From the NCBI RefSeq assembly GCF_002887735.1, contig NZ_PKQP01000003.1:372001-436000 (forward strand): a stretch of DNA of 64,000 nucleotides, written 5' to 3'. How positions within the stretch are numbered: position 1 is the stretch's first letter; the number at the start of each line of letters is the position of its first letter. Positions 1 through 64,000 of this stretch are shown piece after piece. The notes beneath the pieces were generated by a model. The model was given only the letters and a program-made list of their open reading frames with translations, was not told the origin of the DNA and did not search any database. Source of the DNA: Stenotrophomonas bentonitica (lineage in GTDB: Bacteria; Pseudomonadota; Gammaproteobacteria; Xanthomonadales; Xanthomonadaceae). A program made the translations under genes and the position numbers.

Positions 1-176
1 GGTTGCAGATTGCGGCCGAGCAGCGGCTTGAGCTGCACGATCAGGTCGACCGCGTCGATGCTGTCGATGTCCAGGTCGTCGTACAGCCGCGCGGCAGGCG
101 TGATGCGGCTCGGCTCGATCTCAAAGCTGTCCTTGAGGATCTTGACGATGCGCTCGAAAAGTTCGTTCTTGGTCAT
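1..176 (-). CDS. acyl carrier protein (partial, C-terminus outside window)
   Basis: Reading from the ATG at 176 towards the window edge gives 58 residues of a small acidic protein. It contains DLDIDSIDAVDL, the carrier-protein motif whose second Ser (DSID) receives the 4'-phosphopantetheine arm. It lies 20 bases after a second carrier protein gene on the same strand, following an acyltransferase and a ketosynthase-like gene. This arrangement is known from aryl-polyene and xanthomonadin-type pigment clusters, where one or two carrier proteins hold the growing polyene chain. The pigment role is inferred from neighbours; the carrier-protein identity is clear. The C-terminus lies before position 1. 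Confidence 0.9.
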   Translation of the reverse strand, partial: MTKNELFERIVKILKDSFEIEPSRITPAARLYDDLDIDSIDAVDLIVQLKPLLGRNLQ

Positions 177-196
177 GGGTAAATCCTGACGCGCCG

Positions 197-457
197 TTAG
201 GACGGCTGGCGTGCGGCGACAAACTCGCTCAGGGCACGCACGCTGGAGAAATGGCGACGGGTCTCTTCCGAATCGGCTGACAGGCTGACACCGTACTTTT
301 TCTGCAGGGCCAATCCAAGTTCCAGCGCGTCGATCGAATCCAGGCCCAGCCCCTCGACAAACAGGGGGGCGGCGGAATCGATGTCTTCGGGAGTGATGTC
401 TTCCAGTGAAAGCGATGAAATGATCAATTCCTTGATCTCGTGCTCAAGTGCCTGCAC
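197..457 (-). CDS. acyl carrier protein, pigment cluster
   Basis: Phosphopantetheine-binding protein with the motif GLGLDSIDALEL, where the Ser of DSID is the attachment site. The frame opens as far as a TTG at 493, but no ribosome-binding site precedes it. A GTG at 457 has GGAG nine bases upstream, gives 86 residues (the usual carrier-protein size) and reduces the overlap with the upstream acyltransferase to 14 bases, so I prefer it. The tight packing implies translational coupling in one operon with the acyltransferase and ketosynthase-like gene. Two adjacent carrier proteins are typical of aryl-polyene synthases. The specific substrate cannot be read from the sequence. Confidence 0.88.
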   Translation of the reverse strand: MQALEHEIKELIISSLSLEDITPEDIDSAAPLFVEGLGLDSIDALELGLALQKKYGVSLSADSEETRRHFSSVRALSEFVAARQPS

Positions 458-1247
458 GGGTCGGGTCTCCAGCGAAGTCGAAGTAATGGGCAAGATGATC
501 GGTCACACGCCTGGCCGCCAAGGCATCCCCCCTGGGCGCATCGCCGGTCTCGTTCAGAAACGGGGCGATCGGGAGATCCTCCCCGACTTCCAGCTGAACG
601 TGAAATCGCCGTGATGGCACACGATACCATTTCTGGCCCTTGGTCAGGGTCGGCGGGGTGCAGGTGATCCGCACCGGGGTGATGTCCAGCCGGCCCCGCA
701 CCGCGATGTTGGCCGCGCCACGCTGCAGGCGCAGCGGCTGCCCGGACACGGTGCGGGTCCCTTCCGGGAAGATCACCAGGTTGCCGCCGGCCTGGACCGC
801 GGCGATGCAGTCGTCCACCAGCCCGGCCCCATCATCATTGGAGACATAACCGGCGGCACGCACCGGGCCGCGCATGAACGGGTTGCGGGCCACGGCCTGC
901 TTGACCACGCAGTCGGCATTGGGCAGCTGGGCGATCAGCAGCACCACATCGATCAGGGTCGGATGGTTGGCCAGGATCAGCAGGCCGTTGCGCTGCAGGC
1001 GCTCGCCCCCGCGGATCTCGTAGGTCATCAGCCCCAGCCGGCGCATCAGGCCGACGTGGGTGGCGAAACCGGCTTGGACCAGGCGCCGCGCCAGCACGCG
1101 CCGGCGGACCGGGTCGCGGACCAGCAACAGGGACAGGAACAGCATCCCGCCCAGGACCAGCCCGCCGATCCCGAAGGCGGCAAAGCTCAGCCCCGTGCCC
1201 AGCACCCGCCAAGCACGGTTGATCCGGGCCGGCCAGCGCTCAGCCAT
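444..1247 (-). CDS. lysophospholipid acyltransferase family protein, pigment cluster
   Basis: A 267-residue protein of the PlsC/LPLAT family. An N-terminal membrane segment (about residues 18-44) is followed by the acceptor motif NHPTLID (about 94-100), which is the family H(X)4D box, and by the glycerol-phosphate-type motif FPEGTR (160-165). Members in xanthomonadin/aryl-polyene clusters are thought to transfer the polyene from its carrier protein to a lipid-like acceptor in the membrane. The ATG at 1247 overlaps the end of the ketosynthase-like gene by 8 bases. The frame opens further upstream, but that stretch is antisense-like shadow sequence covered by the preceding gene. Confidence 0.88.
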   Translation of the reverse strand: MAERWPARINRAWRVLGTGLSFAAFGIGGLVLGGMLFLSLLLVRDPVRRRVLARRLVQAGFATHVGLMRRLGLMTYEIRGGERLQRNGLLILANHPTLIDVVLLIAQLPNADCVVKQAVARNPFMRGPVRAAGYVSNDDGAGLVDDCIAAVQAGGNLVIFPEGTRTVSGQPLRLQRGAANIAVRGRLDITPVRITCTPPTLTKGQKWYRVPSRRFHVQLEVGEDLPIAPFLNETGDAPRGDALAARRVTDHLAHYFDFAGDPTRAGT

Positions 1248-1974
1248 GGCGTTGCCAGCTCCAGTGCTGGCCGTCGGCCTCCAGGCCCAGCGAAGGCGAC
1301 CCCGCCAGCAGGAAGCGCAGCGCTTCAAGGCCATGCGGCAGACCGTCGGAGGGACGATCCCCGCCGCCGGCACCCCAGCCCAGCGACAGTCGGGTGCCCG
1401 GGCCGCTGGCCGGCCCGAGCCGCCAGCACCACGCGAAGAAGGGGTCGGGCTCGTCGGCGAAGCCGACATAGATCGGCGGCAACGGCGATTCGTACACCAC
1501 CAGCCGCACCTCCGGCGCACCATCGGCGAGCAGCCCGAAGGCCTCCACGCAGGCCGTTTCCACCGTGGCCCGGGCGGCCGCGAGGGCCAGATAGTTGCCC
1601 CGCTGGCCGCGGGCGATCGAGTACAGCGCTGCGATCGCGTTGTGCACCGACAGGCCGAAGCCGGTCGGCGACATCGGCTGGTCCGCACTCAGGGTGTTGA
1701 GCAGCTCCATCGAACGGGCCACGTCGCCGTGCCGCGAGGCGAACACCAGCGGCACCCGGCCACCGTCGTCGGGCTGCTCGCACCAGCAGGCGGTCTGGAT
1801 CGCCATGCGTCCGAGCCGCTCGATGCGACGTCGCTGCATGGCGGGCACTTCGGACAACGCGGGGGTGTCCTCACCGGTGGGCAGCCAGGGGGCCTTCGCC
1901 CACGCCTGCCACTGCGCGTGGGTGGTGATGCCCGGCGCCCACGCCGCCCAATCGATTACAGAAAACTCAATCAT
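1240..1974 (-). CDS. beta-ketoacyl synthase-like protein (chain-length-factor type)
   Basis: A 244-residue protein resembling the short ketosynthase-like N-terminal family (Ketoacyl-synt_2) found in aryl-polyene clusters. It carries the conserved SPTGFGLSVHNA segment followed by an Ala-rich helix, AALYSIARGQRGNYLALAAA. It is far shorter than a full ketosynthase, and I see no typical active-site Cys context (TACSS-like), so it probably acts as a chain-length factor or partner rather than as a catalytic synthase. The start is the ATG at 1974 (MIEFSVIDW), which fits the family N-terminus. The 15 residues of open frame before it overlap the divergent intergenic region. It heads the operon running left through the acyltransferase and two carrier proteins. 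Confidence 0.82.
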   Translation of the reverse strand: MIEFSVIDWAAWAPGITTHAQWQAWAKAPWLPTGEDTPALSEVPAMQRRRIERLGRMAIQTACWCEQPDDGGRVPLVFASRHGDVARSMELLNTLSADQPMSPTGFGLSVHNAIAALYSIARGQRGNYLALAAARATVETACVEAFGLLADGAPEVRLVVYESPLPPIYVGFADEPDPFFAWCWRLGPASGPGTRLSLGWGAGGGDRPSDGLPHGLEALRFLLAGSPSLGLEADGQHWSWQRHG

Positions 1975-2100
1975 TCCCGCCAACATGATGGATGGGTACC
2001 AGGAGAAGGCCGTCGACATCGCCTGGCACCGGTGGCGGCGCCGGGAAAGGAGCGCACGCTATCATGACACTCTCGGCACTGGCTGCATTCACATTCTGAA
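1975..2100. promoter_or_regulatory. divergent intergenic region, pigment operon / xanB2
   Basis: This 126-base gap separates two outward-reading genes, so it must hold the promoters of both the ketosynthase-like operon and the chorismatase gene. I see no clear -35/-10 pair on either strand and no strong Shine-Dalgarno ahead of the ATG at 2101. Confidence 0.45.
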
Positions 2101-3123
2101 ATGAGCAACACGATCGACAACGCAACGGCCCCGGCAGTCGCTTCCCCTTCCTCCGGACCCGCGTTGTTCCGTGTCGCGTACGTCCCGGCCACGCAGCGCG
2201 AGGCGGCACTGGCCGACCCGCGCACACTGGCCGTGTTCGGCTTCGGCCTTCCCCGCGCCACGCTGGACGACCCGCGCTGGCTGCAGGTGCCGCTGGCCGA
2301 ACAGGGCCCGGCGCAGATCGAGGTCTGGCGCAGCGGCACGCCGGTCGAACACGGGGTCACCGACGGGGTGCGCTGGTCGCACAACGACAGCCTGCTGTTC
2401 GGGGTGCTGGAGATCGAGGAGACCGACAGCGATATCGAATCGGCTGCGGCCGAGGCCTACGCGCGGATGAGCGCGTTCCTGTCGCGGTGCGGCTATCCGC
2501 ACCTGCTGCGGACCTGGAACTATCTTGATGCCGTGACCGAGGGCGACGGTGACCAGGAACGTTATCGGCGCTTCTGCGTGGGACGCGTCCGTGGCCTGCG
2601 CGAGCTGGACGAGGCCGCGCTGCCGGCGGCGACCTGCATCGGCCGTTTCGATGGCGAGCGCCGTCTGCAGGTGTATTGGCTGGCCGCGCGTGAACCGGGC
2701 CAGCCGCTGGAGAATCCGCGCCAGGTGAGCGCGTTCCGGTATCCGCGCCAGTACGGGCCGCAGTCGCCCAGTTTTTCGCGTGCGCTGCTGCCGCCGCTGG
2801 CGACGGGCCTGCCGCTGCTGCAGTCGGGGACGGCGGCGATCGTGGGCCATGTGTCGCAGCACACGGGGGCGGTGGATGAGCAGTTGCGCGAGACGCTGAC
2901 GAATCTGCAGAGCCTGGTGGATACGGCGCGCGGCCAGCGGCCGTCGTTGTCACCGGTACTGGGTTCGGGCTCGGTGCTCAAGGTGTATGTGCGCCGGGCG
3001 GAGGATATGGGCCCGGTGGCGGTGCAGATGGCGGCGCTGCCGACGGCACCGCCGTTCGTGGTGCTGCATGCGGAGGTATGCCGCGCGGAGCTGCTGGTGG
3101 AGATCGAGGGACTGCACGGCTGA
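2101..3123 (+). CDS. xanB2: chorismatase, FkbO/Hyg5 family (XanB2-like)
   Basis: A 340-residue protein of the chorismatase family, formerly labelled pteridine-dependent dioxygenase-like. In xanthomonads the homologue XanB2 cleaves chorismate to pyruvate and 3- and 4-hydroxybenzoate. The 3-isomer primes xanthomonadin and the 4-isomer can feed ubiquinone. The C-terminal active-site stretch VCRAELLVEIEGLHG is present, with Cys327 and Glu334. A Cys at this place is the hallmark of the hydroxybenzoate-forming (Hyg5/XanB2) class rather than the FkbO class, as I recall from the family literature. It is divergent from the ketosynthase/carrier-protein operon, which supports a pigment precursor role. 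No signal peptide is present, so it should be cytoplasmic. Confidence 0.85.
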   Translation: MSNTIDNATAPAVASPSSGPALFRVAYVPATQREAALADPRTLAVFGFGLPRATLDDPRWLQVPLAEQGPAQIEVWRSGTPVEHGVTDGVRWSHNDSLLFGVLEIEETDSDIESAAAEAYARMSAFLSRCGYPHLLRTWNYLDAVTEGDGDQERYRRFCVGRVRGLRELDEAALPAATCIGRFDGERRLQVYWLAAREPGQPLENPRQVSAFRYPRQYGPQSPSFSRALLPPLATGLPLLQSGTAAIVGHVSQHTGAVDEQLRETLTNLQSLVDTARGQRPSLSPVLGSGSVLKVYVRRAEDMGPVAVQMAALPTAPPFVVLHAEVCRAELLVEIEGLHG

Positions 3124-3184
3124 GCCGAACGCCGTGATGTGCCGGTCGTGCCTGATCGGGGTCGGCGTGGGTGGCGTGCTGCCC

Positions 3185-3208
3185 GTAGAGCCGACCGTCG
3201 GTCGGCTG
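3185..3208 (+). repeat. GTAG-headed REP palindrome (SMAG-like)
   Basis: The tetranucleotide GTAG is followed by the perfect 9+1+9 palindrome AGCCGACCG-T-CGGTCGGCT. It sits 62 bases after xanB2 and downstream of the convergent cydB, so it may serve as a transcript end. The rest of 3124-3315 shows no gene. A second short palindrome-like stretch (CCCCCATGGATGGG) occurs at about 3237. Confidence 0.8.
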
Positions 3209-3315
3209 CTCTTCGCCATCGCTCGCACCCGTCGAGCCCCCATGGATGGGTTTACGTCGCGTCCGGGCAGGGTCTGACCGCCCTCGCCCACGCGCAGCAG
3301 GGAAGCGCCAGCCGC

Positions 3316-4329
3316 TTAGTGATACCCCACATCCGCCCGCACCTTGCCGCGGAACACCCGGTACGACCACGCCGTATAGCCCAGGATCACCGGCAGCAGG
3401 ATCACCAGCCCGACCAGGCTGAAGCTCAGCGACGAGGCCGGCGCGGCCGCCTGCCACAACGTCATGCTGGGGGGCAGCAGGTACGGCCACATGCCCAGTA
3501 CCAGGCCGATGAAGCCCAGCACGAACAGGCCCAGCGTCAACAGGAACGGCGGCAGATCGCGCTTGGGGTGCATCGCGCTGCGCCACAGCGCCGTGGCGAC
3601 CGCCAAGGTCAGCAACGGCACCGGCGAGAGCCACCAGAAGTTGCCATCGCTGAACCAGCGCGCCATCAGGCGCGAATCCAGGAACGGCAGCCACGCGCTG
3701 ACCAGGCCCATGAACACGATCACGGCGACCACCAGCGGGCGGGTCAAGGTGCGCGCGAAGGTCTGCTCGCGGCCCTCGGTCTTGAGGATCAGCCAGGTGC
3801 TGCCCAGCAGCGCGTAACCGAACACCACGGCAGCGCCGGTCAGCATCGAGAACGGGCTGAACCAGCTGAAGGCGCCGCCCACGTAACGGCCATCCACGAC
3901 CTGAAGGCCCTGCACGAGCGCGCCAAGGATCACGCCCTGCGCGAACGCGGCCAGCAGCGAACCCAGGCCGAACGCCACGCTCCACAGCTTGCGCGAGCGG
4001 TGTGCCTTGAAGCGGAATTCGAAGGCCACGCCGCGGAACACCAGCGCCACCACCAGCAGCAGCACCGGCAGGTACAGCGCGGACAGCAGCGCGGCGTACG
4101 CCTTCGGGAAGGCCGCCATCAACCCGGCCCCGCCCAGCACGAGCCAGGTTTCGTTGCCGTCCCAGATCGGCGCGGCGGTGTTCATCATGATGTCGAGCTG
4201 TTCTTCATCCTCGGCCATCGGCGCCAGGATGCCGATGCCGAGCACGAAGCCATCCAGCACCACGTACATCAGCACGCCGAAGCCGATCACCGCGAACCAT
4301 GCCACGGGCAACCAGGTGGTCATCTCCAT
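3316..4329 (-). CDS. cydB: cytochrome bd-type ubiquinol oxidase subunit II
   Basis: A 337-residue polytopic membrane protein with the subunit II signature at the N-terminus (VLDGFVLGIGIL, then PIWDGNETWLV at about residues 55-65). With CydA it forms the bd-family terminal oxidase, which oxidises ubiquinol and reduces oxygen without pumping protons. The ATG at 4329 is preceded by GGAGGA at eight bases. The cydA stop lies one base upstream (TGAGATG), so the two genes are translationally coupled. An internal ATG at 4323 is possible but has poorer spacing. I saw no small third-subunit ORF downstream. Confidence 0.95.
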   Translation of the reverse strand: MEMTTWLPVAWFAVIGFGVLMYVVLDGFVLGIGILAPMAEDEEQLDIMMNTAAPIWDGNETWLVLGGAGLMAAFPKAYAALLSALYLPVLLLVVALVFRGVAFEFRFKAHRSRKLWSVAFGLGSLLAAFAQGVILGALVQGLQVVDGRYVGGAFSWFSPFSMLTGAAVVFGYALLGSTWLILKTEGREQTFARTLTRPLVVAVIVFMGLVSAWLPFLDSRLMARWFSDGNFWWLSPVPLLTLAVATALWRSAMHPKRDLPPFLLTLGLFVLGFIGLVLGMWPYLLPPSMTLWQAAAPASSLSFSLVGLVILLPVILGYTAWSYRVFRGKVRADVGYH

Positions 4330-4330
4330 C

Positions 4331-5728
4331 TCAGCGCTCCTCCAGCGGTTCATCGGCACCGGACAGCGGCCGCGCCGGGGTGTGGCTGCCGGCATCCAGC
4401 TTCGGTGCCGGCTCATGCGGCTTGGGACCGGTGCGGATGATCTTCACCAGGTACCAGATGCCCCAGCCGAACACGAACGCATAGCCCACGATGTACACAC
4501 CGAGCGACAACGCCGTCATCCACGCACTCTGCGGGCCGACTGCATCGGCCGTGCGCAGCACGCCATAGACCACCCACGGTTGCCGGCCCATCTCGGTCAC
4601 GAACCAGCCGGAGATCAGCGCGATGAAGCCGCTGGGCAGCATCCAGTTCCAGCCGCGGATCAACCAGCGCGACTGCAACAGTTTGCCGCGCCACCACTGG
4701 AACGCCGAGACCCAGGCCAGCAGCAGCATCAACGTGCCCAGCCCGACCATCACCCGGAACGCGAAGAACACCGGCACCACCGGCGGCCGATCGCTGGCAG
4801 GCACCGAGGTCAGCGGATCGAAGGTGCCGTCCAGCGAATGGGTGAGGATCAGGCTGCCCAGGCGCGGAATCGCGATCTCGTAGTCATTGCGCTCGGCCTT
4901 CTCGTTGGGCACGGCGAACACCACCAGCGGCACGCCCTTGCCCTCGCCTTCGGAATGCCAGTGCGCTTCCACCGCCGCGATCTTCATCGGCTGGTGCTTC
5001 AACGTGTTCAGGCCATGCATGTCGCCGACGAAGATCTGTACCGGCACCGTCAGCGCGGCGAAGCCCACCGCGGCCAGCAGCATCTTGCGACCGGCCTCGC
5101 GGTGCACGTCCTTGCGCAGGTACCACGCCCCCACGCCGCCGATCACGAAGCAGGTGGTGATGAACGAGCCCAGCGCCATGTGCGCCAAGCGGTAGGGGAA
5201 GGACGGATTGAACACCACTTGCCACCAGTTCTGCGGGTGCACGATGCCGTCGATGATGTCGTAGCCGGCCGGCGTCTGCAGCCAACTGTTGGAGGACAGG
5301 ATCCAGAACGTGGAGACCAGCGTGCCCAGCGCCACCATGCAGGTGGAGAAGAAATGCAGCCGCGGCGAGACCTTGCCCCAGCCGAACATCATCACGCCCA
5401 GGAAGCTGGCCTCCAGGAAGAACGCGGTGAGCACTTCATAGGTGAGCAGCGGCCCGATCACGGTACCGGCGACCTCGCTCAGCCGCGGCCAGTTGGTCCC
5501 GAACTGGAAGGCCATGACGATGCCGCTGACCACGCCCATGCCGAAGGACACGGCGAAGATCTTCTGCCAGAAGAAATACAGCTCGCGCCAGACCGGATTG
5601 CCGGTGCGCAGCCAGCGCGATTCGACAAAGGCCAGCCAGCTGGCCGTGCCGATCGTGAAGGCCGGGAACAGCACGTGGAAACTGATGACGAACCCGAACT
5701 GGATCCGGGACAACAACAACGCGTCCAA
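4331..5728 (-). CDS. cydA: cytochrome bd-type ubiquinol oxidase subunit I (short Q-loop, CIO-like)
   Basis: A 465-residue haem-bearing subunit. The N-terminal ISFHVLFPAF holds the first haem His, RLAHMALGSF the second, and GWFVTEMGRQPW the Met ligand and the conserved GRQPW. The quinol-binding loop (from GDMHGL through KHQPMKIAAVEAHW to PVFFAFRVM) is short, as in the cyanide-insensitive CioA group. The start is a TTG at 5728 (LDALLLSRIQFGF) with GGAGG about six bases ahead. No ATG fits, and the long open frame upstream is shadow sequence running through an inverted repeat. The weak start codon may limit translation. It is the first gene of the cydAB operon. Confidence 0.93.
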   Translation of the reverse strand: MDALLLSRIQFGFVISFHVLFPAFTIGTASWLAFVESRWLRTGNPVWRELYFFWQKIFAVSFGMGVVSGIVMAFQFGTNWPRLSEVAGTVIGPLLTYEVLTAFFLEASFLGVMMFGWGKVSPRLHFFSTCMVALGTLVSTFWILSSNSWLQTPAGYDIIDGIVHPQNWWQVVFNPSFPYRLAHMALGSFITTCFVIGGVGAWYLRKDVHREAGRKMLLAAVGFAALTVPVQIFVGDMHGLNTLKHQPMKIAAVEAHWHSEGEGKGVPLVVFAVPNEKAERNDYEIAIPRLGSLILTHSLDGTFDPLTSVPASDRPPVVPVFFAFRVMVGLGTLMLLLAWVSAFQWWRGKLLQSRWLIRGWNWMLPSGFIALISGWFVTEMGRQPWVVYGVLRTADAVGPQSAWMTALSLGVYIVGYAFVFGWGIWYLVKIIRTGPKPHEPAPKLDAGSHTPARPLSGADEPLEER

Positions 5729-5826
5729 GAGACGCCTCCGACTGGCTTCTGGAATCCGCACCAGTCTGGGCCTGTATCCGTGAAAGGCACATGCGACCCG
5801 GTGACGCGCTGCTTCACTTTGTCGCA

Positions 5827-5948
5827 GGTGGGTCGGGCGCTGGGCCCCCATACCCTTGGAGGCGAAATAAAGGGGGAGGGGGCGGCCGCAGGCCGACGCC
5901 GGAGGACATTCGCCGGAACGGGTATGGGGGCCCAGCGCCCGACCCACC
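5827..5948. repeat. 122-bp inverted-repeat element between cydA and a divergent peptidase gene
   Basis: Arms 5827-5855 and 5920-5948 are perfect 29-base reverse complements (GGTGGGTCGGGCGCTGGGCC and onwards). After five mismatched bases the pairing resumes at 5861-5866/5909-5914 (GGCGAA/TTCGCC), so the arms extend to about 40 bases around a GC-rich centre. It lies in the 319-base region between two outward-reading genes, which is unusual for a terminator. It has no GTAG head and differs from the REPs elsewhere in the window. I could not find a second copy in the window. Confidence 0.85.
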
Positions 5949-6047
5949 GGCCGTCGCTCATGAGCGCACGCCCATGACCTGTGGCCCCTTCCCGCGGCCC
6001 TTGCGGCTGCTACGCTTGGCGGGTTTTCCTCATTGGTGCCGCCCGCA

Positions 6048-8414
6048 ATGCCCAGAACGCTGCCTTTGTCCCTGCTGCTGCTCGCCGCCCTTGGCGGCGC
6101 TGCCCATGCGGCGCCGACGCCGATCACCATCGAGCAGGCCATGGCCGACCCGGACTGGATCGGCCCCCCGGTCGAAAGCGCGTGGTGGTCCTGGAACAGC
6201 CAGCAGGTCGAGTACCAGCTCAAGCGCACCGGCAGCCCGGTGCGCGATACCTTCCGCCAGCCGGTCGCCGGTGGCGTGGCTGCGCAGGTCGGCGATGACC
6301 AGCGTGGCACCCTGGATGTGGACAGCCCGGTCTACGACAGCGCGCGCCAGCGCTCGGCGTTCGTGCGCAATGGCGATGTGTTCGTGCGTGACCTGCGCAG
6401 TGGCGCGCTGACCCAGCTGACCCGCAGCACGGAAAAGTCCGGCGCGGTCAATTTCGCCCGCGATGGCGGCGTGATCTGGCGTACCGGCCAGAACTGGTTC
6501 CATTGGACCGCCGCCGCCGGCGTGCAGCAGGTGGCCAGCCTGAAGGCCGAGAAGAACCCGGACGATGCGCCCAAGGCCGACACCCTGCGTGAGCAGCAGC
6601 TGCGCACCCTGGCCACGCTGCGCAACGACCGCGCCCAGCGCGAGGCGCTCAAGGCGCAGGAAGCCAGCTGGCGCCGTGCCGACGGCACCCGTGCACCGGG
6701 CCCGGTGTATCTGGGCGCCGACGTGGAGATCGTCGACAGCGTGCTCTCGCCCGATGCGCGCACCCTGATCGTGGTCACCAAGCCGAAGAGCTTCGATGAA
6801 GGCCGCGGCGGCAAGATGCCCAAATACGTGACCGAATCGGGTTACGAAGAATTCGAAGAGACCCGCACCCGCGTGGGCCGCAACGACCCGGAGCCGAACG
6901 CGCTGTGGCTGGTCGATGCCGTCGCCGGCACGGTCAAGCCGCTGTCGCTGGACGGCCTGCCGGGCATCGCCACCGACCCGCTGGCCGCGCTGCGCAAGGC
7001 CGCCGGCAAGGACGCCCTGAAGGGCAACCGCCCGGTGGAAGTACTCGGTGGCCCCGGCGCGCCCGGCATCCGCTGGAGCGCCGATGGCCAGCAGGCCGCG
7101 ATCATGCTGCGCGCCAACGACAACAAGGACCGCTGGATCGCCAGCGTGACCCCGGCCAGCGCCAAGCTGGAGACGCGTCATCGCCTGACCGACAGCGCCT
7201 GGATCAACTGGAGCTTCAACGATTTCGGCTGGTCCAACGACAACCGCACGCTGTGGCTGCTGTCCGAAGAATCCGGCTATTCGCACCTGTATACCCAGCA
7301 GGGCACGGCCAAGCCTCAGGCACTGACCGGCGGCAAGTGGGAAAGCTCGATGCCGGTGCCCAGCGCCGACGGCCGCGGCTTCTACTTCCTGTGCAACCAG
7401 CAGTCGCCGGGCGACTACGAAGTGTGCGCGGTCGACACCGCCAGCAAGCAGGTGCGTGAGCTGACCTCGCTCAACGGCGTGGAAGACTTCTCGCTGTCCC
7501 CGGATGGCCAGCAGCTGCTGGTGCGTTACTCCGGCGCCTACCTGCCGACCCAGCTGGCCGTGGTGCCCGCTGCCGGTGGCCAGGCCAAGGTGCTGACCGA
7601 CACCCGCACGGCCGAGTTCAAGGCGCGCGAGTGGATCCAGCCCAAGCTGGTACAGGTGCCGTCCAAGCACGGCGCGGGCGTGGTCTGGGCCAAGTACTAC
7701 GGACCGGAGACCTTCGAGCCGGGCAAGCAGTACCCGATCGCCATGTTCGTGCACGGCGCCGGCTATCTGCAGAACGTGCACCAGCAGTACCCGGCCTACT
7801 TCCGTGAGCAGATGTTCCACAACCTGCTGGTGCAGAAGGGCTACGTGGTGCTGGACATGGATTACCGCGGCAGCGCCGGCTACGGCCGCGACTGGCGCAC
7901 GGCGATCTACCGCAACATGGGCCACCCGGAACTGGAAGACTACAAGGACGGTCTGGACTGGCTGGTGGCCACCAAGCAGGGCGACCGCGACCACGCCGGC
8001 ATCTACGGCGGCTCCTACGGCGGCTTCATGACCTTCATGGCGCTGTTCCGCTCGCCGGGCACGTTCAAGGCCGGTGCCGCGCTGCGCCCGGTGGTCGACT
8101 GGCACCAGTACAACCACGGCTACACCGCCAACATCCTCAATACCCCGGACATCGACCCGGAGGCGTACCGCAAATCGTCGCCGATCGAGTACGCCGACGG
8201 GCTGCAGGACCACCTGCTGATCGCGCACGGGATGATGGATGACAACGTGTTCTTCCAGGATTCGGTCAACCTCACCCAGAAGCTGATCGAACTGCACAAG
8301 GACAACTGGTCGATCGCGCCGTACCCGCTGGAACGCCACGGCTATGTGCGTGCCGATTCCTGGCTGGACCAGTACAAGCGCATCCTCAAGCTGTTCGAAG
8401 AGAACCTGAAGTAA
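6048..8414 (+). CDS. secreted S9 family prolyl oligopeptidase / dipeptidyl-peptidase IV-like
   Basis: A 788-residue exported serine peptidase. Residues 1-21 form a signal peptide ending AAHA. The middle is a beta-propeller (DPP IV N-terminal type), and the C-terminal 250 residues are the alpha/beta-hydrolase catalytic domain. The nucleophile Ser is in GIYGGSYGGF, the Asp is in HGMMDDNV and the His is in ERHGY near the C-terminus. The expected role is removal of N-terminal dipeptides, often Xaa-Pro, from peptides in the periplasm or outside the cell. The ATG at 6048 was chosen because it gives the signal peptide; TTG at 6033 is in frame but less likely. No strong ribosome-binding site is visible. 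Confidence 0.9.
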   Translation: MPRTLPLSLLLLAALGGAAHAAPTPITIEQAMADPDWIGPPVESAWWSWNSQQVEYQLKRTGSPVRDTFRQPVAGGVAAQVGDDQRGTLDVDSPVYDSARQRSAFVRNGDVFVRDLRSGALTQLTRSTEKSGAVNFARDGGVIWRTGQNWFHWTAAAGVQQVASLKAEKNPDDAPKADTLREQQLRTLATLRNDRAQREALKAQEASWRRADGTRAPGPVYLGADVEIVDSVLSPDARTLIVVTKPKSFDEGRGGKMPKYVTESGYEEFEETRTRVGRNDPEPNALWLVDAVAGTVKPLSLDGLPGIATDPLAALRKAAGKDALKGNRPVEVLGGPGAPGIRWSADGQQAAIMLRANDNKDRWIASVTPASAKLETRHRLTDSAWINWSFNDFGWSNDNRTLWLLSEESGYSHLYTQQGTAKPQALTGGKWESSMPVPSADGRGFYFLCNQQSPGDYEVCAVDTASKQVRELTSLNGVEDFSLSPDGQQLLVRYSGAYLPTQLAVVPAAGGQAKVLTDTRTAEFKAREWIQPKLVQVPSKHGAGVVWAKYYGPETFEPGKQYPIAMFVHGAGYLQNVHQQYPAYFREQMFHNLLVQKGYVVLDMDYRGSAGYGRDWRTAIYRNMGHPELEDYKDGLDWLVATKQGDRDHAGIYGGSYGGFMTFMALFRSPGTFKAGAALRPVVDWHQYNHGYTANILNTPDIDPEAYRKSSPIEYADGLQDHLLIAHGMMDDNVFFQDSVNLTQKLIELHKDNWSIAPYPLERHGYVRADSWLDQYKRILKLFEENLK

Positions 8415-8421
8415 TCCAGCG

Positions 8422-8862
8422 ATGACGTCGGTGCCCACTGACGTGCAGCACGCCGCGGCGACGATCGATATCGTCGCCGCGGTCGTTTTCGATCCCGACG
8501 GCCGCGTACTGGTGGTGCGCAAGCACGGCTCGGACACCTTCATCCAGCCCGGCGGCAAACCCGAGCCCGGCGAAGCACCCTTGGCCGCGCTGGCGCGCGA
8601 GCTGGAAGAAGAACTCGGGGTCACGGTGGACCTTGCCAGGGCCGTGCTGTTGGGCCGGTTCGAGGCCTGGGCGGTGCACGAAGCCGGGCACCGCGTACGG
8701 GCCCATGCGTTCCTGGTCACGATCACCGGGACGCCGCGGCCACAGGCGGAAATCGCCGAACTGGCCTGGGTGCCGTTGCGCCCGCCGCATGGGCGGCGCT
8801 TGGCACCGTTGAGCGCAGACCATATCCTGCCCGCGGCCGCGAACGCGGTGGCGGCGACCTAG
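8422..8862 (+). CDS. Nudix hydrolase
   Basis: A 146-residue protein with a complete Nudix box, which begins GGKPEPGEAPLAALARELEE and continues ELGV (about residues 50-73). The Glu residues of the REXXEE helix (RELEEE) bind metal. Such enzymes hydrolyse nucleoside diphosphates linked to another moiety; the substrate cannot be told from the sequence. The gene starts seven bases after the peptidase stop and may be co-transcribed with it. No signal peptide. Confidence 0.88.
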   Translation: MTSVPTDVQHAAATIDIVAAVVFDPDGRVLVVRKHGSDTFIQPGGKPEPGEAPLAALARELEEELGVTVDLARAVLLGRFEAWAVHEAGHRVRAHAFLVTITGTPRPQAEIAELAWVPLRPPHGRRLAPLSADHILPAAANAVAAT

Positions 8863-8892
8863 ACGTTGCGGCCTGCCCAACCAGGACACCGG

Positions 8893-9492
8893 ATGTCAGC
8901 GTCGCTTCCCCCGCAATTGCCTTCCTCCATGCCCCGCCCCAGCGGGGATGGCGCCCCTGCCTTTCTCGCCCCCCTGCTCAAGTCCGTGCTGCTGGTCTGC
9001 CTGGCCTCGGCCGCGATGTGGGCCGTCCTGGCCCTGGTTGCCATTCCATTGTCGGGCGCGGAGGCGCTGCAGGCGCTGCTGGCCGATGAGGAGTTGCACT
9101 GGCTGCCCGGCTCGCTGCGCTGGCTGCTGACCCACCCGGTGCTCGCCAACGTGCTGCTGTGCGTGTCCAGCCTGCTGGGCAGTGCGGCGTGCTGGGGGAT
9201 GCTGCGTCGCTGGCGCTGGGCATGGGCACTGTTCATCGTGCTGCTGGCGGTCACCGCCGTGCTCAACGTAATCGCCGCGTGGTTGCTGGACGATGCGTTC
9301 GGCCACCTGCTGGCGCAGATACCCGACGACACGATGTCGATTGAACTGCTCAAGCTGCGCAGTGAACTGCGCATGCAGCGCGTGATCTGCAGCGGCCTTG
9401 CCGGCATGACCGCGCTGGCCTTCGCGGTGCTGCAGGGCTGGCTGATCGTGCGCCTGTGCGCGGCCGATGTGCGTGCCCTGTTCCGCCGCTGA
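8893..9492 (+). CDS. hypothetical inner-membrane protein, about four TM segments
   Basis: A 199-residue hydrophobic protein that I do not recognise. Apparent membrane spans lie near residues 28-50, 78-95, 104-128 and 166-190, with a basic turn MLRRWRWAW before the third. The chosen ATG at 8893 (MSASLPPQL) follows GGACACCGG; an in-frame ATG at 8866 overlaps the Nudix stop region and is less likely. The gene lies between the Nudix gene and a Cys-rich exported protein on the same strand, so it is probably part of the same transcription unit. No function is proposed. Confidence 0.75.
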   Translation: MSASLPPQLPSSMPRPSGDGAPAFLAPLLKSVLLVCLASAAMWAVLALVAIPLSGAEALQALLADEELHWLPGSLRWLLTHPVLANVLLCVSSLLGSAACWGMLRRWRWAWALFIVLLAVTAVLNVIAAWLLDDAFGHLLAQIPDDTMSIELLKLRSELRMQRVICSGLAGMTALAFAVLQGWLIVRLCAADVRALFRR

Positions 9493-9542
9493 CATTCCCC
9501 CGCAGCGCCACCGCGCGCTGCACGACCTGCAAGGATGATGGT

Positions 9543-11180
9543 GTGACTGTTTCCCTCCCGCTTCTGCGCCGCCACGGCTGGCGCACGACCCTGTTCACCC
9601 TGCTCACGGCGGTCAGCCTGCCCGCGACCGCAGCCGCCCAGGCGATGGTGTGCGGCACGTTCGTCTCCGAGGACACCGGCACCACGTTGACCCTGCACAG
9701 TGCGAATGAAGGCGTGCGGCAGATTCCCGGCCAGGCACCCGAGCCGTACCTCCTCAGCCGCCTCGGCGACGAGCTGAAGCTGGCCGACCTGGACAATGGC
9801 GGCGTCGGCGCGCTGACCGTAGAGGACGGCGGCCGCCTGCTCAGCGACCGCTTCAACGCGTACCGCCTGCAGAAGGCCGCCACCTGTCGCCCCGCCACTG
9901 TGTTCCCCGCTGCGTCCTGCCGGGCCGAGATCGGCACCTGCCTGGACGACATGCTTTTCGCCAGCAACGACCGCCTCCGCCAGTGGTGCCGCGAGGATGT
10001 CCCGGCCGCCTGCAAGCGCCTGCTGGCCAACTTCCAGTCCGGGGCGCACGAAGCCAGGACGCTGGCCGCCACGCGGGATGAAGGCCCGGACAGGGACGCG
10101 CCGGAGGTCTGCAAGCCCGACTCCGCCCAGTACGACCAGGCCGCCTGCCTGGAGGCCGCGCGTGACGCCATGGGCCAGGCCTTTGCCAAGGCCCTGCTCG
10201 GCGGCCTCGCCGCCGCCGATGCCTCGCCGCTGCCGGCCGCGCAGCTCGATGAGATCACCGCGATCTGCCAGGCACAGACCGGCGGCACGTTCTGCGCCAA
10301 GGCCGCCGAAGCACTGTGGGACGCCGGCCGCCTGGTTCCCGCCCGCGATGCACTGCAGCGGGCCTGCACCCGGGGCCACGACCCGCGCGCCTGTGAGCGG
10401 GCCGCCCCGCTGGCCGGGCTGGACGCCAAGGCGTTGAGCCCGGTGGCAGCCACGTCCCTGCCCTGCGGCAGCTATGTGGCCAGCCAGGGCCTGATGGACC
10501 ATCTGCCGTTCGGCGATGGCGGCATGATCGACAGCGGCTTCGGCGGCAAGCTGCGCGCGCGCCTGGTCGATGGCGACATCCGCGTGCGTCACGACCAGGG
10601 CGACGACTTCGTGTTCAAGCGCCTGGCCAACGGCAACCTGATCGGCATGGACAGCTGGAACCGCTTCAGCTATTACGAGCGCACCGGCGAGGCGCAGCAG
10701 TGCAGCGCGCCGGTGGTCTTCGTCGAAACCCCGCTGCCGCAGGATTGCCCGACGCTCGGCCGCGAGGGCGGTGCGCAGGCGTGCTGCGCGGCCGGCAAGC
10801 TGCAGGGCTGCAATGCCGCCGGTCACCAGCTGGCGCTGCGCAACCGCTGGGCCGAGGCGGCGCCGTTCTATCTCAAGCTCTGCGCCGCCGGGGTACGCGA
10901 GGGCTGCGAGAACCTGGCCAGCGTCTACGAACACACCGGTGACGAGGCGCTGCCCGAGCAGATGGCCTCGATCTGCGCCAAGGATGGAAACGGCACGCAC
11001 GTGGCCTGCGATGTGCACGCGACCCGCAACTGGGGCCTGATGCAGGTCAGCGCCGGGCTGGAGCAGATCGCCGAGCGCATGGCCGCCGAGGCCGAGGCGG
11101 ACGACGATGCCGATGCGCCGGCCCAGGCCCCTGCCGCGACAAAGGACAGCAGCAACCGCAACCGCAAGAGCGGCCACTGA
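9543..11180 (+). CDS. Cys-rich exported protein with Sel1-like helical repeats
   Basis: A 545-residue protein starting at a GTG (9543) with AAGGA seven bases upstream. A signal peptide ends near PATAAAQA. The body holds repeated Cys pairs spaced within helical hairpins: CREDVPAACKRLL, CQAQTGGTFCAKAAEALW, CTRGHDPRACERAAPLAG, CAAGKLQGCNAAGHQLAL, CAAGVREGCENLASVYE and CAKDGNGTHVACDVHA. This resembles disulfide-stabilised Sel1-like repeats of the Helicobacter cysteine-rich protein type. Two stretches without the pattern (about residues 30-115 and 300-385) look beta-rich. The C-terminus is acidic and Ala/Asp-rich, then basic. The expected location is the periplasm. The partner or function is unknown. 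Confidence 0.8.
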   Translation: MTVSLPLLRRHGWRTTLFTLLTAVSLPATAAAQAMVCGTFVSEDTGTTLTLHSANEGVRQIPGQAPEPYLLSRLGDELKLADLDNGGVGALTVEDGGRLLSDRFNAYRLQKAATCRPATVFPAASCRAEIGTCLDDMLFASNDRLRQWCREDVPAACKRLLANFQSGAHEARTLAATRDEGPDRDAPEVCKPDSAQYDQAACLEAARDAMGQAFAKALLGGLAAADASPLPAAQLDEITAICQAQTGGTFCAKAAEALWDAGRLVPARDALQRACTRGHDPRACERAAPLAGLDAKALSPVAATSLPCGSYVASQGLMDHLPFGDGGMIDSGFGGKLRARLVDGDIRVRHDQGDDFVFKRLANGNLIGMDSWNRFSYYERTGEAQQCSAPVVFVETPLPQDCPTLGREGGAQACCAAGKLQGCNAAGHQLALRNRWAEAAPFYLKLCAAGVREGCENLASVYEHTGDEALPEQMASICAKDGNGTHVACDVHATRNWGLMQVSAGLEQIAERMAAEAEADDDADAPAQAPAATKDSSNRNRKSGH

Positions 11181-11212
11181 GCACACGCAGGCCGTGCACC
11201 GGCCTGCGGTAA

Positions 11213-12118
<906 letters not shown>

Positions 12119-12126
12119 CCCAGCGC

Positions 12127-12184
12127 GCCACCCCATGGGTGGCTGCGGTCCCAAAGATGGCAGCCACCCATGGGGTGGCTCTAC
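12127..12184. repeat. paired GTAG REP forming a 20-bp-stem hairpin
   Basis: Two copies of the unit face each other: 12127-12146 and 12160-12179 are perfect reverse complements (GCCACCCCATGGGTGGCTGC). Twelve bases of loop separate them. CTAC at 12181-12184 is the GTAG head read on the minus strand. The element separates convergent hemF and the DUF421 gene, so it probably ends both transcripts. The TAG of the GTAG head is itself the stop codon of the DUF421 gene. Confidence 0.85.
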
Positions 12185-12657
12185 GCCTTCTTCGGCACGA
12201 TCGTGATGTGGCCGTTGATCTCCAGCACCGCCAGGGCGACGTCATCGATGGTCAGGCACCCCTGCTGACGCAGCGCGGCGTCCAGGTCGGACGGGGTAAC
12301 CAGCTCGCGCTTGAGCACCGAATCGAGCACCTTGCCATCGCGCGCGATCAGCACCGGCTCGCCTTCGACCAGCGATTCGATCCGCCGGCTGCGCGTGCTG
12401 AGCCAGCCCACGCCGTAGTTGATCGAGATCAGCGTCGCCGCCAGCAGCAGGCCGCCGCCCAGGGAGGTGTCCTGGCCCAGCAGGGCGTTCTGCACCGCGT
12501 TGCCGAGCAACACGATCAGCAGCACGTCGAACGGGGTGATCTGGCCCAGCGCGCGCTTGCCGGACAGCCGGACCATGCCCAGGACCACCACGTACACCAC
12601 CACCGCGCGCAGGATGAATTCCCACCACGGCATGGCCAATGCAAACAGGTCGCTCAT
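12181..12657 (-). CDS. DUF421 / YetF-type membrane protein
   Basis: A 158-residue protein with two or three N-terminal membrane spans (about residues 8-75) and a small C-terminal YetF-like domain. Family motifs include GKRALGQITPFDVLLIVLLG near residues 28-47 and INYGVGWLSTRSRRIESLVE. The function of the family is unknown. The start ATG at 12657 has GGAAAGG upstream. The ORF is open further upstream into the sX13 region, but that part is not coding in character. The stop codon TAG is supplied by the abutting REP element. Confidence 0.9.
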   Translation of the reverse strand: MSDLFALAMPWWEFILRAVVVYVVVLGMVRLSGKRALGQITPFDVLLIVLLGNAVQNALLGQDTSLGGGLLLAATLISINYGVGWLSTRSRRIESLVEGEPVLIARDGKVLDSVLKRELVTPSDLDAALRQQGCLTIDDVALAVLEINGHITIVPKKA

Positions 12658-12752
12658 TGCCTTTCCCCGGACTGGTCCAGCCAGCATGGGCCGGCACCCG
12701 CTGCGAGGCAATGGCCGGGCGGCGCGGAGGGGCTGTTTTCGGCCCCACAAAT

Positions 12753-12870
12753 AAAAAGCCCCGCCAACCAGGGGGAGGTTAGCGGGGCCGGGGAACGGGC
12801 GCTTGGGGAGGAGCCCCCGTTCCGAGATCTGCTCCAGGGGATGGGAGAGATCCACAACAGGCATTGCGCC
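12753..12870 (-). ncRNA. sX13: sX13-like small regulatory RNA
   Basis: On the minus strand downstream of polA the sequence folds into a chain of stem-loops whose loops are C-rich. One stem pairs 12826-12835 with 12844-12852 (loop CAUCCCCU), a second pairs 12792-12799 with 12816-12823 (loop with CUCCUCCCCA), and the last pairs 12758-12769 with 12777-12788 (loop UCCCCC) and is followed by UUUUU at 12757-12753, a Rho-independent terminator. Xanthomonas sX13 is about 115 nt, lies beside polA, and has three stem-loops exposing 4C/5C motifs that regulate virulence and motility mRNAs. The 5' end is approximate; a small hairpin at 12857-12873 may or may not belong to the RNA. Confidence 0.85.
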
Positions 12871-12879
12871 TGTCGAGGT

Positions 12880-12906
12880 CTATCAAAGCACTCCGAACAT
12901 TGATAG
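12880..12906. promoter_or_regulatory. inverted repeat at the presumed sX13 promoter
   Basis: CTATCA at 12880-12885 and TGATAG at 12901-12906 are perfect 6-base inverted repeats with 15 bases between them. Read on the minus strand, TGATAG at 12885-12880 is a fair -10 for a transcript beginning near 12873. No good -35 is seen, as would suit an activator-dependent promoter. The region 12907-13015 up to the polA stop shows no gene. Confidence 0.4.
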
Positions 12907-13015
12907 TTCGTGAAGGGGCCCAATTAATCCGCCCCTCTTCCCGGAAACATTCATCCAACAGTCAGATTATCGCGGCGCAATGAACCAATTCAGCCTTTTG
13001 ACTGTGATTCAGGCC

Positions 13016-15787
13016 TCAATGTGCCTCATCCCAGTTATCACCGACGCCGGCATCCACCACCAGCGGTACCCGCAGTTCGGCCGCTGACGACATCAATTCA
13101 ACGACTTTCAAACGCAAGGTATCGAGGAAACTGCTTTCGGTTTCAAAGACCAGTTCATCGTGTACCTGCAGAATCATCTTGGCCTGGTCGCTGTGGTCGA
13201 GCAGCCAGCTGTCCACCTTCACCATGGCGCGCTTGATGATGTCGGCCGCCGTGCCCTGCATGGGGGCGTTGATGGCGGCGCGTTCCGCCCCGGCACGCAG
13301 GCCCTGGTTGCGGGCGTTGATGTCGTTCAGGTACAGGCGACGGCCGAACAGGGTCTCCACGTAGCCCTGGTCACGGGCCTGCTGGCGCATCCGTTCCATG
13401 AAATCACGCACGCCGGGGTAGCGGCTGAAGTACAGCGCCACGTAATCCTGGGCCTGGCCGCGGTCGATGCCCAGGTTGCGGGCCAGCCCGAACGCACTCA
13501 TGCCGTACATCAGGCCGAAGTTGATCGCCTTGGCGGCCCGGCGTTCGTTGGAGGTGACCTCCTCCAGGCTGCGGCTGAAGACTTCGGCCGCGGTCGCCCG
13601 GTGCACGTCCACGCCCTGCTCGAAGGCCCGCACCAGGCCGGGGTCTTCGGAGAGGTGGGCCATGATCCGCAGTTCGATCTGCGAGTAATCGCAGGCCAGG
13701 ATCTTGCGGCCCGGCGGGGCGACGAAGGCGCGGCGGATGCGGCGGCCGTCCTCGGTGCGGATCGGGATGTTCTGCAGGTTCGGGTCGGACGAGGACAGCC
13801 GGCCGGTGGCGGCGCCGGACTGGTGGTAGCTGGTGTGTACCCGCCCGGTGTCCTGGTTGATCATCTCCGGCAGCTTGTCGGTGTAGGTGCTGCGCAGCTT
13901 GGCCAGCCCGCGGTACTCCAGGATCACCCGCGGCAGTTCATGCTGCTCGGCGATCGCCTCCAGCGCCTCTTCGTTGGTGCTGGGCTGGCCCTTGGGGGTC
14001 TTCACCAGTGCCGGCAGCTGCAGTTCGTCGAACAGCACGGCCTGCAGCTGCTTGGGCGAATCCAGGTTGAAGGTGCGCCCGGCCAGCTCGGTGGCCTTCT
14101 GCTGGGCAGCCAGCATGCGCGAGCCCAGGTCCTGGCTCTGCCGGCGCAGTTCGGCCATGTCGATGTGCACGCCATTGGCTTCGATGCGGGTCAGCACCGG
14201 CACCAGCGGCATCTCGATGTCGCGGTAGACGCTGTCCAGCGAGGGCGTGGCCTGTAGTTGTGGCTGCAGGGCGTGGTGCAGGCGCAGGGTCACGTCGGCA
14301 TCTTCGGCGGCGTAGCGGCAGGCTTCGTCCAGGCCCACCTGCGAGAACGAGATCTGTTTGGCACCCTTGCCGGCCACCTCCTCGAACTTGATCGTGGTGT
14401 AGCCCAGGTAGCGCATCGCCAGCGAGTCCATGTCATGGCGCGTGGCGGTGGAATTGAGCACGAAGCTCTCCAGCATGGTGTCGTCGTGGTACCCCTGCAG
14501 GTTCACGCCGTGGCGGCGCAGCACGTGCAGGTCGTACTTGCCGTGCTGGCCAAGCTTCTTCCTGGTGGGGTCTTCCAGGGCAGGGCGCAGCGCTGCCAGC
14601 ACCTGCTCGCGCGGCAGCTGGGCCGGCGCACCCGGGTAATCATGGCCGACCGGGATGTAGGCCGCCCGGCCCGGCTCGACCGCCAGGCTGATGCCGACCA
14701 GGTTGGCGCGCATGGCGTCCAGCGCGTCGGTCTCGGTATCGAAGGAGATCAGCTCGGCCGTGGCCAGGCGCTGCACCCAGGCGTCCAGCTGTTCAGTGGT
14801 CAGCACCATCTCGTACTCACCGGGGGCGGAGAGCGCCGGGTCGACCGGCACCACCGCCTCCTCCGCCGTGCCGCGGGCGTAGCCGGCCGCGGTGCCACGC
14901 AGGCTGACCGGGGCATCGCTGGCGGCGGCGGGGGCCGGCACCGGGCCGCCCAGCTCCTTGAGGGCCTGGGTGAAACCGTAGCGCAGGTACAGCTCGCTCA
15001 GCGAGGGCACATCCGGCTCGCGCAGCGGCAGCGTCTGCGGCGTCACCTCCAGGGGCACGTCGGTGCGGATCGTGACCAGCTCGCGGTTGAGCGGCAGGCG
15101 CTCCAGCGCCGCGCGCAGGTTTTCGCCGATCTTGCCCTTCATGGTCGGGGCCGCGGCGATCACGCCGTCCAGGTGCTGGTACTCGGCCAGCCACTTGGCA
15201 GCGGTCTTGGGGCCGCACTTTTCCACACCCGGCACGTTGTCCACCGCGTCGCCCATCAGCGCCAGCAGGTCGACGATCTGGTCGGCACGCACGCCGAACT
15301 TCTCCATCACCGCCGCGTCCGAATCCATGCGGCTGCCGGTCATGGTGTTGACCAGCTCGATGCCCGGGCGGACCAACTGGGCGAAGTCCTTGTCACCGGT
15401 GGAAATGGTGACCTGCAGGCCATCGCGGTGGCCCTGCAGGGCCAGCGTGCCGATCACATCATCGGCTTCCACGCCGGGGATGCGCAGGATGCTCAGGCCC
15501 AGCGCTTCGACGATGCGGCACATCGGCTCGATCTGCGGGCGCAGGTCGTCGGGCATCGGCGGGCGGTTGGCCTTGTAGTCGGCGTACAGGTCGTCACGGA
15601 AGGTCTTGCCGGGCGCATCGACCACGAAAGCGACGTACTCGGGGCGCTCCTTCAGGGTGGCGCGCAGCATGTTGACCACACCGAACAACGCGCCGGTGGG
15701 TTCACCGTGTGCGTTGGTCAGCGGCGGAAGCGCGTGGAACGCGCGATACAGGTAACTGGACCCGTCAATCAGGACTAATCGGCTCAT
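13016..15787 (-). CDS. polA: DNA polymerase I
   Basis: A 923-residue three-domain enzyme. Residues 1-300 are the 5' nuclease (LIDGSSYLYRAFHALPPLTN, then GVEADDVIGTLA). The middle domain is the 3'-5' proofreading exonuclease, with the metal-binding DTETD intact (SFDTETDALDAM). The C-terminal polymerase has motif A (YSQIELRIMAHLS), motif B (RRAAKAINFGLMYGMSAFG) and motif C (LQVHDELVFE). It fills gaps and removes RNA primers in replication and repair. The length matches E. coli (928). It is divergent from a small lipoprotein gene. An sX13-like RNA lies downstream, as in Xanthomonas. Confidence 0.98.
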   Translation of the reverse strand: MSRLVLIDGSSYLYRAFHALPPLTNAHGEPTGALFGVVNMLRATLKERPEYVAFVVDAPGKTFRDDLYADYKANRPPMPDDLRPQIEPMCRIVEALGLSILRIPGVEADDVIGTLALQGHRDGLQVTISTGDKDFAQLVRPGIELVNTMTGSRMDSDAAVMEKFGVRADQIVDLLALMGDAVDNVPGVEKCGPKTAAKWLAEYQHLDGVIAAAPTMKGKIGENLRAALERLPLNRELVTIRTDVPLEVTPQTLPLREPDVPSLSELYLRYGFTQALKELGGPVPAPAAASDAPVSLRGTAAGYARGTAEEAVVPVDPALSAPGEYEMVLTTEQLDAWVQRLATAELISFDTETDALDAMRANLVGISLAVEPGRAAYIPVGHDYPGAPAQLPREQVLAALRPALEDPTRKKLGQHGKYDLHVLRRHGVNLQGYHDDTMLESFVLNSTATRHDMDSLAMRYLGYTTIKFEEVAGKGAKQISFSQVGLDEACRYAAEDADVTLRLHHALQPQLQATPSLDSVYRDIEMPLVPVLTRIEANGVHIDMAELRRQSQDLGSRMLAAQQKATELAGRTFNLDSPKQLQAVLFDELQLPALVKTPKGQPSTNEEALEAIAEQHELPRVILEYRGLAKLRSTYTDKLPEMINQDTGRVHTSYHQSGAATGRLSSSDPNLQNIPIRTEDGRRIRRAFVAPPGRKILACDYSQIELRIMAHLSEDPGLVRAFEQGVDVHRATAAEVFSRSLEEVTSNERRAAKAINFGLMYGMSAFGLARNLGIDRGQAQDYVALYFSRYPGVRDFMERMRQQARDQGYVETLFGRRLYLNDINARNQGLRAGAERAAINAPMQGTAADIIKRAMVKVDSWLLDHSDQAKMILQVHDELVFETESSFLDTLRLKVVELMSSAAELRVPLVVDAGVGDNWDEAH

Positions 15788-15884
15788 GCGACGATTCTAC
15801 GCGCCCGGCCCTGACCGTCGTCGGCACCGGGCTCACGATCCATCGGGCATAATCAGGCCCTCTTCGCCCAAGGACTCCCGGCCC

Positions 15885-16166
15885 ATGAAGATTCTGTTGC
15901 TCGCAGGCCTGCTCGCGCTGGCCGGCTGTGCCACCGGTGGCGGCGGCAGGCCCCCGGTCGATGTCACCGGTGCCGACGTGGTCAAGACGGTCCAGGACAA
16001 CGGCGACACCATCGAGGAATACCGGGTGGGTGACCAGCTGCGGATGGTCAAGGTGACCCCGTCGCGCGGTGCCCCGTTCTACATGTATGACCAGAACGGC
16101 GATGGCCGCATGGACAGTGACAAGGACGGCGTCTCCCCGGTCTACTGGAAGCTCTACAGCTGGTGA
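15885..16166 (+). CDS. small lipoprotein, DUF2782-like
   Basis: A 93-residue protein with a lipoprotein signal, MKILLLAGLLALAGC; Cys15 is the predicted lipidation site. The mature part (TVQDNGDTIEEYRVGDQLRM, then VKVTPSRGAPFYMYDQNGDG) resembles the DUF2782 family often found next to polA in gammaproteobacteria. The function is unknown and the expected location is the envelope. The ATG at 15885 is chosen for the signal peptide. It is transcribed away from polA. Confidence 0.85.
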   Translation: MKILLLAGLLALAGCATGGGGRPPVDVTGADVVKTVQDNGDTIEEYRVGDQLRMVKVTPSRGAPFYMYDQNGDGRMDSDKDGVSPVYWKLYSW

Positions 16167-16248
16167 ACCGCGGCGCTGTCCGCCCGGCCGCCCCGTGTCC
16201 GCACGCGGTGGCCGGGGCAACACGCCCGTCCCTGCACGCCTACGCTCG

Positions 16249-16488
16249 ATGACCACACCCGAACGCCGCACTGCCCCGAACCCGGCTGAACTGCGCGCCG
16301 GCCTGACGGCGGAGCAGCGCCAGGCGGTGGAAACGCTGGAGCATTTCGGCTGGCAGCTGCGCTTCGTGCGCCGCCCGCTGTTCCGCGACCCGATCCCGGT
16401 ACTGTTCGACCGCCACGGCGAGCGCTATGTGGTGCTGCAGCCCGATGGCACGCTGGATGAATCGCAGACGTTGAAGCTGCGCGATTGA
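16249..16488 (+). CDS. conserved hypothetical protein, 79 residues
   Basis: A small soluble protein, MTTPERRTAPNPAELRAGLT and onward to QTLKLRD, with a helical AEQRQAVETLEHFGWQLRFV segment and a beta-rich end (VLFDRHGERYVVLQPDG). I do not recognise a named domain. Codon use and GC match its neighbours. It follows the lipoprotein gene by 82 bases. After the stop the 14-base end of the gene (GCGCGATTGATCGG) is repeated about 25 bases later, a small tandem duplication. Confidence 0.75.
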   Translation: MTTPERRTAPNPAELRAGLTAEQRQAVETLEHFGWQLRFVRRPLFRDPIPVLFDRHGERYVVLQPDGTLDESQTLKLRD

Positions 16489-16570
16489 TCGGACGCGCAC
16501 GATGCGCGATTGATCGGGCGCTCGCGCCGCGCGACGGATGGGACGCGCACGCTTTGCGACGAAGGGGGAG

Positions 16571-16640
16571 GTAGTGCCGACCGCTGGCCGGCTGCGCCTG
16601 CATCGGGCCAACCTAGGAGCCGGCCAGCGGCCGGCACTAC
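16571..16640. repeat. paired GTAG REP (inverted dimer)
   Basis: A GTAG-headed palindrome (GTGCCGACCGCTGGCCGGC) and its inverted partner ending CACTAC bracket a 30-base spacer. The pair lies between the end of the 79-residue gene and the convergent universal stress protein gene, in the position of a bidirectional transcript end. Confidence 0.85.
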
Positions 16641-16651
16641 CGCTTTCCCCG

Positions 16652-17098
16652 TTACCGGATGACCAGTACCGGTACCGTGCTGCGTGCCAGCACTTCGGCG
16701 GTCTGGCTGCCGAGCAGCACACGGGTGACGCCACGGCGACCATGCGAGGTCATCACGATCAGGTCGCTGCCGCGTTCAGTGGCAGTATCGATGATGCCGT
16801 CGGCGGCATAGCGGTCAAGCACGTGCACGGTGGTGGTGCGCAGTCCCTGCGCCTCGGCGGCGGCCTTGGCCGGCTGCAGCACCTTCTGCGCGGTCTCTTC
16901 GCGGTCGGCTTTGTACTCGGGCGAGTTCATGTAGCCCACGCTCCAGCCCATGGCGTCGTACATGCCCACCGCCCACGGTTCGGAGACGGTCACGATATCG
17001 ACCTCGGCATCGAGGTCCCTGGCCAGCTCCAGGCCCTTGGCCAGGCCTTTTTCAGCCAGCTCCGAACCATCGGTGGCGATCAGGATGCGCTTGTACAT
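16652..17098 (-). CDS. universal stress protein (UspA family)
   Basis: A 148-residue single-domain Usp. It begins MYKRILIATDGSELAEKGL and ends with the ATP-binding-type motif MTSHGRRGVTRVLLGSQTAE (G-2X-G-9X-G-S/T), then VLVIR. ATP-binding members help cells through starvation or oxidative stress. The ATG at 17098 has GAGCTC-type sequence upstream (AAGGAGCTCTGCC) with a good AAGGAG. It is monocistronic between a REP and an acetyltransferase gene on the same strand. Confidence 0.92.
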   Translation of the reverse strand: MYKRILIATDGSELAEKGLAKGLELARDLDAEVDIVTVSEPWAVGMYDAMGWSVGYMNSPEYKADREETAQKVLQPAKAAAEAQGLRTTTVHVLDRYAADGIIDTATERGSDLIVMTSHGRRGVTRVLLGSQTAEVLARSTVPVLVIR

Positions 17099-17172
17099 GG
17101 CAGAGCTCCTTGGGGTGGCAATGGGAACATCACCATTGCACACCCGATGTGGACGCGGTGCCTTGAGCTGGA

Positions 17173-17742
17173 TCAATCGCCGTGGGTGCGTGCAGTCACT
17201 CCCCGTGCCGGGTTGCCCACCACCGTCGCACCGGCCGGTACATCGCGGGTGACCACGCTGCCGGCACCGACCACCGCGTCATCGCCAATGGTCACGCCGG
17301 GCAGTATGATCGCGCCGCCGCCGATCCAGACATTGCGGCCGATGCGCACCGGCCTGGCCGACTCCAGGCCCTGCGCGCGTGCCTGCGGATCGCGCGGATG
17401 GTCGGCCGCATAGATCTGCACCGCCGGGCCGATCTGGGTGCCATCGCCGATGCTGACCTCGGCCACGTCCAGGATCACGCAGTTGTAGTTGAGGAATACG
17501 CCCTGGCCCAGGCGGATGTTGCTGCCGTAATCGCAGTGGAACGGCGGCCGGATCACCGCGCCTTCGCCGACCGCACCGAGCTGCTCGCGCAACAGCGCGC
17601 GGCGCACGGCCGGGCTTTCGGCCAGGGCCGCGTTGTAACGGACCATCCAGACCTTGGCCGCCGCCATCTCGGCCTGCAGTTCCGGGTCGCCCGGACGATA
17701 CGGCATCCCGGACAGCATCTTTTCCTTTTCGCTCGGACCCAT
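17173..17742 (-). CDS. sugar O-acetyltransferase, maltose/galactoside (Maa/NodL) family
   Basis: A 189-residue left-handed beta-helix acetyltransferase. The N-terminal Mac domain (EKEKMLSGMPYRPGDPEL) is followed by hexapeptide repeats. The catalytic His lies in YAADHPRDPQ, and the C-terminal repeats read IGRNVWIGGGAIILPGVTIG and DDAVVGAGSVVTRDVPAG. Known members acetylate maltose, glucose or a Nod-factor sugar; the substrate here is unknown. The ATG at 17742 gives the standard N-terminus; 21 codons of open frame upstream are not needed. Confidence 0.9.
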   Translation of the reverse strand: MGPSEKEKMLSGMPYRPGDPELQAEMAAAKVWMVRYNAALAESPAVRRALLREQLGAVGEGAVIRPPFHCDYGSNIRLGQGVFLNYNCVILDVAEVSIGDGTQIGPAVQIYAADHPRDPQARAQGLESARPVRIGRNVWIGGGAIILPGVTIGDDAVVGAGSVVTRDVPAGATVVGNPARGVTARTHGD

Positions 17743-17791
17743 GTGGCCTCCATCAGACAGAGCCCGATGATGCCGGTTGCCCACGTGCGTG

Positions 17792-18049
17792 TCAGCGTGC
17801 GCCACGCCGCGTGCCCAGCAGTGCCACCACCGCGAAGACGACGCCGCTCAGCCAGAACCACAACGTTGCGGGGCCGATGCACACCACGCTGGGCTGTGGC
17901 TGGCAGCGCAGGCGCAGCAGATCGAAGTCGCCGCCGCCGGCCAGGCAGCTCTGCGCGTGGTGGACCAGGGCCAGCACCGGCTCGGCCCAGCCTGCCGACC
18001 ACGTCAGCAGGACCAGTGCAGCGAGCAGATACGGAATTCCCTTGTTCAC
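17792..18049 (-). CDS. small hypothetical membrane protein
   Basis: An 85-residue protein with two hydrophobic spans (about residues 4-24 and 60-80) joined by a Cys-containing loop (SCLAGGGDFDLLRLRCQPQP, then SVVCIGP). It starts at a GTG (18049) with GGGAG about nine bases upstream. No family is recognised. The Cys-rich loop would lie in the periplasm if the N-terminus is inside. It lies just upstream of the acetyltransferase gene on the same strand. Confidence 0.6.
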   Translation of the reverse strand: MNKGIPYLLAALVLLTWSAGWAEPVLALVHHAQSCLAGGGDFDLLRLRCQPQPSVVCIGPATLWFWLSGVVFAVVALLGTRRGAR

Positions 18050-18263
18050 GAGTGCGCTCCCAGCGGACAGGGGCAGACTCTGGGCGCCGCCCTTGGAAGC
18101 GACAAGCGGCACGCGACGAAGCGCGTGAAATCCGGGATGAGCCGGGGAGGATCCGGGATGAAGCGTGCCCGCCCGCCCCGCCCCCTGCCCGATCGCGCAC
18201 GCATGCGTTGCCCGTGCTGCAGCGCAGGACGCCAGGCGCCGCGGCCCGTGACAGACTCCGCGC

Positions 18264-18995
18264 ATGCGCCGACTGCTCATCGCCCTGCTGTGTTCGCTGC
18301 TCCTGCTCCCGATGGCCGGGCTTGCCGCCCCACCCGGCGCCGACCGCATCCTGATCTTCACCCGCACCGCCAAGTTCCACCACGACTCGATTCCAGTGGC
18401 CGTGGCGACGCTGCGCCAGCTGAGCACCGAGGCCGGATTGAGGGCGGATCACAGCGAGGATCCGCGCGACTTCCGCGCCGACACCCTCGCCCGCTACCGC
18501 GCCGTTGTCTTCGCCAACACCACCGGCGATGTGCTCGATGCCACGCAGCAGGCCGCGATGGAGCAGTTCATCCGCAACGGCGGCGGTTTCATGGGCGTGC
18601 ACGCTGCCGCGGACACCGAGTACGACTGGCCGTGGTATGGCGAGCTGGTGGGCGCGTGGTTCCACAAACACCCGGAAGGTCTGCAGGACACGTTGGTGCA
18701 GCCCGAACGGGACGGGAAGGCTTCCGGAGTGGCCTGGCCGATCCGCGATGAGCTCTACAACTACCGGCGCAATCCCCGTGGGATGGTGCAGGTCATCGCG
18801 ACGGTGGACGAATCGCGCTACGACGGCGGCACCATGGGCGCCGATCATCCCATCGCCTGGTGCCGGCCCTTCGATGGCGGCCGCAGCTGGTACACCGGGC
18901 TGGGCCACGACGCGGCGGTGTATGCCGACCCGAATGTGCGGGCGCAGCTGCGCCGTGGCCTGCGCTATGCGGCAGGCCACGCGCCGGCGTGTTGA
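18264..18995 (+). CDS. ThuA domain protein, exported
   Basis: A 243-residue protein with a signal peptide (MRRLLIALLCSLLLLPMAGL, ending LAA). The rest is a ThuA-like (glutamine-amidotransferase-fold) domain: RILIFTRTAKFHHDSIPVAV, YRAVVFANTTGD, GGGFMGVHAAADTEYDWPWY, and PIAWCRPFDGGRSWYTGLGH near the C-terminus. ThuA relatives act in trehalose and other sugar metabolism; the exact reaction is not known. The expected location is the periplasm. The region before it (18050-18263) holds two ATCCGGGATGA repeats and no clear gene. Confidence 0.88.
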   Translation: MRRLLIALLCSLLLLPMAGLAAPPGADRILIFTRTAKFHHDSIPVAVATLRQLSTEAGLRADHSEDPRDFRADTLARYRAVVFANTTGDVLDATQQAAMEQFIRNGGGFMGVHAAADTEYDWPWYGELVGAWFHKHPEGLQDTLVQPERDGKASGVAWPIRDELYNYRRNPRGMVQVIATVDESRYDGGTMGADHPIAWCRPFDGGRSWYTGLGHDAAVYADPNVRAQLRRGLRYAAGHAPAC

Positions 18996-18999
18996 TCGA

Positions 19000-19554
19000 T
19001 CAGGCGGTGCGTACCACGCGCGCGCCCTGGCACAGCGGATAGCTCGCCAGCAGATCGGCGATACGCTCGTGCATCGTGTCGAACGAGGCGCCATACAGAT
19101 ACAGCGCCGTCTCGGTCGGGCCCTGCCACCAGCTGCAGATCTCGCCGTGGCCTTCGATACGCTCGACGATCTGCTCGAACACGTAGTTCGAATCGCACTG
19201 CTCGTAGACCTCATCGGGCAGGTCGGTACCGTTCAAGTACAACGCCAGGCCCTCGGTGACACCGAACGGCTGATCGGCAACGCCTTCGCGCTGGATCAGC
19301 GAGCCCTTGGGTGCACCCAGCTGCTGCAGCAGCTCGATCACGCCGGGCAGCGAGGCCGGATCGTTCAACGCGATCTCGATATCGCCATAGTCCACTTCGC
19401 CGTCGTCGGTCAGCGCGGTGCCACCGCCCGTGATCTCGCCCAGTTCGGCAGTGCCCAGCAGGGCATCCAGCGGATCTTCGAACAGCTCGTGGCGATGCTC
19501 GGGCTGAAGCTTGGCGTTCAACTTCACGGTGACGTGCAGCGGCGAATCGGTCAT
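19000..19554 (-). CDS. conserved hypothetical protein, acidic, 184 residues
   Basis: A soluble acidic protein beginning MTDSPLHVTVKLNAKLQPEH. A central stretch (GTALTDDGEVDYGDIEIALN) resembles small calculation-type domains of unknown role, and the C-terminal half has ALYLNGTDLPDEVYEQCDSN and a helix ending PLCQGARVVRTA. I do not recognise the family. The start at 19554 avoids an open-frame extension that reads through a REP element. It is convergent with the ThuA gene, the two stops being 5 bases apart. Confidence 0.75.
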   Translation of the reverse strand: MTDSPLHVTVKLNAKLQPEHRHELFEDPLDALLGTAELGEITGGGTALTDDGEVDYGDIEIALNDPASLPGVIELLQQLGAPKGSLIQREGVADQPFGVTEGLALYLNGTDLPDEVYEQCDSNYVFEQIVERIEGHGEICSWWQGPTETALYLYGASFDTMHERIADLLASYPLCQGARVVRTA

Positions 19555-19588
19555 GGCGGGGGCCTGCGCGAAAGGAATGCCGCCCATT

Positions 19589-19681
19589 GTAGTGCCGGCC
19601 GCTGGCCGGCTCCCATGTGTAGAGTCGAGCCGTGCTCGACTGCCTTTCGGCAGTAAGCGGCCGAGCATGGCTCGGCGCTAC
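19589..19681. repeat. cluster of three GTAG REP palindromes
   Basis: Units start at GTAG 19589 (GTGCCGGCCGCTGGCCGGC) and GTAG near 19619 (AGTCGAGCCGTGCTCGACT). An inverted unit ends at CTAC 19678-19681 (CCGAGCATGGCTCGG). The stem cores differ although the heads are the same. The cluster separates two minus-strand genes and could end the phosphatase-like gene transcript. Confidence 0.82.
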
Positions 19682-19691
19682 AACAGCGCGG

Positions 19692-20018
19692 TCAACGCAG
19701 GAACGGCGCCACCTTACGTTTGAGCAACTCCACCAGCACCGGGTCCATGTACTCGTAGTCGTCGGGGATATCCAGGCAGATTACCCGCTTGCCGCCCAGC
19801 CATGCGTTGTAACGACTGGACAGCCGGTTGCGGTGCGCCTTCTCCATCACGAAGACCAGGTCGGCCCACTGCAACAGTTCCGGACTGAGCACTTCCTCGG
19901 CGTCGGCCAGCAGCCCTGCCGAGGCGGTCTCGATACCGGGCCAATCGGCAAATACCTGCTCGGCCGTCGGGCTGCGCAGGCGGTTCTGGCTGCAAAGGAA
20001 AAGTACGTTGCGGGTCAT
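19692..20018 (-). CDS. low-molecular-weight protein-tyrosine-phosphatase-like protein
   Basis: A 108-residue protein beginning MTRNVLFLCSQNRLRSPTAE. The P-loop C9-X5-R15-S16 fits the LMW phosphatase signature CX5R(S/T), with an unusual QNRL filling. It is shorter than classical LMW phosphatases (about 150), and the usual C-terminal DP(Y/W/F) acid loop is replaced by DIPDDYEYMDP. It may be a true phosphatase of a reduced subfamily or a related arsenate-reductase-like fold; the substrate is unknown. The long upstream frame is shadow; the start is the ATG at 20018. Confidence 0.85.
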   Translation of the reverse strand: MTRNVLFLCSQNRLRSPTAEQVFADWPGIETASAGLLADAEEVLSPELLQWADLVFVMEKAHRNRLSSRYNAWLGGKRVICLDIPDDYEYMDPVLVELLKRKVAPFLR

Positions 20019-20045
20019 GGCTCGCAGCGTAATCGGGGGCGGATT

Positions 20046-20064
20046 CCTTTTCCATCGGAAAAGG
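20046..20064. repeat. short perfect hairpin next to GGGATCTGACCCC
   Basis: CCTTTTCC-ATC-GGAAAAGG is an 8-bp stem with a 3-base loop, immediately followed by GGATCTGACCCC. It lies in the intergenic region between the phosphatase-like gene and the lower-GC orphan gene. From memory, this sequence pair recurs near mobile or REP-associated sequences in xanthomonads, but I cannot confirm that here. Confidence 0.5.
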
Positions 20065-20126
20065 GATCTGACCCCACAGGACAATCTAAACAAACTGCAT
20101 TGCTGACGAAGGTTCCGACAGCCATC

Positions 20127-20864
20127 ATGGGCTTCCCCACCGTCCAGATAACCATGATCACCAGAGATGAGCTGTTGAGGGAATTTGGCGAGGTCGGCGA
20201 AGCCCATGGTTGCTACGTTGGCAAATACGTCGTTGCGACGTACACGCTTTATTGCTGCCTGCGAAACGCCGACGGGCATGATCTGGCGATCACCTCGAAG
20301 GACATCCATGATCCGCAGTTCGCTTGCAGCGTAGGGCTGAGCGCTCCGTCCCACCTGTCTCGTGACAGACCGACGATTTTTGCTATTCCACCAAACATCT
20401 ATGGATTCACCCACGCGATAGCGGTTCCCAGCACGTATCACGGGCTCCTGAACCGCAGTGCGAATCGAACCGACCTGTTCCTGTGTCTGCCGATCTTCCA
20501 GTGCGAGTTCAGCGGCAACGAATCAGAAGAGGATTTCAAGTGGTCCACGCATCACATCGTCGACGTCAACAACTGGCGCAGGATCAGGCAACCGAAGATC
20601 AGCCTGTATTTCGACAACCCCCGGACCGGCGGCGGAGCGGACAAGAACGGGGCCATCGTGAGTCTTGAGACACTGATGGCCGAGATCGAAAACCTCAACG
20701 GAGTGAGCGATGGCTTCATCGAGATCACCAATTATCGCGACGAGGTGATCGAAGTACTGTCGCCGGAGGAAGGGCGCTACGTGCTGATCCAGAACCGTCA
20801 GCATGAAGAGCTGATGGAACGCGCCGGGGTGGTGGCAGCCGTGGAGACGTTCACCACCGGCTGA
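20127..20864 (+). CDS. orphan hypothetical protein, lower GC than neighbours
   Basis: A protein of 245 residues from ATG 20127 or 236 from ATG 20154 (MITRDELLREFGEVGEAHGC); neither start has a convincing ribosome-binding site. No domain is recognised. It has a mixed alpha/beta character with conserved-looking stretches such as FAIPPNIYGFTHAIAVPSTY and LFLCLPIFQCEFSGNESEED. The C-terminal part (EIENLNGVSDGFIEITNYRD) is acidic. GC is visibly lower than in flanking genes and A/T-ending codons are more frequent, which suggests recent acquisition. It lies between a short hairpin and a REP, alone on its strand. Confidence 0.75.
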   Translation: MGFPTVQITMITRDELLREFGEVGEAHGCYVGKYVVATYTLYCCLRNADGHDLAITSKDIHDPQFACSVGLSAPSHLSRDRPTIFAIPPNIYGFTHAIAVPSTYHGLLNRSANRTDLFLCLPIFQCEFSGNESEEDFKWSTHHIVDVNNWRRIRQPKISLYFDNPRTGGGADKNGAIVSLETLMAEIENLNGVSDGFIEITNYRDEVIEVLSPEEGRYVLIQNRQHEELMERAGVVAAVETFTTG

Positions 20865-20879
20865 CGACCGACCGCTGTT

Positions 20880-20906
20880 GTGGAGCCGAGCATGGCTCGG
20901 CTCTAC
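20880..20906. repeat. REP palindrome
   Basis: GTGGAGCCGAGC-ATG-GCTCGGCTCTAC is a near-perfect palindrome with a CTAC head on the right. It separates the orphan gene from the convergent uvrD stop and probably acts as a transcript end. Confidence 0.8.
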
Positions 20907-20931
20907 AGGAATTCCCGGCCCCCGACGGTGA

Positions 20932-23121
20932 TCAGATCACCGTCAGGTTGGCATACGCCATCACCAGCCACTTGCTGCCGGCTTCGATGAATTCCACCTG
21001 CACGCGGGCGTGCTGGCCGCTGCCTTCATAGTCGGTGACCATGCCTTCGCCGAACTTGGGATGGTTGACCATCGCGCCCAGCTTGAGCGGCGGTGCTTCC
21101 AGCGCGGCGTGGCCCATCACCCGGTTGGCGCCCAGCGAGGTGCCGCGCGAGACCTGCACCTTGGGGCGCACTTCGTTCACCAGCTCACGCGGGATCTCGC
21201 GCAGGAAACGCGAGGGCACGTTGTAGTTGTCCTGGCCATGGATGCGACGCGATTCGGCGTAGCAGAGCACCAGCTTCTGGCGCGCGCGCGTGATGCCCAC
21301 GTAGGCCAGGCGACGCTCTTCTTCCAGCCGGCCGCTTTCTTCCAGCGAACGTGCACTCGGGAACAGGCCGTCTTCCATGCCGGCCAGGAACACCAGCGGG
21401 AATTCCAGGCCCTTGGCGGCGTGCAGCGTCATCAACTGCACGCCCTCTTCGCCGGCCTGGGCCTGGCCTTCGCCAGCCTCCAGCGAGGCGTAGGCGAGGA
21501 AGGCGACCAGCTCGCTCATGTCCTGGGTCTCTTCGACGTCATCTTCGCGACGCACGAAGCGCGAGGCCACCGAGACCAGTTCGTCCAGGTTGTCCGCGCG
21601 CGATTCCGAATCCAGCGCGTTGCGGCTTTCCTTGGACCAGTGCTCGCGCAGGCCCGAGCGCATCAGCACGTGGTCGATGCGTTCGGCCAGGGTCATCGTG
21701 TCCGCTTCGGCCTGGAGCTGATTGACCAGCACCAGGAAGCCGGCCAGCGCGTTGCGTGCGCGTGCGGCCAGCGCATCTCCCTGGGTGGTCAGCATGGTCG
21801 CTTCCCACAGCGAGATCGCCTGGGCGCGCGCCAACCGGCGCACTTCATCCAGGGTGCGGTCGCCGATGCCGCGCGTCGGCGTGTTGACCGCGCGTTCGAA
21901 GGCGGCGTCATCGTTGCGGTTGGTCATCAACCGCAGGTATGCCAGCGCGTCCTTGATTTCGGCACGCTCGAAGAAGCGCATGCCGCCATACACGCGGTAC
22001 GGCACCTGCTCGGAGAGCAGCGATTCTTCGAACGCACGCGACTGCGCGTTGCTGCGGTAGAGCACGGCCACATCGCCGTAGCTGCCGCCGTCGCGCACCC
22101 ACTGGCGCGCCCGCTCGACCACGTAACGCGCCTCATCCATTTCGTTGTAGGCCGCGTACAGATCGATCGGATCACCGTCGCCGCTGTCGGTCCACAACTC
22201 CTTGCCGATGCGGTCCGGGTTGTGCGCGATCACCGCATTGGCTGCGCCGAGGATGTTGGCGGTGGAGCGGTAGTTCTGCTCCAGGCGCACGGTCTGCGCA
22301 CCCGGGAAATCCTTCAGGAAGCGCTGGACGTTCTCGACCTTGGCGCCGCGCCAGCCGTAGATGGCCTGGTCATCGTCGCCGACCACGAACACGTGGCCGC
22401 TGTCGCCGGCCAGCACGCGCACGAAAGCGTACTGGATGGCGTTGGTGTCCTGGAACTCGTCCACCAGGATTTCGCGGAAGCGCGAACGGTAGTGGGCCAG
22501 CAGGGCAGGGTTGTCGCGCAGCAGTTCATGCGCGCGCAGCAGCAGCTCGGCGAAATCGACCAGGCCGGCACGGTCGCAGCGCTCCTGGTAGGCCGCGTAG
22601 GCCTGGCGCATGGTCTCCAGCCACGCATCATGCGGCTCGGGCTGGATGTGCTGTGGGCGGCGGCCCTCGTCCTTCTGCTCGTTGATCCACCAGGCGATCT
22701 GCTTCGGCGGGAACTTGCCGTCGTCGATCTCCAGCTGCTGGACCACGCGCTTGACCAGCCGCAGCTGGTCGTCCGAGTCCATCACCTGGAAGCTGTCGGG
22801 CAGCTTGGCGTCCTGGTAATGCAGGCGCAGCAGGCGGTGGGCCAGGCCATGGAAGGTGCCGATCCAGGCGCCGCGGCTGCCCTGCGGCAGCTGCAGGTCG
22901 ATGCGGTGACGCATCTCCCCGGCGGCCTTGTTGGTGAAGGTGACCGCAAAAATGCCATGGGTCGGCACGCCGCAGACTTCATTGAGCCAGGCGATGCGGT
23001 GGATAAGCACGCGGGTCTTGCCGGAACCGGCACCGGCAAGCACCAGATGGTGGCCGGGCGGGGCGGACACAGCTTCGCGCTGGGCGGGGTTCAACCCGTC
23101 GAGCAAGTGGGAAACATCCAT
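20932..23121 (-). CDS. uvrD: DNA helicase II (UvrD)
   Basis: A 729-residue superfamily 1 helicase. Motif I is AGAGSGKT (about residues 30-37), motif Ia FTNKAAGEM, motif II VDEFQDTN, motif III VVGDDDQAIYGWRG, motif IV RLEQNYRS, motif V LMTLHAAKGLEF and motif VI YVGITRARQKL. The C-terminal KFGEGMVTDYEG Tudor-like segment is present. It unwinds DNA 3' to 5' in mismatch and nucleotide-excision repair. Full length for UvrD. The ATG at 23121 is clear. It overlaps nothing, and the FAD-protein gene lies 63 bases upstream on the same strand. Confidence 0.97.
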   Translation of the reverse strand: MDVSHLLDGLNPAQREAVSAPPGHHLVLAGAGSGKTRVLIHRIAWLNEVCGVPTHGIFAVTFTNKAAGEMRHRIDLQLPQGSRGAWIGTFHGLAHRLLRLHYQDAKLPDSFQVMDSDDQLRLVKRVVQQLEIDDGKFPPKQIAWWINEQKDEGRRPQHIQPEPHDAWLETMRQAYAAYQERCDRAGLVDFAELLLRAHELLRDNPALLAHYRSRFREILVDEFQDTNAIQYAFVRVLAGDSGHVFVVGDDDQAIYGWRGAKVENVQRFLKDFPGAQTVRLEQNYRSTANILGAANAVIAHNPDRIGKELWTDSGDGDPIDLYAAYNEMDEARYVVERARQWVRDGGSYGDVAVLYRSNAQSRAFEESLLSEQVPYRVYGGMRFFERAEIKDALAYLRLMTNRNDDAAFERAVNTPTRGIGDRTLDEVRRLARAQAISLWEATMLTTQGDALAARARNALAGFLVLVNQLQAEADTMTLAERIDHVLMRSGLREHWSKESRNALDSESRADNLDELVSVASRFVRREDDVEETQDMSELVAFLAYASLEAGEGQAQAGEEGVQLMTLHAAKGLEFPLVFLAGMEDGLFPSARSLEESGRLEEERRLAYVGITRARQKLVLCYAESRRIHGQDNYNVPSRFLREIPRELVNEVRPKVQVSRGTSLGANRVMGHAALEAPPLKLGAMVNHPKFGEGMVTDYEGSGQHARVQVEFIEAGSKWLVMAYANLTVI

Positions 23122-23184
23122 GTCCCCATTTTACCCTCGGGCGGGTCGCTCCGGGCCGTTACCCGGCGCGCGGATCGAACGGGT

Positions 23185-24558
23185 TCAGCCGCGCGCCGCC
23201 TGTTCGGCCTGCACCCGCAGCTCCGGGATCGCCAGGCTTTCCCACAGGGTGCCGATGCGCAGGCTGCCGACCACCCGGATCGCCGGCTGCGGCTGGCCGT
23301 GGCCATCGATCAGGCCGCCCTCCTCCACCGTGGTATCCAGGCCCAGGCCATGCGGGCCCGGGCGGGCATGCCCGTCCGCCAGCAGCTGCTGGATCAGCGG
23401 ATTGCGCATGGACAGCGCGCGCGTCTCCACCCCGGTGGCGTTGATCACCGCGCCCACGGTCAGCGGCGGCAGGCCACGGTTCGGGCTGCGGCCGTGCAGC
23501 TGCAGCCCGCTTTCCTGCACCAGCAGCGTGTCCAGCCGGGCACGGTGACGCTGCAGCTGGCCGCTGCGCTCCAGTTCGGCCACCTGGGCGTGCACCGATT
23601 CGGCGATACGATGACGGTGCACGTCCCAATAGCGCACCACGTGGCGCAGGAAACGGCGCTGGTCGGCCTCGTTCAAGCTCCACCACAGCGCCTGCCCCAT
23701 CGGCCGGATCCGGTCCATCACGCTCTGCCAGGGGATGCCCTGCGCCACCGCCGTGCGGGCCTGCCCACGCAGTTCGCGGACGCGCTGGCGCAGCGGCATC
23801 GCCAACAGCGGCTGCGGATCGAACGTGACGGCTGCGCCGTGCGCGTGCGGCAAGGGCAGCAGCGCGTGGCGCGACAGCACGAAAATGCGCCCACGGTGAC
23901 CGGCGGCGGCCAGGGCCACCACGCTGTCGGCCATGCTCAGCCCCGAGCCGATGATGGCCAGATCGTCATCGCCGGCCAGCACCCGCACACCATCGTAATC
24001 CCAGGCCTCCACCGCCTGCGCGGGCGGCAGTGCCTCGGCACCGGGCACCGGCAACGGGCGCATGCTGTTGCCGCATGCCAGCACCACGCGCTGGGCGTTC
24101 CACGTCACCTCATCGTCGAGCCGCAGCTGCACGCCCTGTGCAGTGGGCGCCAACGCGAACACCGGCTGTTCGACCACCTCCAGCACCGCCACGCTGCGCT
24201 CGCGCGCCTGCTCCAGGCGCTCGCGCAGGTACGCGGCGTAGTGGCGGCGCGGCACGAACTGGTCGGCCAGCAGCTCGCGCGGTACCCCGGCAATCGCCTG
24301 GCTGTCGATCAGGTAATCGAGGAAATCCGCGGGTTGATCCGGCAGCCCGCTCATCTTGCCGGCCGGTACGTTGAGCAGATGCTCGGGCCACGGCGTGGCG
24401 TAGGCGATGCCTTCAGCCAGCACCGAGGCCGGCTCGAACAGCACGATACGTGACGGCCGCTGTGCATGGCGCAGGGCCTGCAGCGCGACGAGGACGCCGG
24501 CAGCGCCGCCGCCGACGATGGCCAGATCACACTGGCGGTGGGTATCGGACGCAGTCAT
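23185..24558 (-). CDS. FAD/NAD(P)-binding protein (COG4529-like)
   Basis: A 457-residue flavoprotein. The N-terminal Rossmann motif CDLAIVGGGAAGVLVALQAL binds FAD, and a second dinucleotide motif is DDLAIIGSGLSMADSV (about residues 200-215). Characteristic family stretches are GIAYATPWPEHLLNVPAGKM and PLTVGAVINATGVE near the C-terminus. Relatives include lysine/ornithine N-monooxygenase-like and uncharacterised hydroxyacylglutathione-linked oxidoreductases; the substrate is unknown. The ATG at 24558 gives MTASDTHRQCDLAIVGGG. It may be transcribed with uvrD. Confidence 0.85.
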   Translation of the reverse strand: MTASDTHRQCDLAIVGGGAAGVLVALQALRHAQRPSRIVLFEPASVLAEGIAYATPWPEHLLNVPAGKMSGLPDQPADFLDYLIDSQAIAGVPRELLADQFVPRRHYAAYLRERLEQARERSVAVLEVVEQPVFALAPTAQGVQLRLDDEVTWNAQRVVLACGNSMRPLPVPGAEALPPAQAVEAWDYDGVRVLAGDDDLAIIGSGLSMADSVVALAAAGHRGRIFVLSRHALLPLPHAHGAAVTFDPQPLLAMPLRQRVRELRGQARTAVAQGIPWQSVMDRIRPMGQALWWSLNEADQRRFLRHVVRYWDVHRHRIAESVHAQVAELERSGQLQRHRARLDTLLVQESGLQLHGRSPNRGLPPLTVGAVINATGVETRALSMRNPLIQQLLADGHARPGPHGLGLDTTVEEGGLIDGHGQPQPAIRVVGSLRIGTLWESLAIPELRVQAEQAARG

Positions 24559-24612
24559 GCCCCGATTGTAGGCGATGCACGTGGACCGGCCGTCCACGTG
24601 CGTCACAGCGGG

Positions 24613-26031
24613 CTACATCAAGGCATCGGCCAGCCGTGCGATGCCTTCGCGGCTGCGCTTCCATGCCGGCCGTTGGCGCCATGTCGCCAGATCCAGCGGG
24701 CGCGACTGTTCGAGATAGTCTGCTTCGATCTGCGCCAACTGCCGCACCATGCCGGCGTCGTAGCAGAGCATGCCGATCTCGGCGTTGAGCGCGAACGAGC
24801 GGATGTCCAGGTTGATCGAGCCGACCAGCGCGATATCTTCATCGACGGTCAGGTGCTTGGCGTGCAGGAAGTTCGGCGCATACAGCGCGATGCGCACGCC
24901 ACTGCGCAGCAGCTCGTCGTAGTAGGCCTCCTGCGCCCAGGAGGTCAGCCGCTGGTTGGTGCTGGCCGACAGGATCAGCTGCACCTGCACGCCGGACAGC
25001 GCAGCGATGCGCAGCGCGCTCAAGGTCGCTTCGTCGGGCACGAAATAGGGCGTGACCAGCACGATCCGCCGCCGGGCCAGATGGATCAGCGCGTTCACCG
25101 CATCACGCGCGTTGCTGAAGGGATACGCCGGGCCGCTGGGCAGCAGCTGGGTCGGGACATCGGCCGAGCACACCGGCACTGCGGTCAACACATCCAGGCG
25201 CTGTCCGGTTTCCATGTACCAGTCGCTGGCGAACACGGCCTCCAGATGGGCGACTACGGGCCCACGCACGCGCGCGACCAGTTCCTTGTTCGGGAACCCG
25301 GCCACGAACTGCGCCCGCGCCAGGTTCTGCGAGCCGATGTAACCGACGCGGTTGTCGATCACCGCGATCTTGCGGTGGTTGCGCAGGTCCATGCGGCCAC
25401 TGCGGCGCCAGCGCAGGCCACCGGGCAACATCGCGCGCACATCCACACCGATCGCCTGCAGGCGGTGGCGATAGTGGCGCAGCCCGCGCTTGGCGCCGAC
25501 AGCATCCAGCAGCAACCGGCAGTGCACGCCACGCGCCGCGGCGCGCTGCAGTGCCTGAACGATGGCCTCACCGACCGCATCGTCGAACATCAGGTAGTAC
25601 AGCAGGTGGACGCGTTCGCGCGCCTGGTCGATGTCTTCGATCAGCGCCTGCAGCGAAGCGTCGTAGTTGTTGAGCAGATCCACCGCGTTGCCGTGGATGG
25701 GCATGAAATCGCCCTGGCGCTCGATCAGCGGCACGATCTCGGCGGTGGCGGTATCCGGCGCGGGCGTCCAGCGCAGCGGCGGCTGCAGGGCCTGTTCCTC
25801 GCGGATCACCTGGGACGCCTCGGCCTGGCGCTGCACGCGCTGGCGCGACAGCCAGGGGTGGCCGAACAGCAGGTACAGCGGCAGCCCGAGCAGCGGCACG
25901 AAGCCGACCAGCAGCAGCCAGCTGCGTGCGGCACCGGGCGTGGTGCGGCTGGGAATCCAGAACAGCGCGGCCAGCCGGATCAGCCAATCCAGCATCAACA
26001 ACCACGAACCCAGCAGCCACTCGAACAGCAT
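24613..26031 (-). CDS. cls: cardiolipin synthase (phospholipase D family)
   Basis: A 472-residue membrane enzyme. Two N-terminal membrane spans (about residues 5-25 and 35-57) are followed by two PLD catalytic domains with HxK motifs: NHRKIAVIDNRVGYIGSQNL (about residues 217-236) and LHAKHLTVDEDIALVGSINL (about 393-412). It joins two phosphatidylglycerol molecules, or a related pair, to make cardiolipin in the inner membrane. Size and architecture match ClsA-type enzymes. It lies upstream of the FAD-protein gene, 54 bases away, on the same strand. Confidence 0.93.
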   Translation of the reverse strand: MLFEWLLGSWLLMLDWLIRLAALFWIPSRTTPGAARSWLLLVGFVPLLGLPLYLLFGHPWLSRQRVQRQAEASQVIREEQALQPPLRWTPAPDTATAEIVPLIERQGDFMPIHGNAVDLLNNYDASLQALIEDIDQARERVHLLYYLMFDDAVGEAIVQALQRAAARGVHCRLLLDAVGAKRGLRHYRHRLQAIGVDVRAMLPGGLRWRRSGRMDLRNHRKIAVIDNRVGYIGSQNLARAQFVAGFPNKELVARVRGPVVAHLEAVFASDWYMETGQRLDVLTAVPVCSADVPTQLLPSGPAYPFSNARDAVNALIHLARRRIVLVTPYFVPDEATLSALRIAALSGVQVQLILSASTNQRLTSWAQEAYYDELLRSGVRIALYAPNFLHAKHLTVDEDIALVGSINLDIRSFALNAEIGMLCYDAGMVRQLAQIEADYLEQSRPLDLATWRQRPAWKRSREGIARLADALM

Positions 26032-26120
26032 CGCGTCGCCCGTCGGGAGGGGAATCGCATTCTGCCATGGGTCGCTGCATGCAACCGGTCATGCCGGGTG
26101 CGGGCCCGGGCGCGGCCCAT

Positions 26121-26152
26121 GAAAAAACCCGCCACGAGGGGCGGGTTTTTTC
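26121..26152. terminator. bidirectional Rho-independent terminator after rpmG
   Basis: AAAAAACCCGCC-ACGAGG-GGCGGGTTTTTT: a 6-bp GC stem (26128-26133 with 26140-26145) flanked by runs of six A and six T, active on either strand. It ends the rpmB-rpmG transcript before cls. Confidence 0.92.
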
Positions 26153-26176
26153 GGGAAGCTCAAGCATCCTCGCGGA

Positions 26177-26341
26177 TTACTTGATCTTGCCTTCCTTGTA
26201 CAGGACGTGCTTGCGCACGACCGGATCGTACTTCAGGAATTCCATCTTCCCGGGGGTGTTCTTCTTGTTCTTGTCCGTCGTGTAGAAGTGGCCAGTGTTG
26301 GCCGTCGAAATCAGACGGATCTTATCGCGCTTGCCTGCCAT
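26177..26341 (-). CDS. rpmG: 50S ribosomal protein L33
   Basis: A 54-residue protein translated from the ATG at 26341, beginning [20 protein letters not shown] and ending [11 protein letters not shown]. It lacks the zinc-binding Cys pairs found in some L33 proteins, so it is the zinc-independent form. A GAGGAG Shine-Dalgarno lies ten bases upstream. It is 13 bases after rpmB, the usual rpmBG operon. Confidence 0.97.
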
Positions 26342-26354
26342 GATCGTTTACTCC

Positions 26355-26591
26355 TCAGACCTTTTCGCCGCGCGAACGCAGCTCAGCCAGAACGGAGTCG
26401 ATGCCGTTCTTGTCGATGGTGCGCAGGGCATGCGCGGAAACACGAAGCTTGACCCAGCGGTTCTCGCTGGCAACCCAGAAGCGGCGCTCGTGCAGGTTGG
26501 GCAGGAAACGACGACGGGTCTTGTTGTTGGCGTGCGAGACGTTGTTACCCGTCTGCACTCGCTTGCCGGAAACTTGGCATACGCGGGACAT
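26355..26591 (-). CDS. rpmB: 50S ribosomal protein L28
   Basis: A 78-residue L28 protein, [20 protein letters not shown] onward, with the family core [19 protein letters not shown]. Only one Cys is present, so it is the zinc-independent type. It is the first gene of rpmBG; the promoter must lie in 26592-26760. Confidence 0.97.
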
Positions 26592-26911
26592 TGCGCACCT
26601 CGATAAAGTAGTTGTCAGCCCATAGCCCGGGCGACGGCGGCCTCGGCGGTTTCCCGCCACACGTCATGAGAATCAAAGGGTTACGCTGTCGAGGGCGGGC
26701 CGGATGACGTGTTCCCGGCCACCGATCCAAAGGTTTTTGGACACAGCGAGCCGCGCATTATGCCCGCTCCGGGGGCCTGCGGCAAGCCGGCCTGGCCCAA
26801 GCGCGCCATCCCGTCCCCGTGACAGCCGCTCCGCTAGGCTGCCCGGGCCTGCAACGCGGATGTGACGATGACGACCCCAGCCCCTTTACTGCCCTTCGCC
26901 TTCAGCCTTTC
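26592..26911. other. divergent intergenic region rpmB / glycosyltransferase
   Basis: A 320-base gap between outward genes. I see no small gene. It contains a short hairpin CCAAA-GGTT-TTTGG near 26730. Both promoters must be here, but I could not fix -35/-10 boxes with confidence. Confidence 0.5.
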
Positions 26912-28123
26912 ATGAAGCTGCTCGCCCTGACCTACGGCACCGAAGGCGACACCCGCCCGCTGGTGATGCTCTGTCATGGGCTGATCGGCGCCGGCCATGA
27001 GGTGCTTCTGCTGGCCGAGCGCGGCACGCTGGATACCGCGCGCCAGCTGGGCGTCCCGCATGCCGCGCTGGAGGGCGACATCCATGACGAGGTGGTGGCG
27101 CTGGTGTCGCGCGGCAACGCCCGCCTTGCGGCCTCGCGGGGTCTGGCGCGGATGGCGCAACGGCACGTGCCCGGCTGGATGCGCCAGGCCGACGCGGCGG
27201 CCGCCGGGTGCGATGCGGTGCTGACCGGCGGGCTGGCCGCGTTCGTGGGCCTGGCCGTGGCCGAACACCACGGGCTGCCGGTGATCGGCACCGGGATGAT
27301 CCCGCTGACCCCGACCGCCGGCTTCCCCTCTCCGTTCCTGCCCCGGCTGCGCCTGCCGGGGCTGCTCAATCGCCTCAGCTACGCCCTGGTCAACCAGGCG
27401 GTGTGGCGCACCTTCCGCGGTCCGGTCAACGCCGCGCGACGGGCATTGGGCATGCCGGTGCGCGCCTCGCCCTGGCGGGATCTACCGATGCTGTACGGCA
27501 TCTCGCCCAGCCTGCTGCCCCCGCCGCCGGACTGGCCCGCCAACCACCGAATCTGCGGCCAGTGGCGAGCACCGGAGCACGGCTGGCAGCCGCCCCCGGC
27601 CCTGCAGGCCTTCCTGGACGCCGGCCCCGCCCCGGTCTACCTCGGGTTCGGCAGCATGACCGGCTTCGATCGCGACCAGGTGCTGCCGGCGCTGCTGGCG
27701 GCCCTGGCGCCGCGGCGGGTACTGCTGTTTCCGGGCTGGGCCGGGCTGCCCAGCGCCCCGCTTCCGCAAAACGTGTTCGTGCTCGGGCCGACCCCGCACG
27801 AAGCCCTGTTCCCGCGCTGCGCGCTCGTCATCCACCACGGTGGCAGCGGCACCACGCACTCGGCCTGCCGGGCCGGGGTGCCCTCGCTGGTGATGCCGTT
27901 CGCCGCGGATCAGTTCTTCTGGGCGGACCGGCTGCAGCAGTTGGGCGTGGCACCGGCGGCGCTGTCGCCGAAGCGGTTGGACGCAGGGACACTGAGCCGG
28001 GCCATCGCCTTTGCAGAACATGCCAATACCCGCGCCCGCGCTGGCGCGCTGGGTCAGGCGATGACGGCCGAGAACGGCGTCCGCGCCGGCGTCGCTGCCA
28101 TCGAGGCGTGGTTGTCACCTTGA
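26912..28123 (+). CDS. UGT-type (GT1/GT28-like) glycosyltransferase
   Basis: A 403-residue two-domain GT-B glycosyltransferase. The N-terminus MKLLALTYGTEGDTRPLVML is the acceptor domain with the typical G-(T/S)-x-GD-x-x-P entry. The C-terminal donor-binding domain has YLGFGSMTGF and the signature LVIHHGGSGTTHSACRAGVP followed by PFAADQFFWADRL. Relatives add sugars to sterols, carotenoids, rhamnolipids or antibiotics, so a small lipid-like acceptor is plausible but unproven. The ATG at 26912 matches the family start; the 31 codons of open frame before it look non-coding. A REP follows. Confidence 0.88.
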   Translation: MKLLALTYGTEGDTRPLVMLCHGLIGAGHEVLLLAERGTLDTARQLGVPHAALEGDIHDEVVALVSRGNARLAASRGLARMAQRHVPGWMRQADAAAAGCDAVLTGGLAAFVGLAVAEHHGLPVIGTGMIPLTPTAGFPSPFLPRLRLPGLLNRLSYALVNQAVWRTFRGPVNAARRALGMPVRASPWRDLPMLYGISPSLLPPPPDWPANHRICGQWRAPEHGWQPPPALQAFLDAGPAPVYLGFGSMTGFDRDQVLPALLAALAPRRVLLFPGWAGLPSAPLPQNVFVLGPTPHEALFPRCALVIHHGGSGTTHSACRAGVPSLVMPFAADQFFWADRLQQLGVAPAALSPKRLDAGTLSRAIAFAEHANTRARAGALGQAMTAENGVRAGVAAIEAWLSP

Positions 28124-28171
28124 TAGCAGCGGCCACGGCGCGCACGGAATTTTCTGTGCCGCCTGAAGAAT

Positions 28172-28196
28172 CACCCGACCAACGGTCGGGTGCTAC
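28172..28196. repeat. REP palindrome with CTAC head
   Basis: CACCCGACC-AAC-GGTCGGGTG followed by CTAC. A degraded partner (GGGTTACCCGACC) follows at about 28208-28220. It lies between convergent glycosyltransferase and czcA genes. Confidence 0.75.
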
Positions 28197-28233
28197 CCCA
28201 TCGATGAAGGGTTACCCGACCACCCGTGCCGCC

Positions 28234-32416
<4,183 letters not shown>

Positions 32417-32420
<4 letters not shown>

Positions 32421-33697
32421 CGGCGGTCCTCCGTGGACACGGTGTCGGTCGCGGCGACCATGCTCTGGCCGGTCAGACGCTGGAGTTCGATCAAAGCGGT
32501 CTGTGCGGCGATGGCCGCTTCCAGCTGGCGCTGGCGTGCTTCGATGCGCATTGCCTGCAGCTGTGCCCATTCCATGTAGCTGATCGCGCCGGCACGCCAG
32601 GCCTTCTCGGCGGCATTCTCGGCGCGCTTGAGCTGGGGCAGTACGTCGCGTTCCATGCGGGTGACTTCCAGCCGCGAGGTCAGGTAGCGGCCATGTGCTT
32701 CGGCCAGTGTGGCGTACAGTTGCAGCGCGCGCGCCTCGCGTTCCACACTGTTGAGCGCCAGTTCGGCCTCGGCGGCGCGGATCTCCGGGTCGGCACGGCG
32801 CACACTGCCCAGCGGCAGGCTGAAACCGGCGACCAGGGAGGTGTCGCGGGTATCGCGGCTGTTGCGCACGCCCACCTGCCAGCTGACATCGGGCCGTGCC
32901 TGGGTGCGGGCCAGCTGCAGCTGCGCTTCGCGGATGCGGCGTTCGCCGGCCAGCACCGCCAGTTCCGGGGTCCGCTGCAGTTCCTCGGCGAGCACGGCGA
33001 AGTCCTGCAGCGCGGGCAGCTGCATCGGGTCGCCGGTGACCACGTCGAAACCGGGCTCGCGCTGGCGCCACAGTGCTGACAGCGCCGCACGCGCGGACTG
33101 ATCCATCTGCCGGGCGCGATCGCGGTCCAGCTCGGCCTGGGCCTGCATCGCCTGCGCGGTCAGCAGCACCGACTCGGGCGAGGCACCGGCGTGCAGGCGC
33201 AGCCGCGCGGCGGCGACGGCGCGTCTTCGCTGCTCGATATCGGTCTCGGCGATGCGCAGCTGCTGACGCGCGTCGGTCACTGCCAGATAGCGGCGGGCGA
33301 CCTCGGCCATCAGATCCAGCCGCGCGGTTTCGCGCTGCGGGGCCAGGCTGTCCAGGTTGGCCTGGGCCACGGCGCGGCGGGCATCCAGCTTGCCGCCGCG
33401 TTCCAGCACACCGGCCAGGGTGACGGTGACTTCGGCGGCATCGACGCCACGGGCATCACCGCTGCCGAGTGCGTTCTCCAGCTCCACGCCCACGGTCAAA
33501 GGGGGTGACAGGCCGGCCGCGTCACGGCGGGCTTCCCACACCGGGCGCTGGGCCTGCGCCAGGCGCAGGTCGGGGTGGTACTGGGCGACGCGCGCGATGG
33601 CGTCGTCGAGGGTCAACGGTGCAGCAGGTGTCGTGCCCTGTGCGTATACGCACGGCACGAACGCAATGGCAGCCAACGCTGCCAGACGCATCCACAT
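32417..33697 (-). CDS. czcC: outer-membrane efflux channel, CzcC-type
   Basis: A 426-residue TolC-family protein with a signal peptide ending VYAQ. It has the two internally repeated alpha-helical halves typical of the family, for example SVLLTAQAMQAQAELDRDRA and AISYMEWAQLQAMRIEARQR. It forms the outer-membrane exit duct of the metal pump. The ATG at 33697 has GGAGACTCCC upstream; an ATG two codons later is the alternative. It is the first structural gene of czcCBA, 54 bases downstream of the small CzcI-like gene. Confidence 0.93.
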
Positions 33698-33751
33698 GGG
33701 AGTCTCCAGAAAACAATCAGATGGCAAACGGCGGCACGCGGCCGCAGGGCA

Positions 33752-34129
33752 TCAGATCGCTATCGGAGGACGCAGCAGGTTCTCGGGCGGCTGGGTGCGC
33801 AGTTGCGCGACCAACCCGGCAGGGACGCCGTGGCTGGGGGCGGCGGGCAGGCTCCAGGCCATCGCGGCCATCGGCAGCACGCCGCCGTGGCCATGGCAGT
33901 GGCCGCAATGCACCAGGGCATGCAGCCAGTCTTCGTTGTCGTCGTCGTCGCTGGAGGCGATGCCGGCGGTGTCATCGCTGCCATGCAGCTCGCTGCTGTC
34001 GGCATGCACGCTCAGGTGGATATCGGCCAGGGCCGAGGCCAGCGAACTGCCGAACACGCCCACACCGACCACCACCAGCATCAGCAGGCGGAGCAGCAGG
34101 GACGGACGCGGGCGGGCACGACGGAACAT
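33752..34129 (-). CDS. CzcI-like small metal-resistance protein
   Basis: A 125-residue protein with a signal or membrane segment (MFRRARPRPSLLLRLLMLVV, on to ALADIHLS). An acidic run (SSDDDDNEDWLH) and a His/Cys metal-binding cluster (VHCGHCHGHGG, about residues 73-83) follow. It ends NLLRPPIAI, like the Pro-rich ends of the CzcI and DUF2946 proteins found ahead of czcCBA operons. A role in regulating or buffering periplasmic metal is inferred from position. It should be co-transcribed with czcC. Confidence 0.72.
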   Translation of the reverse strand: MFRRARPRPSLLLRLLMLVVVGVGVFGSSLASALADIHLSVHADSSELHGSDDTAGIASSDDDDNEDWLHALVHCGHCHGHGGVLPMAAMAWSLPAAPSHGVPAGLVAQLRTQPPENLLRPPIAI

Positions 34130-34229
34130 GGCCCGCAGGGTAGCCGGGCGTGAAGCCGTTACACAATCGCAGCCCGGCAGGTCGGTTCACGTTGGCAGGG
34201 GCCGGCGCGATGGCCGGCCCCCGCGCATC

Positions 34230-36017
34230 TCAGCTGGTCGCAGCCTTGCGCTGGGCGATGAAGGCCTGGATCTGTTCCTCCAGCACCGGCAGGGGCACCG
34301 AGCCCTGGCTGAGCACGGCGTCGTGGAAGGCCTTGACGTCGAAACGGTCGCCCAGCTCCTGCTCGGCCTGCGCACGCAGGCGCACGATCGCGATCTCGCC
34401 GAGCTTGTAGCTCAGCGCCTGGCCCGGCCAGGAAATGTAGCGATCCACTTCGGTGGTCACTTCATGCTCGCTCAGCGCGGTGTGGTCGCGCAGGTAGGAC
34501 AGCGCCTGCTCGCGGGTCCAGCCCTTGTGGTGCACGCCGGTATCGATCACCAGGCGCGCGGCACGCCACATCTCGTAGGTGAGGCGGCCGAAATCCTCGT
34601 ACGGGGTTTCGTAGATGCCCATCTCCACGCCGAGCTTCTCGCAGTACAGGCCCCACCCTTCGCCGTAGGCGGAGATGTAGTTGTTGCGGCGGAACGCCGG
34701 CTGCTCGCCCTGCTCGGCCGCCAGCGCGCCCTGCAGGGCGTGGCCCGGATCGGACTCGTGCAGGGTCAGCGCCGGCAGGTTGTACAGCGGCCGTGCCGGC
34801 AGGTTGTAGGTGTTGAGCCAGTAGGTGCCCATGCCACCGCGGCCGGCGGTCCAGAACGGGGCGATATCCGGCGGTACCGGCACGATGGTGAAGCGCGCGC
34901 GCGGCAGGGTCATGTACTTGCCGATCACCCCATCCACGCGCTTGGAGATCCACGCCGCGCGGTGCAGCAGCTCGTCCGGGGTCTTGGCATAGAACTGCGG
35001 GTCGGTGCGCAGGAAGGTCAGGAACTCGGCGAAGCTGCCCTTGAACTCGACCTGCTTGATGATGCCGTCCATCTCGGCCTGGATGCGCGCCACTTCCTTC
35101 AGGCCGATCTCGTGGATCTGCTGCGGGGTCAGGTCCAGCGTGGTGTATTCGTGGATCTGCTGCTTGTAGTACGCCTTGCCGCCGGGCATCGCTTCGGCGG
35201 CCAGGGTGGTGCGCGCCTGCGGCACGTACTCGCTGACGAAGAAGGTGCGCAGCTTGGCGAAGGCCGGCACCACGCTGCCGCCGATGGCCTGGCGGGCCTG
35301 CTCCTGCAGCTGTGCCTGCTCGGCGGCCGGGATGCTGGCCGGCAGCTTCTTGAACGGCGCGTACAGCGGCGACTGGGTCGGGTCCTTCAGTTCGGAGACC
35401 GTGGCGATGGACACCTCGCGGCCATCGAGCACCGCGCGCGGCACGCTGAAGCCACGCTTGAGGCCGGCACGCATGTTGTCGGTCTGCTGGTCGAAGTAGC
35501 GCGGCACATCGTTCAGGCGCGCGATGTAGTTGCGGTAGTCCTGCGCGGTCTTCATCTCGCGCCGGGCCATGAAGGACAGGTTGGACCAGAACGAGGAGTC
35601 CGCGTTGAACGGCATTTCGTAGGCGCGCAGGCGCACATCGGCGGCCAGGTTGAACACCTGGTCGCGGTAGATCGCGTAGTTGATGCGGTTCTCGGCGGAG
35701 AGCGCCTGGGTGTCGACCTTGTCCAGCTGGGCCAGCACGTCGTCCCAGACCTTCAGCCGGCCCTGCTGCGCGGCCGCGCCGACATCGGGCATGCGGGTGG
35801 CGTTGGCCGGGCCGTCGCCGTCTTCGCTGGCCTCACCGCCACCGGCTTCGCGCCAGGCCCATTCCTTCTCGTAGATGGCGCGGAACTGCGCATCGGCGGG
35901 GCTTTCGGTGGCCAGGCTGGCCGGGGCGGCGGCCGGGGCAGCTGGAGGCGCGGCCAGGGCGGCGCCGGCAGGAAGGGCCAAGGCGAGCAGCAGCGCAGCA
36001 ACGAGCGGTGATTTCAC
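34230..36017 (-). CDS. DUF885 family protein, exported (putative metallopeptidase-like)
   Basis: A 595-residue protein from a GTG at 36017 (VKSPLVAALLLALALPAGAA, a signal peptide). The conserved DUF885 core includes LTLHESDPGHALQGALA, whose HExxxGH pattern resembles a zinc-peptidase site, and NYISAYGEGWGLYCEKLGVE with a Glu that could complete it. Some relatives are reported as peptidases, but no activity can be claimed here. It lies alone between the czc operon and the LAB_N gene. The Shine-Dalgarno is weak (GGGAA). Confidence 0.87.
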   Translation of the reverse strand: MKSPLVAALLLALALPAGAALAAPPAAPAAAPASLATESPADAQFRAIYEKEWAWREAGGGEASEDGDGPANATRMPDVGAAAQQGRLKVWDDVLAQLDKVDTQALSAENRINYAIYRDQVFNLAADVRLRAYEMPFNADSSFWSNLSFMARREMKTAQDYRNYIARLNDVPRYFDQQTDNMRAGLKRGFSVPRAVLDGREVSIATVSELKDPTQSPLYAPFKKLPASIPAAEQAQLQEQARQAIGGSVVPAFAKLRTFFVSEYVPQARTTLAAEAMPGGKAYYKQQIHEYTTLDLTPQQIHEIGLKEVARIQAEMDGIIKQVEFKGSFAEFLTFLRTDPQFYAKTPDELLHRAAWISKRVDGVIGKYMTLPRARFTIVPVPPDIAPFWTAGRGGMGTYWLNTYNLPARPLYNLPALTLHESDPGHALQGALAAEQGEQPAFRRNNYISAYGEGWGLYCEKLGVEMGIYETPYEDFGRLTYEMWRAARLVIDTGVHHKGWTREQALSYLRDHTALSEHEVTTEVDRYISWPGQALSYKLGEIAIVRLRAQAEQELGDRFDVKAFHDAVLSQGSVPLPVLEEQIQAFIAQRKAATS

Positions 36018-36156
36018 GATCAGGGTTCCCGGGGGACGGCAAACCCCGATGATGGCACCCGGCGAAGGGGCTGCGCATGGATCAAAGGTCCTGCCCGCGT
36101 CGCGGGCAGGACCGGGGACCGGCCACAGGCTGGGACCCCAGCGCCGAAGGCGCGAG

Positions 36157-36290
36157 GTAGCCACCGACCGTTGGTCGGTGGCTACCTCGCAAACGCGCGG
36201 CCCATGTCGCCGACGCCGGCCCCCGTTACGGCGCCGGCCCCCATCCTACGTTGGCCCCATCCGGTAGCCACCGACCGTTGGTCGGTCGGC
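36157..36290. repeat. two REP units upstream of the DUF885 gene
   Basis: 36157-36185 is GTAG-CCACCGACC-GTT-GGTCGGTGG-CTAC, symmetric with heads at both ends. A second unit starts at GTAG 36264 and is less perfect. Together they fill most of the 279-base gap between the LAB_N stop and the DUF885 start. Confidence 0.82.
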
Positions 36291-36296
36291 ACGCCC

Positions 36297-36638
36297 TCAA
36301 TGCGCCGCCTTGTCCCGCTTCCACCCACGATGGTCGATATCCAGCTTCAGGCTGTACAGCGCGGTGAACGCCGGGAACAGGTTCTGCAGCACGCCCACCG
36401 AGTCCTGCTTGGCCGAGAACAGGAAGTAGCTCAGCGTCATCAGGCTGCCGACCACGCTCATGTACCAGAACAGGCGCGGGATCACCGGCTTGCCGGCACG
36501 GCGCGAGGCGATGAACTGGACCAGCCAGCGGCCACCGAACATCAGCGCGCCGGTGTAGCCGATCAACTTCCAGCCGGTCACGTGCAGGCCGGTCCAGTAA
36601 AGCCACGTCAGTGGCTGGTCGAGCCAGTGCAGTTCCAT
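36297..36638 (-). CDS. lipid-A-disaccharide synthase N-terminal-domain-like membrane protein (LAB_N)
   Basis: A 113-residue protein with about three membrane spans: LTWLYWTGLHVTGWKLIGYT, ALMFGGRWLVQFIASRRAGK, and WYMSVVGSLMTLSYFLFSAK. This is the stand-alone LAB_N family often paired with polyprenyl-phosphate glycosyltransferases. The ATG at 36638 shares one base with the stop of the GT2 gene. The role is probably in lipid-linked sugar handling; the detail is unknown. Confidence 0.85.
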   Translation of the reverse strand: MELHWLDQPLTWLYWTGLHVTGWKLIGYTGALMFGGRWLVQFIASRRAGKPVIPRLFWYMSVVGSLMTLSYFLFSAKQDSVGVLQNLFPAFTALYSLKLDIDHRGWKRDKAAH

Positions 36639-37360
36639 CAGCGCTCTTCCACGGCGGTGCGCTTGCTGCGCGTGATCAGCCAGGCTACGCCGCGCAGGTC
36701 GCGGATGCCGACCAGCGCGCGGCCCAGGTTGTTGTACTTGGACACACCCGCGGTGCGGTGCCGATGGTTGACCGGCACGCTGGTGGTCTTCCAGCCGGCC
36801 CGCTGCATCAGCGCGGGCAGGTAGCGGTGCATGTGGTCGAAGTACGGCAGCTCCAGGAACGCCGCACGCTCGAACAGCTTGATGCCGCAGCCGGTATCGG
36901 GGGTATCGTCGTGCAGCATGCGCGCGCGGATCGCATTGGCCCACTTGCTGGCCCAGCGCTTGCTGCCCGAATCCTGGCGGTTCACACGCCACCCGGCGAA
37001 CAGCTTGACCTCGGTGGCGGCCGCCGCGCGCGCGGCGAGCAGCTTGGGGATGTCGGCCGGATCGTTCTGGCCGTCACCGTCCAGGGTGGCGATCCACGGC
37101 GCGCGGGCGTGCTTGACGCCGTTGCGCACCGCGGTGCTCTGCCCGCTCTGGGTGACGTGGTGCAGAACCCGCAGCTCGGGCGTGGTGGCCTTCAGGGCCT
37201 GCAGGACCGCCAGGGTGTCGTCGCGCGAATGGTCGTCGATGTAGACGATTTCGAAATCGACCTGCCCGCGCAGCGCGGTGGTGATCTCGTTGATCAGGGG
37301 CGTGACGTTGTCGCGTTCATTGAAGACCGGGACGACGACCGACAACTGGGGTTGGCTCAT
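36638..37360 (-). CDS. GT2 family glycosyltransferase, polyprenyl-phosphate (DPM1/ArnC-like)
   Basis: A 240-residue GT-A enzyme, MSQPQLSVVVPVFNERDNVT onward. The UDP-sugar binding Asp pair is in VYIDDHSRDDT, and the metal motif is DGDGQND. The DTGCGIKLF, GVSKYNN and LRGV segments are typical of dolichol-phosphate mannosyltransferase-like enzymes. It likely attaches a sugar to undecaprenyl phosphate at the inner membrane. It is coupled to the LAB_N gene downstream and lies 87 bases after a nucleotide-sugar epimerase gene. Confidence 0.9.
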   Translation of the reverse strand: MSQPQLSVVVPVFNERDNVTPLINEITTALRGQVDFEIVYIDDHSRDDTLAVLQALKATTPELRVLHHVTQSGQSTAVRNGVKHARAPWIATLDGDGQNDPADIPKLLAARAAAATEVKLFAGWRVNRQDSGSKRWASKWANAIRARMLHDDTPDTGCGIKLFERAAFLELPYFDHMHRYLPALMQRAGWKTTSVPVNHRHRTAGVSKYNNLGRALVGIRDLRGVAWLITRSKRTAVEER

Positions 37361-37447
37361 GGTCGGGCTCTGCGAATGGCCAGGATCGAAAAAGAGCGCG
37401 CATTTTCCGCACCCGAGGTTATCCGAAGATGAATCGAGGCGTGTGTG

Positions 37448-38413
37448 TCAGGCGTGATCCCCGAAATAATCCCGGCACCAGGCCACCACCGGCGGCAGAC
37501 CGCGCTCGATCGGCATCGCCGGCTCGTAGCCGAACGCGTCATGCGCCCGCGTGGTATCGGCCATCGTGCGGACCATGTCGCCGGGCTGCATCGGCTTGTA
37601 GACCTTCTGCGCCGGGCGTCCGGCGGCGGACTCGATGACCCCGATGAAGTGCTCCAGTTCGATCGGCGTGTGGTTGCCGAGGTTGAACACCCGGTGCGGC
37701 ACCGTGTCGCTGGACGGATGCGCCAGCGCGCCGAGGATGCCATCCACGATGTCGGAGACATGTGTGAAGTCGCGCTGCATTTTTCCGTCGTTGAACACGT
37801 CGATCGGGCGGCCGGCCAGGACCGCGCGCGAGAACAGCAGCGGCGCCATGTCCGGGCGGCCCCACGGGCCGTACACGGTGAAGAAGCGCAGGCCGGTGGC
37901 ATGCAGGCCGAACAGCTGGGCGTAGGTGTAGGCCATCAGCTCGTTGGCGGCCTTGGTCGCGGCGTACAGCGAGCGCGGCTTGTCGATGCGCTGGTCTTCG
38001 GAGAACGGCGGGGTGGCCGAATCGCCGTACACCGAGCTGCTCGAGGCATACACCAGATGGGCCACGCCGCGGTGGCGGCACAGCTCCAGCATGTTGACGA
38101 AGCCGGTCAGGTTGCTGTCGACGTAGGCATGCGGGTTTTCCAGCGAGTACCGCACGCCGGCCTGGGCGGCCAGGTGGATGACCCGGGTCGGCTGCACCTC
38201 GTCGAACAGCGCGGCCAGGCCGTCGCGGTCGGTCAGGTCGAGCACGCGGATATCGGCCTGCGGGCACAGCGCAGCCACGCGATCGCGCTTGATCTGCGGA
38301 TCGTAGTAGTCGTTGTAGTTGTCCAGGCCGACGACGCGCTCACCGCGCGCGAGCAGGGCCTTGCAGGTGTTGGCGCCGATGAAGCCGGCAGCGCCGGTCA
38401 CGAGAATGGTCAT
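37448..38413 (-). CDS. NAD-dependent epimerase, UDP-glucuronate 4-epimerase-like
   Basis: A 321-residue short-chain dehydrogenase-type epimerase. The Rossmann motif is TGAAGFIGANTCKALLARGE, followed by NDYYDPQIKRDR (typical of UDP-glucuronate/galacturonate epimerases), SSSSVYGDSATPPFSEDQ and the catalytic pair YAATK. It interconverts nucleotide sugars for surface polysaccharide. The start ATG at 38413 (MTILVTGAAGF) fits; upstream open frame is ignored. It probably serves the neighbouring GT2/LAB_N pair. Confidence 0.9.
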   Translation of the reverse strand: MTILVTGAAGFIGANTCKALLARGERVVGLDNYNDYYDPQIKRDRVAALCPQADIRVLDLTDRDGLAALFDEVQPTRVIHLAAQAGVRYSLENPHAYVDSNLTGFVNMLELCRHRGVAHLVYASSSSVYGDSATPPFSEDQRIDKPRSLYAATKAANELMAYTYAQLFGLHATGLRFFTVYGPWGRPDMAPLLFSRAVLAGRPIDVFNDGKMQRDFTHVSDIVDGILGALAHPSSDTVPHRVFNLGNHTPIELEHFIGVIESAAGRPAQKVYKPMQPGDMVRTMADTTRAHDAFGYEPAMPIERGLPPVVAWCRDYFGDHA

Positions 38414-38500
38414 GGGGTCCGTCCGTCCTACTTGCCACGTATCAATACAGTGCTTTCCCGGGACGCCCGCGTGGCGTTGCACACGTCCCGGTGGTCCGCT

Positions 38501-38809
38501 TCACCAGAGGCTGAGCGGCGCTTCCTTGGCCAGGGTGGCCTTGCGTTCCTTGCTGAAATCCCACCACGGCCGCGGCGCTTCGCCCTGCATGAAACGCAGC
38601 ACCGACAGGAATACATCGATCACGCAGGGGTCGTGCATCACCCCCGTGCGCAGGCACAGCTGCGCGTACATGTCATAGGCATCGCGACCGCGCAGATGCG
38701 CTGGCACGCGGATGCCGATCAGACGGAGATCTTTCTCACAGGCCGGCCCGACATTCGGCAGGTCGGTCAGACGCAACAGATGGTTGCGGTCGACCTTGGT
38801 GGGGTTCAT
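38501..38809 (-). CDS. helix-hairpin-helix Cdd1/pathogenicity-locus family protein
   Basis: A 102-residue protein with a helix-hairpin-helix at LLRLTDLPNVGPACEKDLRL and the family segment IRVPAHLRGRDAYDMYAQLC. The C-terminal PRPWWDFSKERK is also conserved in this family, sometimes annotated as mitomycin resistance or Cdd1. A nucleic-acid-binding role is inferred from the hairpin only. It lies between the epimerase gene and parB on the same strand. Confidence 0.82.
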   Translation of the reverse strand: MNPTKVDRNHLLRLTDLPNVGPACEKDLRLIGIRVPAHLRGRDAYDMYAQLCLRTGVMHDPCVIDVFLSVLRFMQGEAPRPWWDFSKERKATLAKEAPLSLW

Positions 38810-38844
38810 TGCTGGGGGGAAATCCTCTGACGCCTGCGGGGGAC

Positions 38845-39768
38845 TCAGCCCTTCTGTGCGCGAAGTCGGTCGAGCACGCCATCCAGCGTGTCCAGGTCGG
38901 TGTAATGGATGATCAGCTTGCCCTTGCCGCCGCGGCCGTGGTTGATCGCCACGCGGGCGCCCAGCGACTCGGACAGTTCGGTTTCCAGCGAGGCGATGTC
39001 GGCCTGCGGTGCAGCGGCGGAGGGCTTCTTGCGCAGCGCGCCGGGCACCTTGCCGGCAGCGAACTGCTGCGCGCGGTGTTCCACTTCGCGTACCGACCAG
39101 CCCTGGTCGGCCGCTTCCTGGGCCAGCTTGCTGGCCAGTTCCGGCGCCAGGGTCAGCAGGGCGCGGGCATGGCCCATTTCCAGCCGGCGGGTTTCCAGCA
39201 GAAGGCGGATCGCGATCGGCAGCTCCAGCAGGCGCAGCAGGTTGGACACCGCCGCACGCGAGCGGCCCACGGCCTGGGCGGCCTCGGCATGGGTCAGGGC
39301 GAATTCGCTGATCAGCCGCTGCAGGGCTTCGGCTTCCTCGAGCGGGTTGAGGTCTTCGCGCTGGATGTTCTCGATCAGCGCCATCGCGATGACCGTGCGG
39401 TCTTCCAGCTCGCGCACCACCACCGGCACTTCGTCCAGGCCGGCCAGCTGCGACGCGCGCCAGCGGCGTTCGCCGGCCACGATCTCGAAGCTGTCCGGGC
39501 CGAGCTGGCGGACCAGGATCGGCTGGATCACGCCCTGGGCCTTGATCGACTCGGCCAGCTCGGCGAGCTTGGTTTCGTCCATGTCGCGGCGCGGCTGGTA
39601 TTTGCCCGGCTGCAGATGGCCCACCGGCAGCTTGCGCAGGAGTTCACCCGGCTGCGGTTCGACCACGGCCGCTGCCTGCACCTGTGTCACCGCCCCCTTG
39701 GGCCCCAACAGCGCGTCGAGGCCACGGCCGAGGCCGCGTTTCTTGCCGAGGGCAGGCTTGGTGCTCAT
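38845..39768 (-). CDS. parB: chromosome partitioning protein ParB
   Basis: A 307-residue ParB. The N-terminus (KKRGLGRGLDALLG) carries the Arg-rich ParA-activating segment. The CTPase boxes include IVAGERRWRASQLAGLDEVP and ALIENIQREDLNPLEEAEAL. The HTH (LTHAEAAQAVGRSRAAVSNL) binds parS, and the C-terminal dimerisation end is KGKLIIHYTDLDTLDGVLDR. The ATG overlaps the parA stop by four bases. No parS was found in the window. Confidence 0.97.
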   Translation of the reverse strand: MSTKPALGKKRGLGRGLDALLGPKGAVTQVQAAAVVEPQPGELLRKLPVGHLQPGKYQPRRDMDETKLAELAESIKAQGVIQPILVRQLGPDSFEIVAGERRWRASQLAGLDEVPVVVRELEDRTVIAMALIENIQREDLNPLEEAEALQRLISEFALTHAEAAQAVGRSRAAVSNLLRLLELPIAIRLLLETRRLEMGHARALLTLAPELASKLAQEAADQGWSVREVEHRAQQFAAGKVPGALRKKPSAAAPQADIASLETELSESLGARVAINHGRGGKGKLIIHYTDLDTLDGVLDRLRAQKG

Positions 39769-40565
39769 CAGGCGGTCTCCATGGCCTTGTCGGCCTTCTT
39801 GCGTTGGTTGTTGCGACGGATGATCTCGCCGGCCAGGCCGAGATAGGCAACGCCACCGCGCGAGGCACGGTCGTACCCGACGATGCTCTGGCCATGGCTG
39901 GGCGCCTCGGCCAGGCGGACGTTGCGCGGCACGATGGTGCGGAACACCTGCTCGCCGAAGTGCTCGGTCAGCTCGGCCGACACGGCATTGGCCAGGTTGT
40001 TGCGCACATCGAACATGGTGCGCAGCACGCCCTCGATTTCCAGCGCGGGATTGAGGTTGGCGCGCAGCGCTTCGATGGTTTCCACCAGCGCGCTCAGGCC
40101 TTCCAGCGCGTAGTACTCGCACTGCATCGGCACGATCACCGAATCGGCGGCGGCCAGCGCGTTGAGCGTCAGCAGCGACAGCGCCGGCGGGCAGTCGATC
40201 AGGATGTAATCGTATTCGTCGCGGATCGGGGCCAGCGCGCGCTTGAGGCGCTGCTCGCGCTCGCTCTGGTCCATCAGCTGGATCTCGGCGGCGGTCAGGT
40301 CGATGTTGCCCGGGAGCAGGTCGAAGCCCTCCGGCGTCTTGACCCGGACCTCGGCTGCGGTGCTTTCGCCCAGCAGCAGATCACAGGTGGAAGCGGCGAC
40401 TTCGCGCTTGTCCACGCCGCTGCCCATGGTCGCATTGCCTTGGGAATCGAGGTCGACAAGAAGCACGCGCTTGGGTGCAGCAGCCAGGGAGGCGGCCAGA
40501 TTGACGGCGGTCGTGGTCTTGCCGACGCCACCTTTCTGGTTGGCGATGGCGATGATGCGGGCCAT
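39768..40565 (-). CDS. parA: chromosome partitioning ATPase ParA (Soj type)
   Basis: A 265-residue deviant Walker ATPase. KGGVGKTTTAVNLA is at residues 11-24, LIDCPPALSLLTLNAL is Walker B and its neighbour, and the DLDSQGNATMG segment is conserved. It lacks an N-terminal DNA-binding extension, as in chromosomal ParA/Soj. It segregates the replication origin region with ParB. The ATG at 40565 is chosen (MARIIAIANQK); five upstream codons are open but lack a site. The order rsmG-parA-parB is the usual origin-proximal arrangement. Confidence 0.97.
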   Translation of the reverse strand: MARIIAIANQKGGVGKTTTAVNLAASLAAAPKRVLLVDLDSQGNATMGSGVDKREVAASTCDLLLGESTAAEVRVKTPEGFDLLPGNIDLTAAEIQLMDQSEREQRLKRALAPIRDEYDYILIDCPPALSLLTLNALAAADSVIVPMQCEYYALEGLSALVETIEALRANLNPALEIEGVLRTMFDVRNNLANAVSAELTEHFGEQVFRTIVPRNVRLAEAPSHGQSIVGYDRASRGGVAYLGLAGEIIRRNNQRKKADKAMETA

Positions 40566-40766
40566 GCGGGTGAGCCTCATCGGCAGGGAGTGGGACTGGT
40601 CATTATGCGTATATGGGGCGTGTCATGCACTGTGAGATGCGCGGCAGGCACGCGCCGCAATGCCGCAACGACGCCCACGGGCACGCCGATGGCACCGCAC
40701 GGGGCCACCGCGGGAGGGCGTCGGGACGACGCTGGGGCGGGCGATGCGGGCGCGGGAGTCACCGGC
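40566..40766. other. gap between rsmG and parA
   Basis: 201 bases, very GC-rich, with no gene that I can support. It should contain the parA promoter if parAB is not co-transcribed with rsmG. CATTATGCGTATAT near 40601 is the only AT-rich patch and may be part of the promoter. Confidence 0.4.
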
Positions 40767-41405
40767 TCACGGGCCGGTGACCACCACCAGATGGCGCTCG
40801 CCGGTCAATCCAGGGACGCTCAACGGCAGCACCTGTTCGACCGACCAACCGGCCGGCAGCTGCGCGATCTCGTCGTGCGGGTACACGCCTTTCATCGCCA
40901 GCAGGCGGCCGCCGGGGCGCAGCAGGTGCCCACCGACCCGGATGATCCCGGCCAGGGTGTCCATCGCGCGCGCGGTCAGATAGTCATAGGCGGCCGGTTC
41001 GGCCAGCGCCTCGGCGCGCGACTCGGCTACGCGGGCGTTGCCCAGGCCCAGCTGGCGCACGGCCTCGCGCATGAAGCGGGCCTTCTTGCCATTGCTTTCG
41101 ACCAGGGTCACCTGCAGCTGCGGGCGCGCGATCGCCAGCGGGATGCCGGGCAGCCCGGGGCCGGTGCCCAGGTCCGCCAGGGTGCCGCTCTCCAGGTACG
41201 GCTGCATCGCCAGCGAATCGAGCAGATGGCGGGTGACCATCTCCAGCGGGTCGCGGATCGCGGTGAGGTTGTAGGTGCGGTTCCAGCGGTCGAGCAGGGT
41301 CAGGTAGGTCAGCAGCGGCGGTGCCAGCGCGGCGTCCAGCTGCATGGCGGCCAGGCCGCGCTCAAGCGCGTCGGCCACGCCAGCGGGGAGGATGTGTTCA
41401 GTCAT
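40767..41405 (-). CDS. rsmG: 16S rRNA (guanine527-N7)-methyltransferase RsmG
   Basis: A 212-residue GidB/RsmG methyltransferase. The SAM-binding motif is [20 protein letters not shown] (about residues 75-94), preceded by [14 protein letters not shown] and followed by [20 protein letters not shown]. It methylates G527 of 16S rRNA; loss gives low-level streptomycin resistance in other bacteria. The ATG at 41405 is chosen; the open frame before it reads through a REP. Confidence 0.96.
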
Positions 41406-41425
41406 GGCACCATTATCGCAGGTCG

Positions 41426-41483
41426 GTAGAGCCGACCGTTGGTCGGCTGCCGCTGCTCGCATACCTGACCGTTGGTCGGCTGC
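41426..41483. repeat. REP unit and half-unit
   Basis: The GTAG head at 41426 is followed by AGCCGACCGTTGGTCGGCTG, and a second stem, TGACCGTTGGTCGGCTG, starts at about 41465 without a head. The pair lies between the PPTase stop and the rsmG start, both minus-strand, so it is likely the end of the PPTase transcript. Confidence 0.78.
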
Positions 41484-41522
41484 CTCCGCCCGCACACCCA
41501 ATCGCTGGCCACGCCCTCGATC

Positions 41523-42122
41523 TCACACCGCATGCCAGGCCAGCGCCGCGCGGAAATCATCCGCCGCCTGCCACTCATGCAGGTGCCAGCGCTCGGCGGG
41601 CCCCAGTTCCGGGTCGCACCAGGCCAGGTGCAGGCCTCCGTCGATGCCGGGGGCCAGCTGCAGCCGGTGCAGACCAAACGAGATGCCCTGCCCCTGCGCC
41701 TTCAGCAGCGCCTCCTTGGCGCACCACACCCGGAAGAACCAGTGGTTGCGGGCGTTCTCGTCCAGCGATTCCAGCCAGGCGATCTCGGCCGGGTGGAAGA
41801 AGCGCTGCACGATCTCCAGCATCCGCGGGCGCGGGCGCAGCGGTTCCAGGTCCACGCCCAGCCGCACCCCCTCACCCATCGCGACCAGCAGCAGGCCGTG
41901 GCTGTGACTCCACCCGGTGCCCACATGGGCCAACGGGCCATGCAGCGCCGGGCGGCCACGCGGGTCACGCTGCAGCGGCAGGTCCTGCGGCGCCCCGCCC
42001 AGCTGCTCGGCCAGCAGGACCCGGGCCTGGGGCTCGCCGCGGGTGCCCGGCACATGCGGCAGGCGCCAGACCGTGACCGGGCCGAAGCGCCAGGGGCCGT
42101 CCAAGGTCGCAGGCAGGGTCAT
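41523..42122 (-). CDS. 4'-phosphopantetheinyl transferase superfamily protein (Sfp type)
   Basis: A 199-residue PPTase. The motifs are WSHSHGLLLVAM (about residue 71), the metal site GVDLEPLRPRPR (about 89-100) and WCAKEALLKAQGQGI (about 133-147). It moves phosphopantetheine from CoA to the Ser of carrier proteins. A broad-range Sfp-type enzyme is needed for secondary carrier proteins such as those at 1-457, so it is a fair candidate for activating them; this link is inferred. The ATG at 42122 is clear. Confidence 0.9.
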   Translation of the reverse strand: MTLPATLDGPWRFGPVTVWRLPHVPGTRGEPQARVLLAEQLGGAPQDLPLQRDPRGRPALHGPLAHVGTGWSHSHGLLLVAMGEGVRLGVDLEPLRPRPRMLEIVQRFFHPAEIAWLESLDENARNHWFFRVWCAKEALLKAQGQGISFGLHRLQLAPGIDGGLHLAWCDPELGPAERWHLHEWQAADDFRAALAWHAV

Positions 42123-42212
42123 GCCACGCCCCCGCCATGCCGGCTGCACGACGACTTCACGGGGTGTGCCGTCAACTGCACAGGTCGCATCCGCACAGAG
42201 GGAGTCAACGCT

Positions 42213-42464
42213 ATGGGCATCATCATCTGGTTGATCGTCGGCGGCATCGTGGGCTGGCTTGCCAGCATCATCATGAAGCGGGACGCGCAGCAAGGCATCA
42301 TCCTCAACATCGTGGTCGGCATCGTCGGCGCGCTGATTGCCGGCTACTTTTTCGGCGGTGGCATCAATGAAGCGATCACGCTGTGGTCGTTCATCTATTC
42401 GCTGATCGGCGCAGTCATTCTGCTGGCGATCGTGAATCTGTTCACCCGTAAAAGCATCCGCTGA
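42213..42464 (+). CDS. GlsB/YeaQ/YmgE family small membrane protein
   Basis: An 83-residue protein with three membrane spans and the family Gly pattern: MGIIIWLIVGGIVGWLASII, then KRDAQQGIILNIVVGIVGAL. It is also called transglycosylase-associated. Many members are stress-induced; the function is unknown. The ATG at 42213 has GAGGGAG about ten bases upstream. A strong hairpin terminator follows 26 bases after the stop. Confidence 0.93.
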   Translation: MGIIIWLIVGGIVGWLASIIMKRDAQQGIILNIVVGIVGALIAGYFFGGGINEAITLWSFIYSLIGAVILLAIVNLFTRKSIR

Positions 42465-42490
42465 CGCGCTAACGTACTTCATTCGATCAA

Positions 42491-42521
42491 CAAGGCCCGG
42501 CACTGCCGGGCCTTGTTGTTT
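42491..42521. terminator. bidirectional hairpin terminator, GlsB gene / xth
   Basis: AAGGCCCGG-CACTG-CCGGGCCTT (stem 42492-42500 with 42506-42514) is followed by GTTGTTT on the plus strand and preceded by T-rich sequence on the minus strand. It ends both convergent transcripts, the xth stop being at 42520. Confidence 0.88.
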
Positions 42522-43290
42522 ACGGCGCCAGTTCTACCCACGCCGGGGCATGGTCGCTGGGGCGCTCCCAGGTGCGCGGCTCGCGGTCGATGCCCGAGGC
42601 CAGCGCGCGCGCCTTGAGCGCGTCGGAGACCAGGGTCAGGTCGATGCGCAGGCCCAGGTTGCGACGGAAGCCGGCCGCCCGGTAATCCCACCAGCTGAAC
42701 ACGCCTTCTTCCTCGCTGTGCAGGCGGAACGCATCGTGCAGGCCCAGCTGCAGCAGCTTGTTCAGGGCGCCGCGCTCGGCGGTGGAGGTCAGGATGTGGT
42801 TCTCGTTCCAGACCAGCGGGTCGTGCACGTCGCGGGCATCGGGGGCGATGTTGAAGTCGCCCATCACCACCAGTTCCGGGTACCTGGCCAGCTCGGCCTC
42901 GACCCAGGCATGCACGGCCTCCAGCCAGCGCAGCTTGTAGGCGTACTTGTCGGTGCCGACGTCCTGACCGTTGACGACGTACAGATTGATGATGCGCACG
43001 CCGTTGACGGTCCCGGCGATGACGCGCTTCTGCTCATCCTCGAAACCGGGAATGCCGATCTGCACGTCCTGCGCCGGTTCGCGCGAGAGCAGCGCGACGC
43101 CGTTGTAGGTCTTCTGCCCGGCAAACACGCTGCGGTAGCCCAGCCCGGCCAGCACCGCGTCGGGGAACTTGTGGTCCTCCATCTTGGTTTCCTGGATACC
43201 GACCACGTCCGGCGCGAACGCCGTGAGCCATTGTTCCAGGTGCGGCAGGCGCACGTTGAGCGAATTGACGTTCCAGGAGGCGATTTTCAT
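42520..43290 (-). CDS. xth: exodeoxyribonuclease III
   Basis: A 256-residue EEP-family nuclease/AP endonuclease. Catalytic motifs in order are NVNSLNVRLPHL, QETKMED (metal Glu), VNGQDVGTDKYAYK, GDFNIAP, GLRIDLTLVS and the final SDHAPAWVEL. It cuts at abasic sites and removes 3' blocks in base-excision repair. Full length for ExoIII. The ATG at 43290 has CAGGAGG upstream. Confidence 0.95.
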   Translation of the reverse strand: MKIASWNVNSLNVRLPHLEQWLTAFAPDVVGIQETKMEDHKFPDAVLAGLGYRSVFAGQKTYNGVALLSREPAQDVQIGIPGFEDEQKRVIAGTVNGVRIINLYVVNGQDVGTDKYAYKLRWLEAVHAWVEAELARYPELVVMGDFNIAPDARDVHDPLVWNENHILTSTAERGALNKLLQLGLHDAFRLHSEEEGVFSWWDYRAAGFRRNLGLRIDLTLVSDALKARALASGIDREPRTWERPSDHAPAWVELAP

Positions 43291-43305
43291 GCGGGCATTC
43301 TACCG

Positions 43306-43360
43306 GTAGCCACCGACCGTTGGTCGGTGGGCGCACGCCCTGCCGGCTGCTGGCCGGCAG
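43306..43360. repeat. REP units upstream of xth
   Basis: The GTAG head at 43306 leads CCACCGACCGTTGGTCGGTGG, and a related palindrome, TGCCGGCTGCTGGCCGGCA, follows at 43341. They lie in the 156-base divergent gap between xth and the next plus-strand gene. Confidence 0.78.
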
Positions 43361-43446
43361 GCTCTCGCGTCCGGGCACCCAGATTTTTGCCACACGCCTG
43401 CGTCCCCCGCTAGGCTGTGGCCCACCCCCGGCAGCGCAGATATTCA

Positions 43447-43782
43447 ATGAACGCAGATGCCTTCGTAACAAGGTGGTACGCGGAGAAAGCGAACCTGCTC
43501 GCCATGGCATGGACCCCAGGCACGGCTTGCGCAGAAAGGATCGCCGCGATGGACCTGTCGCCCGAGCAGACCCAGCTGTTGCGGGAGATGCTCGATGTCT
43601 TCACCACCGACACCCTCTACACCCTGCTGCTCGGGTTGGATGGCAGCGCCGCGCTGGGCGGTGACCAGCGCCACTACACCCTGCTGGACGAGGACGGTTC
43701 GGTGATCGCCGAGGAAGGCGATCTGGAAGCTGCGGCCCATGCGTGGTTCCACGAAGACCGATCGCCGCAGCCGGGGGGTTGA
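43447..43782 (+). CDS. hypothetical protein, 111 residues
   Basis: A small acidic soluble protein, MNADAFVTRWYAEKANLLAM onward, with LSPEQTQLLREMLDVFTTDT and LYTLLLGLDGSAALGGDQRH. It ends in an acidic tail (EEGDLEAAAHAWFHEDRSPQ). No domain is recognised; the spacing of helices suggests an all-alpha fold. The ATG at 43447 was chosen over an earlier in-frame start at 43417. No operon partner lies close. Confidence 0.65.
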   Translation: MNADAFVTRWYAEKANLLAMAWTPGTACAERIAAMDLSPEQTQLLREMLDVFTTDTLYTLLLGLDGSAALGGDQRHYTLLDEDGSVIAEEGDLEAAAHAWFHEDRSPQPGG

Positions 43783-44031
43783 GGGTGCTTTGCGCCACAT
43801 GACCTGATTGACCCGCAGCGCCACTCGCTAGCGGAGGCGCCGGGGCCAGCGGCGCAACACGTTGTCCAGTGGCCAAGGGAATATCACACTGCAAATGTTG
43901 CAGATGAATCGCAGTTCTGTAGGTGCTTTCGCACATGAAAGCGAGGAGCTTCCCCACTTGCATCGCTGTCGACTGGAGGAAGATTCTCGAGATGTCGCCC
44001 GTGACCGCGACATATGCCCGAAGGAGCATTC
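43783..44031. other. 249-base gap, leader of the PH-domain gene
   Basis: No gene supported. From about 43880 the sequence is richer in A/T and includes GCTTTCGCACATGAAAGC, a small inverted repeat near 43925-43942. A clear AAGGAG lies at 44020-44025 for the next gene. Confidence 0.5.
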
Positions 44032-44547
44032 ATGCCCACTGAATTCGCGATCCACGCGTTGAATTACAAGACCCTCGCTGCGGTGCTGCTGATCGGCGTC
44101 GTCCCGCTACTGTTGGTCGGCGCGGCGGTCTACTTCCTCGGGCAGGACAGGATGTCCCAGTTGGCCGCGCTCGGCGCCACCTCTCTGGCCGTCATCATCG
44201 GCCTGCTTGGCGTCTGGCAACTCAGCGCGATCCGGCTGACGGCGGACGCCACGACCCTGACCGTCGGTGGCGGCGCGTATTCCGTTTCCGTTCCGATGGC
44301 ACAGATCGATCATGCCGGCGCGCGACGGCGGCTGCCCGGCAGCGATGACACTGCGTTGGGTCTACGCACCAATGGCATCGGCATGCCGGGCCTTTCACTG
44401 GGGTGGTTCCGCACCGGCAAGGGGAAAGCATTTGCAGCAGTGACCGATCCCGCGAAGGTGGTGATCCTGCCGACGACGGCCGGTTACACGCTGCTGGTAT
44501 CCCCGGAGGATCCCGACGCGTTCCTGGCCACGCTCAGGCGTCTGTAG
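44032..44547 (+). CDS. membrane protein with bacterial PH-like domain
   Basis: A 171-residue protein with two N-terminal membrane spans (about residues 13-36 and 44-64: TLAAVLLIGVVPLLLVGAAV and ALGATSLAVIIGLLGVW). A C-terminal beta-rich domain, RLTADATTLTVGGGAYSVSV onward, resembles bacterial PH (bPH_5) domains with GLSLGWFRTGKGKAFAAVTD. The function is unknown. ATG 44032 has AAGGAG six bases upstream. It is convergent with the aldehyde dehydrogenase gene. Confidence 0.75.
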   Translation: MPTEFAIHALNYKTLAAVLLIGVVPLLLVGAAVYFLGQDRMSQLAALGATSLAVIIGLLGVWQLSAIRLTADATTLTVGGGAYSVSVPMAQIDHAGARRRLPGSDDTALGLRTNGIGMPGLSLGWFRTGKGKAFAAVTDPAKVVILPTTAGYTLLVSPEDPDAFLATLRRL

Positions 44548-44569
44548 CGGGCGTCCATGCCGGCGGCCC

Positions 44570-45985
44570 TCACCGCACCATCGCCTTCAACATCCCGGCG
44601 ATCTTCGAATACGGCGGCTTGAGCAGATCGCTGGCGGCCCAGCGCGACTGCCACAGAATCGGCAGCTGCTTGCTCATCGCATCGAACCCGGCGCGCGCGT
44701 GGTACGCGCCCATGCCACTCGGGCCGACCCCGCCGAACGGCAGGCCATTGACCGCGAAATGCAGCAGGGTGTCGTTGACGGTGACGCCGCCGACCACGAC
44801 CTGCGCCAGCACCCGTTCCACCTGCGAACGTTCGTGACTGAAGACGTACAGCGCCAACGGGCGGTCACGGGACTGCACCTCTGCGATGGCGGCGTCCAGA
44901 TCCGGATACGCGCAGACCGGCAGGATCGGACCGAAGATCTCTTCGCGCATCAGCGCCAGGTCCGCCGGCGGATCGAGCACGATGGTCGGCACGATCAGCC
45001 GCTCGCGCTGCGCACGCTCGGGATCGACCGTCGCCAGTTCGATCACCGGCACGCCCCGCGCGCGGGCCTCCTCGAGATAGCCACGCAGGCGCTGGTACTG
45101 GCCGTCGTGGATGATCCGGGTGTAATCGGCGGCGTCGCTGAAATCGCCATAGCGCGCCTGCACCTGCGTCTGCAGCTGCTGCACCAGTTCGCGCTGGCGA
45201 TGGCCGTCGATCAGCACGTAGTCCGGCGCGATGCAGGTCTGGCCGGCATTGAAGAACTTGCCGGTGGCCAGCCGCGCGGCCGCCTTCTCCAACGGGTAAT
45301 CGCTGCAGACGATGGCCGGAGATTTGCCCCCCAGCTCCAGCGTGAGCGGGGTCAGGTGCTCGGCGGCCGCGGCCATGACCTTGCGGCCGATGGCGGTGGA
45401 GCCAGTGAACACCAGGTGGTCCAGCGGCGAGCCGGCCACGGCGCTGGCAAGGTCTCCATCGCCCTGCACGACCGCCACGCGATCGGAGGGGAACACCTCC
45501 GCCAGCAGCGACTGCAGGAAGGCGCTGGTGCGCGGCGTGTGCTCGGACGGCTTGAGGATCACGTGGTTGCCGGCGGCGATCGCGGTCGCCAGCGGAATCA
45601 ACGCCAGGTTGACCGGGTAGTTCCAGGGCGAGATCACCCCGACCACACCCAGAGGAACCGGCCGGGTCTGGGCGCGTGCCGGCCAGAACCGCCAGCCGAC
45701 CCCGACCCGGCGCGGCCGCATCCAGCCGCGCAGGTGGCTGCACAGATGGTCGATGTCGCCGAGCACGGTCATGCCGTCGGCGATCAGCGATTCGTGGGTG
45801 GAGCGGTGGCCGAAGTCGGCCGAGATCGCCGTGGCCATCTCCGGCAGGCGGGCCTTGAGGGCCGCGCGCAGGCGCTGCAGGGCATCGCGGCGCTGTTCCA
45901 GCGTCGGGCGGTTGGCCTGCCAGGCGGTACGTAGGCGCTGCAGGATCGCGGGAAGCGCGGCAGGATCGGTGTGGGCATCGCTCAT
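44570..45985 (-). CDS. aldehyde dehydrogenase (coniferyl-aldehyde-dehydrogenase-like)
   Basis: A 471-residue NAD(P)-dependent aldehyde dehydrogenase. The motifs are GVISPWNYPVNLALIPLATA, LKPSEHTPRTSAFL, the catalytic Glu in LELGGKSPAI and the catalytic Cys in FFNAGQTCIAPDYV, then GVTVNDTLLHFAVNGLPFGG. The pattern is closest to the coniferyl aldehyde (CalB) or class 3-like group; the actual substrate is unknown. The start ATG is at 45985. The upstream open frame reads through a REP and was rejected. Confidence 0.9.
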   Translation of the reverse strand: MSDAHTDPAALPAILQRLRTAWQANRPTLEQRRDALQRLRAALKARLPEMATAISADFGHRSTHESLIADGMTVLGDIDHLCSHLRGWMRPRRVGVGWRFWPARAQTRPVPLGVVGVISPWNYPVNLALIPLATAIAAGNHVILKPSEHTPRTSAFLQSLLAEVFPSDRVAVVQGDGDLASAVAGSPLDHLVFTGSTAIGRKVMAAAAEHLTPLTLELGGKSPAIVCSDYPLEKAAARLATGKFFNAGQTCIAPDYVLIDGHRQRELVQQLQTQVQARYGDFSDAADYTRIIHDGQYQRLRGYLEEARARGVPVIELATVDPERAQRERLIVPTIVLDPPADLALMREEIFGPILPVCAYPDLDAAIAEVQSRDRPLALYVFSHERSQVERVLAQVVVGGVTVNDTLLHFAVNGLPFGGVGPSGMGAYHARAGFDAMSKQLPILWQSRWAASDLLKPPYSKIAGMLKAMVR

Positions 45986-46024
45986 GGGCCGACTATAGCG
46001 GCAGGCTGCGTGATGGCGGGATCG

Positions 46025-46101
46025 GTAGTGCCGGCCGCTGGCCGGCAGCCATGCACGCGTCTCCGGAATCTCATGCAGAGCCGGCCAGCGGCCGGCACTA
46101 C
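46025..46101. repeat. paired GTAG REP
   Basis: The GTAG at 46025 starts GTGCCGGCCGCTGGCCGGC, and its inverted partner ends CACTAC at 46101. The spacer is about 30 bases. The same stem sequence is used at 16571 and 19589. Confidence 0.85.
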
Positions 46102-46110
46102 CCAGGACAC

Positions 46111-46145
46111 AAAAAGGGCCGCGATTCGCATCGCGGCCCCTTCGT
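46111..46145 (-). terminator. Rho-independent terminator of the MHS transporter gene
   Basis: On the minus strand, GGGCCGCGAT-GCGA-ATCGCGGCCC (46139-46130 with 46125-46116) is followed by TTTTTG at 46115-46111. Confidence 0.93.
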
Positions 46146-46164
46146 CCTGCCGTGTGGATCACCG

Positions 46165-47820
46165 TTACTTGGTGATGTCCACGTCCTTGGTTTCATGCAG
46201 GAACAGACCACCGACCACGACCGTCATCAACGCGATGATGATCGGGTACCACAGGCCGTAGTAGAGGTTGCCGGTACCGGCCACCAGTGCGAACGAGATC
46301 GCCGGCAGGAAGCCACCGAACCAGCCGTTACCGATGTGGTACGGCAGCGACATCGAGGTGTAGCGGATGCGGGTCGGGAACAGCTCGACCAGGTAAGCGG
46401 CGATCGGGCCGTAGACCATGGTCACATACAGCACCAGCAGCCACAGCATGAAGATCGTGCCGGGGATGTTGATGCGCGCATTGTCGGCCTTGGCCGGGTA
46501 ACCGGCGGCACCCAACGCACCCTTGAGCTCTCCGCCGAAGGCATCACCCTTGGCCTTGAGGTCTTCCTTGGTCAGGCCTGCAGCCTCGTAGGAGGTCACC
46601 GCGGTGGTCCCGACGTTGACCGTCGCCAGCGTACCAGCCGGTGCCGGCTTCACTTCATAGGGCACACCGGCTTTGGTCAGGGCCGCGGTGGCCACGTCGC
46701 AGGAGCTGGTGAACTTGCGCAGGCCAACCGGATCGAACTGGAACGAGCAGGTGTTCGGATCGGCATTGACCAGCGCCGGCGAGTTGGTGCGGGCTTCTTC
46801 GATGGCCGGGTTGGCGAAGTGGGTCAGGCCCTTGAAGATCGGGATGTAGGTGATCGCGGCCAGCAGACAGCCGGCGAGGATGATCTTCTTGCGGCCGATA
46901 CGGTCGGACAGCCAGCCGAAGAAGATGAAGAACGGCACGCCCAGTGCCAGGGCTGCGGCGATCAGCAGATAGGAGGTGGTGGCGTCGACCTTGAGCATGC
47001 TGCTCAGGAAGAACAGCGCGTAGAACTGGCCGCCGTACCACACCACGGCCTGGCCGGCTGCGGCACCGAGCAGGACCAGCAGCATCAGCTTGAGGTTGCC
47101 GTCCTTGAGGCTGTCACGGAACGGGGTCTTGGAGCCCTTGCCTTCCGCCTTCATCTGCTGGAACAGCGGGGATTCGCTCAGCTGCAGGCGGATCCACACC
47201 GAGATGCCCAGCAGCACGATCGAGACCAGGAACGGAATACGCCAGCCCCAGGCTTCGAACGCTTCATTGCCCAGGAAGTAGCGGCAGGCCAGGATGATCA
47301 GCAGCGACATGAACAGGCCGAGCGTCGCGGTGCACTGGATGAAGCTGGTGTACAGGCCACGCTTGTCGGCCGGTGCGTGCTCGGCGACGTAGGTTGCGGC
47401 ACCACCGTATTCGCCACCCATCGCCAGGCCCTGGGCCAGGCGCAGGATGATCAGGATCACCGGGGCGGCGAAACCGATCGAGGCGTAGTTGGGCAGCACG
47501 CCGACCAGGAAGGTCGAAATGCCCATGATCAGGATCGTGACCAGGAAGGTGTACTTGCGGCCGATGCGGTCGCCGAGGCTGCCGAAGAAGGCCGCGCCGA
47601 ACGGACGCACGAAGAAGCCGGCCGCGAACGCCAGCAGGGCGAAGATCATGCCGGTGGTTTCATTGACACCGCTGAAGAACTGCTTGGCGATGATCGCGGC
47701 GAGCGAGCCGTACAGGAAGAAGTCGTACCACTCGAAGACGGTCCCCAGGCTGGACGCGAAGATGACCTTCTTGTGTCCCTGGGTGAGTTGGGCTTTCGCC
47801 GGTGCAGGTGTTGTTGACAT
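46165..47820 (-). CDS. MFS metabolite:H+ symporter (MHS family)
   Basis: A 551-residue transporter. The MHS signature FEWYDFFLYGSLAAIIAKQF (about residues 29-48), GSLGDRIGRKYTFL and the second-half GWLSDRIGRKKIILAGCLLA are present. Between TM8-9 and the final spans there is an inserted loop of about 110 residues (from about FANPAIEEARTNSPALVNAD to NINIPG-like NARINIPG) with two Cys. This is long for the family. Relatives take up carboxylates such as proline betaine, citrate or alpha-ketoglutarate. It follows the DcaP porin gene and faces acs, suggesting carboxylate uptake. The start is the ATG at 47820. Confidence 0.9.
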   Translation of the reverse strand: MSTTPAPAKAQLTQGHKKVIFASSLGTVFEWYDFFLYGSLAAIIAKQFFSGVNETTGMIFALLAFAAGFFVRPFGAAFFGSLGDRIGRKYTFLVTILIMGISTFLVGVLPNYASIGFAAPVILIILRLAQGLAMGGEYGGAATYVAEHAPADKRGLYTSFIQCTATLGLFMSLLIILACRYFLGNEAFEAWGWRIPFLVSIVLLGISVWIRLQLSESPLFQQMKAEGKGSKTPFRDSLKDGNLKLMLLVLLGAAAGQAVVWYGGQFYALFFLSSMLKVDATTSYLLIAAALALGVPFFIFFGWLSDRIGRKKIILAGCLLAAITYIPIFKGLTHFANPAIEEARTNSPALVNADPNTCSFQFDPVGLRKFTSSCDVATAALTKAGVPYEVKPAPAGTLATVNVGTTAVTSYEAAGLTKEDLKAKGDAFGGELKGALGAAGYPAKADNARINIPGTIFMLWLLVLYVTMVYGPIAAYLVELFPTRIRYTSMSLPYHIGNGWFGGFLPAISFALVAGTGNLYYGLWYPIIIALMTVVVGGLFLHETKDVDITK

Positions 47821-47852
47821 GGGACGCTTCCCCTCCGAAGCAATCGTTGTTG

Positions 47853-47878
47853 GTAGGTGCCGACCGTTGGTCGGCACG
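47853..47878. repeat. REP palindrome between porin and transporter genes
   Basis: GTAG then GTGCCGACC-GTT-GGTCGGCAC. It lies in the 61-base gap between two same-strand genes, so it may tune relative expression of the porin and the transporter rather than end the transcript. Confidence 0.78.
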
Positions 47879-47881
47879 CAT

Positions 47882-49309
47882 TTAGAAGCTGTACTTCGTA
47901 GTGAACTGCAGGCGGCTGATATCGCCCTTGCGGCCATCCTCGATCTCGCGCACGCCGTACATCAGCTCGGCGCCGACATCGACCTTGGGCATCGGGGTGT
48001 AGAACACGTTGCCGCGGATGCTCTGCACGCTCTTGGTGACCAGCGGGCCCAGGCTGCCGTCGTTGTCGTAATCACTGCGCGCGTAGATCAGGTTGGTGCG
48101 CAGCTTCGGGGTGAAGGCGTGGCGCCAGCCCACATAGCCTGCCAATACGCCGGTCGGGTTGAGTTCGTCACGGGCGATGTCATACGCGGTATCGGCGGTG
48201 ACGCCCAGGCCGATGTAACGCGCGATGCCTTCACCACCGGTGACCTGGTAATGCAGCGTATCGGTCGGGCCCATCACCCACTTGCCGCCGAGGGTAAGGC
48301 CGCCGGCGATCTTGTCCGCATCGGCACCGGTGGTCTGGTTGTCGACCTTCAGCTGGCGAACCACGCCACCCACGCCGAAGGTGCCCCAGTCGCCCTTCCA
48401 GCCGTAGCGCAGGGTCAGATCCGGCAGTGCGCCACGGTCGGAATTGCTGGCCACGTTGGTCCACGCGCCGGTGACCGGGTTGCGGGTGCCGGTGAGCAGC
48501 GTGGTTTCCGGATTTTCCAGCGCGACGCTGAAGCCGCCCTGGGTGTAGCGGATCTGGGCCTGGCGCACGAAGATCACGCCATCGGTCGGGCCAACGAAGT
48601 CGGCCGCTTCCGGCAGCGAAGCCGCGTCCATGAAGTTCGACCAGGTCTGGCCGGCCATCCAGTTGTTCCAGTACATGTAGGCGTGACGCAGGGTCGCACC
48701 GTAAGTATTGGTCGCGGTCTGGTTGCCCAGCGAGTTGCCGAAGAAGTCCATCTCGAAGAACGCACCGGACTTGTTGCCGGCCTCGCTGACATTGTCGATG
48801 CCGAGATTGAAGCGCGAGAACTTGGCGTGGGCGTTGTAGTCCACGTCCGAGCGCTTGCCGCTGCCGCCGGCACCGGCCACCGGGGTCTGGCCCGGCAGGT
48901 ACAGCGCGCGGCCGGTGGCATCGTCGGCCAGCTGGCCGTCGCCGGTCTGGGTGGCCAGGAAATCGGCCTTGATGAAGCCGCCGATCTTGACCGTGGTGCC
49001 CGGTGCGGCGCCCGGGGTGATGGTGGTGACCTGGATCGGCTGCTTGCCGGCCGGCACGGTGGCTGCCACCGGTTGCTGCGCCTGGACCGTGCGCACGGCG
49101 GTGACATCGGTCTGGGCCTGGCTGATCTGGGCCTGCTGTTGCTGCTGGTTGTTCAGCAGCAGCTGGACCTGGCGCTCGAGCTCAACAACGCGGGCTTCCA
49201 GCGCTCTTTCTTTTGCGGTTTCAGCGAACGCCATGCCTGGCGCGATCAGTGCGACGAACAGGGCGGCGGCCAACGGCCGGCGTGTCGTCCTCAGCAAACG
49301 GTGGCTCAT
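47882..49309 (-). CDS. DcaP-family outer-membrane porin
   Basis: A 475-residue porin. A signal peptide ends GMAFAE, followed by a coiled-coil (ERALEARVVELERQVQLLLN, then a Gln-rich run) and a beta-barrel that ends in Phe (LQFTTKYSF), as outer-membrane proteins do. The core VKIGGFIKADFLATQ is typical of DcaP-like trimeric porins, which pass dicarboxylates and similar anions. The start ATG at 49309 has GAGAGGG upstream. It lies upstream of the MHS transporter gene and divergent from acs. Confidence 0.88.
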   Translation of the reverse strand: MSHRLLRTTRRPLAAALFVALIAPGMAFAETAKERALEARVVELERQVQLLLNNQQQQQAQISQAQTDVTAVRTVQAQQPVAATVPAGKQPIQVTTITPGAAPGTTVKIGGFIKADFLATQTGDGQLADDATGRALYLPGQTPVAGAGGSGKRSDVDYNAHAKFSRFNLGIDNVSEAGNKSGAFFEMDFFGNSLGNQTATNTYGATLRHAYMYWNNWMAGQTWSNFMDAASLPEAADFVGPTDGVIFVRQAQIRYTQGGFSVALENPETTLLTGTRNPVTGAWTNVASNSDRGALPDLTLRYGWKGDWGTFGVGGVVRQLKVDNQTTGADADKIAGGLTLGGKWVMGPTDTLHYQVTGGEGIARYIGLGVTADTAYDIARDELNPTGVLAGYVGWRHAFTPKLRTNLIYARSDYDNDGSLGPLVTKSVQSIRGNVFYTPMPKVDVGAELMYGVREIEDGRKGDISRLQFTTKYSF

Positions 49310-49691
49310 GTTGCCCTCTCTCCCGGGTGGCAAGGTGATGCCGCGCATGGGGCACGGTCGAGCCGAGGGTGCGGCGCGTTGACGCACCGAAGCTATTGGC
49401 CATTAGTCGTACTCGCCCCAAGGGGCGAGTACGACCCGGGCGCCGGCAGGGGACCGGCAGGTGCCGCAGGCACCGCGCAGGTACCGACCGTTGGTCGGTA
49501 CGCCTTGCCTCACGACCAGCAGTCGTGAGCTACCGGGCTAGACGGCCCTCTCATACCAGGGCATGCGGCGTTCGACCATGGTCTAACCACCTCGACACCG
49601 CGCAGGCGGGTGGATGCGGCAAACTGAGGGGGAGAGGTCGCCGCTTATGCTGCGACCGCACAACCCAAGTCAACGTGCAAGTGAGGGTGCC
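49310..49691. promoter_or_regulatory. divergent control region porin / acs
   Basis: 382 bases with no gene. Three hairpins lie at 49406-49534 (separate entry). Promoters for both genes must be here, and it is the most likely place for a CrbR binding site, because CrbR orthologues activate acs; no consensus is known to me well enough to place one. Confidence 0.5.
49406..49534. repeat. three hairpins between porin and acs
   Basis: 49406-49435 is GTCGTACTCGCCCC-AA-GGGGCGAGTACGAC, a perfect 14-bp stem with a two-base loop and no GTAG head. 49481-49501 is GTACCGACC-GTT-GGTCGGTAC. 49509-49529 is CTCACGAC-CAGCA-GTCGTGAG, with a CTAC head on the right (49530-49533). Confidence 0.82.
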
Positions 49692-51635
<1,944 letters not shown>

Positions 51636-51768
51636 GGGGTCCGCAAGCGGACCGTGGGCCCCTTCTCACGATCACCCACACCCCCGCCGCCGCGCGGCCG
51701 CCCCCTGACTCAGGGGGCTGCCGGCTCGATACACTCGTTCCGTTTCAGCGTGTTACCCCTTTCGCAAC

Positions 51769-52446
51769 ATGGCCCCCACCATGCCTACCCTCCTGATTGC
51801 CGATGACCACCCGCTGTTCCGCGAAGCACTTCGCGGCGCCGTGAGCCGTGTCATCCCCGGCGTGCAGCTGTACGAAGCGGACAGCGTGGAAGCGCTGTAC
51901 CAGCTGGCCGACCAGCACACCGACGCCGACCTGGTCCTGATGGACCTCAACATGCCCGGTGCGCAGGGCTTCAATGCGCTGGTGCACATGCGTGCCCTGC
52001 ACCCGCAGCTGCCGGTGGTGGTGGTGTCCGCGCGCGAGGAGCCGACCGTGATGCGCCGCGCGCTCGACCATGGTGCGTTCGGCTTCATCCCCAAATCCGC
52101 CGATTCGGACACGATCGGCCACGCCTTGGGCACCATCCTCGATGGCGAGACCTGGGCCCCACCGGAGGCGCACAACGTGCCGCCGACCGGCCGCGAAGAG
52201 CGCGAAATCGGCCAGCGCCTGCGCGAGCTGACGCCGCAGCAGTTCCGGGTGCTGCAGATGCTCGGTGCCGGCCGCCTCAACAAGCAGATCGCCTACGACC
52301 TCAATGTCTCCGAAGCGACGATCAAGGCCCATGTCACCGCGATCCTGCGCAAGCTGGGCGTCACCAACCGCACCCAGGCGGTGCTGATGGCCGGCAAGCT
52401 GGCCATCGATGACGAGCAGATCGTGTTGCCGCCGGAGGAAGAGTGA
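51769..52446 (+). CDS. crbR: NarL/FixJ response regulator, CrbR-like
   Basis: A 225-residue regulator. The receiver domain has acidic pocket DDHPLF (residues 12-17), phosphoacceptor Asp59 (LVLMDLNMPG) and Lys in GFIPKSAD. The C-terminal LuxR-type HTH is LTPQQFRVLQMLGAGRLNKQ, followed by IAYDLNVSEATIKAHVTAIL. Orthologues CrbR (ErdR) pair with CrbS (MxtR), an SSS-domain kinase, to activate acs in Vibrio and Pseudomonas. The pair here flanks mntP and sits next to acs, so the same role is very likely. A second start at 51781 (MPTLLIADD) is possible. Confidence 0.82.
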   Translation: MAPTMPTLLIADDHPLFREALRGAVSRVIPGVQLYEADSVEALYQLADQHTDADLVLMDLNMPGAQGFNALVHMRALHPQLPVVVVSAREEPTVMRRALDHGAFGFIPKSADSDTIGHALGTILDGETWAPPEAHNVPPTGREEREIGQRLRELTPQQFRVLQMLGAGRLNKQIAYDLNVSEATIKAHVTAILRKLGVTNRTQAVLMAGKLAIDDEQIVLPPEEE

Positions 52447-52468
52447 GGGCACCGCGCGGATCGGTGGC

Positions 52469-52536
52469 GTAGAGCCGACCGTTGGTCGGCTGCAGAGCCC
52501 GATCACGCCGTGCAGCCGACCAACGGTCGGCTCTAC
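52469..52536. repeat. paired GTAG REP after crbR
   Basis: The GTAG at 52469 leads AGCCGACCGTTGGTCGGCTG; the inverted copy ends CTCTAC at 52536. It is a likely end of the crbR transcript and separates it from the mntP riboswitch. Confidence 0.85.
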
Positions 52537-52627
52537 CCGCCACGGCTTATAGCCGGGGCTATGAAATCCAGCGTGACCTGCGCAATTGCCGGTAAACGCG
52601 CCACGCCACAACCCCGGTGCTAAGCTT

Positions 52628-52742
52628 CGCGTCCCCTTGGGGAGTAGCCGGATTCCTGCTGCAGGAATCGCCCGCATCAACATACTCGGCCAGTGCGCCG
52701 TGGTGCGGGCAACCATCATGGTTGGCGAGACCAGCGGTCCGC
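52628..52742 (+). promoter_or_regulatory. yybP-ykoY manganese riboswitch
   Basis: The leader of mntP contains the conserved landmarks of this riboswitch: CCCCTTGGGGAGTAGCCG at 52633-52650, then CATCAACATACTCGG at 52675-52689, then GGCGAGACC at 52724-52732. An internal stem GATTCCTGC-TGCAGGAATC sits between the first two. It binds Mn2+ and in E. coli turns on mntP at the translation or transcription level. About 70 bases separate its end from the mntP ATG, room for an expression platform (paired GGTCCGC / GCGGTCC around 52735-52770). Confidence 0.93.
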
Positions 52743-52811
52743 GTGCGCAACGACAGGTTGGGCGCGTTCGCGGTCCGTTGCTCGATATCGCCCGACCTGC
52801 CGCGTACCCCA

Positions 52812-53390
52812 ATGTCGCCTGTTTCGATCCTGCTGATCGGCTTTGCCATGTCCACCGATGCCTTCGCCGCGGCGATCGGCAAAGGCGCGGCGATGCGCAA
52901 GCCCCGTTTCTCCGACGCGCTGCGCGCCGGCCTCATTTTCGGTGTCATCGAAGGCATCACCCCGGTGATCGGCTGGCTGCTCGGCCGCGCCGCGCTGCAG
53001 TACGTGGAGGCCTTCGATCACTGGATCGCTTTCGGCCTGCTCGGTGCGCTGGGCGTGCACATGATCATCAATGGCCTGCGCCCAGACGACGGCGCGGACG
53101 ACGAGGACACCAGCAAACACCATGGCTTCTGGCGCCTGGCGGTGACCGGCTTCGCCACCAGCATCGATGCGATGGCGGTGGGCATCGGCCTGGCCTTCCT
53201 CGATGTGCATATCGGCGTGATGGCGCTGATCATCGGCCTGTGCACGCTGACCATGGTGACGATGGGCATCATGCTCGGCCGTGTGCTGGGCGGCATGGTC
53301 GGCAAGCGCGCGGAGATCATCGGCGGCCTGATCCTGATCGTCATCGGCTCGACCATCCTGTACGAACATCTCAGCGGCGCCATGGCCTGA
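52812..53390 (+). CDS. mntP: manganese efflux pump MntP
   Basis: A 192-residue protein with six membrane spans, the two-repeat MntP fold. [18 protein letters not shown] in the first repeat and [19 protein letters not shown] in the second carry the conserved Asp residues (STDAFA, SIDAMA) that line the metal path. It exports Mn2+ from the cytoplasm. The ATG at 52812 follows the manganese riboswitch. It is inserted between crbR and crbS, convergent with crbS, and has no obvious tie to acetate control. Confidence 0.95.
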
Positions 53391-53422
53391 CCGCCTGCCG
53401 TCGCCCCCCAGGACGCCCGCGG

Positions 53423-56400
53423 CTAGAGATCGCCGCGGGTGTCGTGGAAGGCCGCCAGGAAGGCGCGCAGCGAGGCCGGCTTGATCGGCTTGGTCAACAA
53501 CCGGTAGCCACGGTCGCGCGCCATCCGCTTGAGCTCATCGCGGCCATCGGCAGTGAGCAGCGCGCCGGGAATCGCACGGCCGGCCTTCTGGCCCAGCGCC
53601 ACCAGCGTATCCAGCCCATCCAGGCGGTCATGCAGGTGGTAATCCACCAGCATCACATCCGGGCGCTCGACGACTTTCTCCAGCGCCTGGTCGACGGTAC
53701 TGGCAGTGATCACCTGCACCTGCCAGCGCCCCAGCAGCGCGCGCATGCCGTCCAGGATTTCCTGGTCGTTGTCCACGCACAGCACGCGCATCCCGGCCAG
53801 CGAATCGGCACGGGTGACCGGGCTGGGCGCCGGCGAGGACGTCGCGGCCGGCAGCTGCGGTGCGGCCACCAGGGGCAGCAGGATCGAGAACATGCTGCCG
53901 CTGCCCACGCGGCTGCGGGCGTTGAGGCGGTGATCGAGCAGGCGCGAGATGCGCTGGCAGATCGACAGGCCCAGCCCCAGGCCCTGCTCGCCCCAGTCGA
54001 ACGGCTGCTGGTAGCGGTGGAACTCGTCGAAGATCTGCTGCATGTGGTGCTCGGGGATGCCCGGGCCGGTATCCCAGACCTGCAGCTCCACTTCCGGCCC
54101 GCGATGGCGCACGGCCAGCACGATGCGCCCCTGGCGGGTGTAACGCAGTGCGTTGGCCAGGAAGTTCTGCAGCACGCGCCGCAGCAGGCGGCGGTCGCTG
54201 CGCACCCAGGCCGGGCGTGCGAACAGATCCATGCGCAGGCCGCGCCCGGCGGCGACGGGCGAGTACTGCGCCGCCAGCTCGCGCATCAGCAGGCTGACAT
54301 CGAAATCGCTGATCACCGGGTGCAGGCCGCCGGCGTCCAGGCGGGAGACATCCAGCAGGCCATCCAGCAGCTCCTCGGCCGCGCGCAGCGAGGCATCCAC
54401 GCGCTCGGCCAGGTGCCGCTGCTCTTCGTTGTTGTGGTGGCTCTCACGCAGCGCCGAGGCGAACAGGCGCGCGGCATTGAGCGGCTGCAGCACATCGTGG
54501 CTGATCGCCGCCAGGAAGCGCGTCTTGGACTGCTGCGCCATCTCGGCCTCGTGCGAGCGCTCGGCCACGCGCTGCTCCAGCGTCTCGTTGGCTTCCAGCA
54601 GCGCGCGCTCGGCGTGTTTGTAGTCGGTGATGTCGTTGTAGCTGGTGACATAGCCACCGCCGGGCAATGCCTGGCCGCGCATCTCGATCACTTTGCCGTC
54701 GCTGCGGGTGCGCTCGAAGATGTGCGGCGAACCGGCGCGCATGTAGCCGATGCGGCGGTTGATCTGCACCTCGATGTCGCCCTCGCCCAGCTCGCCACGC
54801 TCGGCGTTGTAGCGGATCAGGTCGGCCACCGGGCGGCCGACGTAGAGCATCCCGTCGGGGTACCCGAACATCTGCTGGTAACGGCGGTTCCAGGCGGTCA
54901 GGCGCATGTCCGGGTCGACCACGCTGACCCCGGCACTGATGTTCTCCAGCGTGGTGGAAAGAATCTCGCGGTTGAAGCGCAGCTCCTGCCCGGCTTCGTC
55001 GAGCACCGCCACCACTTCCCCCAGGTCCATGCCCGAGCCGCGCAGCAGGCTGGTCAGCAGCAGGCGTGCGGAGGCGGCGCCGATCGAGGCCGCCAGCAGG
55101 CGCTCGGTGAACTGCACCCACGCCCGGTCCGCCGGCGCGGAGGCCTGCAGCTCGCGATCCATCGACTGCGCCTGCTCGAAGAAGGACCGGCGCGCATGGC
55201 GGTCACCGACCACCCGTGAGGCCAGCGCCAGCAGATCGCCCACATGCACGTTGCCGGGCCACACACCGGCCACCGAAGGCCGCTGCGCGTACGGGTCCAG
55301 GAACGGCGCGGCACGCAGGCGCTCGTCCACGCCCGGGCGCCAGCGCACGGAAACCAGCACCATCGCCGCGACATTGACCAGCAGCGACCAGAACGTGCCA
55401 TGGGTCAACGGGTCCCAGCCGCTCATGCCGAACAGATGCTGCGGCTGCAGCCAGCCGATCCCGAACGGCCCGTGCACCAGCCAGGCCTCGTCCATCCAGC
55501 CGGCATGCGTGAGCGCGGGCAAGAGCAGCGTGTACACCCAGGTGGCGAAGCCGAGCAGCATGCCGACCTCCACGCCCCGACGGCTCGCTCCCCGCCAGTA
55601 CAGGCCGCCGATCAAGCCCGGCGCGAACTGCGCCACGGCGGCGAAGGCCATCAGCCCGTACGAGGCCAGGGTGCTGTCGTTGCTGCTGCCGCGGTAGTAG
55701 CTGTAGGCGACCAGGGCCAGCAGCAGGATCGCCGTGCGCCGGATCCAGAGCACGCGCGAGGCAACGTCGGCCGCCTCCTGGTGGTCGCCACTGCGGCGCA
55801 GCAGCACCGGCATCACCAGATCGTTGCTGACCATGGTGGCCAGCGCGATCGAGGCCACGATCACCATCCCGGTCGCGGCCGAGAAACCGCCCACGTAGGC
55901 CACCAGCGCTAGGAACTTGCGCCCCTCGGCCAGCGGCAGCGCCAGTACCATGCTGTCGTCGGCGACGCTGCCGCCGGTGCCGAACAGGGTCACGCCAGCC
56001 GTGGCGATCGGAATCACCATCGCCGAAATGATCACCAGGTAGGCCCCGAACATCCAGCGCGCGCGGCGGATGTCGCGCACGTCGCCGCACTCCACCACCG
56101 CTACATGGAACTGACGCGGCAGGCAGATGATCGCCAGGAAGCTGAGCAGCGTCTGCGAGATGAAGCCGACCGGTGGCAGGCCGGTGAACAGCGTATGCGC
56201 GGACTCGATCACCGCATCGGTGCGGTCGTTGAGCCACAGGTAGGCGAACAGGCCCAGCGCCACCATCGCGATCAGCTTGATCATCGATTCCAGCGCGATC
56301 GCCAGCATCATGCCGTGGTGGTGCTCGGTGGCGTCCACCTGGCGGGTGCCGAACAGCGTGGCGAACAAGGCCATCAGCAGCGCCACGTACAGCGCCGGGT

Positions 56401-56872
56401 CGGTGAAGAAGCCGGTCGGGCCGACGTTGCCGGTCAGCACCTGCAGGCTCATCGCCACGGCTTTGTACTGCAATGCCAGGTACGGCACGATACCGATCAG
56501 TGCGATCACTGCCACCAGCGCGGCCAGGCGCCGCGAGCGGCCGAACCGCGAAGAGATGAAATCGGCGATGGACACCACGTTCTGGCTGCGTGCGATCAGT
56601 GCCAGGCGCTCGATGATGCGCCAGCCGAACACCCACAGCAGCAGCGGCCCCAGGTAGATCGGCAGATAGCCGATGCCGTTGCGCACCGCCGTGCCGACCG
56701 CCCCGTAGAACGTCCACGACGAGCAGTACACCGCCAGCGCCAGGCTGTAGACCACCGGGCGCAGCCATGGCCGGTCCGGATACATCGGGCGGCGGTCGCC
56801 CCACCACGCCACGGCGAACAGCAGCGCGGCGTAGACCACCGAGACCAGCAGCAGGATCCAGCTAGAAACCAC
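53423..56872 (-). CDS. crbS: SSS-domain hybrid histidine kinase, CrbS-like
   Basis: A 1149-residue multidomain sensor. Residues 1-520 are a sodium/solute symporter-like (SLC5) domain with 12-14 spans (ADFISSRFGRSRRLAALVA and so on). A linker and PAS domain occupy about 640-755, the H-box FLAAISHDVLQPLNAARLF has His792, the N-box is NFLANALRY, and G-boxes are WDTGPGIPEHH and GLGLGLSI. The C-terminal receiver has Asp1077 (MLVDYHLHDR) and Lys1128. CrbS/MxtR senses acetate-like carbon and signals to CrbR. GTG 56872 is the start chosen; a GTG at 56911 lies inside a REP. Confidence 0.85.
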   Translation of the reverse strand: MVSSWILLLVSVVYAALLFAVAWWGDRRPMYPDRPWLRPVVYSLALAVYCSSWTFYGAVGTAVRNGIGYLPIYLGPLLLWVFGWRIIERLALIARSQNVVSIADFISSRFGRSRRLAALVAVIALIGIVPYLALQYKAVAMSLQVLTGNVGPTGFFTDPALYVALLMALFATLFGTRQVDATEHHHGMMLAIALESMIKLIAMVALGLFAYLWLNDRTDAVIESAHTLFTGLPPVGFISQTLLSFLAIICLPRQFHVAVVECGDVRDIRRARWMFGAYLVIISAMVIPIATAGVTLFGTGGSVADDSMVLALPLAEGRKFLALVAYVGGFSAATGMVIVASIALATMVSNDLVMPVLLRRSGDHQEAADVASRVLWIRRTAILLLALVAYSYYRGSSNDSTLASYGLMAFAAVAQFAPGLIGGLYWRGASRRGVEVGMLLGFATWVYTLLLPALTHAGWMDEAWLVHGPFGIGWLQPQHLFGMSGWDPLTHGTFWSLLVNVAAMVLVSVRWRPGVDERLRAAPFLDPYAQRPSVAGVWPGNVHVGDLLALASRVVGDRHARRSFFEQAQSMDRELQASAPADRAWVQFTERLLAASIGAASARLLLTSLLRGSGMDLGEVVAVLDEAGQELRFNREILSTTLENISAGVSVVDPDMRLTAWNRRYQQMFGYPDGMLYVGRPVADLIRYNAERGELGEGDIEVQINRRIGYMRAGSPHIFERTRSDGKVIEMRGQALPGGGYVTSYNDITDYKHAERALLEANETLEQRVAERSHEAEMAQQSKTRFLAAISHDVLQPLNAARLFASALRESHHNNEEQRHLAERVDASLRAAEELLDGLLDVSRLDAGGLHPVISDFDVSLLMRELAAQYSPVAAGRGLRMDLFARPAWVRSDRRLLRRVLQNFLANALRYTRQGRIVLAVRHRGPEVELQVWDTGPGIPEHHMQQIFDEFHRYQQPFDWGEQGLGLGLSICQRISRLLDHRLNARSRVGSGSMFSILLPLVAAPQLPAATSSPAPSPVTRADSLAGMRVLCVDNDQEILDGMRALLGRWQVQVITASTVDQALEKVVERPDVMLVDYHLHDRLDGLDTLVALGQKAGRAIPGALLTADGRDELKRMARDRGYRLLTKPIKPASLRAFLAAFHDTRGDL

Positions 56873-56902
56873 AGGGTTGTTTCCGCAAGAGCAGCCCGCA
56901 GT

Positions 56903-56932
56903 GTAGGCCACGACCGTTGGTCGTGGCGCTAC
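56903..56932. repeat. REP palindrome upstream of crbS
   Basis: The GTAG head at 56903 leads GCCACGACC-GTT-GGTCGTGGC, and a CTAC end lies at 56929-56932, so it is headed at both ends. It fills the gap between the S46 peptidase stop and the crbS start. Confidence 0.82.
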
Positions 56933-56950
56933 AGGGCCGGCCGGCGTCGC

Positions 56951-59098
56951 TTACTCGGCGGGGACGCCCATTTCCTTCAACAGCTCCGGCGCCGGGTAGA
57001 CCTTGGCCAGCAGCCAGCGCAGGTAGCGCATGTCCACGTGCACCGCGCGCTTGAAGCGCGGGTCGAACCACCAGCTGGCGCTGACCGACTCCCAGTTGCT
57101 GTCGAAGTTGAGGCCGATCAGCTCGCCCTTGGCATTGAGCACCGGCGAGCCGGAGTTGCCGCCGGTGGTGTCCAGGTTGGTCAGGAAGTTGACCGTCTGG
57201 GTCTTGAGCACCGGGTCGGCGGTGGAGCCGAAATCGCCCTTGGCGATCGCGGCCAGCAGCGGCTTGGGCGCATCGAACGGGTAGGCGTTGGTGTTCTTCT
57301 CCACGATCCCGGCCACGGTGGTCACCGGGTCGAAATGCACGGCATCGCGCGGCGAGAGCGCCTCGACCTTGCCGTAGCTGATGCGCAGCGTACGGTTGGC
57401 GTCGGGGTACACCGCGCGGCCCTGCTTGGCCCGCCAGGCGAACAGCGCCTGCATGTAGGCCGGGCGCAGGCGCAGCTGCTCGCCCTCGCGGGTCTTGCGC
57501 TCGTCATCCAGGCGCAGCTGCGCGGCCACCAGCGGTCCGGCCATGTCGATCAGCGGATCGCGCGCCAGTGCCTTGCCCTGCTGTGCGGCGGCAAATCGCG
57601 ACAGGCGCTCGGCTTCGTCGCCCAGGCGGGTGCTGGCGTACAGCGTATCCAGGGTCTTGGCCAGCGCAGCCGGGGTACGGCCGAAGGCAGCGTCGAACTC
57701 GGGCACGCGCTGCGCGTCGGGCAGCTGCTGGTAACGGGTCAGCAGCGTGGTCAGCAGGGCTTTTTCGATGGCCGGATCATAGCGGCGCTGGACCTGCTTG
57801 AGCACGCCTTCGATCAGCGCCAGATCGCGCTGCTGGTAGCCGCTGTCGCGCTCGGCATCGGGCTTGGCCGATTCGATGCGCAGGCGCTCCAGGGTCAGTG
57901 CCGAGCGCAGCAGCTGGCTCTGCGCCGCCATCAGGTCGAGCAGCAGGTCGCGCTCGCCCACCGAGGCACCGCTGGACAGCGAGGTCAGCAGCGACTGGAT
58001 GTCGCCCTGGTAACGCGCGTCCGTGGCCTGCAGCATCGCCGCTTCATCCGCGGCGCGCTGGGCCTTGGCATCGCTGCGCAGCAGGCCTTCCAGCTCGCCG
58101 GCGGCACGCTTGCGGTTGTTCTTCAGCGACTGCAGCTGCGAGGCGTACCGGGTACGCGCCTGCGCGTCCTTGGCACTGGCCGACTCGATGGTGTCGATCA
58201 TCTGCTGGAACACCGACACGCGGCGCGGCAGCACCGCATCGATCTGGCTGGCGAATTCGGCGGCGGTGCGATGGCGGTAGGTGATGCCCGGGTAACCGGC
58301 CAACATCGCGTAATCGCCGGTCTTCGGGCCGTCGATCGCCATCTTCAGGTGCGCCGGCGGGTGGTAGGGCACGTTGTCCACGCTGTACGGCGCAGGCTTG
58401 CCGTCCTTGCCGACGTAGGCACGCAGCAGGGTGAAATCGCCGGTGTGGCGCGGCCACATGAAGTTGTCGATCTCATCGCCGTAGTTGCCGATCGCGCGCG
58501 GCGGCGCGTAGACCAGGCGCACATCGCTCAGTTCGAGCTGGCGGATGCGGTAGAAATCGGTGCCGTAGTACATGTCCGCCACGCTGCAGCGGATGTTGCC
58601 TTCCTTCTCGCACTCGGCCACCAGCTGCTTGCTGGCGCGGTCCACGGCATCGAAGTACGCCCGCCCGGTCTTGCCGCGCGCATCGCGCAGCACCTCATCG
58701 GTGACCTTGTCGAACCCGACCGTGACCAGCACGCGGAAATCCGGATTGGCCGCGCGCTCGTCGCTGCGGCCCTTGGCGATGAAACCGTCGTTGATCAGGT
58801 TGTGCTCGGGCGAGGTGTTGTACTGGATCACGCCCATGGCCACGTGGTGGTTGGTCAGCAGCAGACCATCGTCGGAGACGAATGAACCAGTGCCGCCCCC
58901 GGCCCGCACCACCGCGCTCAGCGGGGGCGCCGTAACGTTGGCCAGGTCGCCCGGGTTGCCCTTGAAGCCGGCCGCCTTCAGCGGTTTGGCCAGGTCCGGC
59001 AGCTGGGTCGGCATCCACATGCCTTCGTCGGCATGGGCGCCGGCGGCGAGGGTCAGGCCAAGCGCCAGCGCGGCGGTGAGGGGTTTGCGTGAAGACAT
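56951..59098 (-). CDS. S46 family dipeptidyl-peptidase (DPP7/DPP11-like), exported
   Basis: A 715-residue periplasmic serine peptidase of the DPP7/DPP11 group, with a signal peptide (MSSRKPLTAALALGLTLAAG, ending AHAD). The catalytic triad is His85 in LLLTNHHVAMG, Asp in YGDEIDNFMWPRHTGDF and Ser649 in TGGNSGSPVLN. It removes N-terminal dipeptides. The S1 pocket residue that is Gly in DPP7 and Arg in DPP11 is Ser667 here (NFDSNWES), so specificity cannot be assigned from sequence. The ATG at 59098 was chosen for the signal peptide. Confidence 0.9.
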   Translation of the reverse strand: MSSRKPLTAALALGLTLAAGAHADEGMWMPTQLPDLAKPLKAAGFKGNPGDLANVTAPPLSAVVRAGGGTGSFVSDDGLLLTNHHVAMGVIQYNTSPEHNLINDGFIAKGRSDERAANPDFRVLVTVGFDKVTDEVLRDARGKTGRAYFDAVDRASKQLVAECEKEGNIRCSVADMYYGTDFYRIRQLELSDVRLVYAPPRAIGNYGDEIDNFMWPRHTGDFTLLRAYVGKDGKPAPYSVDNVPYHPPAHLKMAIDGPKTGDYAMLAGYPGITYRHRTAAEFASQIDAVLPRRVSVFQQMIDTIESASAKDAQARTRYASQLQSLKNNRKRAAGELEGLLRSDAKAQRAADEAAMLQATDARYQGDIQSLLTSLSSGASVGERDLLLDLMAAQSQLLRSALTLERLRIESAKPDAERDSGYQQRDLALIEGVLKQVQRRYDPAIEKALLTTLLTRYQQLPDAQRVPEFDAAFGRTPAALAKTLDTLYASTRLGDEAERLSRFAAAQQGKALARDPLIDMAGPLVAAQLRLDDERKTREGEQLRLRPAYMQALFAWRAKQGRAVYPDANRTLRISYGKVEALSPRDAVHFDPVTTVAGIVEKNTNAYPFDAPKPLLAAIAKGDFGSTADPVLKTQTVNFLTNLDTTGGNSGSPVLNAKGELIGLNFDSNWESVSASWWFDPRFKRAVHVDMRYLRWLLAKVYPAPELLKEMGVPAE

Positions 59099-59197
59099 GG
59101 GCACTTCCGGTACGTCAGAACAGCCCGAGACCTTAGCCACTGAGGCCCGGCAGGGCAACGGCCGATGGTCAGGGGCACCTGAACCACCGGCCGCGGC

Positions 59198-62100
59198 TTA
59201 CTTCTCCCGCCGCCAGTTCAGCGACCCACGGTTCTCCACCGTGCTCGATTCCAGCTCCACATCGAAGCCACGCCGCAGCAGGTACTTCAGCGTCAGTACC
59301 GAACCACTGCCGACCAGCGAGACGCCGTAGCCGATGTAGAGCTTGGGCGAGATGTACTTGCCGAAGCCGATCACCGAGCCGCCCAGCGCGCGCGACTGGC
59401 TCACGCCGGCATCGTCCAGGCCGAGCTTGGCCCCCAGCTGGGAAGCGAGCAGGCCACTGCCGGCCGACAGCGCCGCCGAGGCCGCGTTGACCTGCTGGGC
59501 CTGGTCGCTGCTGGCACCGGTGAGGCTGCGGCCCAGCACCAGGTAGGCCAGTGCTTCGGACTGCGACATGGCCGGGTCCGACCACACGTCCACGCGCGGC
59601 GACTGCGCCCGCCCGGTTACATCGATACCGGCAGTGATGTCGCCGACGGTGCGCTGGGCACGGATGTTGATGCGCGGATCGGAGACCGCGTTGTAGTTCC
59701 AGTTCAAGTTGCCGCGGGTGATGGTCAGGTCCTGGCCGTAGGCCTTGTAGCGGCCACTGACTTCGAGCCCGCCGTTGGCGGTCATCTCGCGTCCGGGGCG
59801 CGCCCACACCTGCATCTTGCCGGTCAGCGCGCCCTTCAACCCGAACCCGGCCATCTTGACCTGGTCGCCCAGGCTGACGGTCAGGTCCATGTCCAGCGGC
59901 GAACTGGGGCCCTCTTCCGGATCGACCGGGTCCAGCACCACCACGTCTTCGGAGACCGAGGTACCGCGATCCAGGCGCTCCAGGTCCAGGTCTGCTTCGG
60001 GCACATGCACCGTGCCGCGCAGCTGCATCGCGCTGCCGGCCAGGGTGAAGTCCAGGTTGGGGTTGGCCACCACGCGCAGTTCGCTGGTATTGGCCAGCAG
60101 CACGTTCTCGCCGTGGATATGCAGCTGCAGCGGCTGCGCGTCACCGAACCAGGACAGCCCGCCGTCGACGTACAGCGTGCCCTTGCCGGAGTTGGCCTGG
60201 GCGGTGATCTTGGCCGAGCCATCCGGCTGCGCGGTGAAGCTGCCCTTGCCTTCGGCGAAGGTCAGGCCCAGCGCGGGGAACTCGCCATTGAACTTGCTCA
60301 ACGTGGCTTCGCCCCCCAGCGAGGGCGTGCCACGGGTACCGCGCAGGCTGACGTGGCCTTCGATCAGCCCGGTCGGGCGCACGATGTCCGGGGAGAACAG
60401 TTCGAGCCAGTACAGGCGCGCGATGTTCATGTAGAGCTCGCCGGTCAGCGGTGCGTTGGCATCCCAGCCGGTCTGCACCTTGGCATCCACGAAGCCATCG
60501 CCCTGGAAGCCGACACCGAGCTTGGCGTTGATCTGCTGCGGGGTCATCTCCAGGTTCACCGAGAACTGGTCGTAGCGCACCAGCTCGCCACGCGCGTTGT
60601 CGCCCAAGCGTACCCCGCCTTCGCGCGAGGTGACCGAGGCACTGCCTTCCCACGCGTTGCCGCGCGGGCGGATGCGCCCGTCCAGATTCACTTCACCGCG
60701 CATGAAGATGCGGCGGCCGGACTGCGGCGGCAGCCAGGGCTGCACCAGCGCCAGCGGCAATGCATCGCCACGTACGAGCAGGCCTTCGCGCGGCCAGTTC
60801 GCGCTGGCGCACAGCGCACCACCGGTGGCCGCCCCCAGGCAGGCATCGCTCAGGGTGACGTTGCTGCCCTGCACGCTGAAGGTGGCCGGTGCACGCAGGC
60901 TCCAGGCATCGCCCTTCATCGGTGCGATGCGCAGCGCGGTCAGGTCACCGCGCCAGGCTTGGCCCTGCTGGCGCACACCGCCCTGCAGCGCAACGGCACC
61001 AAGTTCGTTTTTCGTCTGCGCATCCACGCGCAGGTTTGACAGGCTGCCGCGCGCATCCACGTTGAGCGTGTCCAGCAGCATGCCCACCTGCAGCTTGCTG
61101 CCCTGCACCGCCAGCGTGCCGCTGTCGCCCTGCCATGGTAGGCGGCCCTTGATGCTGATCGCCTCGGCGCTCCAGTCGTCCCAGCGCAGGCCACTACCGA
61201 CCAGATCGGCGGTGATGTCCGGTGCGGTACGGGCGCCCTTGATCAGCACGTGGCCGCGCAGGCTGCCGGTGCTGTTGGGCAACAGGTCCGCCAGCTGCAC
61301 CGGTTCCAGCTGTGCATCGATATCCAGGCGGTCACCGACCGAGCCCTTGGCGGTCAGGCGGCTGTTGCCCAGCGCGAGCCTGAGGTTGCCCTCGCCCTGC
61401 TCGCCGCGCAGGGCGAACCTGCCCTGTGCATCCAGCGCGCGCTTGCGCAGCGTGCCCTTGATGCCAGGTACATCGACGGTGGCTTCGTAGCTGCCGGCGG
61501 TACCGGCCGGACTGCCGGCGGGCGGCGGCAACTGGCGGCCCTTCGATGCAAACGAACCGGACAGTTTGCCGTCCCAGCCCGGCGCGAAGTAACCCGGATC
61601 GAAGCCGGCCAGTTTGGCGGCGACGTCCCAATCCAGCTGCGGTGCCCAGGCGACCTGGCCGGTTACATCCAGCGAGCCGCCCGGCGTGCTGGCCTGCAGC
61701 TGCTTGATCACGGCGGCCTGGTCGTTGCCGCGCACGTCGAACGTCAGGTCGGCGACCTGTTTCTCGCGCTCAACCGAGGCACGGCCAACCGCCGCCCAGG
61801 CCTTCAGCGTGCCGGCCAGGCCCATGCGCGCTTCCTTGAGCGTCACCGGCACCGGCGCAGCGGCGCCCGGGGTGGTGGTATCGGCGGCGGGCACGAAGGT
61901 CAGGTCGTTGGCGACGACGGAGAACCGCAGGCTCGCGTTTTCCTTGTCGGTGAAATCCGCGATGCCTTCCAGCCGCGCCTGGCCACCGAAGCCCTTCACC
62001 TGCAGCGGCGCCACGGTCAGCACCTGGTCGGCCAGGCCGACCTTGGAGGGCGCCAGTTCCACCGCGATGTCGCCCTGCTTGAAGCTGCCCTGCAGATTGG

Positions 62101-63043
62101 CCTGGCCGCCCTTGCCGTCGGCCTGCACATCCAGCGCCATCGGCGTGCTGGTGCTCGCGTCCATCCCCGGCACCAGCAGTGCCAGGTCGAGTTCCTTGCT
62201 GCGTGCGGTGAGTTTCCAGACCGGATCGGTGCGGCCATCAAAGACCAGGCTGGCCTGCAGCGGCGCCGGTGCGTTGCCGGCGATCGCCACTTCCATGTGC
62301 CCCAGGTCGCCGCGTGCGACCAGCCCCAGCCGCGCCGGGGTACGCCCGCGCGGGGCCGGCATCAGCGCGCCGATGGTGATGTCGGTGTCGTAATCGCTGC
62401 GCGGCAGATAACGGCCGTCCACGCGGAAATCGCCCATGTCGCTGTCGACCTTGAGCTGGGTCGCGCGGAATTCGCCATTGGCGATCTCCACGCCACCGCG
62501 CACCTTGGCGATGTCGATCAGCGGCTGCTGCGCCTGGGTGATGCGGAAGCCATCGATGATGACCGTGTCGGCCTGGATCGCCAGGGGCATTTCGATCTGC
62601 GGCAGCGAGTCCGGCCAGGAGGGCAGCTCGAACGGCTCATCGCTCTTGGCCAGGTTCAGCGTCGCGTTCTTGATCTGCAGGGCATCGAGCTGCAGCTTGC
62701 GACCCAGCAGGGGGCGGATGTCCGGATCCAGATAGGCGCGCTCGGCGGTGAAATGGATATCGTCGTAGCGGAAGTCCAGATCGTGCAGCACCAGCGGCCC
62801 GGCGACGGGACCATCCACCTTGCTCCACGTCAGCGACGCGCCGACCGGCAAGCGCGCGACCACCTGCGCCAGCAGCACATCGCGGCCGGCCACGGTCTGC
62901 AGCAGCCAGTACACCAGCAGCAGCGCGAGCAGCACCAGGCCGAGCACGGTGAAGCCGGACCACGCCCAGAAGCGGCGCCTGCGGTAGAAACGCACGCGCG
63001 GCGGCGGCGGGGTGGCGGGTGCGGAAGGCGTCGGCGTGCTCAC
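59198..63043 (-). CDS. tamB: translocation and assembly module subunit TamB
   Basis: A 1281-residue AsmA-like protein. One N-terminal membrane anchor (about residues 25-52) precedes a very long periplasmic beta-groove rich in repeated strands, and a conserved C-terminal DUF490 domain (from about residue 950: ITRGNLNWNYNAVSDPRINI, SEALAYLVLGRSL). It forms the envelope-spanning TamAB complex with TamA, used for outer-membrane protein assembly and phospholipid transport. The start is a GTG at 63043 whose GTGA overlaps the tamA stop, so the two are coupled. Confidence 0.95.
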   Translation of the reverse strand: MSTPTPSAPATPPPPRVRFYRRRRFWAWSGFTVLGLVLLALLLVYWLLQTVAGRDVLLAQVVARLPVGASLTWSKVDGPVAGPLVLHDLDFRYDDIHFTAERAYLDPDIRPLLGRKLQLDALQIKNATLNLAKSDEPFELPSWPDSLPQIEMPLAIQADTVIIDGFRITQAQQPLIDIAKVRGGVEIANGEFRATQLKVDSDMGDFRVDGRYLPRSDYDTDITIGALMPAPRGRTPARLGLVARGDLGHMEVAIAGNAPAPLQASLVFDGRTDPVWKLTARSKELDLALLVPGMDASTSTPMALDVQADGKGGQANLQGSFKQGDIAVELAPSKVGLADQVLTVAPLQVKGFGGQARLEGIADFTDKENASLRFSVVANDLTFVPAADTTTPGAAAPVPVTLKEARMGLAGTLKAWAAVGRASVEREKQVADLTFDVRGNDQAAVIKQLQASTPGGSLDVTGQVAWAPQLDWDVAAKLAGFDPGYFAPGWDGKLSGSFASKGRQLPPPAGSPAGTAGSYEATVDVPGIKGTLRKRALDAQGRFALRGEQGEGNLRLALGNSRLTAKGSVGDRLDIDAQLEPVQLADLLPNSTGSLRGHVLIKGARTAPDITADLVGSGLRWDDWSAEAISIKGRLPWQGDSGTLAVQGSKLQVGMLLDTLNVDARGSLSNLRVDAQTKNELGAVALQGGVRQQGQAWRGDLTALRIAPMKGDAWSLRAPATFSVQGSNVTLSDACLGAATGGALCASANWPREGLLVRGDALPLALVQPWLPPQSGRRIFMRGEVNLDGRIRPRGNAWEGSASVTSREGGVRLGDNARGELVRYDQFSVNLEMTPQQINAKLGVGFQGDGFVDAKVQTGWDANAPLTGELYMNIARLYWLELFSPDIVRPTGLIEGHVSLRGTRGTPSLGGEATLSKFNGEFPALGLTFAEGKGSFTAQPDGSAKITAQANSGKGTLYVDGGLSWFGDAQPLQLHIHGENVLLANTSELRVVANPNLDFTLAGSAMQLRGTVHVPEADLDLERLDRGTSVSEDVVVLDPVDPEEGPSSPLDMDLTVSLGDQVKMAGFGLKGALTGKMQVWARPGREMTANGGLEVSGRYKAYGQDLTITRGNLNWNYNAVSDPRINIRAQRTVGDITAGIDVTGRAQSPRVDVWSDPAMSQSEALAYLVLGRSLTGASSDQAQQVNAASAALSAGSGLLASQLGAKLGLDDAGVSQSRALGGSVIGFGKYISPKLYIGYGVSLVGSGSVLTLKYLLRRGFDVELESSTVENRGSLNWRREK

Positions 63044-64000
63044 AGGTCCGCTCCGATGTTCAGGTACAGCTGGAACTGCGAATCCGGGTTGTTCAGGCCG
63101 TGCGCGATATCCACGCGCACCGGGCCCACCGGCGATTTCCAGCGCACGCCGAAGCCCACGCCGGTGTGCAGGTCGATGGTGTTGTCGAACGCGCTGCCGG
63201 TATCGACGAACACCGCCGCGCCCCACGGCCCGCCCTTGAAGTAATGCTCATACTCGGCCGAGCCGACCACCAGGTTCTTCGCGCCGAGCGCGTACTTGTC
63301 CGGCGGTGCGGTGCGCGGGCCGACTTCGCGGAAGGCATACCCGCGGATGCTGCGGTCGCCACCGGCGAAGAAGCGCAGGCTCGGCGGCATCGCCACCAGG
63401 TCGCTGGTCCAGGTGGTGCCGCCTTCGCCGCGCAGGATCAGGCGGTCGGTGTCGCCGATCGGCACATACCAGCGCAGCACCATGTTGGCCTGCACGAAGC
63501 TGGTGTCCGAGCCGGCGCCTTCGATGCCGCCGCGCAGCGTCGCGCTGCCACTCAGGCCACGACGCGGGAACATTTCATCGTCAACGTTGACGTAGTCGGC
63601 CACCAGCTGCGGGTAGACCAGCGTGGAGGTGTTGTAGACCGCATCGGTGAACTCGGTGCCCGAAGCGTAACGCCAGCGCTCGCGCAGGGCGTTGATCGAG
63701 GCGATCGCGGTCCAGTACTCGTTGATCTCACCGCTGCGGCTGGCCGACAGCTTGAAGTTGCGGAGGTCGATGTAATCGGTCTGCTCGTCATACGCGCTGG
63801 CGGTGAACGCATACCAGCCATCGAGCCAGTTGAAGGCCGGAATGCGGTAGCTGGTGACCAGGCTCTTGCGCTTCTGCGCATAGTCGAGCTGGGTGTTCAT
63901 CTTGTGCCCGCGGCTGTTGAGGAAACGCCGCTCCAGACCGCCGCGCACACCGGCGCCACTCTCGCTGCCGTAGCTCAGGCCGGCCGTGTAGATCGTGCGC
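63040..64000 (-). CDS. tamA: outer-membrane protein TamA (partial, N-terminus outside window)
   Basis: The last 320 residues of a BamA-family (Omp85) protein: the beta-barrel with the conserved loop FFAGGDRSIRGYAFREVGPR, a variant of the VRGF/Y signature, and a terminal strand ending LNIGADL. The N-terminal POTRA domains lie beyond 64000. With TamB it links inner and outer membranes. The first complete codons at the window edge already read as barrel strands (TIYTAGLSYGSESGAGVRGG), so no start is visible. Confidence 0.94.
   Translation of the reverse strand, partial: RTIYTAGLSYGSESGAGVRGGLERRFLNSRGHKMNTQLDYAQKRKSLVTSYRIPAFNWLDGWYAFTASAYDEQTDYIDLRNFKLSASRSGEINEYWTAIASINALRERWRYASGTEFTDAVYNTSTLVYPQLVADYVNVDDEMFPRRGLSGSATLRGGIEGAGSDTSFVQANMVLRWYVPIGDTDRLILRGEGGTTWTSDLVAMPPSLRFFAGGDRSIRGYAFREVGPRTAPPDKYALGAKNLVVGSAEYEHYFKGGPWGAAVFVDTGSAFDNTIDLHTGVGFGVRWKSPVGPVRVDIAHGLNNPDSQFQLYLNIGADL

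Follow-up and report, generated by a model that had tools for sequence, protein, structure and literature searches.

The window, that is, the whole stretch of 64,000 nucleotides of Stenotrophomonas bentonitica DNA that was analysed, carries a small RNA locus with C-rich loops downstream of the DNA polymerase I gene, followed by a DUF421/YetF-type gene whose start lies ~95 bases past the U-tract of the RNA on the same strand. The features of the locus are as follows.

13016..15787, minus strand: polA, DNA polymerase I (Pfam DNA_pol_A, 6e-160)
12904..12909, minus strand: -35-like GAACTA, a putative sigma-E-type remnant (consensus GAACTT), 16 nt before the -10-like element
12898..12914, minus strand: upstream block TTCACGAACTATCAATG, similar in most loci of the family (locus comparison)
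12883..12887, minus strand: -10-like TTTGA (sigma-E consensus TCTGA), within TTTGATAG; GAACTA-N16-TTTGA scores 9/11
12880..12906, no strand assigned: inverted repeat CTATCA/TGATAG, overlapping both promoter elements, unconserved (2/88 loci)
12752..12877, minus strand: sX13 RNA including the 5' hairpin, predicted transcript of ~125 nt (match to model R3, described below, E 3.8e-17; fold z -7.2)
12752..12865, minus strand: match to Rfam RF02232 (sX13), model positions 1-115, the whole model (122.5 bits)
12855..12875, minus strand: 5' hairpin with one arm upstream of the annotated start, absent from RF02232 (covariation, RNAalifold, fold)
12825..12853, minus strand: stem-loop 1, loop 12836-12843 (CAUCCCCU) (RF02232 match, fold)
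12792..12823, minus strand: stem-loop 2, loop 12804-12811 (CCUCCCCA) (RF02232 match, fold)
12757..12789, minus strand: stem-loop 3, the intrinsic terminator, with a 13-pair stem, loop 12770-12776 (UCCCCCU), then the U-tract (fold)
12181..12657, minus strand: DUF421/YetF-type gene, a neighbour outside the RNA (Pfam PF04239, 5.3e-16)

The sequence-only reading had proposed an sX13-like RNA here and had named the Rfam sX13 model as a check. In cmscan, RF02232 matched the minus strand at 12752-12865 with 122.5 bits (E 4.1e-23), well above the gathering score of 50, which confirmed the identity. The gathering scan of the window returned RF02232 and RF00080 only, and the RF02232 match was the single one in the source genome. 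The position downstream of polA was also as described: polA lies on the same strand, with 138 bases from its stop codon to 12877. The three stem-loops with the loops CAUCCCCU, CCUCCCCA and UCCCCCU and the U-tract terminator were found on the minus strand at 12752-12865, which folded at -60.0 kcal/mol against a mean of -40.3 kcal/mol for dinucleotide shuffles (z -5.8; 0/200 shuffles were as good). Across 28 rows of the family, loop 1 kept UCCCCU, loop 2 kept UCCCC and loop 3 kept three C without any variation. We concluded that the locus is an sX13 small RNA gene, a known regulator of virulence and motility in Xanthomonas. The identification is correct and already known, because Schmidtke et al. 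(2013) described sX13 in Stenotrophomonas maltophilia, always downstream of polA (PMC3771888).

The annotated start at 12865 falls in the loop of the hairpin at 12855-12875, and the 5' arm of this hairpin lies upstream of it. When 12 upstream bases were included, the window RNA folded 12 kcal/mol deeper, with a z-score of -7.2. Conservation of the hairpin was measured among 90 Xanthomonadales loci, from which L038 (its orientation failed, and model R1 later found a copy in it) and L090 (a weak match) were excluded for the hairpin, promoter and repeat counts, leaving 88. The window's family, represented by 28 rows, had 96.4% paired cells and 7/9 double-changed pairs, while the slid control, with the partner moved by 1-3 columns, gave 24-58% pairing. 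Twenty more distant rows (alignment A2, without L086), 19 of them from other families of the order and one being L089, a divergent member of the window's own family, gave 93.0% paired cells and 6/8 double-changed pairs, with 33-50% in the slid control. RNAalifold predicted the hairpin unprompted in both alignments. A third alignment (A3) of 68 rows, which was fitted to a hairpin-containing model, leans toward the structure of that model and contains two doubtful rows (L090 and the second L080 match), gave 96.9% paired cells and 8/9 double-changed pairs.

Of the 299 genomes of the order, 146 had an RF02232 match at E<=1e-3, and 84 of these were over the cut-off. polA was present in 81 of the 90 order stretches and engB in none of them. 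One genome, G225, carried two sX13 copies on two contigs (L049 and L050; 85.2 and 74 bits); polA was absent from both fetched stretches, and the sequence upstream of L050 differed.

R2, a four-hairpin model built from 64 Xanthomonadales rows, was run against 274 genomes of the class. It gave 42 matches at E<=0.01, three of them in the window's own family, and 232 genomes were without a match. The fetched flanks of the 27 best loci outside the order contained polA in 17 cases, engB (yihA) in 16, either gene in 22 and neither in five, two of which sit at a contig end. Of the 17 polA-bearing loci, 16 have the gene upstream in the same orientation as the RNA, and in L112 it is turned. The reverse approach, starting from polA, used 60 stretches downstream of this gene, taken non-randomly from the nearer part of a similarity-ordered polA list with rows skipped by hand; 27 had a same-strand R2 match at E<=0.01, 32 had none, and L130 had two matches on the other strand. 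Tandem sX13-like copies were seen in several loci, four in G467 (L099) and two each in L089, L130, L131 and L140, the last with a third weak copy (E 0.053). One of the G467 copies matched the ErsA model with 37.1 bits.

A pattern scan of named genomes, which used promoter words and a loop word and no neighbour information, returned at least 118 stretches. The 80 that were listed came from Ectothiorhodospira, Thioalkalivibrio, Halomonas, Steroidobacteraceae, Dechloromonas, Thiobacillus, Gallionellaceae, Nitrosomonadaceae, Methylophilaceae and Burkholderiales, together with many metagenome bins, two of which are titled Nitrospira and Gemmatimonadetes. Both polA and engB were found in 21 of these 80, polA only in 4, engB only in 41 and neither in 14. 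R2 gave 54 matches at E<=0.01 in 52 of them, and Rfam assigned 14 of 17 pattern stretches to the anti-hemB family, RF02837. Across the same 80 of at least 118 stretches (L186-L265), engB was convergent to the RNA in 62 and polA was present in 25, and engB, being the commoner of the two here, may be the older or more constant neighbour.

Model R3 was then built from 67 rows outside the order, some of the named ones titled just Proteobacteria or Gammaproteobacteria. Against the 64-kb window, its single match at E<=1 was the sX13 locus at 12752-12877 (E 3.8e-17), a reciprocal test that is partly circular because R2 gathered most of the R3 rows. The window locus shows both marks of the proposed polA/engB-linked family, a (partly circular) R3 match and an adjacent polA. 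Together with the covariation, these comparisons suggest an overlooked 5' hairpin and a much wider polA/engB-linked family of stress-type small RNAs.

The sigma-E consensus is GAACTT-N15-17-TCTGA/TCTAA, and it was scored without any RNA model. Among 21 distant loci of the order, a group labelled as other families that includes L089 from a genome of the window's own family, 18 reached 9/11, compared with 2.3% of shuffles. In the window's family only 6 of 57 loci did so (shuffles 3.8%). Among the 60 polA stretches, a site of 10/11 or better on the sense strand was present in 14 of the 27 loci that have a same-strand R2 match, and in one of the other 33; this sole locus, L160, had a weak R2 match (E 0.043). 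In 12 of these 14, 3-7 nt separate the end of the site from the R2 match; in L131 the site ends at the start of the match, and in L151 ~115 nt ahead of it. Opposite-strand sites of this type numbered two in L130, one just before a copy and the other beyond both copies, and one each in L170 and L171.

We also scored the promoters with a matrix whose 33 rows, selected from outside the order, hold 31 distinct sites, since G337 and G538 were entered twice. They comprise 19 of the 27 polA-stretch matches and 14 of the 27 class loci, all with a site visible near the start. The score of 33/33 within the matrix is thus by selection, because the rows were chosen for a visible site. With L086 and L089 left out, all 19 promoters of other families of the order exceeded the 99th percentile of the null, as did 24 of 56 in the window's family. 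The matrix scores thus formed a gradient, and they were low in rows of the window's genus and of the Xanthomonas-like genus. The window promoter scored 4.8 (null 95%, 3.6; null 99%, 7.8), and 9/11 by consensus.

RpoE was found in all 16 genomes of the window's genus that were searched. Upstream of rpoE, 15 of the 16 carried TGAACTTTT-N16-GTCTCAT and the 16th GGAACTTCT-N16-GTCTCAA. RpoE with an ordinary consensus is thus present, while the sX13 promoter has probably drifted. The promoter in this genus appears to have eroded from the putative sigma-E consensus toward a TATA-like -10, as seen in sister loci, e.g. L020. This erosion would explain the lack of a good -35 that the sequence-only reading had remarked on. 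That remark holds for sigma-70: a sigma-70 promoter for sX13 was sought by consensus in 12500-13100, and 0 promoter-like sites of this type were found.

The upstream block TTCACGAACYATCNATG (12898-12914), which recurs in similar form in most of the family's sX13 promoters and includes the TTCAC part, was considered as a site of a wider regulon and rejected, with one exact copy in the genome; the genome scan found two more copies with 2 mismatches, and the backward control gave 1.

As the sigma-E sites of relatives end 3-7 nt before the hairpin model, transcription would be expected to start at the base of the 5' hairpin. We infer that the sX13 RNA probably starts ~10 nt upstream of the annotated 5' end, and its 5' side is likely longer than first drawn from the sequence. 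The published sX13 is a 115-nt RNA in Xanthomonas, with a 5' region that is called unstructured and that was cut by RNase T1 in vitro (PMC3771888). If the same form were made here, the RNA would start at 12865, and the upstream arm would be untranscribed or cut off by processing within the hairpin loop. The exact placement of the annotated start in the loop would fit the cleavage of a longer precursor. However, from the end of the -10-like element it is 17 nt to 12865, more than a start there would normally allow, and 5 nt to the model start; the sigma-E site of relatives mostly lies at the corresponding distance of 3-7 nt from the hairpin model; and the upstream and downstream arms covary, which is not expected from selection on DNA alone. 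We therefore regard the published form as unlikely for this locus.

A longer RNA with its own 5' hairpin would have parallels in two other small RNAs. ErsA is a 132-nt, sigma-22-dependent transcript (PMC5819304, PMC7565897), longer than its Rfam model of 116 positions, and in G459 the R2 start and the end of the U-tract lie ~130 nt apart. The anti-hemB RNA of Burkholderia cenocepacia, ncS04, has a length of 105 nt by dRNA-seq starts and RACE-confirmed 3' ends (PMC5688073), against 81 positions in the anti-hemB model. Transcripts that exceed their Rfam models in this way fit an extra 5' hairpin. At the window locus the hairpin would cap the RNA within a few bases of the first nucleotide. An sX13 with a 14-nt 5' truncation still complements (PMC3771888), so that the hairpin would be dispensable for complementing activity, and its role is probably in stability or processing rather than in pairing.

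The relation of sX13 to these RNAs was then considered. The window locus (L001) gave no match at E<=1 to the models of ErsA (RF01719), anti-hemB (RF02837) or Spot 42 (RF00021), and any link must thus run through intermediates. Such intermediates were found: the 20 class-level loci searched gave sub-threshold matches to sX13, anti-hemB, ar14 and Pseudomon-1/ErsA, and L169, downstream of polA, passed the anti-hemB gathering score. RF01719 was over its cut-off in one of the 274 class genomes, G459, with 121 bits and 103 bases downstream of the polA match, and this ErsA was matched by R2 (E 5.4e-4) and R3 (E 1.1e-5).

The sX13 of Xanthomonas shares with the window locus its sequence, three C-rich stem-loops, the terminator and the place downstream of polA (PMC3771888), and differs in that the published and Rfam forms are without the 5' hairpin. 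ErsA/Pseudomon-1 resembles sX13 in its position downstream of polA (G459), its 5' hairpin and its C-rich terminator loop, and its promoter, GAACTT-N17-TCATA, is of sigma-E type as in the sX13 relatives. It differs in that an open, U-rich region takes the place of stem-loop 1 (PMC5819304) and in needing Hfq (PMC7264166), whereas sX13 does not (PMC3771888). The loci related to anti-hemB of betaproteobacteria have the same promoter, a 5' hairpin, a CUCCCU loop and a convergent engB downstream, but most of them lack polA in the fetched stretch. Spot 42 of E. coli has the same layout of polA, small RNA and convergent engB/yihA, a likeness of the two loci that has already been discussed (PMC3771888). 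It was the top match in its 5-kb region, though a weak one (R2 E 0.079, R3 E 0.0029), and it has no C-rich loops and depends on Hfq (PMC3771888). For ar14 (RF02344) of alphaproteobacteria, L075 scored 45.1 bits (E 3e-5) and the window locus 28.8 bits (E 0.13); matches at sX13-family loci were below the gathering score of 58.8 in the rows seen. The window locus also gave a sub-threshold match to Atu_C7 (RF02501; 30.6 bits, E 0.002, gathering score 45), an alphaproteobacterial small RNA by its title.

C-rich loops and GC-rich terminators easily score against each other, and C-rich hairpin RNAs may have arisen or settled repeatedly beside polA and engB, in which case sX13, ErsA and anti-hemB would not be one family. 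The missing ErsA and anti-hemB matches at the window locus and the U-rich region that replaces stem-loop 1 in ErsA (PMC5819304) are consistent with such convergence. It would not readily account for four hairpins in the same order, for a promoter at a fixed distance that is contained in no RNA model, for loci matched by two or more Rfam models at once, or for polA/engB neighbours, which lie outside every model and pattern and were found at 22 of 27 loci and at 66 of the 80 listed among at least 118 stretches. We consider independent origins improbable, about as much so as the published 5' end.

Common descent would mean that sX13 goes back to a small RNA ancestor that lay next to polA and engB and was under the control of the envelope-stress sigma factor (RpoE/AlgU), with ErsA and the anti-hemB RNA as its other branches. 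In its fullest form, one ancestral polA-engB locus with a sigma-E promoter toward engB and a 5' hairpin would have given rise to anti-hemB in betaproteobacteria, ErsA in Pseudomonas, sX13 in Xanthomonadales and Spot 42 in enterobacteria, where the C-rich loops were lost and a new promoter was gained, with tandem duplications in several lineages; we offer this scheme tentatively, as somewhat short of an even chance. In Xanthomonas, salt and a temperature of 37 C raise the level of sX13, and H2O2 does not (PMC3771888), which would fit envelope stress and proves nothing. The ncS04 RNA showed no change in the stress conditions of Table 2 of its report (PMC5688073), which counts against the stress reading.

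That either the palindrome around the start or the repeat CTATCA/TGATAG is a protein operator in the DNA appears very improbable, far more so than convergence. Both inverted repeats overlap the promoter and the start, and CTATCA-N15-TGATAG is indeed present, with a single occurrence in the window (12880-12906) and none in 100 shuffles, as the sequence-only reading had pointed out in suggesting an operator. That suggestion did not hold, as the repeat was unconserved and found in 2 of 88 related loci, the window locus and L022. As for the palindrome, the arms of the hairpin vary in sequence while the pairing is kept, unlike a site read by a protein, which argues for an RNA element and against a DNA operator.

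The least credible alternative is that the RNA is a leader acting in cis on the DUF421 gene, or that it is small and coding. In favour of this, the start of the DUF421 gene lies ~95 nt past the U-tract in the same orientation, there is an ATG at 12864, and Spot 42 carries the small ORF spfP. However, a strong terminator separates the RNA from the gene, the DUF421 match was absent in stretches L002-L007, and AATG was present in 10 of 88 loci, on which count a small protein or a long N-terminus of the DUF421 product from ATG 12864 was rejected.

Overall, we think it likely that the sX13 gene at this locus specifies a ~125-nt RNA of four hairpins and descended from a sigma-E-driven small RNA beside polA/engB. 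Within this reading we are most confident of the 5' hairpin, then of a wide family linked to polA/engB, then of a sigma-E origin of the promoter, then of common descent with ErsA and anti-hemB, and least of the link to Spot 42. The product would be a free-standing RNA transcribed on the polA strand. By analogy with Xanthomonas, the C-rich loops of its two inner hairpins and of the terminator hairpin may pair with G-rich stretches near the starts of target mRNAs, and the pairing may lower translation; there, the loops of sX13 pair with G-rich motifs near start codons and lower translation without Hfq (PMC3771888).

The hfq gene of the source genome has GGGG at +9. We set this aside as proof of a conserved target, because the motif sits in codons that we take to be widely conserved.

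sX13 has been stated to be "exclusively found" in Xanthomonadaceae as then defined, and the same report closes by asking whether the polA loci of other bacteria encode such small RNAs (PMC3771888). If the wider reading is true, this question gets a direct answer, and sX13 would be one branch of an old envelope-stress small RNA family that extends beyond one bacterial family. Studies of ErsA, sX13 and anti-hemB could then inform one another, and testable predictions follow on the true 5' end and the stress control of sX13. The Rfam entries RF02232, RF01719, RF02837, RF02344 and RF00021 show no clan, and under the one-ancestor reading four of these clanless families, perhaps five with ar14, would form one superfamily. 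Our literature search found no paper covering both sX13 and ErsA, and across six related RNA names it found one co-mentioned pair, neither member of which was sX13.

The other Rfam match in the window was a manganese riboswitch (RF00080) at 52633-52723 on the plus strand, with 46.3 bits against a gathering score of 45. It is an ordinary one, located upstream of an ORF which, by its sequence, presumably encodes a protein resembling the manganese exporter MntP.
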